Positions 1-64,000 of a stretch of 64,000 nucleotides of DNA are shown in pieces (positions within the stretch are counted from its first letter, which is position 1; each line of letters opens with the position of its first letter). The DNA comes from Stygiolobus caldivivus. Its GTDB lineage: Archaea; Thermoproteota; Thermoprotei_A; Sulfolobales; Sulfolobaceae. The stretch is taken from the NCBI RefSeq assembly GCF_019704315.1, contig NZ_AP024597.1, positions 868,001-932,000 of the forward strand, given 5' to 3'. The position numbers and the translations under genes are program-made. Under the pieces are notes generated by a model. It searched no databases and was not told the origin of the DNA. It was given only the letters and a program-made list of their open reading frames with translations.

Positions 1-84
1 TTCGCGTTCTACAGTTTTATAGTGATCGTTAAAAAAGAGCTCGTGGGGCTGAATCCTTTTTCGTGTTAATAGAAATCTTTTTAT

Positions 85-277
85 GTTCGTTTATTTTACG
101 TTATCTATAGTAAGAATGATCCCTCATTCCGATGTGGGCTATGTCTAAAAGGGTGAGGAGTATAGAGACGTGAGTCCCGTACCGTTGGCTCAGCGGATTC
201 CCACGAATCACCTACAGCCGCGCGGTATGGGCTATCCCTACAGCACGAACAAGGATAAAACGATTGAAATGAAAGCG
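85..277 (+). repeat. Dispersed repeat, copy A (possible IS605-type element end)
   Basis: This stretch aligns with 34690-34873 on the same strand. Shared landmarks are TTCGTTTATTTT at the left, CCCTCAT then CCG then GTG, GTTGGCTCA (184-192), a TCCC..GA..CACCTAC block, and an identical ATTGAAATGAAAGCG right end (263-277). Neither copy has a convincing reading frame, so the conservation looks RNA- or element-like. I infer a decayed right end of an IS200/IS605 or IS607-type element, the region that makes the TnpB guide RNA in such elements, but no transposase is attached. Other bases in 1-367 show nothing else. Confidence 0.5.
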
Positions 278-367
278 TAGGGACAAACGACAAAAAGTAG
301 GGTTAAGCGGTCTGTGCCTGACCGTTAGGCTCTAAAGGCTTTTTACAAGCTTATCTAATTTTGTAGT

Positions 368-736
368 GTGGCAGAACACTTAAAGAGGAATGCCTTGGAC
401 TTTTTCGCTGAGTCTGAGTTAGACATTAATAGGGGGAAGTACAACTTAGCCATGTTCCACCTTGAACAAGCATTACGACTGGCTTTTAAATACACGTTGT
501 TTCAACTTAAGGGTAGTTTCGAAAAGACCCATGACATAATTAGGTTGCTCGACGAGGTCATAAACCTGACAAATAACGAGAAGCTCGGGAGGATCAGGAA
601 CGAAGAAGCGATTACTCTGGAGGTAATAAGGGACTCATACATAACTTCTAGGTACTTTCCCTACTCAGTGGGCAAGCTGGTAGTTGAGAAAGCGTATAAC
701 GTGGCCAAGGCGATATTAGATGAGCTGGTGGAATAA
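368..736 (+). CDS. HEPN domain protein (toxin of HEPN-MNT pair)
   Basis: This is a 122-residue helical protein of the HEPN type (Pfam HEPN class), starting at GTG. It begins with a helix typical of the family (LDFFAESELDINRGKYNLA) and ends with the family's IRDSYITSRYF segment followed by a helix. HEPN proteins of this kind pair with a minimal nucleotidyltransferase and act as RNases or inactive RNase relatives in toxin-antitoxin modules. The gene overlaps the next gene by 17 bases, as expected for such a pair. The strict R-x4-6-H RNase motif is not obvious, so catalytic activity is uncertain. Confidence 0.8.
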   Translation: MAEHLKRNALDFFAESELDINRGKYNLAMFHLEQALRLAFKYTLFQLKGSFEKTHDIIRLLDEVINLTNNEKLGRIRNEEAITLEVIRDSYITSRYFPYSVGKLVVEKAYNVAKAILDELVE

Positions 737-1046
737 GAGGAAGGAGATCCTAGCCCACGCCAGGGAATACGTCAAGGAAATAAAGAGGATATGTGTAGAA
801 GAGATAGACCATAACTGTAGAGTTATCCTCTTCGGCTCGGTAGCTAGAGGGAATTACAGAGTAGACAGTGACATAGACGTGCTGTCAATTACAGAGCTGG
901 CAGATGATGTGTGGAGGAGGGCTGAGATCGCTTTAAAAATTCACAAAGAGTTAGGTTTTAGTGACCCCTTAGAACTCCACATAGTCACTCCACGCGTTTA
1001 TGAAGAGTGGTATAAAAAGTTCATTGACGTGTATGAAGAGTTCTAG
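720..1046 (+). CDS. Minimal nucleotidyltransferase (MNT) antitoxin
   Basis: This is a 108-residue protein of the DNA polymerase beta-like nucleotidyltransferase superfamily. The signature GSVARG followed by SDID is at residues 39-53, with the metal-binding aspartates at about 51 and 53. The family length (about 100-110) fits. It overlaps the HEPN gene at 368-736, giving the HEPN-MNT arrangement in which the MNT protein can neutralise the HEPN protein, in studied type VII systems by AMP addition. Whether this pair uses AMPylation is inference. After it, 1047-1342 holds no gene that I recognise. Confidence 0.85.
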   Translation: MSWWNKRKEILAHAREYVKEIKRICVEEIDHNCRVILFGSVARGNYRVDSDIDVLSITELADDVWRRAEIALKIHKELGFSDPLELHIVTPRVYEEWYKKFIDVYEEF

Positions 1047-1342
1047 ATAGGCCGGAAAACCGTCTTTGTAACTCCAGCCCGTAGAGGTACCTCATATCCG
1101 GTTCGGGGGCTCACAGTAGACCGAAGAAAGCCGTCAAGTCAGGGGAGTGTCAAAGAGGTCTACCGTTATCAGGACCATTAGGACGTGTCCGTGTAAGGCC
1201 CTTATCACGATTGGTGATAATGGTGTAATCCCCCCACCGTTTTGGCCACATTTAGGAACGTGGGTGGTCAACGACTGAGACGTGAAGGCTTTCAAAGTTA
1301 AGTTTCTCTCAGTTTATTTTGGCTGTAACCTATATATTTCAC

Positions 1343-1987
1343 ATGGGATTATTAGGAGAGGAGCTTTACAGCTGTAGTTTATGCCCTAGGCTAAAAGACT
1401 ACACCCTGTCTATAACTCCTCCCCCACGTTTTAGGGGTTGGGTTTATTGGTCTAAACCGGTCCCGGGGTTTGGAGACCCTAAAGCCAAGATCATGCTAGT
1501 CGGTCTTGCACCGGCTGCGCATGGAGGGAACAGGACTGGGAGGAGTTTTACCGGTGACCAATCGGGCCAATGGGTCGTCCGTGGGCTCTATGAAATAGGG
1601 TTAGCGAACAGGCCCGAGAGCGTGTCAAGGGATGACGGCTTAGAGCTAAAGTGTGTTTATATTACGAATGCCGTAAAGTGCGCTCCTCCCGAAAACAGGC
1701 CGTTAAATGACGAGGTCAGGAACTGTGCTACTACATGGCTCTTGAAGGAGATAACTTCTCTAAGCGACCTCAAGGTTATCTTAACCCTAGGGAGGATAGC
1801 GTTTTTCAGCATTTCCATGTTGCTCAACTTTAACGAGAAGTTCCAGCACGGAAAGGAGGTGAAAGCTGGTAAGTACATTGTGCTTGCAAGTTATCATGTG
1901 AGTGCCCAAAATACGAGGACTGGTAGACTCACATGGGAGGAGTGGATAAGGGTATTACGTAGGGCTAAAGATCTGGCAGGATGTTAA
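1343..1987 (+). CDS. Uracil-DNA glycosylase, family 5 (UdgB-like)
   Basis: It removes uracil and other deaminated bases from DNA in base excision repair. Visible motifs are an N-terminal CSLCPR pair of cysteines and two later cysteines (VKCAPP, RNCATTW) that fit the 4Fe-4S cluster, the motif GLAPAAHGGNRTGRSFTGD, and the C-terminal HVSAQNTRTGRLT loop. The family's motif A has no Asp/Asn catalyst after GLAP, as in family 5. An in-frame TTG at 1319 would add 8 residues. I prefer ATG at 1343 because an AT-rich box (TTTATTTT near 1311-1318) lies at promoter distance and the protein then starts like its relatives. It is monocistronic. Confidence 0.88.
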   Translation: MGLLGEELYSCSLCPRLKDYTLSITPPPRFRGWVYWSKPVPGFGDPKAKIMLVGLAPAAHGGNRTGRSFTGDQSGQWVVRGLYEIGLANRPESVSRDDGLELKCVYITNAVKCAPPENRPLNDEVRNCATTWLLKEITSLSDLKVILTLGRIAFFSISMLLNFNEKFQHGKEVKAGKYIVLASYHVSAQNTRTGRLTWEEWIRVLRRAKDLAGC

Positions 1988-2019
1988 AGTTAGTAATTTT
2001 TATTAGTTTCATCAGTTTC

Positions 2020-2400
2020 CTACCCTAAGGGTATAACTTCACTATTTGAAGTGACGACGTATATTTCGGCGTTTTGCGGTATTTGAAAATTGAATTCTGC
2101 AACAACTTTATTCAACCCCGGGGATAAAAGATCAGTGCTTTGATTGTTAACTAAGATTTTAACAGCTGTGTCATTAGGGTAGTTAACATATACCTTAACA
2201 ATTTTCACACTAGAAGTAGACTTAAGAGTGAATACTACCTCATTTCCGCTTATTATAGGTGAGCCTACCTGAGTAACTTGAATGCTACTGCTATTACTCC
2301 CTAGAATCGCAAATGTAAATCCTACGGTTACTAAAGTTATAATAACTGACGCAATTACTAGAATTAAGGCTACAATTGAATTGGAAATTCCCCGCATCAT
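2020..2400 (-). CDS. Type IV pilin-like protein with class III signal peptide
   Basis: This is a 126-residue secreted filament subunit candidate. The N terminus MMRGISNSIVALILVIAS has a short basic head ending in R-G, then about 25 hydrophobic residues. That is the archaeal class III signal expected to be cut by the prepilin peptidase PibD after the glycine. The remainder is beta-rich and Ser/Thr/Asn-rich, as in extracellular pilin bodies. No assembly ATPase or other pilus gene is nearby, so it would use machinery encoded elsewhere. Which pilus it belongs to cannot be told from sequence. Confidence 0.75.
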   Translation of the reverse strand: MMRGISNSIVALILVIASVIITLVTVGFTFAILGSNSSSIQVTQVGSPIISGNEVVFTLKSTSSVKIVKVYVNYPNDTAVKILVNNQSTDLLSPGLNKVVAEFNFQIPQNAEIYVVTSNSEVIPLG

Positions 2401-2598
2401 ATTAATATGAAAATTGGTGTAAATAAATTTTATCAGTTCAGAAATGCTAAATACCTATCTTGCAATATTTTGGAAACAATTAGATTTAAAGACTTATCTA
2501 GCAAAGCTTTGAGCCAATATATAACGTGTTAATATTCTGGTTATATCTAATTTTACACTATCTTAGAGTAGGAATGATAAAGAAGAATTTTTCCGAGC

Positions 2599-3820
2599 AG
2601 CAGTTATTCTACTTTTCCTTGGTAATACCAAACTCCTAGTATTACCAATAAAGTTTTTAGAGTAGTGCCTAACTTATTGAAAAATGTGAAACACGAGAAA
2701 TTCATCAACAACGAAAACGAGCTACACAAGGCAAAAAACGAGTTCATCAAAGCGTTCAACTTCTTAGTCGGGATACTGGTCATGGCCGGGCTAAACAAGA
2801 GGACAGCACTATCCCTAGCACTCACACCCATAACAGGAGGGAGAGCAAGCATCAGAAACACCTCCAAGACATTCCAACTAAACTACCCCAACCTACTCGA
2901 AGCACTAGAACGCCTCGAAAACGCGTGGGAAGACTACCTCCAAACACTACGCAAACAAATAACAGGACCGGTAATAGTAATAACCGACGACACCTTCGAC
3001 CACAAACCATACTCAAGAGTTAAAGGCACAGCGAGCAAACACGGAAACTACTACATCTGGTGCTCAACACACGCAAAATACGAACCCGGGGTCCAAGTCC
3101 TAACAATAGCAATACACGACCTAACCACAGGCAAGACCTACTTGGTCGGCGCGTTCCCCTACACGACGAGAAAAACCTGGGAGAGTGGGATGGTAAACTA
3201 GTCCAAGGCCGAGATAGACATGGCTGCAGAAATACTCGAAGTCCTCAAGAAACACTTCACCGTGGTAAGGGTAGTCTTCGACTCTTGGTACTGGTCTGAG
3301 AAATTAGTGAAGGGTGGAGTAGTTTCGGAGTTGAAGTCTAACAGGAGGGTCTTCAGGGTCAAGCCCTTGGAAGGAGGGGAGACGTCGTGGGTGGAGGGTC
3401 ACCCACACGTCAGGGACCTCCCTCCGGGGCCTTACTTAGCCGACCTGACCCTAGGGGACAGAGTTATCACAGTAAAGTTGTTAATAGTAGTATATAAAGG
3501 TGATAGGTTAAACTTGTACACTACTGACTTGGACTTAAGCGACGAGGAGGTAATGAGGACTTGGAAGATAAGGTGGGAGATAGAGGAGTTGCACAAGGAC
3601 ATCAAGGCCTTGGGTGTGCAGGACTCCTCCTTCCTCAAGAGGTCGAGGCTGCAGGGTTACTTGTCCCTCTTCGTGATGGTTGTGAACACGGTAAGGGGTT
3701 TGGTGTGCTCCCTTAACTTGAGGAGTGTGGAAGAGTTTTTGTGGTTTATTGAAAACCGTTTAGGAGGTGCACCGGCACTGATGAAAATCTTTAAGTTACG
3801 TTAAAGTAGAATAACTGCTG
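2599..3820 (+). mobile_element. Insertion sequence, ISC1217-like, complete with TIRs and 7-bp TSD
   Basis: The element is 1222 bases long. Its ends are inverted repeats, CAGCAGTTATTCTACTTT at 2599-2616 and the exact complement at 3803-3820. The 7-base flank TTCCGAG occurs directly before (2592-2598) and after (3821-3827), a clear target-site duplication. It contains one transposase reading frame interrupted by a single stop. Perfect termini and duplication mean the insertion is fairly recent. Family assignment (Pfam archaeal ISC1217-type DDE transposase) is from memory of the protein and is less sure than the element boundaries. Confidence 0.92.
2665..3804 (+). pseudogene. DDE transposase with single in-frame amber stop
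   Basis: The frame from GTG 2665 to 3804 is open for about 379 codons except for one TAG at 3199-3201. The two halves are in the same frame, so this is a nonsense codon and not a frameshift. DDE candidates are ITDDTFDHK, VVFDSWYWSEKL and KIRWEIEELHKD. The two acidic residues on either side of the stop lie in different halves, so without readthrough no complete catalytic core is made. A downstream ATG at 3220 could begin a C-terminal fragment. Sulfolobales are not known to use pyrrolysine, so plain inactivation is the simplest view. Confidence 0.85.
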
Positions 3821-3954
3821 TTCCGAGTAATATTCTATGGGTCTCATCAGAGAAAACATTCTTAATTTTTGAACTTAAGGACTAGGTTCTGATTTGTTTA
3901 GTCTGTTCCTATTAACTCTACTGAGACTGGGTTTTTATGTCAGTAGGTCTAATC

Positions 3955-4055
3955 GTATATTCAATCAGAGTATAAAGGACAAGAGATCCCTTTCTAAAAT
4001 TACGTTAAAGCTTCTAACGGATGGGAAAAGGTATTTTGATTCTAACCAAGTATAA
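3955..4055. mobile_element. Possible MITE-like inverted-repeat element (degenerate)
   Basis: The right end TCTAACCAAGTATAA is the complement of the TTATACTTGGTTAGA-type terminus shared by the other copies. The left end (TATATTCAATCAGAGTATAAAGGACAAG) is a weaker match. The length near 100 bases fits the family. It holds no reading frame. Confidence 0.4.
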
Positions 4056-4293
4056 AATGTTTCACCTTTTTATCAAGTTCACCCATATTTCCTAAGACCT
4101 TAAAGGGTTAAACCCTTCTTCATAAAATACTGAGGTTTAGCGTAATTTTACAGTCATTGTTACCATTTATTATACTCCATGAGTGTATGAAAGATATCTG
4201 TTACCTCTAAAATTACATTAGGAGCATTTACTGTGTTATGCATAAAGGGCTTTATCCTTAAGGGTCTAACAAGGTACAATATACGTCCAAGTA

Positions 4294-4400
4294 TTATACT
4301 CGGTCAGTTTATAAAGTGCAGCATTATCGTCAACTTAAGGCTGATACGTATGCGGGACGGGATAGCAGGAACTTGCACTTTATTTTCTAACCAAGTATAC
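4294..4400. mobile_element. MITE-like inverted-repeat element, copy 1
   Basis: The left arm TTATACTCGGTCAGTTTATA followed by AAGTGCA is mirrored at the right by TGCACTTTATTTTCTAACCA then AGTATAC. This gives arms of about 27 bases around a core of about 50. It has the same terminus and size as the elements at 4559, 20614, 35713 and 55809. No gene is inside; a short open frame across it (4233-4418) is not credible. Confidence 0.7.
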
Positions 4401-4558
4401 GATGTTGTGATGATTTAATAGATAATTTTGAGAGTCTTAAAGATTAAGCTATTTTAGCTGGTGAATAGGTTACGAGTACCCCTAATTAATCTAGAGCGTG
4501 TTAAATCTCATTATTTTGATAAGATGAATTACAATATATATTGTGTATTATTTATATA

Positions 4559-4663
4559 TTATACTTTGTCAGGGACTAAAGGGCAAGCCCCCACACTCTG
4601 CCTAGCAAATTTTTAGCCCTACACTAACGGTACTCTTGCCCTTTATTAACTGACCGGGTATAA
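4559..4663. mobile_element. MITE-like inverted-repeat element, copy 2
   Basis: The left arm reads TTATACTTTGTCAGGGACTA then AAGGGCAAG. The right arm, read on the other strand, is TTATACCCGGTCAGTTAATA then AAGGGCAAG. The element is 105 bases long and aligns along its whole length with the 104-base element at 35713-35816, including the core block CCCTACACTAACGG. That makes these two the best defined members of the family. Confidence 0.82.
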
Positions 4664-4689
4664 AAAATGCTTAAATATACGGATAGATA

Positions 4690-4842
4690 TTACGTTAAAA
4701 ACATTTAAAATAAGTATATAATACGTTATCACTATTTTGATAATACATAATCAAAAAACTTGAAAACAGATGGTATCATGAAATAAATATAATACTGATA
4801 ATGAAAAAATTTAAAATTTATTTTGTAAAGTTTTTAACGTAA
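4690..4842. repeat. 153-bp inverted-repeat element of a second type
   Basis: A 13-base perfect inverted repeat, TTACGTTAAAAAC at 4690-4702 and its complement at 4830-4842, extends imperfectly to about 26 bases on each side. The interior is AT-rich and noncoding. The arms differ from the MITE family beside it. It ends 58 bases before the start of the small gene at 4901 and so sits just upstream of that promoter. It could be a second non-autonomous element or a regulatory structure. Confidence 0.5.
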
Positions 4843-4900
4843 CTAGACCAAAAAATTTATATTTATCTACTTACAGATATTATTAATAGGAGAAAACAGA

Positions 4901-5107
4901 ATGAAATTCAGCCCAAAAATAAAGTCAAATGCAAAACTATTCCAAGTTAAAAACATATTATTAGTAGCAGCATTAGCAGCACCTATAGTATACGCACTAC
5001 TCACGGGAGAACTAGCCTCATTAATTCACATTATAATGAGCAGGAGTGACATAGAAGTAGTGTCTGCCTATGCTGGAGGAGGTAGTGCAGGGGGTATAGG
5101 TAGCTAA
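4901..5107 (+). CDS. Small single-span membrane peptide with glycine-rich tail
   Basis: The 68-residue product has a basic N terminus (MKFSPKIKSNAKLFQVK), one hydrophobic span (about residues 18-35, ILLVAALAAPIVYALLTG), and a tail ending SAYAGGGSAGGIGS. A GGAG ribosome-binding site lies 8 bases before ATG, and a TTTATATTTA box lies at 4856-4865. No family is recognised. The shape (basic leader, membrane span, Gly/Ser tail) would suit a secreted peptide, bacteriocin-like or signalling peptide, but that is a guess. It converges with the regulator-like gene at 5165-5947, 57 bases away. Confidence 0.6.
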   Translation: MKFSPKIKSNAKLFQVKNILLVAALAAPIVYALLTGELASLIHIIMSRSDIEVVSAYAGGGSAGGIGS

Positions 5108-5164
5108 TAAGGGCTGTGTAATTAAAAAGAAATATATTTTATATCGTAATGTAAAATATTTATT

Positions 5165-5947
5165 TTATTTTAATGTTTTTATGTTTAATTTAGTTATTAT
5201 TCTAAGCGGTGGGGAAATCACTTTCCCTTTTATTTCAAATCTATCTTTCGAACTCTTGTATACTATAGAGGATTTCGGATCTTTTATTCCTTTATATTGT
5301 ACATCTATTACGTGAATAGGATCTGTGTAAATTTTAGCAGAAAACTTAATTGTCGGAGCATAGAAATCGAATACGAAATAATCTGTCTCAGGGTATAGAT
5401 AATAGTACGTAATATAGGTAAATGAATATGAATGCCTTGGTAGAACAGGTTTAAGTGTGGGAAAAGTAAAAGAGCATGAATTATGAGGGCAGACGTCCCT
5501 ATTGAGTACCATCCTTATTTCATTCCCAGTCGAATCGGAATAGTAGAAGTCTCTTCCCCATACAATATCACCATAAAAGTTAACATTAATGTAATTTACA
5601 TAATCTAACGATAGGTTAATTGTTTTCGTAATTGTCTTATATTCAACAACAACATAATCTCTTGTAACTTCTACCGGTGTAATCATATCCTTCCTTTCCG
5701 TAATCACATTTCTTTCCTGCTTTATAACAGTGTATCCTCTTTCCTTTATTCCTAAATCTTGACACCCAAATATTTTCCCCATTTTCTTAGCTTCATTTAT
5801 TATTCTTCTTAATTCTCTAGGAGATAAATTAGTTTCTTGCCTTATTTTCGAAAGGGGGACGCACATTCGATCTTCTTTGATTGATATTTCGTTCATTACA
5901 TTAATTATGTCAGATAACGTTTGGTAAAACGCTATATCATCACTCAT
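5165..5947 (-). CDS. Winged-helix protein with beta-rich C-terminal domain, unknown family
   Basis: This is a 260-residue protein. Residues about 1-70 look like a winged helix (helices then CVPLSKIRQETNLSPRELRR as a recognition region, then a GYTVI hairpin). Residues 90-260 are rich in alternating Tyr/Val/Phe beta strands with one CPHNSC pair and the aromatic run YSFTYITYYYLYPETDYF. This suggests an N-terminal DNA-binding domain plus an immunoglobulin- or jelly-roll-like sensor or partner domain. No signal peptide is seen. An AATATAAATAT box about 25-35 bases upstream on the minus strand fits leaderless transcription. The function is unknown; regulation of the neighbouring peptide gene is inference. 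Confidence 0.7.
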   Translation of the reverse strand: MSDDIAFYQTLSDIINVMNEISIKEDRMCVPLSKIRQETNLSPRELRRIINEAKKMGKIFGCQDLGIKERGYTVIKQERNVITERKDMITPVEVTRDYVVVEYKTITKTINLSLDYVNYINVNFYGDIVWGRDFYYSDSTGNEIRMVLNRDVCPHNSCSFTFPTLKPVLPRHSYSFTYITYYYLYPETDYFVFDFYAPTIKFSAKIYTDPIHVIDVQYKGIKDPKSSIVYKSSKDRFEIKGKVISPPLRIITKLNIKTLK

Positions 5948-6545
5948 TACCGTTATTATTATTATAACGTATATTTATATTTTTACTAAGTTTATGTATG
6001 TTCAATTAGTTAGGTATTCCAATATTTTGTTCAATATATTAGTATTCAAAATTCCCAATAATTGGGCAGTATTATGAGACTTAATAAGGTAACCCTGAGA
6101 AAATTTTACTATTTAATATCCTAAAGACGTAATATCAGTGTGGTTAGTTCACAACTGAAAAATAGGATTATTCGGGTCAAATATTGGTAGTAAAGAGTAC
6201 TAAATCTGGTAGTATAGCTATCTGTTATCATGAGATTTAGTCATCTTTTGAGAAAAGCTATAGTATAATACTAACTAGATCTATATATTAAAGATAATAG
6301 TTAACTATTACGAATATCCGTTTATTAAGTTTTAACCTACGTAAAACAAAAATTTAATATTTTTCAAGATTCAGAAATAATATATTAACTCACAGAACTT
6401 GATCCGTTTAGATTTTACATCCACATGCCCGCCGAGATGGTAAGACACATTAACTACACGGTTCGAGTCTATTAACTCTGTTAATGTGAGCAGTGCTAGG
6501 TGTTAGGAACGCAATAATTTTTAATCATTTTTAAAATATTGATCT
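5948..6545. other. AT-rich intergenic region without recognised gene
   Basis: It holds the divergent promoters for the flanking genes at its two edges. The middle is AT-rich with stops in all frames. A block near 6430-6470 (CCGAGATGGTAAGACAC and GGTTCGAGTC) recalls pieces of a tRNA but does not fold as one. Confidence 0.6.
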
Positions 6546-7100
6546 ATGTGTTTATTACGAGTTGTTGATGTAAATAGACCCGTACTTACATATGACGTAG
6601 TTTTTATTAATTACGAGGACTTTGTAAAGCTCGGAGACGAGACTTATATAAGGGTACTGACTTCTGATAAGAAATGGGACGAGATAAGTAAAAGTTATTT
6701 CTATTTTATCGTCAACAAGTTAAGGTCTCTCGGGTTACTTATAGATAACGCGCTATCTTTTAAAGTGCTACTACCTTATAAACCCTCTTATAACAGTATC
6801 TCAGTTACAGAAGGGATATCCTTCATAACTAAAGACAAGAAGCTCATTTACTATGATGCTGAAAAGGAAGCATATAAGTGCGGTATATGCCCGGTAAGTT
6901 ACGAATGCCTCTCGGCAGTAAAGTCACTCGCCAGAGAGACGGGGGCCAAAATAAGGAATGAAGAACTAGATACCGCTTGGTTCTCGTTGATTCAAAGTGT
7001 TAAGTCTCATGTCATGTCTAACCTACGTTTCCTAAGAGCTAAAGCAGACTTAGACAATTTAAAGGTGAAAGATATTGAATGGGTTAAAGAACGTCTATAA
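6546..7100 (+). CDS. Conserved-type hypothetical protein with Cys cluster
   Basis: The 184-residue soluble protein is of no family that I recognise. The C-terminal half has YKCGICPVSYECLSAVK, a C-x2-C-x5-C arrangement that could bind metal, followed by helices. The N-terminal half has a helical segment (KSYFYFIVNKLRSLGLLID) that could be a winged-helix-like fold. It overlaps the next gene by 26 bases, so the two are probably co-translated. A TTTTTAAT box about 25-30 bases upstream of ATG fits a leaderless promoter. A regulatory or redox role is possible but not shown. Confidence 0.65.
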   Translation: MCLLRVVDVNRPVLTYDVVFINYEDFVKLGDETYIRVLTSDKKWDEISKSYFYFIVNKLRSLGLLIDNALSFKVLLPYKPSYNSISVTEGISFITKDKKLIYYDAEKEAYKCGICPVSYECLSAVKSLARETGAKIRNEELDTAWFSLIQSVKSHVMSNLRFLRAKADLDNLKVKDIEWVKERL

Positions 7101-7479
7101 ACTTTCTCTGATGACAAGCTTTTTGTTATTGGTTACTTTTTCGTTAGGTCTTGGTAGGGCTTTAGCTGATACCGGGAAGGTAAGTTTTTCAGAAGGCTTC
7201 CTTTACCTCCACGTTGTATTTGCACTAATCACCGGAGTGCTTTCCTTAGCCTTATTTAAACTAGCATACAATACTGGCCTCTTATTCCCCCGTGTCTTAG
7301 CAGGTATAAATTTAATTTTTATTGCTATCGCCTCATTGAGCGGGTTATCAGTATTGTTAACTTCAGATGACGCGTTCGCGACTATAATGCTCTATTCTTT
7401 TGAGGTCTCATTTGGTGTCTCATCAGTGCTTATAGGCTACCTTTATTGCTTTTATCACTACCTTTCAGGTCGATGTTAA
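7075..7479 (+). CDS. Four-span integral membrane protein, unknown
   Basis: The 134-residue protein has four hydrophobic segments (about residues 12-28, 45-65, 74-95 and 105-127) and short loops. It starts at TTG 7075 inside the preceding gene, or alternatively at ATG 7110. The overlap with the cysteine-cluster protein upstream suggests a functional pair, perhaps a soluble sensor and its membrane partner. Its 3' end overlaps the 3' end of the convergent permease gene by 50 bases. No family is recognised. Confidence 0.6.
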   Translation: MNGLKNVYKLSLMTSFLLLVTFSLGLGRALADTGKVSFSEGFLYLHVVFALITGVLSLALFKLAYNTGLLFPRVLAGINLIFIAIASLSGLSVLLTSDDAFATIMLYSFEVSFGVSSVLIGYLYCFYHYLSGRC

Positions 7480-9061
7480 ATACCCTCCTAGTGACCTCAG
7501 AATAGTAACCTTTTCCTAAGGACCCGTGTAGGTCACTCTGGTACTTAGGGATTACCCATAGCGTCATCAGCGGGGTATAAATTAGGCCAGACGCTAGGAA
7601 CGAGAAGAGCCATGCATTATCCAGCACTATACTTTCCCCCGGATAAGGTATATAGAGTAGGGCTGAGACCACAATGAAGGTTATGACGGCTGCTGGGTTG
7701 ACCCCTTTCCAATACCTAAACCTGCCCTTAGAAAGGAATACGTCCAGTAATTCGAATTTAAACCTCCTTATTACCGCGTAGTCAAATATTATTATACCTT
7801 CTACACTCCCTAAAAGCCCACCGTAAGTTAAAAGCCAGTTCTGTATATACCCGTAGGCGTTACCGTAATAACTCCACGCACCAAGCCCGAGCCCTATCAC
7901 TATGAGGAGTAAAGACCCCTTGAACCATGTTAACTTTTTGGGGAAGGTGTTCGCTATGTCGTATGCCGGCCCTACTGCGTTAGCGAAAACGTTTACGGTA
8001 AAAGTGGCTAAGATAAAGGAGAAGAGGACAAAAACGTTAAGCGGGGGAGCCATGTGCAAGGTTACAAGCACTATGGGGTCCCAAATAGCTTGACCGAAGA
8101 GCTTTAGTGACGATGCAGTAGTCATGGTTGACATAAAGGCGATCAAGAGCATTAAGAAAGGCATGGGGACTTGCCCCAACGTTTGGGCTGTCTGGCTCTT
8201 AGCAAACCTGGTGTAATCCGGCATAGTCACTGCCATGGTAGCCCAGAAAGCGATGTTAGCATTAAGGAAGGCGAGGATCGTTAACAAGTTAAAGGGAGAT
8301 GATGAAGGTGAGAGTGTAAGTATATTCACGTCCCACTCCACTTTTTGCATGAAGTATAACCACGTTATTAAGAAACCTATCAAGATGATAGGCCCGCTCA
8401 GCCTTGCTAACCAGCGGAGGACTGGCTGGGACTTGGTAACAGGTGAGAAGTAAAACACGAGGACTTGTGCGAGTATTACCAACGCGAAAGTCCCCCAGAA
8501 TATTTCCGGGAAGTCCTTGCTTAAGACGAACGGGTAGTCTGCATAGTGTGATACGGTATATGAGATTATGTCGACTTTATCACTGACAATCGCATAAATA
8601 GCTGTAGCAGCTTCGGTTATTATGTATGATTCGATACCCCACCATCCAGCACCTATTACTGCCCTTATCCAACTCGGGAAGATAGCACCATATATCCCCC
8701 ACCTAGAGCGTGTAAGCTGGGGTTCCGCTATTCCGTACCGTGCCCCGCCGTGTGACTGGATGATCATTGGTATCAGGACTGCCAAGTTACCTAGGAATAC
8801 TAAGAGTATGGACTGTAAAGCGTTAAGCCCCATGACTATACCTACACTTGCTAAAGTCCAGCTAGGGATGATGAAAGCCATGGACACCCAGATTAAAAAG
8901 TAAGTCAGAGGGCCCCAGTTCCTGTCCTTCACCGGTATAGGGTGGATATCGGCGTTCCATAAATACTTTTCTTGAGGTAGGGGCGTAGTTAATTCTACTT
9001 GCCCTTTTTCCGGGTAATACCTAGTGACTTCAAGCGGGTTTATAACTCGGTCTTCTGCCAT
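7430..9061 (-). CDS. NCS1 family nucleobase/allantoin-type permease
   Basis: The 543-residue transporter has about 12 hydrophobic spans and belongs to the nucleobase:cation symporter-1 family (cytosine, uracil, allantoin or hydantoin uptake). Family features are the opening NRNWGPLTYFLIWVSM-like segment (here DRNWGPLTYFLIW), GARYGIAEPQLTRSRWG, IGAGWWGIESYI and MPDYTRFAKS. The substrate cannot be read from sequence. No nucleobase catabolic gene lies next to it; the next gene on the same strand is an acyl-CoA enzyme. The extended N terminus (ATG 9061) matches homologues that begin about 40 residues before the first span. Confidence 0.9.
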   Translation of the reverse strand: MAEDRVINPLEVTRYYPEKGQVELTTPLPQEKYLWNADIHPIPVKDRNWGPLTYFLIWVSMAFIIPSWTLASVGIVMGLNALQSILLVFLGNLAVLIPMIIQSHGGARYGIAEPQLTRSRWGIYGAIFPSWIRAVIGAGWWGIESYIITEAATAIYAIVSDKVDIISYTVSHYADYPFVLSKDFPEIFWGTFALVILAQVLVFYFSPVTKSQPVLRWLARLSGPIILIGFLITWLYFMQKVEWDVNILTLSPSSSPFNLLTILAFLNANIAFWATMAVTMPDYTRFAKSQTAQTLGQVPMPFLMLLIAFMSTMTTASSLKLFGQAIWDPIVLVTLHMAPPLNVFVLFSFILATFTVNVFANAVGPAYDIANTFPKKLTWFKGSLLLIVIGLGLGAWSYYGNAYGYIQNWLLTYGGLLGSVEGIIIFDYAVIRRFKFELLDVFLSKGRFRYWKGVNPAAVITFIVVSALLYIPYPGESIVLDNAWLFSFLASGLIYTPLMTLWVIPKYQSDLHGSLGKGYYSEVTRRVFNIDLKGSDKSNKGSL

Positions 9062-9225
9062 CCTCTCCTATTACTATTTGAGGTACTTAAAATACTTTCG
9101 AAAATTAAGGATATACAATTGCACAAGTAGGGTTTATCCGGTATTCTACTCGACTTACCCGGTACGTGTCCACGTGGCTTTTATACTCAAAGTCCCGCTC
9201 TGCCTTTCTGATAAAAACCCTTTAC

Positions 9226-10257
9226 TCAGGGTTTCAGTATTGCCATCTCTTTTCCGTATTCTAGTACCCCTTTTGGCCAACCTAAACCCAGTTTGGTAGC
9301 CTTGTTGACCTCCTCTTCTGTAGACACGTTATTGTTGACCAACCAAATAGCTTCTTTTACAGCGTCTTCTAAGACCTCTTTCGCTGAGGGGCCCCTTTCA
9401 GTCTTTTCTATTCTAGGCCTCCCGTTAGACCAGTCGTAGAACCCCCTTTTAGCCTTTGTCCCTAGCTGGCCCCTAGAGTATAACTCCTCTAATAAAGGGC
9501 AATCAAAATCAAACCCCCTTTTCTTTACTTCCCTGCTTATAAACAAGTTAGTGTCTATCCCGGTGTAGTCCAGTAGTTCAAAAATTCCCATAGGGAAACC
9601 TAAAGTGTACTTTGCTGTACTATCGACTTCTCTTATCGTATACTTACCTCCACTTACTAGCCTACAAGCAGACGTAAATACCCTAAAGAGGATCCTGTTC
9701 ACTACGAACCCTATGACGTCTTTCCTTACGGGTATCGGTTCTTTCTTTATCCCCTTAACTATTTCTATCCCCCTCTCGAAGACTTGGTCTGATGTGTAAT
9801 TCCCCTTTATGACCTCGACTAACCCCATAAGGACAGGGGGGTTGAAAAAGTGGAGCCCCAGAAACCTGTCCTTCTTTTCAAGGGCTGTCGATAGCTCTGT
9901 TATAGGTAAACTGCTCGTGTTTGTGGCTATAATTGTATTTGTCCCTACTTTCTTTTCCAGTTCTCGGAAAACTTGGGCCTTGAGGTTAAAGTCCTCAGGG
10001 ACGGCCTCAATTACTAAGTCTATATCGTAAAATTCGCCCAGTTGTCTGGTAGGAGTTATTTTGCCCATTATAGTAGAGGGCTCCTCGTTCAATTTCCCCT
10101 TCTCGTGTAGCTTTTCAAGGGACCACTTGATGTTATCCAAGCCCTTTTTTAACGCTTCTTCGTATTTGTCGTAGAGTATAACGCTGTTCCCGTTTATAGC
10201 GAAGACTTCAGCGATCCCGCTCCCCATTATTCCAGAGCCTATAACGGCTACTTTCAC
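9226..10257 (-). CDS. 3-hydroxyacyl-CoA dehydrogenase
   Basis: It oxidises (S)-3-hydroxyacyl-CoA to 3-oxoacyl-CoA with NAD in beta-oxidation or a phenylacetate-type route. The Rossmann loop is at the extreme N terminus (GSGIMGSGIAEVF), with the catalytic His in LHFFNPPVLM and NRILF following in the dimerisation region. The 343 residues include a second C-terminal 3HCDH domain (GPSAKEVLEDAVKEAIW to LGLGWPKGVLEYG). The start is GTG, so that the nucleotide-binding strand begins at residue 2. An ACATTTAAATTG box about 30 bases upstream fits its own promoter. It runs in the same direction as the diiron and enoyl-CoA hydratase genes. Confidence 0.92.
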   Translation of the reverse strand: MKVAVIGSGIMGSGIAEVFAINGNSVILYDKYEEALKKGLDNIKWSLEKLHEKGKLNEEPSTIMGKITPTRQLGEFYDIDLVIEAVPEDFNLKAQVFRELEKKVGTNTIIATNTSSLPITELSTALEKKDRFLGLHFFNPPVLMGLVEVIKGNYTSDQVFERGIEIVKGIKKEPIPVRKDVIGFVVNRILFRVFTSACRLVSGGKYTIREVDSTAKYTLGFPMGIFELLDYTGIDTNLFISREVKKRGFDFDCPLLEELYSRGQLGTKAKRGFYDWSNGRPRIEKTERGPSAKEVLEDAVKEAIWLVNNNVSTEEEVNKATKLGLGWPKGVLEYGKEMAILKP

Positions 10258-10359
10258 TGGCCTTCACAATTTATATGTTGCTTATACAATTTAAATGTTT
10301 TACTATAACAATATATCTAAGTTAACTAATATAAATAGTAAAAAATTGGGTAAACTTCT

Positions 10360-11385
10360 TTAGAATACAGGAATTATATCTCCTTCATCAATATCTGGTA
10401 AGTCTTCCTCTCCTTCTATCCCGAGCTCAGGTATTGAGGGCATCTTTATACCGTAGTGTTTTAGAGAAGCACCGACTCTGACTACAGCGGTCTTCCACGC
10501 TTCTTCCTTCTCCTTTAAGGTCGGTATATAGAAACCTGCATCTCTCGCTAAGTCTTCCATTTTTAGGTGGACTTCATTAAACCAAGGAGGTAATTTCCAG
10601 AAGTCTTTAGGAGGTAAATAGGTTATCAGTGACAGGAATACGAACCCAGCCCTGACTTGTTTCGTTACCAACTTCTTCCTCTCGTCGTCCATCCTTTCTG
10701 CGTTTTGTGACATGATCAAGTGGGTGAAAGCGTAGTGTCTGGTCTCGTCTACTGTGGTGTTCTTAAAGACTTCTTGGAAAGCTTTTACCTTAGCTCCTTT
10801 CGACATAGTAGAGAAGACTGTAGTAGCAGCTGCCTCACCCATCATGAACGAAGTAAAGAGCACGTCGAATGAGTATTTCTGGTACGCATCTAAATAGGCT
10901 TTCCAATATCTGGAACCGTTCCACCAAGTCCACAATACGTTAAGCAGTGCTTTTCTCTCTAAATCATCTTGTGGTTTAAACTCGTTGGGAAAACCGGGGA
11001 GTACGCTGTTTATTCCAAACCCACAGACGACGTTGTGCCTGTTTTCGTCATAGGTAATCGTCGTAAGTATACCCTTGACGGGTGTCGGTAAGTGTTGTTC
11101 GAAGGACTTGACCACAGCATAGGCAAAGACGGGGGTCGCGTTATCGAACGTAGAGAGTAAAGACCACCAATAGGCAATAGCTAGCCTTTGTTTCCTGTCG
11201 AGGCCGCTAGCCCACTCCTTTACTTCCTGCCAGTTTATGTTGTCCTCATCCCACTGTTCCTTTTTTGCTCTCCTATACAGTTGCCACGCTTTGTCATTAT
11301 CGAAAGTCCATGAAGGGGGGTACACGTTATTTGGAGGAAAGTCAGGTGGCTCTTCAAAGTTAAGAGTCGAGTATTTATCTGTCAA
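10360..11385 (-). CDS. Ferritin-like diiron protein (RNR R2-like)
   Basis: The 341-residue four-helix-bundle carboxylate protein has two E-x2-H motifs, DENRH (E114, H117) and DETRH (E214, H217), and MMGEAA (E184), which supply most of a diiron site. The first-helix ligand seems to be Asp81 (LLSTFDNATP) and not the usual Glu. Relatives are annotated variously as R2-like oxidases and ferritin-like oxygenases. It is shorter than and unlike a true ribonucleotide reductase subunit, with no radical Tyr region or C-terminal R1-binding tail recognised. Its position among CoA-ester enzymes suggests an oxygenase acting on an acyl- or aryl-CoA, which is inference. Confidence 0.75.
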   Translation of the reverse strand: MTDKYSTLNFEEPPDFPPNNVYPPSWTFDNDKAWQLYRRAKKEQWDEDNINWQEVKEWASGLDRKQRLAIAYWWSLLSTFDNATPVFAYAVVKSFEQHLPTPVKGILTTITYDENRHNVVCGFGINSVLPGFPNEFKPQDDLERKALLNVLWTWWNGSRYWKAYLDAYQKYSFDVLFTSFMMGEAAATTVFSTMSKGAKVKAFQEVFKNTTVDETRHYAFTHLIMSQNAERMDDERKKLVTKQVRAGFVFLSLITYLPPKDFWKLPPWFNEVHLKMEDLARDAGFYIPTLKEKEEAWKTAVVRVGASLKHYGIKMPSIPELGIEGEEDLPDIDEGDIIPVF

Positions 11386-11475
11386 ACTGAATCACTAATA
11401 TTCTCTTGGCTCGCCTCATATATAAACTTTTTATTAAAATTATATGTTATCAGGTTCAATTATATGAATTCTTAT

Positions 11476-12372
11476 TCATATTAATCTGACGCTCTTATGC
11501 ACTGCGTCGTCCATAACCGCTATACAGTATGAAGCCATCCTTATCAACTCCTTACAAGGTTCGGAGGAGTTACACCTTGATTCGAGGTCGTCCATAGATT
11601 CCCTTAACCATTTGATACCGTCTAGGTTCTCATCAAAAAACATTTCAGTAGACCTAACAAACATCTCAGCCACCTTCTTTATTGGTTCCTTCTGTATGTC
11701 TTTATCTAACAGACTTATGAACTGTTTTAAATGTGAGACAAACCTGCCTAGGTCCCTCATAAATATCGCGTAAAGTATTATATCCTTGTAGGGTATCTCG
11801 AAGTTATATTCATCATCGAGTTGGACACCTATAGCTATATTTCTTATTATACCCCTATAGTCCTTGATGAGGCTGTCACATCTGAAGACTAGGTCCTCCT
11901 TAAGTTCAGGCGTTAGTCCGTCTATTACGGAGAGGAGGTCGTCAAGGATTTTCTTTATTTTTTCCACATACCCTTTTGTTAACGCCTTCAGGTCTCTGTT
12001 AACCGTGTAGTTTACTGAGAAAGTCAGGCTGTTGAAACTCTCGTCAACTACTTCTAACCCGGGGTGAGTAAGCTGGAGCTCTTTTAACGCCTTCTTTACT
12101 TCCGGGGTCATCGTGTTTTTTGACTTCACTACTATCTTAGAAATACCCTGCATGTAGTAAACAGAGATAAGGTATAGCGCTGTGTCAAGGTCGTCGATAA
12201 CTACTTCCCTCTCTGCATTAGGCGATTTAATGGGCTTAACTTTTAACCCGTCAGGTGTCTCGTATACTTTTAACTCGCTTTTGACCTCGAGCCCGTTTTT
12301 CCTGACCCACTCAGTAGGCAAAGAAATTATATAACTTCCGCCCTTTATCTTTTGGAGCCTTCTTACGCTCAT
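11476..12372 (-). CDS. AbrB-domain/PhoU-like regulator
   Basis: The 298-residue protein has an N-terminal SpoVT/AbrB-type swapped-hairpin DNA-binding domain (RRLQKIKGGSYIISLPTEWV and on to residue 45), then a helical PhoU-like domain. This two-part form is common in archaea and is annotated as a phosphate uptake regulator. No phosphate transporter is in the window, and the gene lies between the diiron and enoyl-CoA hydratase genes, so it may control those neighbours instead; that is inference. The gaps to both neighbours (90 and 72 bases) leave room for separate promoters. Confidence 0.8.
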   Translation of the reverse strand: MSVRRLQKIKGGSYIISLPTEWVRKNGLEVKSELKVYETPDGLKVKPIKSPNAEREVVIDDLDTALYLISVYYMQGISKIVVKSKNTMTPEVKKALKELQLTHPGLEVVDESFNSLTFSVNYTVNRDLKALTKGYVEKIKKILDDLLSVIDGLTPELKEDLVFRCDSLIKDYRGIIRNIAIGVQLDDEYNFEIPYKDIILYAIFMRDLGRFVSHLKQFISLLDKDIQKEPIKKVAEMFVRSTEMFFDENLDGIKWLRESMDDLESRCNSSEPCKELIRMASYCIAVMDDAVHKSVRLI

Positions 12373-12444
12373 TAAAATATACTGTTAGGTGATAATATAT
12401 ATTTATTCATATGTATATATAAGTGGGGGAGAAAAAAGAAGACG

Positions 12445-13221
12445 TCATGTAGTCCAATTAGGTTTTCTCTTCTCAGCAAACGCCTTCATGCCTTCTTTCC
12501 CGTCAGAACTAGCTAAAGTCACGTAAAACTGCCTCCTCTCGAAGTCCAAGCCTTGTGATAAGGTGGTTTCCAAAGCCTTGTTCACGGCTTCCTTTGCCAG
12601 CTCTTCCGCAAAACCTGACCTTGACGCTATTTCCTTTGCTAACCTTATTGCTTCGTCCAATAGAGCCTCATCAGGGACTACTTTCACTACTAGTCCCCTC
12701 CTATAAGCCTCCCAAGCCGAGATCATCTTCCCTGTGAGTACCATCTCCATACCTTTGTACTTGCCTACCGTCCTTGTGAGCCTCTGGGTTCCCCCTGCAC
12801 CAGGTATTATCCCCAAGTTTATCTCAGGCTGTCCCAGCATAGCACTCTCTGATGCGATTATTATATCGCATGCCATTGCTAGCTCAAGTCCACCCCCTGC
12901 TGTAACGCCATTAAGGGCCGCAATTACGGGCTTCCTAAAGGCCCTAAGCCTTTCCCACATAGGTGCATGACCTTTCCTTGCTACATCTTCTATCGGCATG
13001 TTTGCCATCTCGATGACGTCAGCACCCGCACAGAAAGCCCTACCGTTTCCCGTTAGTATGACGGCCTTAACTTTATCTTTCTCAGCTTGATCAAACGCTT
13101 TAACGAAGTCTTCAACCATCTCCATGTTTATTGCGTTTAGCTTTTCAGGCCTGTTTAACCTGATAACCCCTATGTCTCGGCTCTTCTCGTATAATACGGT
13201 ATTTACCATCTTGTCATTCAC
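12445..13221 (-). CDS. Enoyl-CoA hydratase
   Basis: This 258-residue crotonase-family enzyme hydrates trans-2-enoyl-CoA. The oxyanion-hole segments are GNGRAFCAGADV and NGVTAGGGLELAMACD, and the catalytic glutamates lie around GQPEINLGIIPGAGGTQRL, as in true hydratases. The length is normal. It overlaps the upstream crotonase gene (13214-13975) by 8 bases and is therefore translated with it. With the 3-hydroxyacyl-CoA dehydrogenase further on and the thiolase operon divergent to it, it supplies the second step of a beta-oxidation-like sequence. Confidence 0.9.
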   Translation of the reverse strand: MNDKMVNTVLYEKSRDIGVIRLNRPEKLNAINMEMVEDFVKAFDQAEKDKVKAVILTGNGRAFCAGADVIEMANMPIEDVARKGHAPMWERLRAFRKPVIAALNGVTAGGGLELAMACDIIIASESAMLGQPEINLGIIPGAGGTQRLTRTVGKYKGMEMVLTGKMISAWEAYRRGLVVKVVPDEALLDEAIRLAKEIASRSGFAEELAKEAVNKALETTLSQGLDFERRQFYVTLASSDGKEGMKAFAEKRKPNWTT

Positions 13222-13975
13222 CTCTAAACTGGGGTCGTCTCTTCTCCAAAAACGCCTTAACCCCCTCAGAGAAGTCCTCAGTCTTCCCTAGAGCGCCCTG
13301 CATAGACGCTTCATAATCTAGGAACTCTTCTAAGTCATAGTACATCACTCTGTTTATTAACCTCTTACTCGCTGAGTAGGACTTAAACTGGCCGTTAGCA
13401 ATTTTGTCAGCCGTGTCCAACGCCTCTTTAAGGGGGTCATCCACGACCTGAAATAGTCCCATCTTTTCTGCCTCTTCTCCAGTAAATTCTCCACCCAATA
13501 ATGCGTACTTTTCAGCTTTTACTCCGGCCATCCTTAACATCATAAGTGTTAAACCGCTATCAGGGGCTAACGCTATATTGTGGAAAGCAGTAACGAACTT
13601 AGTGTCCTTGGTAGTGTACCTTATATCTGAAGCTAAAGAAAGGCTGATCCCTGCTCCCGCTGCCACGCCTTTAACCGCGGTTATGAATATCTTGGGGGAG
13701 AACCTTATCTCCTTTATGATCACATGAAAGGAGCCCCTTAAGTCTTCAGCTAAGTCTTGACTCATTGATGAAAGATCAGCGCCTACACTAAACGCCCTAC
13801 CTGCACCAGTTATAACTGCCACCCTTTTTTCAGGGTTTCTGTTAAAGTCCCTTATTGTCTTTATAAGTGAATCCCTTAGCTCCTTATTCATGGCGTTAAG
13901 TTTTTCAGGTCTGTTTAACGTTATTAACAGTGTTTTACCTCGGTCCTCTACTAATACTTCAGAGCCCATGAACAA
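13214..13975 (-). CDS. Enoyl-CoA hydratase/isomerase (PaaG-like)
   Basis: The 253-residue crotonase-fold protein has the CoA/oxyanion segments GAGRAFSVGADL and KGVAAGAGISLSLASD. In place of the hydratase Glu pair it has AFHNIALAPDSGLTL, the aspartate-containing form seen in PaaG-type isomerases (oxepin-CoA or dodecenoyl-CoA isomerase). It is therefore more likely an isomerase than a hydratase. It is the first gene of a two-gene unit with the hydratase and is divergent from the thiolase operon at 14133, with 157 bases between the two starts. Confidence 0.85.
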   Translation of the reverse strand: MFMGSEVLVEDRGKTLLITLNRPEKLNAMNKELRDSLIKTIRDFNRNPEKRVAVITGAGRAFSVGADLSSMSQDLAEDLRGSFHVIIKEIRFSPKIFITAVKGVAAGAGISLSLASDIRYTTKDTKFVTAFHNIALAPDSGLTLMMLRMAGVKAEKYALLGGEFTGEEAEKMGLFQVVDDPLKEALDTADKIANGQFKSYSASKRLINRVMYYDLEEFLDYEASMQGALGKTEDFSEGVKAFLEKRRPQFRGE

Positions 13976-14102
13976 CTCTTTCTCTCCGCCAAATTATATT
14001 TCTAACTTAAATTATACCGTTTAAGAATGAAGAAATAGATAGATTAAATATCATATTTTTTCCATTTATATTTTCTGAAGTTAAAATATTGTAGTGATAA
14101 GA

Positions 14103-14111
14103 TATATAAAT
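14103..14111 (+). promoter_or_regulatory. TATA box of thiolase/DUF35/PaaK-like operon
   Basis: TATATAAAT is centred about 26 bases before ATG 14133, the spacing typical of leaderless Sulfolobales genes in which the first transcribed base is at or next to the start codon. Confidence 0.6.
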
Positions 14112-14132
14112 GATTTAAACAATATTTAATTT

Positions 14133-15296
14133 ATGGACAGAAAAGTAGGCATAGTAGGCGTCGGGATGAGCAAGTTCGGGAGGAGGAATGACGTTACGGT
14201 TAGGGAATTATCGTGGGAAGCCGTCAAAGAAGCCTTTGAAGACTCAGGGTTAACACAAAAAGATATACAGCTCACTGTGATAGGGAGTACCGCTTATAGG
14301 GGGACTGAAATTTACCCAGCTCCCCCGGTCTCAGAGTACTGCGGACTGGTGGGGAAATCACCCCTGAGAGTTGAAGCAGCTTGTGCTACCGGGAGCTCCG
14401 CAGTCTTCACGGCAGTTAATGCGATAGCGTCTGGGATGGTAGACATCGCCCTCGTTATAGGGGTAGACAAGATGACAGAAGTGGACACTGCTACTTCACT
14501 CGCTATTGGCGGTAGAGGTGGGAACTATTACTGGGAGTTCCACATGTACGGGACCACATTCCCCACTTATTACGCGTTATACGCTACCAGGCACATGTCC
14601 CTGTTTGGTACTACAGAGGAAGACATGGCGCTCGCCGCGGTTAAGGCCCATAAATATGCGTCATATAACGAGAAGGCACACTTCAGGAACAAGGTTACGG
14701 TAGAGGACGTTCTGAAGTCAAGGGTGATATCTTGGCCTATTAAGCTCCTTGATTCTTCACCTATAAGTGACGGTGCAGCTGCTGCAATACTCGCGTCAGA
14801 GGAGAAAATAAGGGAACTAAAGATAGACACCCCAGTATGGGTAAGGGCTATGGGCTATGGTAGCGACACTTCTTACATAGCAGCTAGAGGGGAGTGGACT
14901 GGGCTAAATGCGGCTAGAGAAGCAGCCTATATGGCTTATAAGGTGAGCGGTTACACTCCCCATGATATAGAATACGCTACTGTCCACGACTGTTTTACGA
15001 TTGCCGAGATAATGGCGTATGAAGATTTAGGCTTCGTTGAAAAAGGTAAAGGGACTGCTCTCCTTAGAGAAGGACAGACTGAAAAAGACGGAAAAGTAGC
15101 CGTGAACTTATTCGGGGGGCTGAAAGCTAAGGGGCACCCCCTAGGGGCTACTGGAGTTGCTATGGTATATGAAATAACTAAGCAACTGAGGGAGGAAGCG
15201 GGCCCTGTCCAGCACTCCTTTAAGAAATACGTTGCACTGTCCCATAACGTTGGGGGTACCGGACATTACGCGTTTGTGGGGGTATATAGCAGGTGA
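14133..15296 (+). CDS. Thiolase (acetyl-CoA C-acetyltransferase, SCP2-like type)
   Basis: It cleaves 3-oxoacyl-CoA or condenses acyl-CoA. The nucleophile Cys84 lies in EAACATGSSA, the second loop is VHDCFTIAE, the active-site His is in KAKGHPLGATG, and the C-terminal segment is SHNVGGTGHY. All catalytic elements are present, unlike in the two homologues at 58603-60893. The length (387) is standard. It is followed, with a TGATG overlap, by a DUF35 protein, the usual archaeal partner that bridges the thiolase active site to other CoA enzymes. Confidence 0.92.
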   Translation: MDRKVGIVGVGMSKFGRRNDVTVRELSWEAVKEAFEDSGLTQKDIQLTVIGSTAYRGTEIYPAPPVSEYCGLVGKSPLRVEAACATGSSAVFTAVNAIASGMVDIALVIGVDKMTEVDTATSLAIGGRGGNYYWEFHMYGTTFPTYYALYATRHMSLFGTTEEDMALAAVKAHKYASYNEKAHFRNKVTVEDVLKSRVISWPIKLLDSSPISDGAAAAILASEEKIRELKIDTPVWVRAMGYGSDTSYIAARGEWTGLNAAREAAYMAYKVSGYTPHDIEYATVHDCFTIAEIMAYEDLGFVEKGKGTALLREGQTEKDGKVAVNLFGGLKAKGHPLGATGVAMVYEITKQLREEAGPVQHSFKKYVALSHNVGGTGHYAFVGVYSR

Positions 15297-15691
15297 TGGT
15301 AATGGACGGTATTCCTCTAGTCATGAAATATACGTTTCCGGCCGAGGACCTCTATAGGCCTTTCTGGGAGGGGCTAAAGAGGGGAGAGGTGCTAGGGACT
15401 AGGTGTAAGAGGTGTAACACCCTCTACTTCCCCCCGCAGAGGGACTGCCCTAAGTGTATGGGTTCAGATATGGAGTGGGTAGGTGTTGGTAAATCGGGGG
15501 AACTCATGACTTACAGTATTGTGGAACAGAAGCCCCAAGGGTTTGAAAATTATGACAAGTACACTATAGGTATCGTAAGGACTGAGAAGGGGGTTAATTT
15601 AATGTGTTGGGTAGTAGGTACCCCTAAAGTCGGGGCTAAGGTGAGCCTCTCTTCTGATGGGCATCGGGTCTTATGTGAGGTGAAAGCATGA
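15296..15691 (+). CDS. DUF35 OB-fold/zinc-ribbon protein, thiolase partner
   Basis: The 131-residue protein (from ATG 15296) has an N-terminal helix (FWEGLKRGEVLGTRC), a zinc ribbon with two Cys pairs (CKRCNTLYFPPQRDCPKC), then an OB fold. DUF35 proteins bind thiolase-family enzymes and help shuttle the CoA intermediates. Starts at GTG 15293 and ATG 15302 are also possible; 15296 is chosen for the TGATG coupling with the thiolase stop. It ends in an ATGA overlap with the CoA ligase. The third Cys pair is slightly divergent but complete. Confidence 0.88.
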   Translation: MVMDGIPLVMKYTFPAEDLYRPFWEGLKRGEVLGTRCKRCNTLYFPPQRDCPKCMGSDMEWVGVGKSGELMTYSIVEQKPQGFENYDKYTIGIVRTEKGVNLMCWVVGTPKVGAKVSLSSDGHRVLCEVKA

Positions 15692-16971
15692 TCTCTTACG
15701 ACGAGACGGATCCTAAGTCCCTAAACAAGGAAGAGATAAAAGAAGTCCAAAACTTTAGGTTCAGGAGGATGATAAAGAGAGTATATGAGAGGAGCCCTTA
15801 TTACCACAAGGTAATGAAGGAAAAGGGGTTAACTCCCGACGACCTGAAGACTCCTGAAGACCTAATCAAGATGCCGTTCACGACTAAAGATGACCTAAGG
15901 AGGTATGCTTACCCTTATGGCGGAGATTTCCTAACAGTCCCGCTGGAGGAACTGGTGGGCTGGCACATGACCAGCGGCACCACAGGGGTACCTACGGTAG
16001 GTGCATATACTCACAATGACATTGAACTATGGGCAGACTTAGTAGGCAGGAGTTTGAGGACAGCAGGTGTAACAAAAGGTGACGTAGTAGCTAACATATA
16101 CGGTTACGGCCTATTTACGGGTGGCATAGGTCTGCATATGGGCATACAGAGGGTCGGGGCAAAGGTCATCCCTTGGAGTACAGGTAGGACGGAGGCGTTA
16201 GCTAAGGCGTTAAAGGACTTTAAGGTTACGGTAATAACTGGGACTCCTTCTTATGAGCTGTATGTAGCCGAGAAAATCAGAGAGGCCGGGATAGACGTGG
16301 AAAAAGACCTCAACTTACGTATCGCCATACCCGGGGCTGAAGCAATGACGAAAGAGATGTTGACGAAGATCGATAAGGAGTTAGCCCTGACTTCTCACGG
16401 AGGAGGTGCTAGGGAAATATACGGCTTGACTGAGGCTATCGGCCCGGGAGTTGCACAAGAGTGCCCGTTTGACGGTCACGATAAATTGCACATCTGGACA
16501 GACCACTTCTATGTAGAGATAATAGACCCTGAAACGGGGGAGAGAGTAGGGGAAGGCGAAGAAGGAGAGCTGGTACTTACCCATTTAACGAGAGAAGGGA
16601 TGCCCTTAATCAGGTATAGGACTAGGGATATTACCAGGCTTGAGGAAAGCGGGGACGACATCCCGTTCCCCACTATCAGGACTATCAAGGGGAGGGTCGA
16701 TGATGTGGTGTTCTATAAAGGAGTCAAAGTCTACCCGACGGCAATAAACGAAGTGCTAATGAAGTACCCTGAAGTTAAGGAGTACCAGCTGGTGTTTACT
16801 AAGGAGCCTGCAAAGTTTGAGATACTAATTGAGACCGACAGTCCTTCAGAAGAGTTAAGGAGAAAAATAGCTACTGAAGTGCAGGCTGTCGCGTTTGTCC
16901 ATGCGGATATCCAATTCGTCAACGGGTTACCTAGATGGGAGGGCAAATCTAAGAGAGTTGTCGTGAAATGA
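15688..16971 (+). CDS. Phenylacetate-CoA ligase-like AMP-forming enzyme
   Basis: The 427-residue ANL-superfamily enzyme activates an aryl or alkyl carboxylate to its CoA ester through an acyl-adenylate. It shows the PaaK-type opening (RRMIKRVYERSPYYHKVM), the ATP loop TSGTTGVPT, GLTEAIGPG, and the hinge GRVDDVVFYKGVKVYPTAIN. It is in one operon with the thiolase and DUF35 genes (ATGA overlap). Together with the PaaG/PaaF/PaaH-like genes nearby it suggests breakdown of an aromatic or fatty acid. The exact substrate is not determined. A C-terminal catalytic Lys near KSKRVV is as expected. Confidence 0.88.
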   Translation: MISYDETDPKSLNKEEIKEVQNFRFRRMIKRVYERSPYYHKVMKEKGLTPDDLKTPEDLIKMPFTTKDDLRRYAYPYGGDFLTVPLEELVGWHMTSGTTGVPTVGAYTHNDIELWADLVGRSLRTAGVTKGDVVANIYGYGLFTGGIGLHMGIQRVGAKVIPWSTGRTEALAKALKDFKVTVITGTPSYELYVAEKIREAGIDVEKDLNLRIAIPGAEAMTKEMLTKIDKELALTSHGGGAREIYGLTEAIGPGVAQECPFDGHDKLHIWTDHFYVEIIDPETGERVGEGEEGELVLTHLTREGMPLIRYRTRDITRLEESGDDIPFPTIRTIKGRVDDVVFYKGVKVYPTAINEVLMKYPEVKEYQLVFTKEPAKFEILIETDSPSEELRRKIATEVQAVAFVHADIQFVNGLPRWEGKSKRVVVK

Positions 16972-17249
16972 CTTTTTTCTGTACGTTCGTTAGTAGGTCA
17001 TTAAGCTAAGGGAAGTAGAAAGCTAGAGTGATTTCATTTTCGTATACGTTAAGCTGTATTGACGAGCTCCCATGATTTTGTGGGTAAGATCAAGGTGGAC
17101 GTGAACGTATGTAAGTGACACAATCAAAGGAGTACCAACACTTACCGTTAGCGGTAGACTACAGAAGCGTCCTAAGCGTAACCGCAGTCGGATATAGATT
17201 GGACGGAAAGGGGATGGGGCAGTCGGTAGTTTAAGGAGCCCCAACCCAG
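16972..17249. other. Intergenic region with possible coding remnant
   Basis: There is no intact gene. A 33-codon open stretch at 17133-17234 reads YQHLPLAVDYRSVLSVTAVG and onward in normal-looking codons and ends at TAA, but it has no start and an upstream in-frame stop. It looks like the tail of a decayed gene, source unknown. Confidence 0.35.
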
Positions 17250-17564
17250 TTACTTCCTTTTATCAAATATCTTGCTTATTAACGTAGAATACTGCTCCAT
17301 TACTTCTTTCCCCTTGTCCGTCAGTTCTACAAATGTCCTCGGGCCTAATGGGGTAATCTTCTTTACCATCCTTATGTAACCCCCTTCTTCCAATACTTGG
17401 AGGTGGGTATATAGGGAACTCTTTGGGATGTCGAGTACCTTTAATAGTTGGGAGAAGTTTATGGACTTGAGTCCGTACAACGCTAAGAGTATCCCCAGCC
17501 TCACTGAGTTATTCAACGTCGGGTCATTGAGGATCTCCATTAACTTCTTCAGCTCGTCACTCAC
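17250..17564 (-). CDS. Winged-helix transcriptional regulator
   Basis: The 104-residue helix-turn-helix protein of the ArsR/MarR/PadR-like type recognises DNA through LLKVLDIPKSSLYTHLQVLEEGG followed by a wing (YIRMVKKITPLGPRTFVELT). It is the last gene of the minus-strand ABC operon and overlaps the preceding membrane gene by 8 bases. Such a location suggests that it regulates the exporter it travels with. No separate sensor domain is present, so it could respond directly to a small ligand or to dimer state. Confidence 0.85.
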   Translation of the reverse strand: MSDELKKLMEILNDPTLNNSVRLGILLALYGLKSINFSQLLKVLDIPKSSLYTHLQVLEEGGYIRMVKKITPLGPRTFVELTDKGKEVMEQYSTLISKIFDKRK

Positions 17565-18183
17565 CTTCTATTACCTCCATGAAAGACGCATACCCCGCAT
17601 AGACCCAAGCCAAAGTATAAGGTATCCACGCTATTTCAGGGGGTCGTGTCATATGGAGGGAATAAGAAAACCCTATATATACCAGCGTCCCGACAAGTAC
17701 TGACCACGCTAAAAGGTCATAATAACGGAGGTCAAAAAATTTGTCCTCAGACGCTAAGTTATCCTTGAATAAATAGTATACCACCAAAGCAAAATAGACC
17801 GCAAATGACGACAAAGCTATAAGCACCAGGGAGAGGTCGCGGTAATAAACCCCTACACCTAACACTATCATCGAGATTTCCCACCAGAGTAAGGAGATAA
17901 TATTACGACGATTTATCACCATATTTTTAGCCTTTTCTTTCCCCATTATCCTCGATATCGCCCTCGAGAAGTGGGCAAAGGCCTTAATATCATAATAGAA
18001 GTACCCAATTAGAACGGCTAGGAAATTAAGGACTGGGTGCCAAGGGTCAAAATATGATAACGCATAAAGCACCAAGGGAAAAGTAGACGAGAGCAAGTAG
18101 TTTTTAGCCATAGCCAGCCTGAGCTCACCCTTTACTATCTTCTCCGCTACCCTCCTAGACTCTTCTACTAAGTCCTTCTCCAT
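17557..18183 (-). CDS. Multi-span membrane protein of ABC exporter operon
   Basis: The 208-residue protein has five or six hydrophobic spans after a charged N-terminal helix (EESRRVAEKIVKGELRLAMAK). It starts 3 bases after the ABC ATPase stop and overlaps the regulator gene downstream. No family is recognised. It may be a second permease component or an accessory factor of the exporter; the order permease, ATPase, membrane protein, regulator supports this. Confidence 0.7.
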   Translation of the reverse strand: MEKDLVEESRRVAEKIVKGELRLAMAKNYLLSSTFPLVLYALSYFDPWHPVLNFLAVLIGYFYYDIKAFAHFSRAISRIMGKEKAKNMVINRRNIISLLWWEISMIVLGVGVYYRDLSLVLIALSSFAVYFALVVYYLFKDNLASEDKFFDLRYYDLLAWSVLVGTLVYIGFSYSLHMTRPPEIAWIPYTLAWVYAGYASFMEVIEGE

Positions 18184-18186
18184 CCC

Positions 18187-18957
18187 TCAGGCCTCCGCGA
18201 CCAAGTCATATAACCTCTCTAAATTGCTCATGGAGTCTACCCTATACCCCTTATCCCCCCTTATCAGCGATATTTTCTTGCCGTTGACCGTCAGTGTAAG
18301 CAGTGCTGAGGGGTCTTCTCCGAAGACTATTGACGAAGACAGTAAGTCCCCCGCCTTTATGGGCCCGAATAGACTACCTTCAAAGATTAGGAAGCAATTG
18401 TAATCACTGAACAGCCTCGCGATGTCGACCTCGTGTGTTACTATAACCCCTTCCTTTCCGTACTCTTTGAGCCAGCTCACCACTACCTTCCTTTTTGAGA
18501 CGTCTACGTTCTCAAAGGGCTCGTCGATCAAGACCACTTTAGGGTCTGTTGCTAATGCTATTAGAGTCCTGACCAGGACGCCTTGCCCTGCCGAGAGCTG
18601 ATAGACCGCCTTGTTTAGCTTTATCCCTAGCTTCTCCAGCTCCCGCCTGACATCGGCTTTACACCCCTTGACCTCTTCATAAACCTCTATTACGTCCTCT
18701 ACGGTCAACCCTAATGAAAACGCCTGCGGTAAGTTGGTAGCGACCGCGTTATAGTTCTTGACACCTCTCACTTCCATCCCGTCGACCCTTATGCTACCCT
18801 TATAAGGGACTATCCCTGCAATAGCACTGAGCAATGTGGTCTTACCGGAACCGTTCGGTCCCATCAAGAGCACTTTTTCCCCGTCGACCCTTGCACTTAT
18901 CCCCCTTATTACCTCCTTTCTACCGTAGTATATATAGACGTCTTTCAGGTCTATCAC
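18187..18957 (-). CDS. ABC transporter ATP-binding protein
   Basis: The 256-residue nucleotide-binding subunit has Walker A GPNGSGKTT (residues about 33-41), Q-loop NLPQAF, signature LSAGQG, Walker B VVLIDEP and switch His VTHE. It ends with about 60 residues containing LIFEGSLFGPIKAGDLL, as in ABC-2 type exporters. It overlaps the permease gene by 4 bases. The signature has GQG in place of the common GQ-R/K pattern, but it should still be active. Confidence 0.93.
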   Translation of the reverse strand: MIDLKDVYIYYGRKEVIRGISARVDGEKVLLMGPNGSGKTTLLSAIAGIVPYKGSIRVDGMEVRGVKNYNAVATNLPQAFSLGLTVEDVIEVYEEVKGCKADVRRELEKLGIKLNKAVYQLSAGQGVLVRTLIALATDPKVVLIDEPFENVDVSKRKVVVSWLKEYGKEGVIVTHEVDIARLFSDYNCFLIFEGSLFGPIKAGDLLSSSIVFGEDPSALLTLTVNGKKISLIRGDKGYRVDSMSNLERLYDLVAEA

Positions 18958-19745
18958 ACGAACCTCCCCTCCTCTAGGGGCTTATAGTAAAGCCTCCTCA
19001 ACATCGCTATTGAGGCGAGTGAGAGCAGTAAAGACCAGATCAAGACCGAGGCTATTGAATAGCCTATGTTAAGGGTAGGTCCGTGGAGGTCGTTATAGTT
19101 GAGGGGTATTGGTTTTGTGGAAAAACTCTGCTCCGCGAGGAGCTCTATCACTACAAAGGGGTTATAGTATGCCATGTTAGTCGAGTCCGAATTGGAGTAG
19201 AAAAAGCCGAACATGATGGCTAAGAAGTAGGGGATAAACGCTACAGCCCGGCTTAATTTCCTTGATGTCACCACAGTGGCCTCCTCTAAGAGTAGTACCA
19301 GCGGTACGTAGAACATACCGGAGAGGACGACGTCAAAGAAGGACAGCCCCCAGTCCTTAGGCAATATCAGCTCCCCGAAGCGGTAGGAAAAGAGTGAGAT
19401 TACGCCCACGGACATTAACACACTTACTATCAGCAGTGTCAATGTTACCGTGAGGTAAAGGGAGAGGAGGTAGTATTTCGGGGTCAGCCTCGAAAACCTG
19501 GTCAGGAAGGAGAGCCCTCCAGAGTGGTAGGATATCATCATACCTATTGAACTGGCAAACATCGAAGTGGACATAAGTACTACTGTGCCGTACCAAGACG
19601 CCGTATAATATACCGGGCTGTACTCGTAGTTAGAAGATAATATGAATGCCCCCATCGCTATAAAAAAGTACGTAAAGGCTATCCCAAAACCAATTGCATA
19701 TGGGTTGATTAACAGCCTTTTCACGAAGATCAAAGCCAATTTCAT
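18954..19745 (-). CDS. ABC-2 type exporter permease
   Basis: The 263-residue integral membrane protein has six predicted spans, beginning MKLALIFVKRLLINPYAIGF, a common ABC-2 permease opening. It is the first gene of the operon, upstream of the ATPase with a 4-base overlap. The substrate is unknown; ABC-2 systems of this layout often export drugs, peptides or lipids. The promoter would lie in 19746-19790, where a TATAAAAAGT-like box on the minus strand sits about 25-30 bases from the ATG. Confidence 0.82.
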   Translation of the reverse strand: MKLALIFVKRLLINPYAIGFGIAFTYFFIAMGAFILSSNYEYSPVYYTASWYGTVVLMSTSMFASSIGMMISYHSGGLSFLTRFSRLTPKYYLLSLYLTVTLTLLIVSVLMSVGVISLFSYRFGELILPKDWGLSFFDVVLSGMFYVPLVLLLEEATVVTSRKLSRAVAFIPYFLAIMFGFFYSNSDSTNMAYYNPFVVIELLAEQSFSTKPIPLNYNDLHGPTLNIGYSIASVLIWSLLLSLASIAMLRRLYYKPLEEGRFV

Positions 19746-20082
19746 ATCTGTAGATCATATCCTGACTTTTTATACTACCCAGAAAGTTCGCCGTCACGAA
19801 CCTGTACAAGCGCGATTACCGAGGCGTAGTCGAAACCGGTTAGGCTATCAAGGACGTAGCCCTTTCGCCCTAGGGTGAGTGTGTGCAGGTAGTCGTTTTA
19901 TTAATAAATGGGGTGGGGGGGGGACGTACTGTTTATACGTGCGGGATACGGTTATCGGCTCAATTTACTCCTTACTGGTGCGGATTAGTTTATGCACTCC
20001 CTTTAACCCCTTATCCAATTATTAGAAGGCCGCTATAACAAAGGAAGGTTTAAGGGATTCTGTCCTAAGATCTGTCTCTATG
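19746..20082. other. Intergenic region with long G tract
   Basis: It contains the ABC operon promoter at its left side and otherwise no credible gene. A guanine-rich tract (GGGG, T, then nine G) is at about 19910-19923. The rest has many stops in all frames. Confidence 0.55.
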
Positions 20083-20406
20083 TTAGAGCCCTTTAATATC
20101 GTCTCCGTTTATGCTCATCCTTTCAACTTCTAATTGCGTGAGTATATCAAGGACTTTCCTCATGTATATTTTCACAAAATAGTATATACGAAAACTCCTA
20201 AACTCCTCCTCGTTTGTCCTTATAGTCTCTATATATTGCTCAGGTGTGTAGTACTTGATGGTGTAGTCTTTTCCGTTAATTGTAAGTTTTTCAGGGACGG
20301 GTTTTTTTGAGACTATTAGTATAGTATCTCCTTTAATCCCTGCTAGGTGGACGTACCATTTGTCCACTTGTTCAAGTGCTGTGAGGACTACCTCTTTTTC
20401 GTCCAT
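20083..20406 (-). CDS. Hypothetical protein, possibly nucleotidyltransferase-related
   Basis: The 107-residue soluble alpha/beta protein contains DTILIVSKKPVPEKLTINGK and then YTPEQYIETI, which loosely recalls the later strands of minimal nucleotidyltransferases. The GS-x-D-x-D catalytic motif is absent. It is charged and ends in helices. No neighbour on its strand shares an operon with it. I do not recognise the family; coding is supported by its codon pattern and a clean ATG with an AT-rich upstream box. Confidence 0.55.
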   Translation of the reverse strand: MDEKEVVLTALEQVDKWYVHLAGIKGDTILIVSKKPVPEKLTINGKDYTIKYYTPEQYIETIRTNEEEFRSFRIYYFVKIYMRKVLDILTQLEVERMSINGDDIKGL

Positions 20407-20613
20407 AAAATAAGATTGATAAAGTGATATTTAATTTAACATTATTTAATTTAACATTTCCATAATATCCCTCAAGACAACAGATTGACTTCTCTGGAGC
20501 CCATGGTGGGGTTAAAAGTAACTAGAAGTAAGGATAAGCTACGTCATGGGTAACAAGGCCTTGAATAGTATACCTAGTTGACGTTCTCAAGTTTTTCTTA
20601 CCTTACAACCTTG

Positions 20614-20730
20614 TTATACTGGTCATTTAATAAAGGGCGAGGACCCCCCGTATAAACCCTCCGTATAAAGCAGGTACATATGCTGGGCTGAAGGACGAGG
20701 TCTTGCCCTTTAGGGCTCGACAAGGTATTA
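20614..20730. mobile_element. MITE-like inverted-repeat element, copy 3
   Basis: The left arm TTATACTGGTCATTTAATAA then AGGGCGAGGACC is mirrored by GGTCTTGCCCTTTAGGGCTC then GACAAGGTATTA. The arms are about 32 bases and the element about 117 bases, slightly longer than the 4559 and 35713 copies. It lies in the 431-base gap before the beta-helix gene and ends 107 bases before its start codon. Confidence 0.68.
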
Positions 20731-20837
20731 CTCCCCAAATATAGTTACACGTAATTTCAATTTCCATAATCATATACGTGTTTTATAACGTCAAAATTAT
20801 GAAAAAGCTTATGAATAGGAGAGGATAATAGAAGAAT

Positions 20838-22280
20838 ATGCCTATAGTAATTTCAGATCATATGGACCCTGATGTAGACTTTTATGTCCCTCCAGGCAAC
20901 GACTCGGCTCAGGCTTTTGAAGAGGCGTTCTTGGTTTCAAAGATTTACGGAGTAGCGCACATAATAGTAAGGGGTAGGTTATACATCTATGCGTCTAGTT
21001 CCTTGCCTATAACTTTAGACCCGTCACTGCACTTCATAATAGAAGGAGATGGTTTAGGTGAGATAGTCTATGTTAATCCCAATAATTTGAGCAACCCTCC
21101 GCCGGCATTCACCACTGGGTACTTAACCTCCTTGGCCGAGATACAGAGTGCTACACCTAATAATGCTGTAGTCCAAGTGCCTATAATGCAGATCTCGACT
21201 TTCGGTTGGGTCGTCGCATTTAAGAACATGAGGCTGGTCAATATTACTTCCCAGCAATGGTTTATGGTCTCGGGGCAACAAAACAGTAATATAACAATTA
21301 CGTCTTTCTACTTTGACGGTGTACAGTTCTTCTCCAATGTAGAACTCCTCTACACTGGGACTGTTATTGTGATGAACTGCTACTCTAACGGTTCTCAACT
21401 ATCGTTTGGCACCATGTCTAGGGATATTGTGGTCATGGCTTCACGCTTTGAGAACTCGTCATTAACTACTGTGTCCCCCCACGGATGGAGCTTCGTAGGG
21501 TGCGTATTTGTAGGCTTAGCCCAAGTAAGCATATCGGGTAATAACGGTAGTATAATAGGCTGTGTGTTTGATGGTGCTACATTAAACGGACAGAATTCCG
21601 AAAACGTAAAAGTAGTAGCATCTCAGTTTCAGAACGTCTCTTTCTCCGGTATTAGCGGAAACGTGACCTTTACCTTAGGGACCGGGTATTCGGTTGTGGC
21701 TAACGCGTTTTATGGCTACTCAGTAATCCTGTCTCTAGGTCAGGGGAGTTGGGCTGTCGTAGGCTTTAACACTTTTAAAAATAGTGCAAATTTAGTAGTC
21801 CTAGCCCAAGACGGGAGTACTGTAGAAAACGTCAGTATAATAGGTAATGAGTTCTCTACCCTACCTACTCATAACTCCTTTATTTTTGTGTCTGGATGGA
21901 GCTCTCAAGGTACACCACAGCTCACCGGCGTAATAAATGTCTTATACATTGCGTTTAACAGCTTCACTAATTCTGCAGGGCCACCTTACATAGTTTACGG
22001 GTATGAAGTAACTCAGGGGATGAGGATACACGGTATAGCATACATAAATGTAGCGATAAGTGTAGTGAGCGCGTTCATTTCGTTCAATTATTTCGCAAAT
22101 AACGGAGGGTTAAAGAGTAATTCGTCCGACAAAGTGATAGGGTATATTAGTCTTCAACAATTAAACAATAATGTACAGCTAATAAAGAATCTGATCTTAA
22201 CGTTTAACGTTAATGAAGGTAATAACGCTTACCTACCAGAAGGACAGACCTATAACGCGCAATTCAACGTAGGGATTTGA
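20838..22280 (+). CDS. Right-handed beta-helix (pectate-lyase-like) protein, paralogue 1
   Basis: The 480-residue protein opens with VISDHMDPDVDFYVPPG and DSAQAFEEAFLVSK, the pattern found at the start of tailspike and pectate-lyase-3-like beta-helix proteins. About 350 residues of short beta repeats follow, rich in Asn, Ser, Val and Gly (for example VMNCYSNGSQ, VGCVFVG, IGCVFDG, VASQFQNVSF). No signal peptide or membrane span is seen. It is about 45 percent alike by eye to 25626-27008. No catalytic set is recognised, so it may be a carbohydrate-binding or structural surface protein, or of viral origin. An AGGAGAGGA sequence lies upstream of ATG. Confidence 0.8.
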   Translation: MPIVISDHMDPDVDFYVPPGNDSAQAFEEAFLVSKIYGVAHIIVRGRLYIYASSSLPITLDPSLHFIIEGDGLGEIVYVNPNNLSNPPPAFTTGYLTSLAEIQSATPNNAVVQVPIMQISTFGWVVAFKNMRLVNITSQQWFMVSGQQNSNITITSFYFDGVQFFSNVELLYTGTVIVMNCYSNGSQLSFGTMSRDIVVMASRFENSSLTTVSPHGWSFVGCVFVGLAQVSISGNNGSIIGCVFDGATLNGQNSENVKVVASQFQNVSFSGISGNVTFTLGTGYSVVANAFYGYSVILSLGQGSWAVVGFNTFKNSANLVVLAQDGSTVENVSIIGNEFSTLPTHNSFIFVSGWSSQGTPQLTGVINVLYIAFNSFTNSAGPPYIVYGYEVTQGMRIHGIAYINVAISVVSAFISFNYFANNGGLKSNSSDKVIGYISLQQLNNNVQLIKNLILTFNVNEGNNAYLPEGQTYNAQFNVGI

Positions 22281-22392
22281 TATGCTTCTATTTGATATGC
22301 TTCTCAAATCAAATCCTATGTTTATTTTTAGATAGTAACGAATAATTTATGGAGTATTATAACTTGGGAAAAACATTTTGTCTTTTTTTAAC

Positions 22393-22620
22393 CTACAAAA
22401 CTCTTTTCTTCTCTTTTTTCTCATCAGATATAGAAAGTGCAGCACACCTTTCTAAGATCTTTTTCATCTCATTCCCCATGACACCGTCGTAAGTGACCAC
22501 AACCCTGTCTTTCATGTAATGTATCTTACCTTTTCCATATGGTTCACGGAATTCAATCTCTATGGTGTCTAAAATGCCGGGGAGGACTTTTACTTTACCC
22601 TTAAGCATTATCCTATTCAT
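22393..22620 (-). CDS. Small hypothetical protein
   Basis: The 75-residue protein is predicted as a beta hairpin sheet (MLKGKVKVLPGILDTIEIEF, then GKIHYMKDRVVVTYDG) followed by a helix and a lysine-rich tail. It is not recognised. It lies between the first beta-helix gene (convergent) and two more unknown genes on the same strand, 71 bases after the end of 22692-23015. Confidence 0.55.
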   Translation of the reverse strand: MNRIMLKGKVKVLPGILDTIEIEFREPYGKGKIHYMKDRVVVTYDGVMGNEMKKILERCAALSISDEKKEKKRVL

Positions 22621-22691
22621 GACCGCGAAATCTGCCTCATTTCCCCTTATCTCGGATTTTATTACCTTTCCGAGACAAGATATTAAGGTAC

Positions 22692-23015
22692 TTAGATCGA
22701 CAGTAATTGTATAGTCACCTCTTCTTTACATTCTATCTTATTGGCCAAGTAAGGCCTTAATTTTTTCTGTAATTCTAGTGCAATACACTCCAAGTATTTA
22801 GCCTCTTCCTCCCTCTTAGGCTTACCTATCTGATAATAGTAATCGAACTGTTTAGCTTGTAGAGGGGGTTTGAACCTAGCTAAGTCCTGCTTCCACGGAG
22901 TAACATATATGACCCTATCGATAGTCCTCAATATTACGATTACGTCTCTCCAGTATATATAAGGAAATTTCAGTTCTTTCATCTTATGCCATTCCATTTC
23001 AGCTCCTATAATCAT
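22692..23015 (-). CDS. Hypothetical protein
   Basis: The 107-residue soluble, charged protein with several aromatic residues (FPYIYWRDVIVILRTIDRV, then QFDYYYQIGKPKREEEA) and a C-terminal helix has no recognised family. The start overlaps the stop of the membrane protein gene upstream by 4 bases (ATGA type), so the two form an operon. It may be a cytosolic partner of that membrane protein. Confidence 0.6.
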   Translation of the reverse strand: MIIGAEMEWHKMKELKFPYIYWRDVIVILRTIDRVIYVTPWKQDLARFKPPLQAKQFDYYYQIGKPKREEEAKYLECIALELQKKLRPYLANKIECKEEVTIQLLSI

Positions 23016-23482
23016 TCAGCTAACCTCTTCTCTAACTTTTTAAGCGTGTAGACACTGTAAAATGCACCTACACTGAGCCCTATTACCAGCACGGAGACTA
23101 CGTCTATAAACGGTTTTATTGTAAGGGCATAAGGTGAATTACCGGCCCTGAGGTTATTTAATACCACGTATAAGACCGCCGAAAGGATCGTAAGCCCCAT
23201 GACCCCTAGGGAGAAATTAAAGAGCCGGGTTATCATTATCTCCGTTGATATAATCATCGCAACGTCAAATATCGCAGCAAATATCAAGAATGAAGCCGTA
23301 ATAAAGTTCAGGCCGTCGTATGGGATTACTATGTGGTGTAGTTGAGAATACGACTCCGATAACGTGAACGAAATCCCTCCGAATATGAGGATAGATAGAA
23401 ATACTATGAAAAAAGAATCTAGAGCATACAAGATTAAAGAGACATTTCTCATCACGGCAATTTTAGATTCAATCTCACTCAT
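23012..23482 (-). CDS. Four-span membrane protein
   Basis: The 156-residue protein has four hydrophobic segments (about residues 13-38, 57-80, 86-107 and 122-145) and a charged C terminus (YTLKKLEKRLAE). It is first in a two-gene unit with 22692-23015. No family is recognised. Its location between the two beta-helix genes makes a role in the same surface system possible but unproven. Confidence 0.6.
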   Translation of the reverse strand: MSEIESKIAVMRNVSLILYALDSFFIVFLSILIFGGISFTLSESYSQLHHIVIPYDGLNFITASFLIFAAIFDVAMIISTEIMITRLFNFSLGVMGLTILSAVLYVVLNNLRAGNSPYALTIKPFIDVVSVLVIGLSVGAFYSVYTLKKLEKRLAE

Positions 23483-23721
23483 TTGAAATCATCATGATTA
23501 AGTTTGTCAAAACATCTATTTAAGTATAGCTTTGTATATTGTGCTAAAAATGATAATTTTGATAAAATTTTATTTCTTCAGGGTTCATAGTAAAATAATT
23601 TCATTTGAACTCGTATATTATTTTTAATTTATAAAAAAGACACGAATTATTGTTTATAAATAGTATTTCTGAAAAAAACAAAATTTTCAATATACACTGT
23701 AGCAACCATTTACGTTAATTG

Positions 23722-24177
23722 TTAAAAATTTTTCACTCTGCACCCGATTTCATTTAACCTTCCCTTTATAACGAGGTCATAAGCTAACCTACTTAACATG
23801 TCCGCTTCCTTGTTTAGCTCTCTGGGAACCCACTCTATTTTAGCCCCCAGCTCGTTTTTGAGCTCCAAGGCTTTTCTGTACAACGGGACTATTCTTGGGG
23901 CCTTCACTTTATATTCCCCGTTCAGTTGTTTTACGACGAGCTGTGAGTCACCCCTAATTGTAGGGTTGAGCAGTCTCCTGTCCTGCATTTCTTCCATCAG
24001 ACAGATCAACCCCATATACTCTGCTACATTATTGGTAGAGTCTTTAGAGTAGGGTTTAGCAGCTAAGCCATAGCCTTCTATCTTTTCGCCGTTATCCAAG
24101 ATTATTAAATACCCGAAGGTAGCTATTCCGCCAGGGTTTTTAGGTTCGCAGAGACCGTCAAAATACCCCAGTACCAT
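23722..24177 (-). CDS. rnhA: Ribonuclease HI
   Basis: It cuts the RNA strand of RNA-DNA hybrids. The 151-residue single-domain type I enzyme has the catalytic residues Asp7 (LGYFDGLC), Glu53 (NNVAEYMG), Asp77 (IRGDSQLV) and Asp126 (NKEADML) in the proper spacing. It closely resembles the known archaeal RNase HI of Sulfolobales, which lacks the basic protrusion handle of the bacterial enzyme. It is monocistronic and flanked by AT-rich gaps of more than 200 bases. Confidence 0.92.
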
Positions 24178-24406
24178 TAGCTGATCAGGGCTCCTCCAAT
24201 CATAAATATTATTATAGCAAGAAAGGCCTTACTACTAGAAATATATTTCCTTTTTCTAATGCATATGCAGTGTTAAAGTAATCAATATATGCAAAATAAT
24301 TGTTCTATCCTTTTAAAAAGTTCTATTTTAAATCCACCTTATAAGTCAAAAATATTCATTGAGTTCATGGAAAATTATTTTATACTAGTTTAAGATAACT
24401 CAAACA

Positions 24407-25624
24407 ATGGTAAGAATAAATAGAAGAAAGTTCATTATAACATCATCGATAGCTGCCGGTGCTCTGATCTCGACACCTTTTATTATTAAAGAGATAGAGA
24501 CGCCTAATAATACACCTACGAATAATATAGTGAAAACTCAAAACTCTATTTTTTCCCCTAGCTCATCGTCAGCCAGTCCTTCATCAACTTCTTCATCCTC
24601 CTCGAACGAGTCTCTCCCTATACCCCCTTACGAAGCCATAGTCTACGGTACCCCTAATTCAGGGTACAAGGTCATAACGTCTTCAGGTGTAATATTCAAC
24701 GGGAGCTGTAGTGACGGTAGCGGGACTTGCGGGATATTTGAGGCGATTAATTACTTAAAACAAAACTCCGGTGGTTTCGGTGCGGTCAGGCTACTAGGCC
24801 AGTTCTACCCTGTGAACAGCCCCACGGTAAATACACAAGGTATTACAATAATGGGAGATAACGCCCAAATATTCATTAACCCTGCGTCTGCCCCGGCATT
24901 TATACAGCTCTTACCACAAATGGAAAACGTCAAAGTGTTATGGTATTCTAACTTAGGAGTAGTAAATACTATCCTAAACTATAGGCCGTCGTTCTCCCTT
25001 CAGCCTTACGTCCTCTTTACTAGCACAAGTCAAGCCCTCTTTTTCGAGAACGGTGACTTATCCTTAGGCTCTCCCTCACAGTTTACTATCTCTTTCTGGG
25101 CTTACGCTAATTCAGGCGGTTATGCCGGTACTCTCTTATCTTACGGTAGTACACAAAAAGGGGCAGCTTGGGTCATAAAGAGCTACCAAAATAATGTCTA
25201 CTTTTTAGGGAGTTCAGGGAGTATAAGCGGTTCGGCAGTCCAAAATAAAGAGTACCATATAGCAGTGACATATGACAACGGTAACGCTACACTATATATA
25301 AACGGTAATGAAGTAGCCTCCGGTACTGTGACGATAAACTACCCGTCATTAGCCTACTTATGGCTGTGGAACTTCCCCATATATTCTCAACAAGGAGGAC
25401 CCAACCCTCCTTCATGGTATGGGTACATAGAGAACGTGCAGTTTTACAACGAGGTGCTATCCCATTCTCAAATAACTGCACTAGCTTCGTCTCCTACCCA
25501 AGACCCGGTGTCAACTTCGGTAAGTTTCTGGGCACTTTACCGCTACTTGATGTTTATAGGTGACCTAATTTCAGGTAAGGGGTTCCAGAGGATGGGTGCC
25601 CTACTGTTAAGCGGTGTCTTCTAA
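24407..25624 (+). CDS. Tat-exported LamG/concanavalin-like surface protein
   Basis: The 405-residue protein has a twin-arginine signal (INRRKFIITSSIAAGALI) followed by a Ser/Thr/Pro-rich linker (residues about 45-72). A first domain with one probable disulphide (GSCSDGSGTCG) precedes a LamG/concanavalin-type domain (residues about 200-365), shown by FTISFWAYANSGGYAGTLLS, VAVTYDNGNATLYINGNEV (read here as IAVTYDNG) and YIENVQFYNEVLSHSQI. The C terminus has a hydrophobic helix. It is therefore folded before export and probably binds polysaccharide or a surface ligand. The beta-helix gene follows after one base. A TTTTATACT box 20-28 bases upstream suggests a leaderless mRNA. Confidence 0.82.
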   Translation: MVRINRRKFIITSSIAAGALISTPFIIKEIETPNNTPTNNIVKTQNSIFSPSSSSASPSSTSSSSSNESLPIPPYEAIVYGTPNSGYKVITSSGVIFNGSCSDGSGTCGIFEAINYLKQNSGGFGAVRLLGQFYPVNSPTVNTQGITIMGDNAQIFINPASAPAFIQLLPQMENVKVLWYSNLGVVNTILNYRPSFSLQPYVLFTSTSQALFFENGDLSLGSPSQFTISFWAYANSGGYAGTLLSYGSTQKGAAWVIKSYQNNVYFLGSSGSISGSAVQNKEYHIAVTYDNGNATLYINGNEVASGTVTINYPSLAYLWLWNFPIYSQQGGPNPPSWYGYIENVQFYNEVLSHSQITALASSPTQDPVSTSVSFWALYRYLMFIGDLISGKGFQRMGALLLSGVF

Positions 25625-25625
25625 A

Positions 25626-27008
25626 ATGATCGTAATTTCAGATCATATGGACCCTGATGTAGACTTTTATGTACCCCCTGGGACTGACGCTACTGAAGCT
25701 TTTCAGGAAGCATATGAATTATCGAAAGTTTACGGTGTAGTGCATATAGTAGTCAGAGGGAGGGTCTATATCTTTGCCCAGCAAGGAGTAGTCCCCCTAT
25801 ACCTATCACAGTCCCTTCACCACGTCATTGAGGGTGACGGGTTAGCGGAGATAGTCTACGTAAACCCAAATAATGTACCTGCAAACGAGGTAAAGCCGGT
25901 AATCGCAGCAGGTTCAGACACTACCGTTGAAATGCACTACGCAAGTCAAAACCAAGCGTCTGTCTTCCCTCAGATAGTGGACTATTCGACGTGGGGATGG
26001 GTCTTCGCTATGAAGAACTTAAGGATCGTTAACCTAACCCCGCAGAGGTGGTTTATGATTACCGGTTTCCCCTACCACATGCATTCGACAATGTTCTATT
26101 TCGATACTGTGGAATTTTTCACTGGGGTCTGGTTAAACCAGACCGCTATGGTGGTACTCTACAACTGTTATGTTAATAATGCAGAGATCTTATTTGATAC
26201 TCAGTCCAGAGAACTAATGGCAATAGGTTGCAGGTTTGACAGAAACGCTGTGTTGGCCATGTCGCCAAGGGGTTGGACTGTAGTAGGGTGCGTTTTTGTC
26301 GGGACTAATGTGACGGTCTTAAACCCCGGAACAGACGGAAATGACGGTAGCGTCATCGGGTGCATATTCGACGGTACTACGATCGTGACCCAAGGTGCTA
26401 CGAGGTTAAGGATTGTAGGCTCGACTTTCGAAAACCTCACAGTACCGAGCCAGGGGAGCATAATCCTCACCCTCGCTACTAGCTACCTAATAGTAGGGTG
26501 TAGCTTTAACAACTATAATGTGACTATGCAATACTTGAAACTAGGTAATAGTATCACTGTAGCGTTTAATACTTTCAACTCATCAGACTTAGTAATGCTG
26601 GTAGAAGACGGCCAGAACATCAACGTAATAAACATAATAGGTAATATGTTTAATAACAGCCCGATTTTCATTTCGGGAAGTAGCACTTCAGGCAAAGTGG
26701 AACTGACAGGGAAGGTCGACGTCATTTACGTATCATTTAACACGTTCATTATGAATGATCAATCTAACTGGGATTTAGGTAACGGTTATGTTATCAATGG
26801 TATCTCCCCAATAAACGTAGGTATAACAGTCAATTACGTATACGTAGTGATGAACAACTTCTTAGGGAGTACGAAGTCGTCCTTCTCTTTGCAGAAGGTT
26901 AACCAGAACGTAGGGCTAATTGAAGGACTGTACTTCTACTATAACGTGAACCTAGGCGAGATCACGGTACCTTCTGGACAAAGCGTAGTAAATCAAATGA
27001 ATTTTTGA
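25626..27008 (+). CDS. Right-handed beta-helix protein, paralogue 2
   Basis: This is a 460-residue paralogue of 20838-22280 with the same opening (MIVISDHMDPDVDFYVPPG) and tailspike-like TEAFQEAYELSK, then repeated short strands (YNCYVNNAEI, VGCVFVGTN, IGCIFDGTT, VGSTFENLT, VGCSFNNYN). I chose ATG 25626, one base after the LamG stop, because it matches the start of the paralogue; GTG 25614 would add 4 residues. It has no export signal of its own, whereas the gene before it has a Tat signal, so carriage together with that partner is a testable idea. No catalytic residues are recognised. Confidence 0.8.
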   Translation: MIVISDHMDPDVDFYVPPGTDATEAFQEAYELSKVYGVVHIVVRGRVYIFAQQGVVPLYLSQSLHHVIEGDGLAEIVYVNPNNVPANEVKPVIAAGSDTTVEMHYASQNQASVFPQIVDYSTWGWVFAMKNLRIVNLTPQRWFMITGFPYHMHSTMFYFDTVEFFTGVWLNQTAMVVLYNCYVNNAEILFDTQSRELMAIGCRFDRNAVLAMSPRGWTVVGCVFVGTNVTVLNPGTDGNDGSVIGCIFDGTTIVTQGATRLRIVGSTFENLTVPSQGSIILTLATSYLIVGCSFNNYNVTMQYLKLGNSITVAFNTFNSSDLVMLVEDGQNINVINIIGNMFNNSPIFISGSSTSGKVELTGKVDVIYVSFNTFIMNDQSNWDLGNGYVINGISPINVGITVNYVYVVMNNFLGSTKSSFSLQKVNQNVGLIEGLYFYYNVNLGEITVPSGQSVVNQMNF

Positions 27009-27497
27009 TGTAGACTAAGAGGCATTAGCCCAGCGTAAAAAAAGTCAAGATCCTATTTGAAAAATTATTTTTCCCATCTATCACTAGTTATTACTGGGGA
27101 AATTACCTTTATCTATGGTTATCAACGTTTTCCTCTTTGTTATAAAGTTTTAAGTAAATTTAGACTATATACTGTCTACCTTATAGGAATGTGCACAGAT
27201 CTTTGGAAAACCCCTGCAATACGTATTACGTAAGACGCAATGATGGGTTTTTGATAAAGTTAGTCAGTGTCGTAACTGAGCTGTGAAGTCTCTTTTACCC
27301 TTGAAGCATGTTAAGTCCTTATTCTAAGCTGATACTCTATAGAGAGAGGATCCTTCGACCTATAATTTGCATTTTAATAGCGAAAGTACGAAGTAGGTCG
27401 GATTTCAGAAATAGCGGAGACTACGACGAACCGGAGTAGGGAACCCAACATCTGGATAAACTGGTTAGAGCCTTTCTCCAATCTAGTCTTAATTGTG
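27009..27497. other. Intergenic region, no recognised gene
   Basis: It separates the beta-helix gene from the convergent glycosyltransferase gene. Short open stretches have no start or family resemblance. Its base composition is mixed and resembles decayed sequence elsewhere in the window. Confidence 0.55.
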
Positions 27498-28421
27498 TTA
27501 GTTGGAGCCTTTAATGATCTCAACGTGTGTGTCTAATAAATAACTTAGATAGACTTCATTACAGAACACCCTTGCAAACCTTGCTGGAGTCCACCCTAAA
27601 GTCCCCCCAAAGTCTTCCCTAATCCTATACCGTATGAACTCCTTCTTCCTTGTCGATAGAGAGAGCCAAACGTCTTCGTGTGAATTTATAAATATGGGGT
27701 CTAACACGTTCCCCCTCTCCGCGACCCACCTAGGGATAATAAAGAAACTACCTACATTGTAGAACGAGGCGACCTCCTCTCCTATGATCTTCTTTAGGGG
27801 GCCTCTTAGTGGCCCCATCTGTGACTCCATCATCGCTAAATACGGTGTGTTAAACCTCTTCCAAAACCTGGCATAAGCCTCCCCCTGCACAGTTATTATG
27901 GGGTTCCTCGTTATCTTCCCGAACTTCACTATCATCTCCGGGAAATACTCAGCTATCTTAAATAAGTACATCTTATAAGAGTGGTACTTCCCCCTATCAG
28001 CATAGACTAACTCTACGTCACTGCCCCCTAAAGTCGACAGTTCGTCCACCAATACCTTACTTTGGTCTACCTTATAGACGTCGTCATTAGACACCACTAT
28101 CCATGAAGGGGAGAAGTTCTCTAAAGCATACCTTACCCCGGCGTTTACGCTCCTCGCATAATTGAAGAACTTTCCCCCTGATATTACAAATACTACCTTC
28201 AGGCCTTCAAAAACTGTTAGAACCCTCTTCTGGTACTCCTCATTTATGCTCGGGATAACCACTACTACTTCCCCGTCCCCCGTCTCACTCTCCTTAATCT
28301 TAATCTCAGCTGTAGGCCTTTCTCTCATCCAGCTTATCAGTCCTTCTCTGTTCTCAAACTGTTCGTAAAAGTCCAGCACTTCTCTCGGGTCGTTACTGTA
28401 GAACTTAGATTCATCTACCAC
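27498..28421 (-). CDS. Family 2-like glycosyltransferase in carotenoid operon
   Basis: The 307-residue protein has a GT-A fold: VVVVIPSINEEYQKRVL at the nucleotide-binding strand, ARSVNAGVRYALE, and the metal motif in VVSNDDVYKVD. It is the third gene of the crtB-crtY unit and overlaps the cyclase gene by 11 bases. Sulfolobus cells carry zeaxanthin glucosides, so transfer of glucose to the carotenoid hydroxyl is a reasonable inference. Other acceptors (lipid, protein) cannot be excluded. No membrane span is seen. Confidence 0.75.
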   Translation of the reverse strand: MVDESKFYSNDPREVLDFYEQFENREGLISWMRERPTAEIKIKESETGDGEVVVVIPSINEEYQKRVLTVFEGLKVVFVISGGKFFNYARSVNAGVRYALENFSPSWIVVSNDDVYKVDQSKVLVDELSTLGGSDVELVYADRGKYHSYKMYLFKIAEYFPEMIVKFGKITRNPIITVQGEAYARFWKRFNTPYLAMMESQMGPLRGPLKKIIGEEVASFYNVGSFFIIPRWVAERGNVLDPIFINSHEDVWLSLSTRKKEFIRYRIREDFGGTLGWTPARFARVFCNEVYLSYLLDTHVEIIKGSN

Positions 28422-29109
28422 TCCTTACCACGCTCCTCGTAAATAACCTATAGAACAGCGCGTAATATATGAACATCGAAAGTGAGTAAAGGAAGTCTTC
28501 CACGGGAATAGTAGTAACACTTACTCCTACCGTTGCACCTTTACCGTAAATTACGATAGGTAGTGAGGTCAGGAAATAGTCAAAGACCAGGAAAGGTGCG
28601 TAAGTTGTCAGGACGAATAACCAAAAAGATAAGGAATTAAGCATCTCAGGGTCAATAAAGGACGAGATGATAAAAGACGCGCCGAGGTATATCAACACCA
28701 CAAAAGTATAACTGTGGCTAATGAACAATAAGCTGGACGCGAGTATTATACTGCCTAACGCGGTAAATACTTCCTTCTTGATGTGTAACTTAGCCTTTAC
28801 TTTTACGTCATAGACCTCGTAGAACACGAGGGAGCTGAAGGGCACTACAAAAAAGAACTCCACCTCCTCTACGGGTAAGTCGATTACCCTAAAGGGCAAA
28901 ACATATTCAGGGTTGAAGTTCCACGTACCTACCTTGACTGCGATAAAGTCCCATATAAGGAAGAGTAGTGCCGTAAGACCTATCGCAGGTAATATAGCCC
29001 TGTAATTCCTGAGCCTCCTCGTCCACGGTATAATCGTAAAGACTATACCGGGGAGGAGTATCATCAGGTCTATTTCCTGATAAGCAAGATGTTTGAGAAA
29101 TATCTCCAT
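28411..29109 (-). CDS. crtY: Lycopene beta-cyclase (CrtYc-Yd type)
   Basis: It cyclises the ends of lycopene to beta-carotene in the membrane. The 232-residue protein has six or seven spans in two tandem lycopene-cyclase domains. The first shows WDFIAVKVGTWNFNPEYVL and LPVEEVEFFFVVPFSSL; the second ends with IPVEDFLYSLSMFIYYALFY. This is the archaeal/actinobacterial heterodimer-derived type in fused form. The gene overlaps crtB by 40 bases if ATG 29109 is used; an internal ATG at 29064 lies just after the crtB stop and is an alternative. Confidence 0.88.
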   Translation of the reverse strand: MEIFLKHLAYQEIDLMILLPGIVFTIIPWTRRLRNYRAILPAIGLTALLFLIWDFIAVKVGTWNFNPEYVLPFRVIDLPVEEVEFFFVVPFSSLVFYEVYDVKVKAKLHIKKEVFTALGSIILASSLLFISHSYTFVVLIYLGASFIISSFIDPEMLNSLSFWLFVLTTYAPFLVFDYFLTSLPIVIYGKGATVGVSVTTIPVEDFLYSLSMFIYYALFYRLFTRSVVRSGR

Positions 29110-30014
29110 ACCGGTACACCGAGTGCGTTTTCTATAGCCCTCGCGATTATTTTGTTTTTCCTAGGCTTAACCTTGGTGGAGTAAACTACTAAGGGTGATT
29201 TATATATGACCTTAGCCGTCCACTTGTACATGTCATTGGCAGTCTTTATGGGGATTAGGTAACGGTAAGGAATGAACTTATACCCTTTCTCACCTTCTTT
29301 GACCCAGTCGAAATATAACTCTATCACGTACCTCATCATCCTTTCGAACTCCTCAGTGTGTCCAATAACTTCCTCCTCCTTCAGTGAGGACAGACCGAAC
29401 TTTTCGAGGACCTCGGACGGGATGTACTGTCTATTTAAGCTCAGGTCTTCTTTCACGTCCCTGATGAAATTCACAAACTGCATGCTCCTCCCTAGCATTT
29501 TCGCATATGGTTCTGCCTCACTGTCCAAGCCCAGTATCCTGCTCATCATTAGGCCTATAACTTCAGCGGACCCATACATGTACTCTTCCAGCTCATTTAG
29601 TGTCGTGTACTTCTTTTTATAAATGTCCATTTCCATAGACCTCAGAAAACTGTCAGCCCAAGACTCATCAAACCGTTTTTCTTTCTCCAATTTAACGAAG
29701 TTATCAATTACGACGTCTTGGGATCCTCCCTTTTTCCTCGCCTTGTAGAACTCTTCAACGAATTCATAGAACTCCTCTACTTCTTGGGGTACGGAGTCCA
29801 CATAGTTATCAGCGACCCTTACAAAAGCGTATAGTCTAGTTACGTCCCTCCTCACTTTAGGCGGGAAGAAGATACTACTGTTAAAATACGTAGTACTCCC
29901 CTTTTTGAATATCTCCAACAGTTTTGAGTCAACATAAAGGTGATCGTTTTCATTTTTCAAAATATTAAGCACCAGCTTAAACTCTGTTAAAGAAGTTAAG
30001 ATTATTTGTAACAA
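29070..30014 (-). CDS. crtB: Phytoene synthase
   Basis: It condenses two geranylgeranyl diphosphates to phytoene. The two aspartate-rich diphosphate-binding motifs are VRVADNYVD and NFIRDVKED, with [10 protein letters not shown] and GRSMQFVNF between them. The 314-residue frame starts at TTG 30014; internal GTG 29972 or TTG 29960 are possible starts, since homology begins near [10 protein letters not shown]. It is first in the minus-strand carotenoid unit and is divergent from crtZ, with only 45 bases between starts, so the promoters overlap. Confidence 0.9.
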
Positions 30015-30059
30015 GTATTAGAACACATTCTTATTTCCTATCTCTGGAAAGTATCAAAT

Positions 30060-30524
30060 ATGGATTTCCTAATTTACCTAGCAATAGCACTTATCACGTT
30101 CGTAGGAATGGAATTCGTAGCGAGGCTTATGCATAAATACTTGATGCACGGCTTACTTTGGAGTATACACAAAGACCACCATTACCCAACTTCTTCAAGT
30201 TTTCAGAAGAACGACCTATTCGGTTTACTGTTCGCTGGGATATCCGTCTACCTGATGTTGCTCTGGATAACTAGCGGGAACCTGATACCCTTGTCCGTAG
30301 CATTAGGGATGACCGGTTACGGTATAGCTTACTTTACTATCCACGACATGGTCATACACAACCGCCATTTAAGGCTGAGGAAAAAGGCCATGAGTAACCC
30401 GGTTCTGAGGACTTTAATAGAAGTCCATGACGTCCACCACAGGGAGGGAAAAGGCAACTGGGGGTTCTTATTGGTCATCCCGGGTATTGACAAAATCCCT
30501 AGGAAGGAAAGCACTACACACTAA
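30060..30524 (+). CDS. crtZ: Beta-carotene hydroxylase
   Basis: It hydroxylates the beta rings to give zeaxanthin. The 154-residue membrane protein has the histidine clusters of the fatty-acid-hydroxylase-like superfamily: HKYLMHG, HKDHHYP, HNRHL and HDVHHRE, which bind two irons. There are about four hydrophobic segments. It is followed after 40 bases by crtI on the same strand and is divergent from crtB. Confidence 0.9.
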
Positions 30525-30564
30525 CGTCTCCTTGCCTTGCAACAGTGAGAGGTGTGAAAGCTAA

Positions 30565-31992
30565 ATGAAAGCGGTCGTGATAGGGGGAGGTTTTTCAGGT
30601 CTGGCTACTGCCTCTCTTTTATCTAGGCAAGGAATTGAAGTGACTTTAGTGGAAAAGAATAACACTCTCGGAGGGAGGGCTAGGGTCTTAGAGGAAAAAG
30701 GGTATAAGTTCGATATGGGACCTTCTTGGTACTTAATGCCTGAAGTATTCGACTGCCTATTTTCTTCAATCGGAAAGAGACGGCCTTACGAGTTGGTCAA
30801 GCTCTCCCCTTCTTTTAAACTCACGATAGACTGGAAGAAGGACATAGTCATATACCCAGACATGAGTGATAATAAGGAGGAATTAAACAAGCTTGAGGAG
30901 AACGGTTTCGAGAAGATGGAAAGGTACTTAGAGTACACGCGATTTATGTACGAGACCGCAATGAAGAAGTTCTTATACCGCGAATACAGTGCACCGGGAG
31001 ACCTCTTTACCAGGGAAGTAATGGGAGAGGCGGTGAAATTAGGCCTTTTCAGCAGTTTAGAGAGTTTTAATAAAAGGTTCTTTAAGTCGGAAGATATGTT
31101 AAAGCTCACGGGTTTCGCTTCGGTGTTCTTAGGAGGCTCCCCGGACGTCATACCCGGGCTTTATGCCTTAGTTAACTACCCGATATTCGGTCAAGGTGTG
31201 TTTTACCCCAAAGGGGGGTTCGGGAAAATTGTAGAGGGGTTGGTAGGTGACTATGACGTCAGGTTAGGAGAGGAAGTGGTAAAGGCTAAGGTAAAAGACC
31301 GCAAAGTCTACGCCCTCAAGACGAACAAGGGAGAAGTAGACGGTGACCTCTTCGTGTTTTCAGGCGATTATAGATGGTTAGACCAAAACGTCTTACCCGT
31401 AGGTTATTCTAACTACGACGAGGGGTACTGGGACACGAGGGTCTATGCTCCTTCTGCAGTTTTGGCATTTGTAGGTATAAGGGATAGTATAGACGAGCCC
31501 CACCACCACATAGTCATCAGGGGTGACTGGAAAAAACACTTCTCCGCTATTTTCAACAACTCCCCGTTACCTGAAGGACTTTCATATTACGTGAGTATAA
31601 GGAGTAAGAGCGAACAAGGCTTAGCCCCTGAGGGCGGTGATTCCCTATTCTTCCTCATACCCCTTCCCCCCGGGTTTAATGGGGACTCAGAGTCTATAGC
31701 TAAAAAGGTCGTTTTTGAATACTTAGAGAAACACGGGATAAGAGAAGTAGACTATATCAGGTTTTTCACCCCGCGTGAGTTCAGGCTCGACTATAACGCG
31801 ACCTTAGGGACAGCGTTTGGGTTAGCCCATACCTTGTCGCAGACGGCACTGTTCAGGCCTTCAATGAGGAACAGGAGGCTGTCTAACCTATTATATACGG
31901 GCCAGTATACCCACCCCGGTATCGGTGTACCTATGGTAATTATATCTGCTCAGGTCGCCACTCAAATTGTAGTTAGCCAACTCAAAGAGTGA
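30565..31992 (+). CDS. crtI: Phytoene desaturase
   Basis: This 475-residue flavoprotein desaturates phytoene to lycopene. The N-terminal FAD dinucleotide loop is VIGGGFSGLATASLL with the following EKNNTLGGRA, the substrate region starts DMGPSWYLMP, and the C-terminal FAD segment is GQYTHPGIGVPMVIISAQ. All are CrtI hallmarks. It lies directly after crtZ. With crtB, crtY, crtZ and the glycosyltransferase it completes the path from geranylgeranyl diphosphate to zeaxanthin and its glucoside. Confidence 0.93.
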   Translation: MKAVVIGGGFSGLATASLLSRQGIEVTLVEKNNTLGGRARVLEEKGYKFDMGPSWYLMPEVFDCLFSSIGKRRPYELVKLSPSFKLTIDWKKDIVIYPDMSDNKEELNKLEENGFEKMERYLEYTRFMYETAMKKFLYREYSAPGDLFTREVMGEAVKLGLFSSLESFNKRFFKSEDMLKLTGFASVFLGGSPDVIPGLYALVNYPIFGQGVFYPKGGFGKIVEGLVGDYDVRLGEEVVKAKVKDRKVYALKTNKGEVDGDLFVFSGDYRWLDQNVLPVGYSNYDEGYWDTRVYAPSAVLAFVGIRDSIDEPHHHIVIRGDWKKHFSAIFNNSPLPEGLSYYVSIRSKSEQGLAPEGGDSLFFLIPLPPGFNGDSESIAKKVVFEYLEKHGIREVDYIRFFTPREFRLDYNATLGTAFGLAHTLSQTALFRPSMRNRRLSNLLYTGQYTHPGIGVPMVIISAQVATQIVVSQLKE

Positions 31993-32634
31993 AGGATTAA
32001 GTGATCTTTTTTCCCAACAACTGCGCTTGTCTTTTATTTATGTTATAAAAACTTTCGAAATATCATTTCCATTAGAAGTAGGCACCCAGGTGATGACGGA
32101 ACTTATAATTAAGGGTAAGTTTACAGGGTGGGTCAAAAACATTTTTGTAGTAAGTGGAATTAAACGTACATGTGAGATCAAGTTATTATAGAGCAAGTGA
32201 AAAAGAGGCTCTCTGGTCACATTATTACTACTAATCATTGTTTTTTAAAATTCTATATCTTTAAACTCATTCTTAACAAATGTTATAAATTTGTTATATG
32301 AGCTTGGTCAGGCCTTAAAGGCTAAGGTGATTAGTTTATAAATGACCGCACCTTCTGACTATGACCCCTCCACAAAGTTAAGGACGTTATGTACTGTCCT
32401 ACGAGAGATTAGTCCTTGACTCTCAAGGTTTTACTAAGTATAATAGCTGACCGACTATAGGTATAGGTTAATAAATGATGATGTCCTGTTCGAAGGGAGG
32501 TATAAGGGAGTCTAAAAATTAAATTAAGACCATTATTTACGAAACTAAAATCACTAATCTACCTAAATTAACTATAACTTTAATGATAAAAAGTAGAGTA
32601 AAGCTAATATAGATATTTTCTCATAAATAAATTA
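31993..32634. other. Intergenic region with MITE-end fragments
   Basis: No credible gene is present. Near 32432-32470 a CTAAGTATAATAGCTGACCG segment resembles one MITE terminus but no partner arm is clear. A TTGTTATA-type AT-rich stretch lies near 32280. The right end carries the promoter of the gene at 32635. Confidence 0.5.
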
Positions 32635-33222
32635 ATGAAGGATATTATAAGGTTTACTAAAAACCTTTCATGCAGGCTCGAATTTACTCAGAAAATTAAT
32701 CTACCGACCACCGCAAAAGTTATAAAGAATAAATTTGACCAAATACAGTCTTCTTCTATATCTTCACTCGTAAGTAAGAATAAGCGGTTAAAGTTTGATT
32801 ATACTTATAGTGTAGAAAGGTCAGTACTCAGGTTCTTAGGTATTAAGAGAGTTAAGAATATAATAAATCTAGGAGAACTCTCTGGGGAGCCAGACGCTAT
32901 AGATTTTGATACTAAAAAAGTAATTGAGGTCAAGACCACTAGGCTAAATGTCGAATCTTATTCCTCTCCCGTAATGGAGGTCTTAATGAAAGGGAGTCTA
33001 CAAGTGCTTATGTACTCGGCCCTCGTAGTACTGAAAGGGGTCTTAAACTACGCTATACCTTCTCTAGTCATAGCTCATTTCAGCTTGGTAGACGATAGGC
33101 GTGCTGTAGTCACTAGGATATTTGAGTTTAGACCTATGTATTATGAAGTTGACGTGATCACGAAGGACCTAGCCGAAAAAATAGCTAATGAATATTTTAA
33201 AAAATCGAGTAGTATTTTATGA
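32635..33222 (+). CDS. PD-(D/E)XK nuclease-like protein
   Basis: In this 195-residue protein the central region GELSGEPDAIDFDTKKVIEV followed by KTTR fits the nuclease core: an Asp after the G-E-P turn, then E-x-K on the next strand. A conserved Gln/Tyr-type helix (LQVLMYSALVVLKGV) follows, as in RecB/Cas4-like nucleases. There is no Cys cluster as in Cas4 and no CRISPR array or cas gene nearby. A stand-alone DNA repair or defence nuclease is likely, but the target is unknown. The gene stands alone. Confidence 0.68.
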   Translation: MKDIIRFTKNLSCRLEFTQKINLPTTAKVIKNKFDQIQSSSISSLVSKNKRLKFDYTYSVERSVLRFLGIKRVKNIINLGELSGEPDAIDFDTKKVIEVKTTRLNVESYSSPVMEVLMKGSLQVLMYSALVVLKGVLNYAIPSLVIAHFSLVDDRRAVVTRIFEFRPMYYEVDVITKDLAEKIANEYFKKSSSIL

Positions 33223-33387
33223 CAAAATGAGCGACAAGTTTGCCCTTTAGCGAGAGGCACTTCACGGTAATACGTGTTATAGACTTTGTTTTTAATTATA
33301 GGAAGAAGCCAGGTTTAACTCCCCTTATTTAATGTAAACGGTTTATTAAAACATGAAAATTAATACGAAAGTTGTGAGAATTATCTT

Positions 33388-33849
33388 ATGAAAGTAAAAA
33401 TCGGAGACCAAGCACCGGATTTTGAAGTGGTCACAGACGAGGGTACCAAAATTAAGTTATCAGACTTTAGGGGTAAATTTGTGGTACTATACTTTTACCC
33501 TAAGGACGACACTCCGGGGTGTAGAGTAGAAGCTATGTCATTCAGGGACAATTTTAAAGACCTAGAGAAACTTAACGCTGTGGTTATAGGAGTAAGCGGA
33601 GACTCTGTAGAGTCACATAAAAAGTTTAAACAGAAATATTCGTTACCTTTTATCCTCGTGTCAGATGAAGACGGTAGAATAAGGGAACTTTACGGTGCCA
33701 AAGGCTTGCTCGTCCCACCTAGGGTAACATTTGTAATAGATAAGGAAGGGAGGATAATCCATATCTATTCTTCTCAGCTCAGCCCGTCATCACACGTTAC
33801 AGAAGCCCTCAAAGTAATAAAGGGTGAGTCTGAGAAAACGAGTAACTAA
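33388..33849 (+). CDS. Peroxiredoxin, Bcp/PrxQ type
   Basis: It reduces hydrogen and organic peroxides. The 153-residue thioredoxin-fold protein has the peroxidatic Cys45 in [13 protein letters not shown]. No second cysteine exists in the protein, so it would work as a 1-Cys enzyme needing an external thiol, whereas many Bcp proteins have a resolving Cys five residues on. [14 protein letters not shown] closes the fold. It is monocistronic. Confidence 0.9.
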
Positions 33850-34088
33850 ACTGTTAAAGGATACGGAATTAAATTTCTTAGTCTCCTAAATTATTCTTGA
33901 TAGGAATAGAGAGTTTGGCCTGAAATAAAATATAGACAAGAAAATTATAAACATGTAGTTATTAACGATTTATCAGGATAAGAAGTGCGTACTAAAAAAC
34001 AATAATCTTATACTACTCTTAATATGAATCGTATCTCAATTCTTTGTATTATCTTATCTGAAATCTACATCTTAATGTTCTTACTAAA

Positions 34089-34158
34089 TTATACTTAGTC
34101 AGATCTCGAAAGTAGAGATAGATATACCACGTCAAAAAACTTATCCAGTAACCGTATA
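34089..34158. mobile_element. Possible truncated MITE-like element
   Basis: It begins TTATACTTAGTCAGATCTCG then AAAGTAGAG, which matches the family's left arm for about 25 bases, and ends near CAGTAACCGTATAAA. At about 70 bases it is shorter than the other copies. The gap 33850-35333 otherwise holds only repeats and decayed sequence. Confidence 0.35.
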
Positions 34159-34689
34159 AAGCAGCCTTGTGCCAATATTTACCTTTAGAGTGTGAATAAG
34201 CATTGATAATTGATATTACGGATTTCCAGTCAGGGCTTAATGCTCTTAAGCACTTGTGTCATTATATTTATTGAAAAATCGTATCTACTAAGTATTACCA
34301 AGAATACTTATGTTCTTACTTATACTTCCTTATTTTATGTAACACCGATCATAGTCTAAAGTAGAGCAAAATCTCTAAAATCGCTCTTTATACTAGAGAT
34401 GTTACGTTAAGCTTTAAAGCCACTTATTTTTTGATTTGGATACTGATAACCAAGTCGTCTTCTCACACCCTTTATCTTTTTATCTATGCATATTCTCGTG
34501 ATTTTAATGAAACATCATTTCTAAACTATCACAATAATCTAGTCATTGGGAAAAACTTTCATCATTATTGTTATAAACATACGTGTAAGAAACGATACCG
34601 TAGAGCCCTTGAAGTATCAGAAGGAGAGGCCATCATGCCTACTACTAACTTTATAGGCTGAAGTCCTTTTTCCATGTTGCTTTTTTATC

Positions 34690-34873
34690 TTCGTTTATTT
34701 TGCATTCCTATGGAGAAAATGACCCCTCATGCCGGCGTGAGTTATGCCCGAAGGTGTGGAATTTACGGAAGCGCGAGCCACGCGCAGTTGGCTCAAAGGA
34801 GTCCCGTGACCCACCTACCAATAGGTGCTCGAATGCTAAGTCCCTATATTCAATAATAATTGAAATGAAAGCG
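34690..34873 (+). repeat. Dispersed repeat, copy B (possible IS605-type element end)
   Basis: This is the second copy of the repeat at 85-277, in the same orientation. It is identical at TTCGTTTATTTT (34690-34701), GTTGGCTCA (34787-34795) and the 15-base end ATTGAAATGAAAGCG (34859-34873), with an alignable middle. The middle can form short hairpins (for example around CACCTACCAATAGGTG). The three overlapping short frames here are not conserved in copy A, so an RNA or element end is more likely than a protein. Confidence 0.5.
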
Positions 34874-34946
34874 GAAAAGGGGTCGAGGTCTACAGCTTAG
34901 GGTGCTGAAGAGGTCAGAGTATGAAAGTAGTAAGTTTGAAGCTATA

Positions 34947-35042
34947 TTACACTTTGTAACGTGTCAAATAGCAAAGGTTTTTCTCGTTAACATACAAGAC
35001 AGTTTTAAAGGTATCTTGCCCTTTAGGCTGTGGCTGGTATAA
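34947..35042. mobile_element. Possible MITE-like element (degenerate left arm)
   Basis: The right arm CTTGCCCTTTAGGCTGTGGC then TGGTATAA matches the family well. The left arm would be TTACACTTTGTAACGTGTCA near 34947, a weak match. The size of about 96 bases fits. Confidence 0.35.
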
Positions 35043-35333
35043 GCAGTTTTCAGGATAACGGGCCCTTTATCCTCTGAAGGTTAGTTTTTTGTGTCCGTCC
35101 CTTGGTTATAATATTGTTTTTACTTCTTTTAAATTATTCTTATTAAAAATAAAGAATAATTCTATATAAAAATTTTACTATAGAAATATTACACCCTCTT
35201 TAAAATTAGGCTAAACAATTTATCATGATAATCATGATAAATTAAAAGTATGTAAGTTATGATTATATTGAAATTAAAAAGAGTTTTGCAAAAATCTTAT
35301 ATAAATGGTAGATATAAGATAAAGTGAACAAAA

Positions 35334-35675
35334 ATGAGCGAGGCAAAACTCGATAGGTTGATGAAAATAAAGGGAACGATAGCAGCTGGTCATTTTTCAG
35401 CAGACGGAAAACTACTGGGGTACAAAGGTGACATACCCAAAGAAATAGCGGAACTGGTAGCTAAGATGTGTGCGGCGAATACAATGATGGGCAGTATGGA
35501 AGCCGAAGGGTTTACCATGTTGACCAAGATGAAATGGACACCGTTCCACGGGTGGGCTGTAGCTGCAGGTGACTACGCAGTATGCGTGATGGGGCACTAC
35601 GGGATATTCGTGAAACTAGATGAAGCCGACTTCAACCTAATATTCAAAGAGTTAGGAGAAGTAGCTAGAGAGTGA
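35334..35675 (+). CDS. DUF2173 family protein
   Basis: The 113-residue protein of the DUF2173 type (roadblock-like fold) opens LDRLMKIKGTIAAGHFSADG, followed by GYKGDIPKEIAELVAKMCAA and GWAVAAGDYAVCVMG. These proteins are found in thermophilic archaea and sulfur-oxidising bacteria; their role is not established. The gene is monocistronic with a TTATATAAATGG-type box about 30 bases before ATG. It is followed 38 bases later by a MITE. Confidence 0.8.
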   Translation: MSEAKLDRLMKIKGTIAAGHFSADGKLLGYKGDIPKEIAELVAKMCAANTMMGSMEAEGFTMLTKMKWTPFHGWAVAAGDYAVCVMGHYGIFVKLDEADFNLIFKELGEVARE

Positions 35676-35712
35676 AAACCGGGAAAGCAATTAGTTTTTT
35701 TTATATTTGATT

Positions 35713-35816
35713 TTATACTTTGTTAAGGACTAAAGGGTAAGGCGTATTCTCTTGTTTAGTGAATTTTTACCCCTACACTAACGGCATTGTTGCCCTTTAT
35801 TAACTGCCGGGTATAA
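35713..35816. mobile_element. MITE-like inverted-repeat element, copy 4, truncating a HEPN gene
   Basis: The 104-base element aligns end to end with 4559-4663. Its arms are TTATACTTTGTTAAGGACTA then AAGGGTAAG, and GCCCTTTATTAACTGCCGGG then TATAA. On its right it abuts the HEPN remnant, whose reading frame runs into the element and there loses its family resemblance. Confidence 0.82.
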
Positions 35817-36020
35817 TAAGTGAGGTATCGAATAGCCTCTTTTTTTTCGATGCCTTGGAACTGCAATAAACCTTTAACTGCTTTTTCTACACGTTGCTGA
35901 GGAAGAAAGCATGAGTTCGTAATATCCTCCAGAGTTTGCAAAACGGGCTTCTTCCAGGTCCCTCTCAGCTTGCTTTAACCAATCCTCTACTCTCTTCGCT
36001 AGACATAGTATAATTAACAT
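35817..36020 (-). pseudogene. HEPN domain gene, frameshifted and truncated by MITE
   Basis: On the minus strand from ATG 36020 the frame reads MLIILCLAKRVEDWLKQAER then DLEEARFANSGGYYELM, a typical HEPN N terminus. It must then change frame to continue CFLPQQRVEKAVKGLLQFQG, also typical, before reaching the MITE at 35816. The protein would normally be about 120-135 residues; only about 67 codons remain. No nucleotidyltransferase partner is left beside it. The decay order (frameshift or insertion first) is unknown. Confidence 0.7.
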
Positions 36021-36255
36021 GTTTTAGGTGTTAACGGGTTTTGGAAGAGTTCGTACTAAAAATTTACATTATATTTCTTTTTTATAATAATTTGAATTAG
36101 CTATCTTATAACAACTTTAGCCCTTTATTAAATGAGGTTTTATTATACTCTTTGCTAGTCTAATCCTTCTCAAGTCAGTCATATCACCATCTGTCCGGAG
36201 ATTATCGGTTCTGTCTTCAGCAAGCATATATAATTATGTAATCACATAATTTCAC

Positions 36256-36474
36256 GTGAAATCAACAATAAGTGTGAGCGAAGAGGTCAAAGAACTGCTT
36301 GAAAGGAAGAAAAAAGAAATGGAGGTCAAGTTAGGTAAACCTTTAACCTGGGATGAATTTTTCCAAGAAGTACTTAAGGGAGAGAACGTACCTACGTTAA
36401 CTGAGGAGGTGGAGACGCTGAAAAGGCTGGTACTAGAGGACAGGGAGAATTGGAAAGTAAGAGAGTTTGCTTAG
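36256..36474 (+). CDS. VapB-type antitoxin
   Basis: The 72-residue antitoxin candidate starts at GTG. The N terminus STISVSEEVKELLERKKKEM resembles a ribbon-helix-helix DNA-binding strand and helix. The C-terminal half is an acidic helix (TLTEEVETLKRLVLEDRENW) that would wrap the toxin. It overlaps the PIN-domain gene by 25 bases, the classic vapBC order. Autoregulation through its own promoter (TATAATTATG-like sequence just upstream) is expected from the family. Confidence 0.8.
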   Translation: MKSTISVSEEVKELLERKKKEMEVKLGKPLTWDEFFQEVLKGENVPTLTEEVETLKRLVLEDRENWKVREFA

Positions 36475-36817
36475 ACTCTGACATACTTATCGGCTCTTTT
36501 AAAGGAGACCCTAGAGGGGCCATAGGTTATTATACTACATGTGTCAACCTTTGTGAGTACTTAAGGGGGATGGGGTTTATAGGGAAAAACGTAGATGGGT
36601 TTAAGGTCTGGATTGAGGCCAACCTTACCGTACTGTGTATACACAATAGTCCTTTAAAAATAGCCTCAAGGGTTTATACAGACCTAAGACAAAAAAATTA
36701 GTAGAAGACCCAGACCTACTCATAGCTTCCATATGCATAGCAAATAACCTAGCTTTAAGGACTAACAACAAGAAACATTTTAGAAGATTGGAAGAATATG
36801 GGCTAAGGCTCATCTGA
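36450..36817 (+). CDS. VapC-type PIN toxin, split by a -1 frame change
   Basis: The PIN-domain RNase has its first Asp in VCLDSDILIGSF and the conserved Glu in CVNLCEYLRG. In the zero frame it stops after 83 residues at TAG 36699-36701. Reading -1 from T36698 continues with LVEDPDLLIASICIANNLAL then RTNNKKHFRRLEEYGLRLI to TGA 36815-36817. This restores the third acidic residue and gives a normal 122-residue VapC. The break falls exactly on the slippery heptamer at 36692-36698. Start is TTG 36450. It may be programmed frameshifting, transcript slippage on the A7 run, or a plain mutation. Confidence 0.75.
36692..36698 (+). promoter_or_regulatory. A_AAA_AAT slippery heptamer in vapC
   Basis: In the zero frame the codons are CAA AAA AAT followed at once by TAG, so the tRNAs on AAA and AAT could slip back one base. 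The same heptamer type is known from the -1 programmed frameshift in the alpha-fucosidase gene of Saccharolobus solfataricus. Slippage by one base here gives the intact PIN domain. Confidence 0.6.
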
Positions 36818-36999
36818 TTTTCTCATGGCCTTAAACCTTGAACCCAGTGCACCTTTCGAGCCCTAGAATTAGCTAGTACAACATTTAGCTATCTTTGATA
36901 CCATTTTGTGCATTAAGAGTAGCTTTATAGTCCAACTAGCCCTATAATTAATTATATTTGTACATTTATATATTAAATAAAATAAAAAAACAAATTATA

Positions 37000-38109
37000 T
37001 TAAATTGACATGTTATCTGTGAAATACTGTAACCCTTCTCTCCTGAGTACTTTATAAATTATCCCGAGTTGCACTTCATCAGTACCTTCTCCTATCCTGG
37101 TCAGCCTTACGTCCCTATAAGCCCTCTCGGACTTGCTCCCTTTTGCATAGCCTAACCCTCCCATTATCTGCACAGCTCTATCCACTACCTCAGTCGCTAC
37201 CTTGGTCGACACATACTTTAAAACTGCGATCCTGCCCTCGTCTTTAAACACGTCCTCGGCCTTAACGAAGGACTTTAACATCGTATTTAACGACGAGAGC
37301 TTCGCTACCGCATCTGCGATATACCACTGTATCCCCTGCTTGTCCGCCAGTTTACTACCGAAGAGCTCCCTCTCTTGGGCCCAGCTTATCGCCTCTTCCA
37401 CAGCCCCTTCGGCTAGACCTATCGCAATGGCAGAAATCGCGACCCTCCCGACTAAGAGCGCGTACTTTACCACCTCCCACCCCCCGTCTACACCTCCAAT
37501 AACGCTCTTGGCTTCGCACCCGTTAAATTCTACTTCTGCAGTACCCGTCCCCCTATTACCCATGACCTCTATTTTATCCACCTTAGTACAAGGCCCTCTC
37601 TCCACTAAAAACGTAGTTATCGACTTCAGTCCTTTATCACCTGTTTTAGCGGCGACAATAAACACGTCAGCATATAGTCCTTGCGTAGTCCACATCTTCT
37701 TCCCCTTTATTACCCACCTCCCGTTCTGTCTCTCAGCCCTCGTCCTTATTGAAGCGACGTCACTCCCTCCCTGAGGTTCACTGAGGGCAAAACCTCCGAT
37801 CAGTTCCCCCTTAGAGAGCTTTTCGACAATTTCCTTTTCGTCCCCGTACACCCTGAGAGGTTCGGTAACCAATTCTCCCTGAGCGTCTTGGATTAAGGCG
37901 ACAGAACCGCTGGATTTGGAGACCTCTTTTAAAATTAAGCTAGTCTCAAGTAAGTTGAGGCCCTCCGCCATCGGGGCCAGGAACCCCATTTCTCCCATTT
38001 TCCTCACCAGTTCTCGGGGGTACCAGTCCTCTCTGTCGACCTTAACAGCTACCGGTTCAACATACCTTTTTACGAATTCCCTTACGGAGGACAACAAAAG
38101 TTCACTCAT
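37000..38109 (-). CDS. Acyl-CoA dehydrogenase
   Basis: This 369-residue flavoprotein oxidises acyl-CoA to enoyl-CoA. Typical segments are GGFALSEPQGGSDVASIRTR, KMWTTQGLYADVFIVAAKTG, and near the C terminus QIMGGLGYAKGSKSERAYRD, followed by RIGEGTDEVQLGII, which supplies the FAD contact and catalytic region. It is divergent from the acyl-CoA synthetase gene 38188 with 78 bases between starts, so the pair probably shares control. It fits as the first step after acid activation. Confidence 0.92.
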   Translation of the reverse strand: MSELLLSSVREFVKRYVEPVAVKVDREDWYPRELVRKMGEMGFLAPMAEGLNLLETSLILKEVSKSSGSVALIQDAQGELVTEPLRVYGDEKEIVEKLSKGELIGGFALSEPQGGSDVASIRTRAERQNGRWVIKGKKMWTTQGLYADVFIVAAKTGDKGLKSITTFLVERGPCTKVDKIEVMGNRGTGTAEVEFNGCEAKSVIGGVDGGWEVVKYALLVGRVAISAIAIGLAEGAVEEAISWAQERELFGSKLADKQGIQWYIADAVAKLSSLNTMLKSFVKAEDVFKDEGRIAVLKYVSTKVATEVVDRAVQIMGGLGYAKGSKSERAYRDVRLTRIGEGTDEVQLGIIYKVLRREGLQYFTDNMSI

Positions 38110-38187
38110 AAATTAAAATTAGAATTAATTATTAATAAATAAATGTTCAAAGTAAACTATATATTGTAATTAACGTAATATAATTTT

Positions 38188-40050
38188 ATGGAAGCCAAGT
38201 TTTACGGGCTAGAAAAAGTGATAAGGGAATGGGAGGAAGCGAAAAGAGACCCGGAGAAGTTCTGGGCTGATAAGTCCAAAGTCCTCACTTGGTTCAGGAG
38301 ACCGGATAAAATAATTGAAGGACAGCCCCCGTTCGAGAAATGGTTCGTAAATGGTTTTCTTAATATTTCTTATAACGCTGTAGACCGTCACTTACCCGAT
38401 AAAGCAGAAAAAGTAGCTTTTTACTGGGTTAACGAGAGGCTGGAAAGTAAGGCGATATCTTATAGGGACCTATACTGTGAGGTAAACAGAGCTGCCTATG
38501 TCCTCAGGGAACTCGGAGTCAAAAGAGGAGATTCGGTATCATTACTCATGCCCAGTATCCCCGAGGCATTGTACTTCTCCCTGGCTGCCCATAGGCTCGG
38601 GGCGACTCTCGTGATCCATTATGTAGGCCTGAGTGCTGAGACATTAAGTTATAGGCTGAACGACTGTGATTCAAAGGTCATGGTCGTCGCAAGTAAGGGC
38701 TTCAGAAACGGTAACGAGATCAGGATAAAGGACTTTGTAGACAAACTCCTTAATGAGTATAAAACTCCAGTTGAAAAACTGCTGGTAGTTAAGAGGGGGT
38801 ATGATGACTTTAACGTCAACAGCAGGGACGTAATATATGAGGAGGTAAAACCGAGGGGCAGAGTGGAAGTAGACCCGGTAGCTGTAGAGTCCAACGAGAC
38901 AGCTACGATATACTATACCTCGGGGACTACCGGGAGGCCTAAGGGCCTGACCCACTCAAATGGCGGGTACTTGGTAGCGTTAAACACGGCATTTAAGTCT
39001 ATCTTCAGCCCTAAAGGAGATGACGTCTGGTGGACTATATCGGAACTGGGGTGGCCTGTCTGGCCCATGGCTAACGTATACGTAATTCCTGTACTCGGTT
39101 TAACGGGGGTGCTATTTGAGGGGTTTGTAGGGTATAAATCCGACCTCTTCTCGAGGATAATTGAGAGGTTCGGGGTCTCCTTGGTCTGGTCTTCGACCAC
39201 GACCTTGTACACGCTCAAAAGCCTCGGTGAGGAGTCCGTAAAGTCAGGGGACCTCTCATCACTTAGGATGATATTGAACACGGGAGAGCCCCTGAACGTG
39301 GGGGCGTGGAAGTGGTTAAGGGAGCACTTACCTGCCGTCTATATCGCCGACGCGTATTGGATGACGGAACACCTCTACCCGGTCGCCGCCACCCCGTTCG
39401 GGATAGCGGAAATACCGTACAAGCCTGGGTCTGCAGGCTCAAAGTTCCCCGGGTCAGAGTTTATAGTAGTCGACGATGAAGGGAGACCTTTACCCCCAAA
39501 GAGTAAGGGTTACATTGTACTGAGGCCTAACAACCCGGCGTTAGCTAAGATGCATAAAGACCTGAACGGGGAGAAGATGGTCAAGACGTATTGGTCCAGG
39601 TTTCAGGGCTACTTTTACACCGGAGATTACGGCTATGTAGATGAGGACGGCTACTTGTACGTCTTAGGTAGAGCTGACGACGTCATAAGTTCCGGTGAAA
39701 GGATCGGTACAATGGAAGTGGAGAGTGTAGTCGTAACTCACCCTGCAGTCGCTGAAGCTGCTGCCGTAGGGTATAAAAAGGAGGGCGGAGAGGGGATTTT
39801 AGTAGTCGTCGTACCCAAAAAAGGAGTATCGGAAAGCCACCAACTTGAAAACGAGATAAAAGAGTACCTAAGGAACAGCGGGTACATAATTGACAGAGTC
39901 GTGTTCGTGAGGAGGTTACCTAAGACTAAGAGCGGTAAGATAATGAGGAGGCTATTAAGGGCGTTGGCGAGAGGAGAGGAAATAGGGGACGTATCAACTC
40001 TCGATGACCCTTCAGTACTTGAGGAGTTGAGGAAGGTATTAGCGCAATAG
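38188..40050 (+). CDS. Acetyl/propionyl-type acyl-CoA synthetase (AMP-forming)
   Basis: The 620-residue ANL-superfamily enzyme shows an N-terminal ACS cap (WFRRPDKIIEGQPPFEKWF), the P-loop YYTSGTTGRPKGLTHSNGG, the hinge YTGDYGYVDEDGYLYVLGRA followed by DDVISSGERIG, and the catalytic Lys in PKTKSGKIMRRLLRAL. It belongs to the acetyl-CoA synthetase family by length and cap domain, but the acid used is unknown. A CTATATATTG box about 25-30 bases before ATG fits a leaderless transcript. Its stop overlaps the reading frame of the amidohydrolase. Confidence 0.92.
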   Translation: MEAKFYGLEKVIREWEEAKRDPEKFWADKSKVLTWFRRPDKIIEGQPPFEKWFVNGFLNISYNAVDRHLPDKAEKVAFYWVNERLESKAISYRDLYCEVNRAAYVLRELGVKRGDSVSLLMPSIPEALYFSLAAHRLGATLVIHYVGLSAETLSYRLNDCDSKVMVVASKGFRNGNEIRIKDFVDKLLNEYKTPVEKLLVVKRGYDDFNVNSRDVIYEEVKPRGRVEVDPVAVESNETATIYYTSGTTGRPKGLTHSNGGYLVALNTAFKSIFSPKGDDVWWTISELGWPVWPMANVYVIPVLGLTGVLFEGFVGYKSDLFSRIIERFGVSLVWSSTTTLYTLKSLGEESVKSGDLSSLRMILNTGEPLNVGAWKWLREHLPAVYIADAYWMTEHLYPVAATPFGIAEIPYKPGSAGSKFPGSEFIVVDDEGRPLPPKSKGYIVLRPNNPALAKMHKDLNGEKMVKTYWSRFQGYFYTGDYGYVDEDGYLYVLGRADDVISSGERIGTMEVESVVVTHPAVAEAAAVGYKKEGGEGILVVVVPKKGVSESHQLENEIKEYLRNSGYIIDRVVFVRRLPKTKSGKIMRRLLRALARGEEIGDVSTLDDPSVLEELRKVLAQ

Positions 40051-40853
40051 ACTTTCACTTTCACGCCCCGGTTAAAGAATTCCTTAACTACTTGGGTGAG
40101 TATGCGGAGCCCGCCCTGAGGTACTTTAACGCTAAGGTAGAGGTTAAAGACCTCAGGCAGACCTTAGACGAAATGGAGACTATAGGTATTAAAAGGGTAG
40201 TCATACTGCCTATAGACTCTACGACATTTCTCGGGAGGGGGATCCCTAACCGGCTTATAGGTGAGATCAGGGACCCGAGGGTGGTCAAGTTCGTCTCGGT
40301 AGACCCACTTAAGCAGAGTGCCCAAGAAGAACTGGAAAAAGCTATAAAGGAAATAGAGCCCCAAGGAGTGAAATTTCACCCCCAGCTGCAGGGTTTCCAC
40401 CCCTTAGACGAAAGGGCTATGAAGCTGTACGAGGTGGTAGAGAGGCACGGTCTAATAGCTGTTTTCCATACCGGGACTTCGGGGATAGGGGCCGGAGTGA
40501 GGTCGGGTATAAGGTTGGACTACGGGAGGCCTATTTATTTTGACGAAATAGCCGTAAGGTTCCCCGAGTTAAAGATAGTCTTGGCCCATTTCGGGTGGCC
40601 GTGGACTGAAGAAGCGTTAGCGATAGCTTTACATAAACCTAATGTCTACGTGGATCTGTCAGGTTGGGCACCGAAGTACATACCTAGAGCTGTCTGGGAT
40701 AACGCTAAGAGGCTCTCCGAGAAATTACTCTTCGGTTCAGACTTTCCTTTAGTAAGCCCTCAGAGGTGGCTTAAAGAATTTGAGGCTATACCCTTAGACG
40801 GGGACATAAAGAGGAAGATAATGAAGGGTAACGCAGAAAAGCTATTACGGTAG
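40038..40853 (+). CDS. Amidohydrolase-2 family protein, start codon non-canonical
   Basis: This metal-dependent TIM-barrel hydrolase or decarboxylase has GVKFHPQLQGFHPLDERAM, VFHTGTSG, VLAHFGWPW and FGSDFPLVSP with metal ligands. The family's first H-x-H pair is encoded at 40050-40067 (DFHFHAPVKEF), upstream of the first standard start (TTG 40092). The frame is closed by TGA at 40020-40022, and between that stop and the pair there is no ATG, GTG or TTG; only ATT 40038 or ATA 40047 could serve. I annotate from ATT 40038. The frame overlaps the synthetase stop, suggesting coupled translation. Confidence 0.72.
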   Translation: MSAIDFHFHAPVKEFLNYLGEYAEPALRYFNAKVEVKDLRQTLDEMETIGIKRVVILPIDSTTFLGRGIPNRLIGEIRDPRVVKFVSVDPLKQSAQEELEKAIKEIEPQGVKFHPQLQGFHPLDERAMKLYEVVERHGLIAVFHTGTSGIGAGVRSGIRLDYGRPIYFDEIAVRFPELKIVLAHFGWPWTEEALAIALHKPNVYVDLSGWAPKYIPRAVWDNAKRLSEKLLFGSDFPLVSPQRWLKEFEAIPLDGDIKRKIMKGNAEKLLR

Positions 40854-42317
40854 TTATTCGGGAGGGATTTCCTTATACACTTCCTTTAGTTCTATCCCCT
40901 GTCTTTTCCTGACCTTCTGTGCGACAAAATAAACTGTAGACCCTACAATCGGCGGTATCATTATCGTGACGAAGTCGAATACAGTATTTCCCTCAAATAT
41001 AACACTCCCGAACGGTCTGTCTACGAGGCCGTAGACTACTGACATTATGACCACTAGTACCAAGGACATCAAGGACGCAATAGCCGTGACCATGATCCTC
41101 CTGTCCTCTCTCCCGTATTTTATTGACGCTATTGCGACGACCAAGTAGTTCCATATCACAAACCATAACCCATCGACTGCAAAACTGACAGAGTACCCCA
41201 AGTACACTTCGATATAGTTGAACAGCATTGAAAGGACTAACGTAAATGTTACCGAGTACACCGGGATCCCTCTCCTTATTTCAGCAAAAAATGAGGGGAG
41301 TACTCTATCGAAGGAAAGGGAGAAAAGCACCCTCGAAGAGGCTCCTACATTTATCATTGCATAGAGGACGTACCAGCTTAAGGACGACACCACCAAAAAG
41401 AGTACAATTAGGGGGAGGTTTAAGAACGGGTAAACACCGAAAGATAAGAGGGATGACGTGGACAGGGGTAAATCCCAGCCGTTAAGGACGTAGTTTATGT
41501 ATTGGGCTTTCCCGAACAAGCGTTCTATCCCTATTACTAAGAGGAGGGCCAGTAAGGTAGCTACGGCATAAGATATCAGGTACCCTGCTAGGAAACTTTT
41601 CCTGCTCTTTTTTATCTCTCCTGCAAAGAAGGCAGGGGCGTTCGCGAAAGCAAACATTGATAATACAAACATAGAGGACAAGGAAAGGGTCTGTGCATTG
41701 AGGTTTAGGTCAGAAGCGACTGCGTGGCCTCCTGCACCGAATAGACCGCCCAGCATTATTAAGGTCCCGATAATCTGTAATACCGTGAGGTACCTAAACG
41801 TCTTTACAAAGACCTTTTCAGATATAGATAACGCAAAAATAGAGAGTATTACTACTGTCGTAACGGAGAAGAGGTAAAGCGGAGTGGAGAGGATAGAGCT
41901 AGCTACGGCAAAAAGGGCCTTGTCCCTTAACACGTACCCTAAGGACTGTAGCCCGGGTACTATCACCATAAGGACCTCAAGCATTGCCAGGACGGGGAAC
42001 CCCATGGAAAAAGCCATCACCAAGGACATCCCTAAGATAGTCCCTGCGTAAGGGCCTAAAGCCCTTGAGACAAACACGTAGTCTCCTCCAGACCGCGGTA
42101 TCAGGACGGTAAGGAGGTAATAGTTTAGGACTAAGGGGGTCATGAGGAGTGCACCTAGGAGTACTGATACTGTCCAGCTGGCCTCGGGGAGGAAGGCTGA
42201 CACGAACAGGGGGTAGGCTACTCCAGCCGCGGGCCCTAAAAATGAGAAATTAAGTGCAAACGCGTCAAACGCGTTAAATTCCCTCACAAACCCAGACGAC
42301 TCCCTGAGGAATTTCAT
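40854..42317 (-). CDS. APC-family amino acid/organic cation permease
   Basis: The 487-residue transporter has about 12-13 spans. Family features are the opening FREFNAFDAFALNFSFLGP (read from residue 13), the PRSGGDYVFVSRALGP loop in the second span, and a long hydrophobic middle. It ends directly against the stop of the convergent amidohydrolase gene. The substrate cannot be read; its neighbours (acyl-CoA enzymes, dioxygenase) suggest import of an amino-acid-like or aromatic growth substrate. Confidence 0.88.
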   Translation of the reverse strand: MKFLRESSGFVREFNAFDAFALNFSFLGPAAGVAYPLFVSAFLPEASWTVSVLLGALLMTPLVLNYYLLTVLIPRSGGDYVFVSRALGPYAGTILGMSLVMAFSMGFPVLAMLEVLMVIVPGLQSLGYVLRDKALFAVASSILSTPLYLFSVTTVVILSIFALSISEKVFVKTFRYLTVLQIIGTLIMLGGLFGAGGHAVASDLNLNAQTLSLSSMFVLSMFAFANAPAFFAGEIKKSRKSFLAGYLISYAVATLLALLLVIGIERLFGKAQYINYVLNGWDLPLSTSSLLSFGVYPFLNLPLIVLFLVVSSLSWYVLYAMINVGASSRVLFSLSFDRVLPSFFAEIRRGIPVYSVTFTLVLSMLFNYIEVYLGYSVSFAVDGLWFVIWNYLVVAIASIKYGREDRRIMVTAIASLMSLVLVVIMSVVYGLVDRPFGSVIFEGNTVFDFVTIMIPPIVGSTVYFVAQKVRKRQGIELKEVYKEIPPE

Positions 42318-42544
42318 AAGAGCAAGGATTTGCCCAGTATCTTAAAAGTTTTTCCTTGGTGCGAGCACTAGAAGCTAAGTTATTTGTGAAAAAGCATAAG
42401 GAGATAATAGAAATAAAACCGAAACACCCTAACTTTTTTGGGTCGTCCACGTCTCCCCTTTTGTTAAGTCTGTAATTACACGGTTTTGATAAGTGTCCTA
42501 TGCGTAACTTAGTGGTTAAAAACTTAGTCTGAGAAGTAATTTTT

Positions 42545-43300
42545 ATGTTAGGGCTTTTGGCAAGTCACGGGTCTCCTACTATCTTGACTGAAGAGGTGGA
42601 GTGGAAAAAAGAATTACAAAGGATAGGTAAGGAGATACGCGAGACTTATAACCCCGGTGTGGTGCTGGTCTTTTCTCCCCATTTTATTTCATGGAGTAAT
42701 GAAAATTTTGTGGAGATAGGAAATAAACTTAGGTGTATCCAGGACTTTTACGGGTTCCCTGAGGAGCTATACAAGTTCTGCTATGAAGCTGAGAACGACG
42801 TGGAGTTAGCGGAAACCCTCAGTTCTTTCTTGACCCCCGACAGTAGGTGGGGCCTAGACCACGGGGCGTGGATACCCCTTTACTACATGTTCCCGGAAGG
42901 GATAAGGGTAGTAACAGTATCTATAAGTAACAAAAGCCATGAGGAACATTACCAGCTGGGGAAAAGGATAGGTGAGGTTCTTAGGGACTCCGGTAGGAGG
43001 CCTCTGGTGCTGGCGACTAGTTCTCCGACCCACAGGCTTGACCTATACTACCTTAGTGTAAGACCGAGACCTACCATGTTCGACTTAATCCTCCAAGACC
43101 TTATCGACGGGGGGAGGTTTGACGAAATAGTAAATGCTTACAAGGTCTATGCTAAGGAGTTTAAGGAAGCGATGCCAGAAGGTGAGCTAAAAACCCTTGA
43201 TATGCTTTTAGGCGTAGTACAGCCCAGCAAGGGAAAGGTTATCGCTTATGATACTCCTTGGCCCGGAGTGAGTATGATGTTGGCTAGTTTTAATTCATGA
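42545..43300 (+). CDS. Class III extradiol ring-opening dioxygenase family (LigB-like)
   Basis: The 251-residue protein has LASHGSPTIL with metal-binding His8, VFSPHFISW with His46, and LDHGAWIPLYYM with His106, the layout of LigB/DODA-type non-haem iron dioxygenases. A later region PLVLATSSPTHRLD holds another His. The members act on catechols or L-DOPA-like rings; the substrate here is unknown. It is monocistronic and its end overlaps the convergent gene by 6 bases. It could open an aromatic ring for the CoA enzymes nearby, which is inference. Confidence 0.85.
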   Translation: MLGLLASHGSPTILTEEVEWKKELQRIGKEIRETYNPGVVLVFSPHFISWSNENFVEIGNKLRCIQDFYGFPEELYKFCYEAENDVELAETLSSFLTPDSRWGLDHGAWIPLYYMFPEGIRVVTVSISNKSHEEHYQLGKRIGEVLRDSGRRPLVLATSSPTHRLDLYYLSVRPRPTMFDLILQDLIDGGRFDEIVNAYKVYAKEFKEAMPEGELKTLDMLLGVVQPSKGKVIAYDTPWPGVSMMLASFNS

Positions 43301-43639
43301 CTTGTTGAGGAACGCGTCTAAGAACTCCCTTTCGCTCTGGTCAAACTTAACTTGGCGGTCACCGTGGACGTATTCCCAGACCTTTACGGCAGAGCTCAGT
43401 ACGACCCCTTCACCGAAGTGCCTAACTATCCCCATGAGGTGCTCGCACGAGCCTACCAGTACCCCACTCGCGTCCCCTTCATAGATCACGCCTTTAGAAG
43501 TTAGGGCGAATTGTGATACGTCATAGTGGTTCTTAATGGCAAAAAGGAAGCTTAGGGAATCAGCCACGTATCTATCACCTATTGACAGTCTCATACACCT
43601 GACTAATCCTCCGAAATCGAATGTCTGGACGGGTAACAT
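43295..43639 (-). CDS. Hypothetical protein
   Basis: The 114-residue protein has no recognised family. Predicted mixed alpha/beta: SIGDRYVADSLSFLFAIKNH, then VSQFALTSKGVIYEGDASGV, then a helical C terminus. Two Cys and two His are scattered (MRLS..SCEHLMGIVRHF). The start may be the ATG at residue 17. A TATATAATTAATG-like region before the start fits a promoter. It is convergent with the dioxygenase gene. Confidence 0.6.
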   Translation of the reverse strand: MLPVQTFDFGGLVRCMRLSIGDRYVADSLSFLFAIKNHYDVSQFALTSKGVIYEGDASGVLVGSCEHLMGIVRHFGEGVVLSSAVKVWEYVHGDRQVKFDQSEREFLDAFLNKS

Positions 43640-43803
43640 TAATTATATAGTTGTCTTGGAATACCATTTTTATTAGACAGCCTATGTTAAGGTCGACAAT
43701 CCGGTACTATCGATTTAGAGAAAGATGGGTATTACGCACGTCATACAGCGAAACCGCTTATAAAAAATAGAGGTTTGGGCTTCATTGGATTTCATATCAA
43801 TCC

Positions 43804-43920
43804 TTAGACTTCGCCAGAGTCACGGGGCATAGCTCCACTCATTCCCCTCCGCCCTTTAGCGGGATAACCAAAGACTTGCACCCGCAGAATGTCACGTATG
43901 GGGGACTCGCACACCTTGAG
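43804..43920 (-). pseudogene. Possible C-terminal remnant of a TnpB-like transposon protein
   Basis: The minus-strand frame ends KGRRGMSGAMPRDSGEV then TAA at 43804-43806. Just past it comes GATTGATATGAAATCC, which loosely recalls the ATTGAAATGAAA end of the 85-277 repeat. This is the layout of an IS605-type tnpB tail and element end, but upstream codons carry stops. The rest of 43640-44832 (about 1.2 kb) shows no intact gene. Confidence 0.3.
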
Positions 43921-44832
43921 GTAGATGTCCAAGTGCGCGTTTAACCGCCCAAAGTATACCACACCTCTAACACCTAAAAGTCCTACTTACCTTTCGGGAA
44001 CCTCATCCGTATCTGGGGCAAGACTTGGAAGTGAGATGGGACTTCACTTCCTCAACGAGAGAACCGTAAAGAGGAGCCTTATGTTTTAGTGCACGGTGAG
44101 TAGTCCTCCGTGCAGTCCTCGATATCTTCCTAAGGGGATCGTATGTGTCCTCAAACATTGACCGTTTATTTTACTCCTCAACAGCAAACAAAGTCGTGGG
44201 ATAGATCCATAGTTTTCCTCGTTTTTCTTAAGTAAACTTTCCTCGCAAATTCTTAGCCTTCATCGGATTTCTCTAAGGGGTCAAAGTCCCTCATTTCAAA
44301 CTCCTTTTAATCGCTCTTCCTTAATTTTCTCAGGGCTTAAGTATATTTTCTCTATAGGCAACAGACTTAACGTAATAAGTGTTATGACCCGTGAGATAAT
44401 GGACGTCTCGCTTAAACCAATATTGAAATGGTACGGTGCGGTACCGGATGGAGATAAAGGTGAACTCTTTACCTTTCATCGCTATGTGATAAGTGTCAGG
44501 TGTACTAGTAGAGGAGGACATATAATTGTTAACTCTATAATTTGTTTTCACTTGTTATTTTTATACTCGGTTCATGTCTATAACGTATTCCCGGTGTTTT
44601 AAGTGAAGTCGTTTTTCCTTACCCCTTTAGGACCTAAAATTGCAGTTTTATTACTTAAAGCTTAGAACTAATATTTTTTTTAGAGTTATTTTCCCTCTCT
44701 AATTTCCTCAGAAAGGTTATTTACCCCTATCATATAAAAGGGGCTGTCCCTTTTTTAAAATAAGTTGATATGCTAGTTCAGGAATTGTACCTTTCATGAC
44801 CTAATTAATAGTGTCTAATTGGCATATATCCT

Positions 44833-45117
44833 ATGGGATACTTAGAATATGCATTAAAACCTCTCCTCAAAAAGTGGGATATGTACCTGATGGTTGGAGG
44901 GAAACTTTACGGGTCTACTACGGTCAATAAACCCCTTTCAGGTAAGCTAATAAGCGTGGATAAAGAAAACCTTGTATTTAAAATAAAAATAGGAGGAAAG
45001 GAATTCTCGTCGGTGACTCCCAAGGAGTGTACGTCGGCATCCAACACTATATACGACTACGTTTTGGGAAAATCCTTTCAACCTATGGAGAGGGTAAAGA
45101 GCAGAAAGTTAAAATAA
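44833..45117 (+). CDS. Small hypothetical protein
   Basis: The 94-residue basic protein has an N-terminal helix (YLEYALKPLLKKWDMYLM), a central beta region that looks like a small barrel or SH3/Sm-like fold (GKLISVDKENLVFKIKIGGK), and a lysine/arginine-rich tail. It is not recognised. It lies 27 bases before the membrane protein gene 45145 on the same strand and may be co-transcribed. Confidence 0.55.
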   Translation: MGYLEYALKPLLKKWDMYLMVGGKLYGSTTVNKPLSGKLISVDKENLVFKIKIGGKEFSSVTPKECTSASNTIYDYVLGKSFQPMERVKSRKLK

Positions 45118-45144
45118 ATATAACGTGAGCGGAGGTGTAGGGCC

Positions 45145-45612
45145 ATGATAAATTATTATGAGGGACAGTCCCTTATTATTTACCTTATTATCATCATTTA
45201 CATAGGTGCCAGGAGGCTTAGGCCTAGGAAGTTTAGGAAAACAAGGATGTACTTATGGCCGGTAATATATGTGCTTTTGATATTATTCTTCTCTTACCAG
45301 CTAGACCCCCTCGTTTTACTCCTTTTACCCCCTCTAGGTGCCGTAGGATATATTACAGGGTATAGGTTACTGCAAAACAATGAAATAAAATTCTTCTTCA
45401 AGGACGGGACTCTCTTCTATAAATGGCCTTATAGCATAACGTTAACGTGGACAGCACTTTATATTTTTAGGATATCCTTAGAATTTTTTGCACTAAATAG
45501 TATAACTATAGCGATAATAGACCTCGTACTCGCATTTAATACCGGGATATTAATTTCAGCGAGTGCAGTAACATTAAAAGAGGCTCAAAAGTTTATTGGC
45601 GAGTCTAGATAG
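45145..45612 (+). CDS. Membrane protein, CcdC/DUF1453-like
   Basis: The 155-residue protein has about five hydrophobic segments and the positively charged early loop ARRLRPRKFRKTRM after the first span. This arrangement recalls CcdC/DUF1453 family membrane proteins, though the match is by impression only. GGAGGTG before the ATG at 45145 is a clear ribosome-binding site. Probably expressed with 44833-45117. Function unknown. Confidence 0.6.
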   Translation: MINYYEGQSLIIYLIIIIYIGARRLRPRKFRKTRMYLWPVIYVLLILFFSYQLDPLVLLLLPPLGAVGYITGYRLLQNNEIKFFFKDGTLFYKWPYSITLTWTALYIFRISLEFFALNSITIAIIDLVLAFNTGILISASAVTLKEAQKFIGESR

Positions 45613-46013
45613 TCGTCGCGGACTAAATATGCTAAAGTCTTCATTTGTGCTGCTAGCGGTAATTAAATTCTTGGGTAAGACAAGATGATAACCGAATTAA
45701 CGGGAGAGCTACGAACTGGAAGCGGTAAGGAAGGGGGTTTACACCAAGTGCAAGTAGTACCGGCTATAGGCTAATTATTTACCTTATCTTTTTCCCTACG
45801 TTAAACCAAAGCACACAAATATATAACCTTACTCTCTGACCTATGCTGAAATTTCGCTATAACTGGTATATTTATAAGTTAATAAATACGCGCCTCCAGA
45901 CCAATTTTCCCGAAAAGGGGCGAACTGTACTTTCTTGGTAATATATACGGGGTAACCTGCGAAACATTAAAGGTGATGTTAAACTGACACCTCTGTCCGG
46001 GGTTTATCTTATA

Positions 46014-46712
46014 CTAGACCGACTTAGCGTTTATCCTATTTTCTGCCATGTAGAGGACTATTGAGGTTAACCCGGCTAAGGAGGTAGCTACTAATAACGG
46101 GACAAATAACTGGGGTTCCGCAAAGAGGAGGAACTTCAGGGAAAACAGGAAATACGGTATTATGAAGAGCGGGTTCGGTCTGTCATGGTAGGCCCTGTTG
46201 GGGAAGGTAAGTGAGATTATGAGGGACACCAAATACCACCCTAAGAAATTAGTCACCGGGATGCCGAACCATTCCAAGGGCGAAGGTGCCCAGGTCCAGA
46301 AATGAGCCGTGACCATTATGGGGTCGACAGACAAGTCTATTATGACCATCATTAAGGGGAAAAAAGCCACTTTATACCTTTTTGGGAAGTCCATTATAGC
46401 TAAGTAAGATATAAAACTGAATAGCCCCCAGCCTAAAATGACGAATATTGGGACACCTAGGATATAAGGTGGAAAGTTATATTCATAACGGCCAAAAGGG
46501 ATCCCCGTGTGTATCCCTAACTCCTCGGAGAGGAACCCTACTATCATTGAAACTAAGAACACTGTTATCGCGTCTCTCCTCTTCATAGAGATCAGGATAA
46601 GCGAAATGACCGATAAGAAAAAGAAAACTATGAGTATCCCATCCAAAATTATCCCTAAAACCAGAATGATAAGTGAGGCCAGTTGAACTTTATTGATGTC
46701 CCATTTGACCAT
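46014..46712 (-). CDS. CruF/DUF422-like carotenoid hydratase family protein
   Basis: The 232-residue protein has seven or so spans. The family motifs are ELGIHTGIPFGRYEYNFPP, GVPIFVILGWGLFSFISY, DLSVDPIMVT and PVTNFLGWYLVS. Known members add water to the ends of acyclic carotenoids (bisanhydrobacterioruberin hydratase, CruF). In a cell that makes cyclic zeaxanthin, as the crt cluster 15 kb upstream indicates, the substrate is unclear. It is monocistronic. Confidence 0.8.
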   Translation of the reverse strand: MVKWDINKVQLASLIILVLGIILDGILIVFFFLSVISLILISMKRRDAITVFLVSMIVGFLSEELGIHTGIPFGRYEYNFPPYILGVPIFVILGWGLFSFISYLAIMDFPKRYKVAFFPLMMVIIDLSVDPIMVTAHFWTWAPSPLEWFGIPVTNFLGWYLVSLIISLTFPNRAYHDRPNPLFIIPYFLFSLKFLLFAEPQLFVPLLVATSLAGLTSIVLYMAENRINAKSV

Positions 46713-47137
46713 GAGGTGTTATCGACGCGGGTATTTTTATTTTTAAAGGGGTTTAGCCTATTCTAAACCGAGAAGGTATAGTAAGGTTTAGTTTAAAGTG
46801 CAACAGAGCCCCTTAAGGGACTCGGCGTGTAGAAGTTGCACGACCTCCTTTAGTCCCTACGGATATAAAATAAAGCCGGATAGTTACTCCAATTTATAGA
46901 GAAAAATCTTAATGTTTGGAGTAAGGACGGGGCTAAAGATAGTAACGGGTAGGTTACAGAAGTAGTATCTCTGGTTAACGTGGGGCTGAAAGTGAAGAGC
47001 CCAATATACAAGTACCGGAATCGACGGCTAGACTACTCGGATTCAATTGCCGGAAATGCTGTAGGGCAAGCTATAGCTACACCCGTTCAAGACACAAATG
47101 AGGCGACTTTTAACCTCACATGTCCTAATATTACTTA
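46713..47137. other. Intergenic region, no recognised gene
   Basis: It lies between two divergent genes. Codons are broken in all frames; the composition resembles the other decayed tracts of this region. The CruF-like gene's promoter is at the left edge and that of the TenA-like gene at the right. Confidence 0.55.
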
Positions 47138-47761
47138 ATGATCTTACATAGTATAAGGAAAGAACTGGAACCACTAAACCAACAGATAATAAACCACCAA
47201 ATTTTAAGGGGTGCAGAGGAAGGGAGACTGAAGAGGACTGTTATAGAAGCGTTTGTGGTCAACCAGTGGTACATAGTGAACCACGATTTAAGATCTATCT
47301 CTATCGGTCTGTCAAGGAGCTCTAATATGGTAGAGCTGGACTTATTTAAGGCCCTGCTTGATGGGGACTACAGTGCACTCAAGGAGTTAATAAAGCTCAT
47401 GGGGGAACTGGGAATTGAAGTGAAGGATCCCGTAACTTTTAGGGTATTACCGCAGGCTGTAAGCTATACCCATTACCTAGCCTGGTTGGCCAACTATTCA
47501 AGGCCGGTGGAATTCCTCTTTGCCATGGTAATTAACCTCCCGGTATGGAGTTACGTCGTTACCAAGTTTGGCGACTCCCTGAAGGAGAATTACGGGATAA
47601 AAGAGACGGGGTTTTTTGATGTCTTTAAGGTATCTTATACCGAGATTGAAAATAAAGTTGATGAACTGGCTGAACGGGAAGAACCGGACAGGTTAAGGGC
47701 GATCAGTTACATAATTCAGGACTATGAGAGGAGGTTCTGGGACGCGATATATCAAGAGTGA
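47138..47761 (+). CDS. TenA/PqqC-like haem-oxygenase-fold protein
   Basis: The 207-residue all-helical protein resembles the TenA/PqqC/CADD superfamily: NQQIINHQILRGAEEGRLKR, AFVVNQWYIVNHDLRSISIG, and a later YTHYLAWLANYSRPVEFLFA. The TenA catalytic Cys is absent, so thiaminase activity is unlikely. Relatives have been linked to cofactor synthesis or oxidative chemistry. No thiamine gene is nearby. The role is unknown. Confidence 0.75.
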   Translation: MILHSIRKELEPLNQQIINHQILRGAEEGRLKRTVIEAFVVNQWYIVNHDLRSISIGLSRSSNMVELDLFKALLDGDYSALKELIKLMGELGIEVKDPVTFRVLPQAVSYTHYLAWLANYSRPVEFLFAMVINLPVWSYVVTKFGDSLKENYGIKETGFFDVFKVSYTEIENKVDELAEREEPDRLRAISYIIQDYERRFWDAIYQE

Positions 47762-47979
47762 GGGACAGGGTGTCAGAAAAATATACGGGCTGTCCCCCCA
47801 AGTAGAAGTGCTAAGCTTTCTTTTTTGAAGAGCCCGTATAAATGGGCCAGCAGGGCCTATAGACGAGAAAGTGTTGGATCAGCACAGAGCTAAGGTATAA
47901 ATCCGATAAGATGAATCGAAAAATTGTAAAGTCACGAGTTGGTGGTTATGACGTAACGTAGAGGTATAAATGAAGTGTG

Positions 47980-49749
47980 TTATTTTGCACATTCTTCTAT
48001 GAAGGCTATTACATAACTATATTCCCTTGCTTCGGTCTCGGGGTCAGATAGTGAGTGCCCGCTATCGTTCACTAAGAGTAGTACATCATTACCTATCTTT
48101 CTAGACCGGGCTACATACTTTAAGGCATGTGCAGGGTGGACCCTATCATCGTTAATACCGGTATGAACGAAGGTCTTTGGAAGCCCTTTCCTCAGGTTAT
48201 GATACGGGCTATATGAAAGGAGGTAGTCCCTAAACTTAGGGTCATCCGGGTCACCGTACTCCTCAAGCCAATACTTACCCACGTACATCTTGTGGTACCT
48301 CAACATGTCTAATACGGGGTGGGATATCACTGCGCAGTCTATGAGGTGAGGCGTTTCATTTAGTACAGCACCCACCAATAGCCCTCCATTGCTGCCACCA
48401 AAGGCAACAGTCTTCCCTCCCATAGCCTTGACCACTCTAAGGAACTGTTCAAAGTCACGGAACACATTTTTCTTATTTAACAACATTCCCGCCTTATGCC
48501 ACTCTTCTCCGTTTTCGTACCCTCCTCTCAAGTTGGTGACTAGGAGGGCATAACCCTCGTCGAGTAGCACCTTTAGCCCCTTAGGAAAAGTAGGGAGGAG
48601 TGAAACCCTGAACCCACCGTAACCGAGGACAATTACTGCCTTTGGGCTCAGGGTCTTATATACCAAATACCCGTGTAATAATACATCGCCCTTCACGTAA
48701 ATATCCGTAACGCTGACCTCCTCCTTTTCCATTTCGATCAGTTTCTCCTCTGCTCCGACGCCATTGACCACTCTCCTCTTCGTCACCTTAGAAGAGTAAG
48801 TAAATGAGGTCTCCAAGACGAAAAGCGTAGTTCCTTTTCCGTCCATCATTATAATGTGGTCGTGAGGTTCCTCACCTATTTTTCTCCCTTGAAAGTCATA
48901 AAACTGGATAGGCGTACTGTAGTCCTTAATGACGGATGCCGCGACAAAGCCATCTCCCCCTGCTACTGAATTCACGGGGTGGTCAAACCGTATAACTATA
49001 TTTCCCATGACCACACTATCGTTCTTTAGGTACACCAGCCCACCCTTGTAATCGATTACTTCTATCACTTCTCCCTCATCTGCTTTCTTGAGCTTATCGA
49101 AGCTTTCACCTATATAGAGTTCCGAATACCTCCACCCTTTCATTTTGGTTAAAGTAAGTGTTTCCCCGAAAGAGTCCACAGATATTAGTTCGCCAGGTTT
49201 CAGTTCCTTACCGTAGACTATATCGTTGCCACAGAAGACCCTCTCAGTAGGGTATTCCCCTCCGTCAGGAGGAGCACCGTCCCTATAACTTTTTACGTAG
49301 CACAATTCATTATTATAATAAAAGGGCTGATAGGAAAGCTCACCAAGATCTTTCCAAATTTTTCCCTCCTCAGTTAGGATAAGAGTCCGAGTGACGTCGC
49401 TACCTTTCTTTCCAATACTGACACCTAGCTGTTTAGTACCCCTAACCTTCCATATTTCTGTTATAACTTCATCTCCTTGAGCTGAATATATCTCGTTATC
49501 GCCTATCATAACTAATCTCTTCTCGCCGTAGATGAGGACTGCTGCTCTTTCATCGTCAAAAGCAAATATCTGCCTGACAGTGGGTTTCTTGAAGTTGTCA
49601 AGTACGTGGGGGTAGACCTCGTCAGCTTTTTTTGCAAGTTCCTTCTTCGTCCTCTCATTCTCTTCCTTTATAAACTCCTCCGTCCTCTTGTCATTTAAGT
49701 CCTCCAAATAAGCAAACTCGTCTTCCATACAAGTATAAATAAACAACAT
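47980..49749 (-). CDS. Prolyl oligopeptidase family serine peptidase (S9A)
   Basis: The 589-residue cytosolic enzyme has an N-terminal beta-propeller (to about residue 340) and a C-terminal alpha/beta hydrolase. The nucleophile Ser is in VAFGGSNGGLLVGA (about residue 452), Asp is in HTGINDDRVHP, and His is in NDSGHSLSDPE. VLGYGGFRVSLLPTFPKG and LVTNLRGGYENGEEWHKAGM are S9A hallmarks. It is shorter than the bacterial and animal enzymes (about 700), as in archaeal forms. No signal peptide. Confidence 0.92.
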   Translation of the reverse strand: MLFIYTCMEDEFAYLEDLNDKRTEEFIKEENERTKKELAKKADEVYPHVLDNFKKPTVRQIFAFDDERAAVLIYGEKRLVMIGDNEIYSAQGDEVITEIWKVRGTKQLGVSIGKKGSDVTRTLILTEEGKIWKDLGELSYQPFYYNNELCYVKSYRDGAPPDGGEYPTERVFCGNDIVYGKELKPGELISVDSFGETLTLTKMKGWRYSELYIGESFDKLKKADEGEVIEVIDYKGGLVYLKNDSVVMGNIVIRFDHPVNSVAGGDGFVAASVIKDYSTPIQFYDFQGRKIGEEPHDHIIMMDGKGTTLFVLETSFTYSSKVTKRRVVNGVGAEEKLIEMEKEEVSVTDIYVKGDVLLHGYLVYKTLSPKAVIVLGYGGFRVSLLPTFPKGLKVLLDEGYALLVTNLRGGYENGEEWHKAGMLLNKKNVFRDFEQFLRVVKAMGGKTVAFGGSNGGLLVGAVLNETPHLIDCAVISHPVLDMLRYHKMYVGKYWLEEYGDPDDPKFRDYLLSYSPYHNLRKGLPKTFVHTGINDDRVHPAHALKYVARSRKIGNDVLLLVNDSGHSLSDPETEAREYSYVIAFIEECAK

Positions 49750-50156
49750 TCATTAGTATTATTTTTATTAGTATAATTAGTAATAAGAAAATCTCATTAC
49801 TAAAGTGAGGATTAGGGTGCGTAAAGCCTCGTTAAGGGAATAGATAGCCCAATACTTATATGTCCCTTTGTCGAGACATTTTTAACGACGTTAATGACGC
49901 TCTTCCCAGGTCAATTGATGGCTTAATGGGTTTTAGGGGAGAGTACCTGCCATCATTTCTCTTTCATCGGATCTTGAGGTGCCTTGTGATAGTGCCCCAC
50001 TTTCTAGAGTGGGCATCTGACCCACTTGTCTGTCCGCCAAATGTAGTCTCGAACCGGTGGTGGGAACGGTGAGCCCTCCGGAAGGGAATCCTCGTATCTT
50101 CTGGGGGGAGTCAGATCAGTTACTAGGTAGATTACGGAAAAAAGCCCCGTAATAGT
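49750..50156. other. Intergenic region with hairpin-rich decayed element
   Basis: Promoter sequences of the peptidase gene lie at the left. From about 49860 to 50110 the sequence is GC-rich with paired blocks (CCCACTTTCTAGAGTGGG; GAGCCCTCCGGAAGGGAATC), looking like the structured 3' end of an IS605-type element. The short open frame here is not a credible protein. Confidence 0.35.
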
Positions 50157-50591
50157 CTATGTTAAAATAACTCCGCGGGTTTCCAGTCCTTTCGCGTTTA
50201 AGAAGTCGTAAAAGGACTTGTCCATAGTGAGCAAGGGTAGTCCGGTACTCTTATAAGCGGAGTAAAGGATCGCATCGAATATATCGTTCCAGCCCGTGTT
50301 TATTATTTGAAAAACGGTGCTTATATCGGTCTGGTCTAACGGGATCAGTCTCACATTAGCAGTTATGTATGACAAGCCTTTAATCACGTCCTCAGGGACT
50401 TCCTTTATTTTTAACTTTTTTACTTCCTTAATTATCACCGCTATGAGTTCAGTCAGCATAAGTGAAGGGTAATATAGGCTTTTACCCTCTAAGAGGTCTT
50501 CTTTAACACACCTGACTTTTACCCCTACGAATGGTAACAAGAACAAAGTGTCAACTATTAATTCCGAGAGCTTTGCTAACCTCTTCTCCAA
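50157..50591 (-). CDS. PIN domain protein (VapC-type toxin)
   Basis: The 144-residue PIN-fold RNase has its first acidic residue in LIVDTLFLLPF, Glu in LMLTELIAVII, and Asp residues in GWNDIFDAILYSA and LTMDKSFYDFL, so all four acidic positions are present. It overlaps the AbrB-type antitoxin gene by 41 bases, with the antitoxin first. The N terminus in front of residue 10 may be artificial, but no later standard start exists before the catalytic Asp. Confidence 0.82.
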   Translation of the reverse strand: MEKRLAKLSELIVDTLFLLPFVGVKVRCVKEDLLEGKSLYYPSLMLTELIAVIIKEVKKLKIKEVPEDVIKGLSYITANVRLIPLDQTDISTVFQIINTGWNDIFDAILYSAYKSTGLPLLTMDKSFYDFLNAKGLETRGVILT

Positions 50592-50781
50592 CCTCTTCTA
50601 CCTCGTCCGGGTCGACCTCAGTCCAGTACTTGGAGGGTTTCTTAAGGGGAATAAGCTCGATTTTATCTCCCTCCTTTAAGACTAAGACCATCTTATCCCC
50701 CTCCTTGAGGTTCACTTTTTCGGTCACAGATTTAGGGATGTAAATGGCATTCCTTTTCCCTACTCTGACTATTATTTCCAT
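50551..50781 (-). CDS. AbrB/SpoVT-type antitoxin
   Basis: The 76-residue antitoxin has the swapped-hairpin domain IIVRVGKRNAIYIPKSVTEK followed by VNLKEGDKMVLVL and an acidic tail (YWTEVDPDEVEEVGEEV) that would bind the PIN toxin. The frame is open further upstream to 50847, but homology and a usual start favour the internal ATG at 50781. It forms a toxin-antitoxin unit with 50157-50591, and the AbrB domain should repress their shared promoter. Confidence 0.85.
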   Translation of the reverse strand: MEIIVRVGKRNAIYIPKSVTEKVNLKEGDKMVLVLKEGDKIELIPLKKPSKYWTEVDPDEVEEVGEEVSKALGINS

Positions 50782-50847
50782 AAGATTATTCTGATAGGTC
50801 TGATTAATAAGCGTTGTCTGATCCAGTAACCCCTGTCGTCCATTCAA

Positions 50848-51639
50848 AATCTGAGTTAGGCAAAATTATTACTGTAAGAGCGTAACAATTCGGGTAGTTT
50901 TATGGACACTGACGCTGGTATACTTTTTTCTATCCTATCTCTTCAGGATTTATAATCGTCTCTTCAGGATTTATAATCGTCCTAGGCAGGCCTTTACCAC
51001 GATAACGGGTACTTACATGAGTATTAAAAATTTTTACTAAACGACATTTTGCTCGAAAGGTCACGATGAGGTAAAATTTTAAACTCGAAAACCGCTCCGT
51101 GTAGTTATCTTAGCCTTTCATAGAGGACTTCCTTTACGGGGCCGTCGCTTTATTCTTAAGTCTTATTTAGGTCAAAGAGAACGACGTATCAGTAGACATT
51201 TACCGTACATAACCTACGTCAAAATTTAAAATATAATTTACCGTACTATAATTCCACATTATAGTTTAGACCCGCTTTTAGACTAGACCGTGCATAATAG
51301 CATAGACTTAGTAAAAAACTGTTAAAGCTGAGGACTATTAATACTATCAAGGACAGAGTTTACGGCAAAGTAGGGATGTAATGGCGCTTGACATAATAGG
51401 TATCTCTTGATCCAAATATGGTGCTTTTAAGCGATCGGTTAGGGTGCGTTTAAAAACGTAAACTAGTTTAGGTAGTAATACTATATATATATGAGAAAAG
51501 TGGGTAAATAGTCCTTGCTACTACTAATCTCTTCTGAGTAATGTAGGTATTTTCAATATCTAGTATAAACCATAAAGTCTACTAATAACAAGATTGTCAA
51601 AGCTTAAATATTAGTTCTGAGACATCAACGCGAAGTAAA
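50848..51639. other. Gene-free region of about 790 bases
   Basis: Stops occur in every frame and no known element is seen apart from a 21-base direct duplication at 50938-50979. The right edge supplies the promoter of the zinc-ribbon gene. Confidence 0.55.
50938..50979. repeat. Perfect 21-bp tandem duplication
   Basis: The unit TCTCTTCAGGATTTATAATC plus G occurs twice in direct succession without mismatch. This suggests a recent slippage event in noncoding DNA. Confidence 0.85.
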
Positions 51640-52311
51640 ATGGTTCTAATATGCCCATATTGTGGCAATACTAACCCAGACTATGCCTTAGTGTGCGGTC
51701 GCTGCGGCAAGCAACTAGTACCGTCTCCACAGCAAAGTAACCCAGTAACGGCCCCTTATCCCCAGCAGTATACGCCGAACCAGTTACAACCGAACTCGGG
51801 CGAGGAAGTTGCCTTGTACTTTATCCAGATAGCTGGGGCGGGTCGTTATTTTGACCCGGTAAGTGTCCTGTTAACTGACAGGAGGGTTCTGAGTTCAAAA
51901 AGCCAACTTCTCAAAAACGTAGCTATTAGGAGCGCTGGTCAAGCAGCAGGTGGTATAATAGGAAGGATGATAGCGGAATACATAATCCGTCGCAGAAACA
52001 TAAATAAGGTAAGGGAGGTCTTGTCAACCATACCCCCTAACGAGATCATAAAGGAGTTAAGGGTGCCCATTCAACTTGCCCCACAACTGGAGAAACCGCG
52101 TGAGATCCCATATGAAAAGATAAAAAAAGTAACAATAAGGCCAACAAAATCACGGAAAAACTCAGCTACTACGGGAACAGTAGTCAATTTTATGGGTTCC
52201 CGCTCAATCGAGTTATCGATTGGGATACCACTCGTAGACCCCCAGCACGCGGCTAACATGATTTATAATACACCCTTAAGGGACAGAGTGGAGATAAGAG
52301 GGGCCCCTTAA
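51640..52311 (+). CDS. Zinc-ribbon protein with PH-like domain, unknown
   Basis: The 223-residue protein has an N-terminal zinc ribbon (CPYCGNTNPDYALVCGRCGK) followed by a Pro/Gln-rich linker, a beta region (EVALYFIQIAGAGRYFDPVS, then LLTDRRVLSSKS) that resembles a bacterial PH-like fold, a small hydrophobic Gly/Ala segment and a closing sheet. Such proteins often attach to membranes or protein complexes; the role is unknown. The gene at 52584 also begins with a zinc ribbon of the same kind. Confidence 0.7.
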   Translation: MVLICPYCGNTNPDYALVCGRCGKQLVPSPQQSNPVTAPYPQQYTPNQLQPNSGEEVALYFIQIAGAGRYFDPVSVLLTDRRVLSSKSQLLKNVAIRSAGQAAGGIIGRMIAEYIIRRRNINKVREVLSTIPPNEIIKELRVPIQLAPQLEKPREIPYEKIKKVTIRPTKSRKNSATTGTVVNFMGSRSIELSIGIPLVDPQHAANMIYNTPLRDRVEIRGAP

Positions 52312-52583
52312 ACATTGAAAAGGGTAACGGTAAGTTAGACTATATTTTCACGTTACCGAACTAGATAAAAGGAAGTTTTTAAGGGCCTTATGACATATCG
52401 TCCTCAAATTTTATAAGTTTCTATATAATAAGACAATCTGGAAACATTTCAGGATTAATATTATGTTTTTTGACCGTGTTAAGCTAAGTGTGCAAAATAC
52501 ATTTCCTTGTCTAAGTTTGTGCCGTTTATGTGTAAGGAATTCTTAGCGAAAATTTTTAATACTCATATAAGCTACCCGTTATC

Positions 52584-53921
52584 ATGGTAAAGGTCTGCCC
52601 TAACTGTGGTACTGTAAACGACGACCTAAGCCAGTATTGTGTCAGATGTGGTTACAGGTTCCCCCCGCAACCAGCGACATATTCTCCTCTACCCCCTTAT
52701 ATACCACCAGCTGGGTACCAACCCTACGGTAGGAAAAAGAGTAAAGCACCGATAATAGGAGTAGTCTTGGCTATTATAGTAATCGTCGCGATAGGCGGGT
52801 ACTTGTATTACAAGGGTATATTTACACCAGACAAGGGTATATTTACACCAGTCAGGGCACCAATGCCCCCTTCCACTGGTATAACTTTTACTAGTATAAT
52901 TAAAGCGCCCGTGCCCCCTTCAACTAGTAGTAGTTCGGTTTACATAGGGTCAATATCCTTACCTGGTAAGCTCCCGATCGGGATTACCTACGACCCCAGT
53001 AACGGGCATTTGTATGTCGCAAACACAGGATCTGGGACACTTTCTGTAATAGACCCCTCGACCAACCAAGTGATAGGAAATATCCCCCTAACTCCATTTG
53101 TGAGGTGTATCGCTTATGACTCCTCTAACGGTTACCTATACGTTACGGAGTTTTATGATAACTCAGTCCTAGTAGTTAACCCCTCTATAAACCAAGTTAT
53201 AGGCAAAATAAAGGTAGGTAATTCGCCGACCGGTATAATATACGACCCCAGTAACGGGTACTTATATGTGACTAATAGGGGGTCTAACACCGTTTCCGTC
53301 ATTAACCCTTCCACAGACCAAGTCATAATAAACATACATGTGGGAGTGTGTCCGGTAAGACTAACTTATGACCCCATTAACGGTTACATATACGTGACAA
53401 ACTTCGGCTCCAATGACGTATCTATCATTAACCCTTCCACAGACCAAGTCATAGGGGAAATAAGAGTGGGTAGCGAGCCAGCGGGAATTGTCTACGACCC
53501 CAGTAATGGGTACCTATATGTGGTAGACTTTGGATCAAATACGGTCTCCGTAATTAACCCCTCTGTAAACAAAGTCATAGCTAGTATAACCGGGATTAAT
53601 TGTGCCTTTGGTATTACCTACGACCCCAGTAACGGGTACATATACGTGGCTGGTAGTGAAGTTTATGTCATTAATCCCTCAACCAATGAAGTAATAGAGG
53701 GCATAGCGATAGGGACTACGTCATGCGAGATCGCCTTTGACCCCAGTAACGGCTACTTATACGTGACTAACCATAATTCCAATACAGTCACCGTTATTGG
53801 GACAAGTAAAGTTACCATGTCCACGGAAGATATGGTCACCGTATTAGAACAAGTGCCCACTGTTCTAAGAGCAGTTGGGTCGAGCCCGTTGCCTAATATC
53901 GTAATGCGCGTAATACTTTAA
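52584..53921 (+). CDS. Membrane-anchored YVTN beta-propeller with zinc ribbon
   Basis: This 445-residue protein has an N-terminal zinc ribbon (CPNCGTVNDDLSQYCVRCGY), a Pro/Tyr-rich linker, one span (residues about 56-74, IIGVVLAIIVIVAIGGYLYY), a tandem YKGIFTPD/KGIFTPV duplication, then seven repeats of about 42 residues with the core DPSNGYLYVTN and VINPSTNQVIG. Seven copies fit a seven-bladed YVTN propeller outside the membrane. The repeats are alike also in DNA (GACCCCAGTAACGGGTAC recurs), which indicates recent expansion or conversion. The function may be in surface recognition. Confidence 0.85.
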   Translation: MVKVCPNCGTVNDDLSQYCVRCGYRFPPQPATYSPLPPYIPPAGYQPYGRKKSKAPIIGVVLAIIVIVAIGGYLYYKGIFTPDKGIFTPVRAPMPPSTGITFTSIIKAPVPPSTSSSSVYIGSISLPGKLPIGITYDPSNGHLYVANTGSGTLSVIDPSTNQVIGNIPLTPFVRCIAYDSSNGYLYVTEFYDNSVLVVNPSINQVIGKIKVGNSPTGIIYDPSNGYLYVTNRGSNTVSVINPSTDQVIINIHVGVCPVRLTYDPINGYIYVTNFGSNDVSIINPSTDQVIGEIRVGSEPAGIVYDPSNGYLYVVDFGSNTVSVINPSVNKVIASITGINCAFGITYDPSNGYIYVAGSEVYVINPSTNEVIEGIAIGTTSCEIAFDPSNGYLYVTNHNSNTVTVIGTSKVTMSTEDMVTVLEQVPTVLRAVGSSPLPNIVMRVIL

Positions 53922-54288
53922 GGTAACTGATTAAACAAGTTAAAGTTTTTTAAAGGAAAAAGTAAGGAATAACCTTATGCCCCGCTAATATGTGAAATTG
54001 ATAGAGACTGGATGTGGGCGTTCTCTTTTCATTAACGGTGTAAAAAAGTCCGCGGAAAAGGACTAATATTATGAATCCCTTGTACGCCCGGTCACGGGCT
54101 TAACGGGCCTGAAGACCGTCTTAGTAGTCAACGGGGTGACGGTATGGATGTGCTGAAGTGGAAGGGGGATATAGTGGAGCCCCGGCCAGTGCACCTTCGA
54201 GCTAGAGAATGGCATGCTGTCATGCCTGAACAATTCCTCCCTTTAAGACCCGAGAGCAGTCTACGACCCTACGCAGTCCCTCTTAAAG

Positions 54289-54561
54289 GTGCATAAGTTC
54301 AACGTGATAAAAATAGGCTACGGGGGACTTAACTTAAACGAGGAGTTCTATAAGACCGCTAAGTACATTGCCAAAAAGGCTTTGCTGGTAGCGGGGACTA
54401 TTGTTAACCGAAAGGGGACGCTTGTAAAAGATAAACAGTAAAATAAAGTGCGGGACTACATGGTCACGTACTTCGCTAACGTCTCGAAAACGTTAACTTC
54501 ACACGTGCATAAAGGGGCTTCCACGGGTTTGGGAGTCTACGAATTACAGTTATTAAACTAA
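54289..54561 (+). pseudogene. Decayed gene fragment with one in-frame stop
   Basis: The frame reads VHKFNVIKIGYGGLNLNEEF for a start, goes on about 50 codons to TAA (54439-54441), and continues in the same frame NKVRDYMVTYFANVSKTLTS to a second TAA at 54559-54561. The codons look real, but there is no start and the upstream part (from ATG 54144) is in another frame. A transposase of IS605 TnpB type is possible but not established. The rest of 53922-54845 shows no intact gene. Confidence 0.35.
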
Positions 54562-54845
54562 AACTTCACAAAGTCAAGGTTAGTGCTTGCCCGAACACGG
54601 GGCAGGTCATGATGCCAGGCGAGAATATTATAGAGTCTTCCCGAGTCACAGCTCATGTTAAGTGTGGCGACCGGAGGATTCCTCTTAGCGGCTTTCGTCA
54701 TCTCCGTGGTCTTAGTTCCTTTTGGGTTAGCGTAATTTACCCGACTATACCCTCTCTGCAAGGGAAAGTTATTGCCTTCTCGTTAATCCCGGGTCTGAGT
54801 GACACACTTGTTACGCCTCTTCAGCGAGGACTATAGCAGCCTTGA

Positions 54846-55652
54846 CTAAGGGTCTACTACCGAAGACAGCACCTCGCTCATTATGATACTACCCCTAGGA
54901 TATTTGCAAATTACAATCCCTCTGTACGGATCAGTTTTTTCTAAAGAAGCTTCTTTAAAGAAAACTTTACATAGCCCTATTATTTCCGCAAAATCCCAGA
55001 ACTTCAAGTCTATGACAACTCTGTTTCCGCTAACTAAATCTATGTAAACTCTCCTAACTTTTCCTTTAATCTCGTCATAACCTGCATGTATTGAAACCAC
55101 TACCTTATTATCGGTTACCTTTTCTACTAAAACTTGCTTATACCCCCTATTAATGACGGACAAGAACGTGTTCACGCCTTGGATTAATAAGACCCCGTCT
55201 TCTTTCAGGCTTAGAGACGCGGAAGAGAGGAACTTAACCATATCTAAAGTTGAAAAGTGTGGGTGAGAATTACCGTACATCAAAATTACATCTGCCTTAA
55301 CCCCTAACTTATGGACCTCTCTCGCGTCTAGGACACGGGTCTCAGCTTCCAGACCCAATTCTTTCCTCGAGAACTCCTTTGCTTTCTCTAACGCCTTTTC
55401 CCTTAAGTCTGTAATGACTAACCTGCTCACCTTAAAATTATTATCCATCAACGACTTAGCCAGTGCAATACCACCTATACCCGTCCCCCCGGCTACTTCT
55501 AGGACTGTATAATCTTTTGCAGGGAAATCTAGACGTCTGAAAAGCTTTATAGCCTCTTCAAACCTCCTCTTGCCTATATCACTGTCCATATCTTCTTGCC
55601 ATTCTATTAGCTCAAGGATTTCAGATAACTCTTTTCCAGTATCAGACGCCAT
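54846..55652 (-). CDS. Class I SAM-dependent methyltransferase
   Basis: In this 268-residue Rossmann-fold methyltransferase the SAM-binding motif I is TVLEVAGGTGIGGIALAKSL (residues about 48-67), with LVITDLREKALEKAKEF as the acidic loop of strand 2 and TRVLDAREV as motif III. ILMYGNSHPHFSTLDMVKFL replaces the usual D-x-x-Y segment. The substrate is unknown. A possible signal of own control is the AT-rich region before ATG 55652. It is monocistronic. Confidence 0.82.
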   Translation of the reverse strand: MASDTGKELSEILELIEWQEDMDSDIGKRRFEEAIKLFRRLDFPAKDYTVLEVAGGTGIGGIALAKSLMDNNFKVSRLVITDLREKALEKAKEFSRKELGLEAETRVLDAREVHKLGVKADVILMYGNSHPHFSTLDMVKFLSSASLSLKEDGVLLIQGVNTFLSVINRGYKQVLVEKVTDNKVVVSIHAGYDEIKGKVRRVYIDLVSGNRVVIDLKFWDFAEIIGLCKVFFKEASLEKTDPYRGIVICKYPRGSIIMSEVLSSVVDP

Positions 55653-55808
55653 TAGAAAACTTTAGTTAACTAACTCAAAAATAAATATTTTCTCCGTTAA
55701 ATAGTGCCTTCCACGCGTCCTTTGCGAATTATAATATTCTCCTTTGAATTAGTATAATTCAGTGTATATATGGTCCAGTATACGTAGAATCGTTCTGTAT
55801 AGACTAAA

Positions 55809-55917
55809 TTATACTTGGTCAGTTCGTAAAGGACAACAGGAGCTTTAGCCTGAAGTATATACATTCACTATGAATATGATGAAGGACTTGCCCTTTAGCG
55901 CCTGACTAAGTATATAA
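55809..55917. mobile_element. MITE-like inverted-repeat element, copy 5
   Basis: The left arm TTATACTTGGTCAGTTCGTA then AAGGACAAC is mirrored by GACTTGCCCTTTAGCGCCTG then ACTAAGTATATAA. The size is 109 bases. It lies in the 392-base gap between the methyltransferase and PaREP1 genes, which otherwise holds nothing. Confidence 0.7.
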
Positions 55918-56044
55918 CCTCATTATAATACGCTTTTTTATACAGTGTCACGTATTAATACCGTCATGCCTATTTAATGTGATAACCTCATTCTATCCAG
56001 ACAAATAGAGTTTCCAAGAGAGTCGTGAAAGGTTCTGCCTCTAC

Positions 56045-56548
56045 TTATAACCTCATTAACTTGTCCAATACCTCCTTAGCCTCCTTACTCCTCCCTAATT
56101 CGGCGAGGGTTTCCGCTATCCTCTTTATCAATACTTTCAAGTCGTCTATTGCGTCTTCCCTATCAGCATAATCGCTCGCCCCTCTGTATAACCCGTTATA
56201 CGCATATCTGTGCAGTTTTAACGCTAAGGAGTTAGTACCGACGACGTCTTTATATCCTAGCTCTTCTAGCCTCCTAGCTATGCCGTTAAGGCCGGTAGTG
56301 GGAGCCAAGAACCCCGCCTTGGTATACCACTCCTTCTCCTTCTCATTCCTCGGCATTTTGTCTAGGTTTATTGAGACTAAGACACTGATTATTGCCTTCC
56401 ACGCCATAAACGCCTTTTGAGAAGCGTTCCTGCTATAACCCCTTTTAAGGAGCTCCACTGCGAGGTTTAGCTCTACGATAGCCTCCTCTAGCCTAAAGTT
56501 AATGTAGCCTTGGAGGTCCTTAACTTGAGGTACTGCTCCCTCTCCCAT
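56045..56548 (-). CDS. PaREP1 family protein (HEPN-like)
   Basis: The 167-residue helical protein of the crenarchaeal PaREP1/PaREP8 family has RLEEAIVELNLAVELLKRGY, then SRNASQKAFMAWKAIISVLV and LARRLEELGYKD-like text (here IARRLEELGYKD), ending ALKLHRYAYNGLYRGASDYA. The family is multi-copy in Pyrobaculum and Sulfolobales and is thought to be HEPN-related; its function is unknown. No partner nucleotidyltransferase is beside it. Confidence 0.82.
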   Translation of the reverse strand: MGEGAVPQVKDLQGYINFRLEEAIVELNLAVELLKRGYSRNASQKAFMAWKAIISVLVSINLDKMPRNEKEKEWYTKAGFLAPTTGLNGIARRLEELGYKDVVGTNSLALKLHRYAYNGLYRGASDYADREDAIDDLKVLIKRIAETLAELGRSKEAKEVLDKLMRL

Positions 56549-56759
56549 AAAAACAATATTATCTCACTCAAGTATTTTAACTTGACCTGAGTCAAGGGGA
56601 CGAAAGTCGCATTCCCTAAGAGGTCTGTAAAATTACACGCGTCGAGTCCCCTGAAGCGCCTACGTCGCGGTAGACTTTAAATGTTCACATAAGATTGAAA
56701 GCCTAGCCCTTCAAGGCGGGGGGAAGTAAAAAAAGGAGTACGACGTAGCGATTGTAGTT

Positions 56760-56960
56760 ATGTCAATAAGGGTAGACGAAAAGTTAAAGAGAGTTAGAGG
56801 AGCCGGTAGACCACGGAAAGTCAATGAGGGAGTTTTTAGGGATCTGGTAAAAAAGGAGAAAAGGAAGAGAGAGCCAGAGGTAGCAGATAGGATAAGGGAA
56901 GTACGTAAGTGGCCGATGCACATCATTTCCTCTTTGCTTTGTGCATCCTTTCAAAGTTAG
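56760..56960 (+). CDS. Doubtful small basic protein
   Basis: The 66-codon frame opens MSIRVDEKLKRVRGAGRPRK and is strongly charged to about residue 52 (KWPMH). It then ends in an unrelated hydrophobic stretch. The start resembles ribbon-helix-helix antitoxins (ISIRVDEELKK type) but the helices do not follow. It may be a truncated antitoxin gene or chance. Confidence 0.25.
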   Translation: MSIRVDEKLKRVRGAGRPRKVNEGVFRDLVKKEKRKREPEVADRIREVRKWPMHIISSLLCASFQS

Positions 56961-57784
56961 CCCAAAGCCATTCAATACCTTTACGGATGCGAGAAAAATC
57001 AGTCTAACTCAAATGCAATTCCAGGTAGGATCTCGTCTTGTTCGGGAATCGCGGTAAACATATCAGAGCTCCCAGAGACGTCGTAGTATTGGTGGGGGAT
57101 GAGGACCAATGCTGTGACTTGCCTTTCTACATACCTCGTGATACCACCTTTGTGTACCAAGACCTCCTAAAGGAATTGTAGTTCTATATAATTGAAAGTT
57201 GAGTTGTAAGGCCTCTCATTAGGCACATTTACGGGTACAAGTGTTATGAACTCAGGGGTATTAGCGTTTAGGGCTGTAACATTAGGAATTAAAAAACTTA
57301 GGAATAAAAAGGGTCTCGGGTAAAGCGAGCAGCGGTTTACGTAAGATCCTTACATACGATACGTTTTTATTAGATAAGTCTATAACGTTAACATTTCCTA
57401 ATCGAACAGTTAGGATGTGATGCATAGCATAAACACGGAGCAGGAGTATTAATGTGAATATTAAAAGTAAATCTCAACTGTCACGATTTTTCATGATAAA
57501 TACTACTTATAGGTTAATAACGACATCGTGGACACGATTAATTCTTATACCCTGAAGAGTATCGTTCCCGTACGTCAATCACCTCTAAAACCCATCCCGA
57601 TAAAAATTCCTTCTTTAACCCCCAGTCCCCTTTACTCTAAAGTAACTTTGGATCAACCCCTGAAAGATAATAATTACCATAACACAGGGAGCAGAAAAAG
57701 GAGAAAAACCGCATAAAAAATGGCGATTGCTTTTCAGGAGTTGCAGTAGGTTTATTCCACTACTTGTTAGCCGTCAACAGTCTC
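56961..57784. other. Gene-poor decayed region
   Basis: No intact gene is seen in 56961-57784. Just before it, at about 56692-56725, the sequence GATTGAAAGCCTAGCCCTTC then AAGGCGGGGGG has the look of the hairpin at the end of an IS605-type element. A 62-codon open frame at 57528-57716 has no supporting features. Confidence 0.4.
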
Positions 57785-58117
57785 TCAAAACGTAATGACT
57801 TCATACCCTTGGTTGACGTAATAGCCTACTCTCTCTCCGGCGGGCATAAGTGATATTCCCATGTTTTCTAAGTGAGGTTTTATATTCATGTTCTGGGCTA
57901 CACCTATACACGCCGAGTCTATGACCTTATTTTGGAGAAGTTCTTGGAACATGTCCTTCAGTTCACCTTCGAGTTGCACTAACCTTTTCTGGCTCGGTCC
58001 GAAATAAATTATCTTCATGTCATCGAATCGCTTGCTCTTGTACGAGTTATAAGCCATCCTCATAGCTAAGTCGAATTTAACGTCGTCTGACATTATTAAA
58101 AACAAGGTCTTTGTCAT
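57785..58117 (-). CDS. DsrE family sulfur-relay-like protein
   Basis: The 110-residue protein of the DsrE/DsrF superfamily opens TLFLIMSDDVKFDLAMRMAY, with KIIYFGPSQKRLVQ, then LQNKVIDSACIGVAQNMNIK and a closing GYEVITF strand. The single Cys in IDSACIGVA matches the position of the active Cys in several sulfur-carrier members. In a sulfur-metabolising archaeon a role in sulfane sulfur transfer is plausible. It is monocistronic. Confidence 0.82.
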   Translation of the reverse strand: MTKTLFLIMSDDVKFDLAMRMAYNSYKSKRFDDMKIIYFGPSQKRLVQLEGELKDMFQELLQNKVIDSACIGVAQNMNIKPHLENMGISLMPAGERVGYYVNQGYEVITF

Positions 58118-58602
58118 GGTGAGTAAAAACTATTACGTGTAGCTTAAAAATTTTGTCTCAGTAAAATTATTACCCATTAATTTTTAATCAAAAACTCGCT
58201 ATATTATAGCCCGCCTGAGGAATCTGGGCAGTTATTAAAGAGGGTTATAAGCAAAGGCGACAGCCCCTTGCTAAGACGTGAGGTTTCCTAACCATGTCGA
58301 TGACAAAAACCTTGTAACCGCGTCGGGCTTAGCGGTACTGGAGGAACCGTTATACCGCTGTGCCTTCAGGGCCCCGAGGCATTTCACGTCGAGTTGACCA
58401 CTCTTGTTGTCCATAGAGAAAAGCGTCTTCTTAGCTCGTAAAGACGCGTAAGGAGTCCGAACGTAGGCGTCGGAAAGCCTTTACGGCTTTATTTAACCGT
58501 TGACACGGTAAAGACGTTATTGAAAATAGTATGCTTAAACAATTTATATTTTTCCTCAAAAAGCTTTAATATCTTTTACAAGAATCTTATGTTGTGTTTT
58601 TT
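58118..58602. other. Intergenic region with operon promoter
   Basis: A GC-rich decayed stretch at about 58200-58510 shows no gene. At 58564-58572 CTTTAATAT forms a TATA-like box about 30 bases before ATG 58603, which fits a leaderless transcript of the thiolase-like operon. Confidence 0.5.
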
Positions 58603-59718
58603 ATGAAAGTTGCTATAATTGGTATAGGTTGGTACGGCTTTAGGCCCTCAGTAAGAGAAGCGTCTTTCAGGGAGATGATGTACGAGGCTGCAGTAAGGGC
58701 TTATGAAGATGCTGGCGGGATAAACCCGAGAACCGATGTAGACACCTTCATATCATGTCAGGAGGACTTTTGGGAAGGGATATCAATATCCGATGAATTC
58801 GCTCCCGACCCGATAGGTGGGGCAATGAGGCCTACTATGACGGTATCAGGTGACGGGCTACAAGGGGTAGTCCACGGGATAATGCACATAACGTCCGGGT
58901 TAGCTGATGTTACGGTAGTGGAAGCCCACGCGAAGCCCAGTGATATACTCACAATGGACAGCATAACCGAGTTCGCCTACGACCCTATTTACGGGAGGAT
59001 AAAGGCAAAGAACCCCCACTTTTTAGCTGGTCTAGACGCGGTGAAGTTTATGAAAAAATATAACGCGACAAGGGAGGACTTAGCGAGAGTAGTCGTTAAA
59101 AATAAAGGTAACGGCTTGAAGAACCCGAGGGCTTCCTTCGCGTCGAAGCTTTCGATTTCTGATGTACTGAGTAGAGAGTATAGTGTTTACCCCCTATCTG
59201 ACCTCGACATAAGTAATTATGTGGACGGGGCTGTCGTCCTGGTTCTCGCGAGCGAAGACGTAGCGAGAAAGTTTACAGACACACCGGTATGGATAGAAGG
59301 TGCGTACTTCGCCTCCGATTCGTCTATGGAGTTCTCGTCCTTAGGTGACGCATTATACACTAAAATAGCGGCAGACAGTGCCTATAAAATGGCGAAGATC
59401 CACTCCCCTAAAAACCAATTTGACTCAGCCTTCGTAGACGACACTTATAGCTATAAAGAACTACAACATGTGGCAGCCTTAGGGCTGAGCGAAGACCCAG
59501 TTAGGGACTTGAGAGAAGGAGTTTTCCACATAGGTGGGAAAATACCCGTTAACCCATTAGGGGGGCACTTAGCTACAGGGAGGGCACTGGAGGCAAGCGG
59601 GTTATCATTAGTCGTAGACGCTGTGTATTTTTTAAGGGAAGGATCTTCTAAGTCAGTAGTTTCCAGTTGGAGAGGAGTCCCCACGTTTACCGGTGGGGTC
59701 TTGGTGGTGAGCAGGTAA
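58603..59718 (+). CDS. Thiolase-fold protein lacking catalytic Cys and His (subunit 1)
   Basis: The 371-residue thiolase-superfamily protein aligns well with the true thiolase at 14133, but the nucleophile Cys is replaced by Ser82 (PTMTVSGDGLQGVV), the His of GHP is replaced by Arg (GGHLATGRALEASG), and the C-terminal HN-x-GG loop is missing. It therefore cannot work as a thiolase. Relatives of this kind act as aldolases on branched CoA esters together with DUF35 partners. I use ATG 58603; GTG 58594 would add three residues. It overlaps the next gene by TAATG. Confidence 0.85.
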   Translation: MKVAIIGIGWYGFRPSVREASFREMMYEAAVRAYEDAGGINPRTDVDTFISCQEDFWEGISISDEFAPDPIGGAMRPTMTVSGDGLQGVVHGIMHITSGLADVTVVEAHAKPSDILTMDSITEFAYDPIYGRIKAKNPHFLAGLDAVKFMKKYNATREDLARVVVKNKGNGLKNPRASFASKLSISDVLSREYSVYPLSDLDISNYVDGAVVLVLASEDVARKFTDTPVWIEGAYFASDSSMEFSSLGDALYTKIAADSAYKMAKIHSPKNQFDSAFVDDTYSYKELQHVAALGLSEDPVRDLREGVFHIGGKIPVNPLGGHLATGRALEASGLSLVVDAVYFLREGSSKSVVSSWRGVPTFTGGVLVVSR

Positions 59719-60893
59719 TGAAAACAAATTTGTTCTATAGGAGGGTAGCTGTAATAGGAGCTGGGCTGACTCTGTTCAAGAGGAGGATAGTCGAGACGCC
59801 TAGAGAGATGTCTTGGGTGGCCGCGAGGAAGGCGTTAGATGAGGCCGGCCTCGAACTAAAAGATATAGACTGTGTAGTTATAGGTAGTGCACCAGACGCG
59901 TTTGACGGTGTCCACATGAAAGGGGAATACCTAGCTCACGGTTCTGGTGGGGTAAGGAAAATGGTCAGCAGGGTCTTTGTAGGAGGGGCGACCGGAGTTA
60001 TGGTACCGATCTCAGCTTGGTACCATGTCGCCAGTGGGCTGTGCCAGAGCGTGTTAGCAGTAGCGGAAGAGAAGATGAGCCCTGCTAGGCCCCACCCCCA
60101 GTCAGTGTTCAGGTATATCTGGGACCCCATAACCGAGAAGCCCCTAAACCCGAACTTGATCTGGATCTTCGCGATGGAGATGCATAGGTATATGTACGTC
60201 AACAAGGTGAAAAAGGAAGACATAGCTCTGGTCTCAGTAAAGAATAAAAGGAACGCAATAAATAACCCCTACGCGCAGGCCCCCGCAAACATAACTGTAG
60301 ATGACGTCTTGAAGAGCGAGGTATTGGTATGGCCTGTAAACCTCTTGGACGTCAGCCCTGTAAGCGACGGGGCCGCAGCAATGGTCATCACCAGTGAGGA
60401 CATAGCCAGGAGGTACACTGACACCCCGGTGTGGATAGAAGGCGTGGGGTGGACCCTGGACAACACGGAGTGGACAGGGAGGGAACTAGCTTACCCGAGG
60501 TACTTAGAACACGCGGCCAGGATGGCTTATAAGATGGCGGGGATAGAGAGGCCAAATAAGGAGCTAGACGTTATTGAGCCTTACGACCCATTTGACTACA
60601 AAGAACTCCACCACATAGAGGGCTTAATGGTAGCCAAAAGGGGTGAAGCGGTGAAGATGTTAAAGGAAGGGGTATTTGACATGGACGGGGATATCCCGAG
60701 TTCTCCTTCTGGAGGGCTTCTGGGAGTCGGTAACCCGATAGCTGCTGCCGGGCTGATGAAGGCCATAAGCATTTACTGGCAACTGAAAGGGACGGCAGGT
60801 AAAATGCAAGTTAAGAAGCCAGTCCACACTGGGTTGGCCCAAGCATGGGGTGACCTTATGCAGGCCTCGACAGTAGTGGTCATGAGGAATTAA
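59718..60893 (+). CDS. Thiolase-fold protein lacking catalytic Cys and His (subunit 2)
   Basis: The 391-residue homologue has the nucleophile position occupied by Gly90 (VFVGGATGVMVP) and the GHP His by Asn (GGLLGVGNPIAAAG). The loop corresponding to HDCF of the true thiolase reads EPYDPFDYKELHH. The start ATG 59718 overlaps the stop of subunit 1 (TAATG). Together with subunit 1 and the two DUF35 proteins it probably forms a hetero-oligomer of aldolase type or with a purely structural member. The acyl substrate is unknown. Confidence 0.85.
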   Translation: MKTNLFYRRVAVIGAGLTLFKRRIVETPREMSWVAARKALDEAGLELKDIDCVVIGSAPDAFDGVHMKGEYLAHGSGGVRKMVSRVFVGGATGVMVPISAWYHVASGLCQSVLAVAEEKMSPARPHPQSVFRYIWDPITEKPLNPNLIWIFAMEMHRYMYVNKVKKEDIALVSVKNKRNAINNPYAQAPANITVDDVLKSEVLVWPVNLLDVSPVSDGAAAMVITSEDIARRYTDTPVWIEGVGWTLDNTEWTGRELAYPRYLEHAARMAYKMAGIERPNKELDVIEPYDPFDYKELHHIEGLMVAKRGEAVKMLKEGVFDMDGDIPSSPSGGLLGVGNPIAAAGLMKAISIYWQLKGTAGKMQVKKPVHTGLAQAWGDLMQASTVVVMRN

Positions 60894-60903
60894 GGTGGGA
60901 AAA

Positions 60904-61401
60904 ATGGAGGTACACTATCTGAAAGAAGAGGAATTAAGTAGAGTATACACAGTTAAGTATAAGCCTAACGCAAAATACGCGTACACTGCAGGTCAAGCCT
61001 ACAGTAGGTTCTTGTTGGGGTTAAAGGAGAAGAAGATAATCGGGAGGAAATGTAATAAATGTAACAGGGTATATGTCCCGCCTAGGATGTACTGCGATGA
61101 CTGTTTTAGACCTACGGACGAATGGGTAGAGGTAAAGGACGAGGGGATAGTAGAGACTGCAGTAGCGAGCTTTATATCGTGGACGAGGGAGAGGATAGAG
61201 AAACCGGAGATAGTAGGGGTTATAAGGCTATTCCCGTCAACAGATAGGGACTGGGTATTCCCGGGTCTTTTCCACCGTATCTGTGTAGAGTATGAAGACG
61301 TCAAGGATATGGTAGTCTTAGGAAAGAAAGTAAGGGCTTTATGGAAGGAAGATAGGGTAGGTAGTATAAACGATATTGAGTGCTTCAGGGTGGTAGAATG
61401 A
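60904..61401 (+). CDS. DUF35 OB-fold/zinc-ribbon protein (first)
   Basis: The 165-residue partner of thiolase-fold proteins has an N-terminal helix (AYSRFLLGLKEKKIIGRKC), a zinc ribbon with CNKCNRVYVPPRMYCDDC, then an OB fold. GGTG at 60894-60897 lies six bases before ATG 60904, so I prefer this start to GTG 60895. It is in one operon with both thiolase-like genes and ends in an ATGA overlap with the second DUF35 gene. Confidence 0.85.
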   Translation: MEVHYLKEEELSRVYTVKYKPNAKYAYTAGQAYSRFLLGLKEKKIIGRKCNKCNRVYVPPRMYCDDCFRPTDEWVEVKDEGIVETAVASFISWTRERIEKPEIVGVIRLFPSTDRDWVFPGLFHRICVEYEDVKDMVVLGKKVRALWKEDRVGSINDIECFRVVE

Positions 61402-61826
61402 GCTGGGACAAAGTCGGGAGGGAAGATAAATTACTATCGTGGAAGGACGTAATGGAGGCCGAGGAATATGTCTACACTGTGGGCTATGCCGGAGAGGAGT
61501 TCTTTAAAGGACTAAAGGAGGGGAAGATAATAGGCTCCAAGTGTCCTAAGTGCGGAAAGACATACGTACCTGCAACACTTTACTGTGAAGACTGTTTTGT
61601 GGAAACGTCAACGGTTGAGGTCAAGGGCAGGGCGTACCTAGATTCGTTCACAATTATCTACAAGGACAGTGAAGGTAATAAATTAGAGTCCCCGCAGGTC
61701 ATAGGCCTCGTCAGGTTTGAAAACGCTAAGGGAGGGCTGTTAGCGTTCATAGAAGGGGAGCCGAAATTAGGCGGTGAGGTAGAGGTCATAGCTTACGACG
61801 TCCCGCTTAAGGTGAGAGTTAAGTGA
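61398..61826 (+). CDS. DUF35 OB-fold/zinc-ribbon protein (second)
   Basis: The 142-residue paralogue of the previous protein has AGEEFFKGLKEGKIIGSKC, the zinc ribbon CPKCGKTYVPATLYCEDC, and an OB fold (RAYLDSFTIIYKDSEGNKLE). The start is ATG 61398, overlapping the upstream TGA and preceded by GGGTGG. The end overlaps the synthetase start (GTGA). Two DUF35 genes for two thiolase-like genes suggest a defined pairing. Confidence 0.85.
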   Translation: MSWDKVGREDKLLSWKDVMEAEEYVYTVGYAGEEFFKGLKEGKIIGSKCPKCGKTYVPATLYCEDCFVETSTVEVKGRAYLDSFTIIYKDSEGNKLESPQVIGLVRFENAKGGLLAFIEGEPKLGGEVEVIAYDVPLKVRVK

Positions 61827-63661
61827 GCTGGAAGCCTGATAGGAGTTGGGTGGAGGAAAGTAATGTATACAAATACATGGTGGAGAACAACTTAAACGCT
61901 CTGGAGGACTTTGTGGAGTTCACTCATGAAAAGCCCGAAATTTTTTGGGACTCTTTTGTAAAACTTATAGGCCTCCGTTTCTACAAGGAGTATGACAGAG
62001 TCCTTGACCTCTCGGGAGGTAAGGAATGGGCAAAGTGGTTCGTTAACGGGAAGGTAAACGTCGGTGGGCAGATCCCCGATTCCTCAGAAGTCTTCATCAA
62101 ATGGATGGATGAAAAGGGTGAAGGGCAGAAGGTCACTTACTCTCAGGTATTGAGCCAAGCTAAGAGTATAAGCTCTTGGCTTAAGAAGACGGGGCTGAAA
62201 AAAGGGGACACCGTGGGGATATACCTACCTATGATCCCGGAGACCGTCTCAATATACCTAGGGATAGCTAGGGCGGGGATGATCGCAGTACCCCTCTTTT
62301 CCGGGTTCGGTAAGGAACCGATAAAGGTCAGGGCAGAGGACAGCGGGATGAAAGTTATTTTCACGACCGACTACACTATAAGGAAGGGTAATGATATAAA
62401 CATGTTGAAGAACCTTGAGGGCTTAGACACAAAGCTGGTAGTCTTTGAGAGGGGTGGGACTAAAGGCGATTTCACGACCTTCAAGGAAGTATTGAGGACG
62501 GGAGGGGACGGACTGGAAATAACAGACTCAGAAGATCCCTTCATGATAATTTACACGAGCGGTACTACAGGAAAGCCTAAAGGATGCGTCCACACCCATG
62601 ACGGCTTTCCCGTAAAAGCCAGTGCTGATATCTACTTCCAGTTCGATATGAAAAAAGGAGAGACTTTAATGTGGGTTACCGATTTAGGTTGGATGATGGG
62701 CCCATGGATGATAACGGGGGGCTTATTGCTTAACGGGAAGATAGGTATGATAGAAGGTTATGTAAACTACAGCACGCTCACGAAATTTATCGAGGACTAT
62801 AAGGTCGACATCTTAGGGCTCTCCGCCAGTCTGGTCAGGCTCATGAAGAGTGAAGTGGAAAAGGGGAGGATAGGAGTTAGAATCGCCGGGAATACGGGTG
62901 AGCCGATAGACCTGGAGAGTTGGAAATGGCTTTATGAGTCTGTCAAGGGCCCCGTAATAAACTACTCCGGGGGAACCGAAATATCCGGGGGTATTTTGGG
63001 TAATTACGTGATTAAGGAGATTAGGGCGTCTTCGTTTAACGGTTTTTCTCCCGGTATAAAGGCTTCAGTATTTGACGAGGAGGGAAGACCAGCCCGACCC
63101 AACGTCGAGGGCGAATTGGTTATCTTAAGCGTCTGGCCTGGGATGACGAGGGGTTTTTGGAAGGATAGGGAGAGGTATATGAACACCTACTGGAGCAGGT
63201 GGAAAGGTGTTTGGGTCCACGGTGATTTAGCATATTATGACCAAGAGGGGTACTACTTCATAGTAGGTAGGAGTGATGATACAATAAAGGTAGCGGGTAA
63301 AAGGATAGGCCCAGCTGAAGTAGAGCAGGTCATTAACTCCTACGCAAATGTGGTAGAGAGTGCTTGTGTCGGTGTCCCGAGCGAACTTAAGGGCGAAGAA
63401 ATACTGTGTTTTGTGGTAGCAAAACAAGGTGTCGACAAAGAAGGACTACTCCGTTACACCCAACAGATGTTGGGAAAAGCTCTTGCCCCAAAGGGCATCA
63501 TATTGGTTAAGGAGCTACCAAAGACCCGAAACGCTAAGATAATGAGGAGGCTTATAAGGGCCGTAGTCTTGAATAAGCCTCTGGGGGACACCAGCTCCCT
63601 AGAAAACCCTAATTCCCTGGAGGAGATAAGGAAAATAGTTAGTAACTCTTCTACTACGTAG
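61823..63661 (+). CDS. Acyl-CoA synthetase (AMP-forming)
   Basis: This 612-residue ANL enzyme of the acetyl-CoA-synthetase type shows IIYTSGTTGKPKGCVHTHDG, hinge VHGDLAYYDQEGYYFIVGRS followed by DDTIKVAGKRIGPAEVEQV, and the catalytic Lys in PKTRNAKIMRRLIRA. The start is GTG 61823, overlapping the DUF35 stop. It is the last gene of the operon and would activate the acid consumed by the pathway. The acid is unknown; the related synthetase at 38188 has the same size. Confidence 0.92.
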   Translation: MSWKPDRSWVEESNVYKYMVENNLNALEDFVEFTHEKPEIFWDSFVKLIGLRFYKEYDRVLDLSGGKEWAKWFVNGKVNVGGQIPDSSEVFIKWMDEKGEGQKVTYSQVLSQAKSISSWLKKTGLKKGDTVGIYLPMIPETVSIYLGIARAGMIAVPLFSGFGKEPIKVRAEDSGMKVIFTTDYTIRKGNDINMLKNLEGLDTKLVVFERGGTKGDFTTFKEVLRTGGDGLEITDSEDPFMIIYTSGTTGKPKGCVHTHDGFPVKASADIYFQFDMKKGETLMWVTDLGWMMGPWMITGGLLLNGKIGMIEGYVNYSTLTKFIEDYKVDILGLSASLVRLMKSEVEKGRIGVRIAGNTGEPIDLESWKWLYESVKGPVINYSGGTEISGGILGNYVIKEIRASSFNGFSPGIKASVFDEEGRPARPNVEGELVILSVWPGMTRGFWKDRERYMNTYWSRWKGVWVHGDLAYYDQEGYYFIVGRSDDTIKVAGKRIGPAEVEQVINSYANVVESACVGVPSELKGEEILCFVVAKQGVDKEGLLRYTQQMLGKALAPKGIILVKELPKTRNAKIMRRLIRAVVLNKPLGDTSSLENPNSLEEIRKIVSNSSTT

Positions 63662-63672
63662 GGTAAGAGACT

Positions 63673-63684
63673 CCCCCCCCCCCC
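63673..63684. repeat. Homopolymer of 12 cytosines
   Basis: C12 lies between the synthetase stop and the next gene. Long mononucleotide runs are rare in such genomes and may vary in length between cells, or reflect an assembly limit. Confidence 0.8.
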
Positions 63685-63758
63685 GTAACGCTTTTATCAA
63701 CTACCAAAGGATAAGTTTTAAAAACGTACACGGTTGATGTGACTCCCGCATTCAGGAG

Positions 63759-64000
63759 ATGAACATTGAGATGAAAAAGGAGGAACTGCTGTTAGTCCTT
63801 TCCTCTTCTATAGGGGGTATAGCATGGGGGTCTAATGTGCTTATCATACCCCTATACTTCAAGTCATTAGGCTTAAACCCACTCCTTATCGGAGAAATCA
63901 TCTCTTCTTCTATTATAGTCGGCACGCTCCTGTCCCTGTTCTGGTCTACCTTGGGTGACGCATACGGGAGGAAAAAGTTTATCTATATATCTCGGGGAGT
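63759..64000 (+). CDS. MFS transporter, N-terminal part (cut by window end)
   Basis: About 80 codons are visible. A short polar head (MNIEMKKEEL) precedes a hydrophobic first span with SSSIGGIAWGSNVLIIPLYF and the family loop WSTLGDAYGRKKFIYISRG between spans 2 and 3, the major facilitator signature. ATG 63759 or ATG 63771 could be the start. The substrate is unknown; it lies after the thiolase-like operon and might import its substrate. Confidence 0.75.
   Translation, partial: MNIEMKKEELLLVLSSSIGGIAWGSNVLIIPLYFKSLGLNPLLIGEIISSSIIVGTLLSLFWSTLGDAYGRKKFIYISRG

Follow-up and report, generated by a model that had tools for sequence, protein, structure and literature searches.

Does a small membrane peptide that lies tail to tail with a DNA-binding protein belong to it, as an effector to its regulator, or are the two simply neighbours? 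The question arises at one locus in the 64,000-nucleotide stretch analysed here (hereafter the window), from an archaeon of hot, acidic habitats. Two frames that an earlier, sequence-only reading had placed there are indeed present and converge tail to tail. The first (4901-5107, + strand) encodes a 68-aa orphan membrane peptide, P0001, recognised from its sequence; the second (5165-5947, - strand) encodes a 260-aa protein, P0002, which homologues and AlphaFold2 identify as a winged-helix plus beta-sandwich protein and a divergent member of a Sulfolobaceae family. Each gene has its own TATA-like box, read from the sequence: TTATATTTAT at 4857-4866 (+) for the peptide, and TAAAAATATAAATAT at 5971-5985 (-) for P0002. 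We think it probable that P0001 and P0002 are independent accessory genes, and chance neighbours within an accessory patch. It is no surprise to find orphan membrane microproteins, or one-component regulators without a class, in the accessory regions of archaea.

P0001 consists of a basic head with five Lys within residues 1-17, a hydrophobic span (best 19-residue hydropathy mean 2.07, starting at residue 16), and the Gly/Ser tail AGGGSAGGIGS. Hydropathy and family searches agree with its earlier description as a small peptide with one span, a Gly tail, and no recognised family. A Shine-Dalgarno-like GGAG (4889-4892, +) lies 8 nt 5' of the ATG at 4901, and the distance of TTATATTTAT from this start fits archaeal promoter spacing. 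Within the frame, purines make up 72% of codon position 1 and A makes up 53% of position 3, and the other two forward frames of the region contain 13 and 4 stops. Alternatively, the 68-aa frame might be no gene, having stayed open by chance in DNA rich in AT. Of 1000 Markov samples (based on 1751 adjacent noncoding bases), 8.9% contained an ATG-started frame of 68 aa or longer, and therefore length alone is weak evidence for P0001; moreover, no homologue was found in 214 genomes, and one antisense frame, interrupted by two stops, has the better score per codon (0.330 against 0.175 bits/codon). This codon score says little, because the certain 260-aa gene is itself negative by the same measure (-0.111), with a higher-scoring antisense frame. 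Against a chance frame stand the GGAG at a suitable distance, the TATA-like box, the codon-position bias, the many stops in the other forward frames, and the coherent head-span-tail design, and we regard it as unlikely. From the codon-position bias and the start signals P0001 is likely to be a gene, most likely one that is truly translated, into a membrane microprotein restricted to its lineage. Membrane insertion appears to be the sole property of P0001 that its sequence supports. Following the positive-inside rule, the N terminus of the inserted peptide would lie on the inner side of the membrane and the Gly tail on the outer side.

No credible homologue of P0001 was found in genomes of the order (98 searched at first, 214 later), where the only convincing match was P0001 itself. 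Nor was there a credible match in phages, in plasmids, in Pfam, NCBIfam, PADLOC, or PHROGs (best phrog_35530, E 0.25), or in viral contigs, a search sensitive to close relatives only. The best outside match (E 0.013, 28% over 46 residues) falls within 369-aa frames in genomes of another family of the order, with three relatives at E 0.016-0.019, and was judged to be chance. The DNA pattern of the GGGSAGG tail occurs at four places in three of 31 genomes, the window itself included; the other three places lie in stop-free frames of 15, 31, and 87 codons in which no membrane span could be recognised by eye. The accessible portion of one publication (PMC11018855) contains nothing on the 68-aa peptide.

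A pilin-like or coat-like remnant of a mobile element, with a hinge at Gly36 between two helices in the manner of CedA1/VirB2-type pilins, is another possible identity for P0001. A weak single-sequence AlphaFold2 model (mean pLDDT 71, pTM 0.33) has helices at 6-35 and 37-58 and a loose tail, and mobile elements adjoin the gene. The small two-helix design recalls CedA1 and CedA2 of the Ced DNA importer, both made up of two hydrophobic helices according to the accessible part of PMC11868833. However, the second helix of P0001 bears R48, D50, and E52 and contains no strong hydrophobic window, and a search of PDB sequences (a set that may be without a solved CedA1 chain) found nothing for P0001 up to E 10; phages, plasmids, and, as far as close relatives are concerned, viral contigs gave no match either. 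We consider this identity distinctly unlikely. In type IV prepilins, the class III signal motif precedes the hydrophobic stretch. Its pattern, [KRDE][GA][ALIFQMVED][ILMVTAS], is absent from all 68 residues of P0001.

P0002 is a real gene, judging by its homologues. Relatives are encoded in four other genomes (G004, G013, G028, and G012) and by a second intact copy in its own genome (G000), which also carries a decayed copy in two pieces (G000:C1:1322231-1322758). Compared with the five intact relatives one by one, P0002 aligns at E 6.2e-20 to 1.8e-17 over residues 11-225 at most; the similarity is significant over most of its length, which places P0002 in the family, and the alignment is poor after about residue 210. 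In a six-sequence alignment it is the outlier, with 23-26% identity to the others, while the G004, G013, and G028 proteins and the G000 paralogue are 57-77% identical among themselves. Twenty-two columns are invariant in the six sequences, including C29 and C62, both in the winged-helix part. A second Cys pair, C-P-x-N-x-C, is present in P0002 and the G012 protein alone among the six, and by this motif the latter is the nearer relative. A six-row profile matches 12 of the 214 genomes of the order at E <= 0.01: five strongly (E 1e-83 or better), and seven at E 0.002-0.008, with matches confined to profile positions 4-110, largely the winged-helix part. Class-wide, five of 229 genomes match the family at E <= 1e-4, and no relatives of P0002 were found in viral contigs, phages, or plasmids. 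The look-alike neighbour proteins at the G004, G013, and G028 loci show no recognisable kinship with P0002 (hhalign probability 0.1-0.3%).

The AlphaFold2 model of P0002 (mean pLDDT 68, pTM 0.51) forms a winged helix as far as about residue 78. The C-terminal fold, whose prediction the sequence-only reading had proposed, comes out as a beta sandwich with strands at 80-184; residues 187-260 are below pLDDT 50 and unreliable. Model and library searches thus bear out the earlier description of a winged-helix protein with a beta-rich second half and no recognised family. The winged helix matches solved ones with Z up to 9.0 (6g18_v, rmsd 2.8, 68 residues; VIA-align). The beta half resembles aminopeptidases and an OST subunit (Z about 6), generic sandwiches that we do not take as kinship; these matches neither point to one family nor exclude any. 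In a viral library, the fold search returned nothing at E <= 0.001.

The N-terminal winged helix links the family to MarR-type regulators: Pfam MarR_2 matches five of the six members (best 1.1e-6). P0002 is the exception, with no MarR or MarR_2 match in Pfam, where only HEPN_MAE_28990 appears at E 0.34, and no match in NCBIfam or PADLOC; in PHROGs it matches phrog_2113 at 0.0013, over residues 29-93 only. The second half also sets P0002 apart, since MarR proteins have helices for dimer contact in place of its beta sandwich. Among archaeal proteins of two domains, RbkR (5trd) and Csa3 likewise carry a winged helix beside a second domain, but the matches are limited to the winged-helix part (5trd_A: Z 6.8, rmsd 3.1, 64 residues), and that of the G012 relative to a PADLOC Csa3 model (1.6e-4) covers residues 7-81. 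The gene of this G012 relative, whose winged helix is weakly like Csa3 models, adjoins a CRISPR-like array (L041:10334-10829; eight repeats, 65-67 bp spacing). P0002 is most likely a one-component transcription regulator. Structure prediction and the family matches of its relatives suggest that the MarR-like winged helix would read DNA, and the beta-sandwich half, with its conserved Tyr/Phe and, in the P0002 subgroup, an extra Cys pair, may sense a ligand or redox state. These proteins add a small regulator family, a winged helix plus a beta sandwich with two invariant Cys, which is unnamed in the libraries searched.

Both genes lie in a patch that differs from the sister genome G001. BLASTN similarity to this genome stops at window position 1970 and restarts at 6472; the intervening 4501 bp (1971-6471) correspond to 923 bp in G001 and have no BLASTN match there at E <= 1e-3, and the sole protein-level match inside the patch covers 21 residues (E 0.007) of a frame in its MITE-like part. 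The patch contains a 126-aa gene, a split ISC1217-type transposase (2665-3804, +; frames 2665-3201 and 3220-3804, both matching Pfam DDE_Tnp_2), three MITE-like elements, the peptide gene, and the 260-aa gene. In 500-base windows, GC is 26-34% across 3751 to 6750, 39-47% on the right side, and 41-51% on the left side over the transposase. The right flank (6546-9061) has 78-83% protein identity to G001, and a 184-aa gene has relatives in 30 of 31 family genomes, its own included; the patch is therefore bounded by core genes. Thus, of the earlier picture of an accessory block between mobile elements, the AT-rich composition, the content different from the sister genome, and the mobile elements on the left hold; the right neighbour is conserved core and not a mobile element. 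The two genes would have come to lie tail to tail within this chromosomal patch.

In a DNA search of its own genome that scored the best 40 of 153 candidates, the part of the patch around the two genes, 4670-6545, has no second copy; among the other 30 family genomes (best 10 or fewer candidates scored per genome) its sole match is 23 bp long. Short copies may be missed in such searches. Rfam gives no match in 3700-6600 up to E 1. The protein encoded by the 126-aa gene (2020-2400, -) carries RGIS ahead of a hydrophobic N-terminal stretch, which we take to fit the archaeal type IV pilin signal; it has no convincing Pfam family and no match in the G001 locus. Further left, Pfam recognises a HEPN and nucleotidyltransferase gene pair (368-1046), presumably similar to HEPN-MNT toxin-antitoxin modules.

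The MITE-like elements belong to a family of about 105-115 bp with ends TATACYYGGTYAG. A regular expression for the whole element gave no matches, and copies were taken from BLAST instead. Hairpins fold better than shuffles in two of the three patch copies, those at 4292-4401 (fold z -3.08) and 4554-4668 (main subfamily; z -4.01 and -2.49 on the two strands); the third, diverged copy at 3953-4061 has no significant palindromic fold (z -0.64). More copies lie in the window at about 35710-35822 and 55810-55920. Genome-wide, the exact end motif occurs 33 times, against none for a reversed control, and among the 28 sites read a few do not continue as a MITE-like element. A BLAST search with 3805-6545 returned at least 51 rows besides itself (best 40 of 153 candidates scored), some of them one place counted on both strands; those listed all fall in window positions 3956-4058, 4292-4399, and 4533-4672. 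The main subfamily is found at one place in one of the 30 other family genomes (G007). No target-site duplication could be established, and no parent transposon was found. For comparison, ten S. islandicus genomes contain just two MITE classes, SMN1 and SM3A, according to the accessible text of PMC3718332.

Adjacency inside such a variable patch is weak evidence for a functional pair, and we looked at whether the two genes travel together elsewhere. The partner test from the peptide side is empty because P0001 has no relatives. From the side of the P0002 family, the scan covered 19 kb at each of the five other intact loci and 14 kb at the decayed one. It sought frames 40-120 aa long that have a hydrophobic stretch and three or more Gly among their last 15 residues; the seven genomes with weak family matches (E 0.002-0.008) were left out. 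No Gly-tailed membrane frame was found at any of the five intact loci (0/5) or at the decayed one (0/1). Applied to the 64-kb window, the same filter returned, besides the peptide, three frames that start with TTG or GTG. A filter with other settings, run on the surroundings of the five intact genes out to 2.5 kb, gave hydrophobic or Gly/Ser-rich small frames and no Gly-tailed membrane peptide. The co-occurrence that the earlier reading had named as a check is thus absent on the sole testable side, in a small sample, and the proposed pairing of a peptide effector with its regulator or receptor loses ground: these comparisons do not support a functional pairing of P0001 and P0002.

Their upstream regions (150 bases each) were also compared. 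The only 10-base word common to both is TATA text, ATTTATATTT; one further common word of nine bases, ATAATACTG, is non-TATA and lies far from the starts. An inverted repeat, CGTTAT-N7-ATAACG, stands directly ahead of the 260-aa gene start (5951-5969). It is absent from the peptide promoter, and no inverted repeat is common to the two regions.

If P0002 did repress or activate the peptide gene, the peptide, either intact or cleaved after VYA-32 or AYA-58, would act on competitor membranes or as a signal. We consider this very improbable. The adjacency of the genes, the shared word ATAATACTG, and the signal-like N terminus of P0001 followed by VYA at 32, with AYA at 56-58, would fit such an arrangement; so would the secreted toxins of Sulfolobales, sulfolobicins and SSV toxins, which, going by the accessible parts of PMC8628083 and PMC3718332, resemble P0001 by description as secreted or membrane-directed archaeal products. 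The former source describes the SSV9 toxin as ORF B310 with a signal peptide, and the single characterised sulfolobicin as two signal-peptide proteins. Besides the missing co-occurrence, the convergent genes with their separate TATA-like boxes and the lack of a common upstream inverted repeat argue against it, as does the neighbourhood, where Pfam sees no peptidase, peptide exporter, or known immunity gene in nine frames. The linkage scan would miss a pairing confined to the P0002 subgroup, because four of the five comparison loci are distant from P0002. Such a private effector-regulator pair, in which a young lineage-restricted peptide, possibly born in a patch rebuilt by transposition, came under a divergent winged-helix and beta-sandwich sensor, seems to us more improbable still, and we retain independent accessory genes as the reading of this locus.

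As an independent regulator, P0002 may control its own promoter through CGTTAT-N7-ATAACG, a possible self-operator. The repeat is a weak candidate, because, among the AT-rich upstream regions compared, several contain 6-nt inverted repeats by chance. The four closer members of the family share other upstream text, which P0002 does not have: GAAAAATTAAAA or a near match, compared by eye, lies 5' of all four (L042:9240, L043:9091, L044:9912, and L045:10420), and GACGGT precedes the start in three of them. This text is possibly an operator or promoter of the four-member clade.
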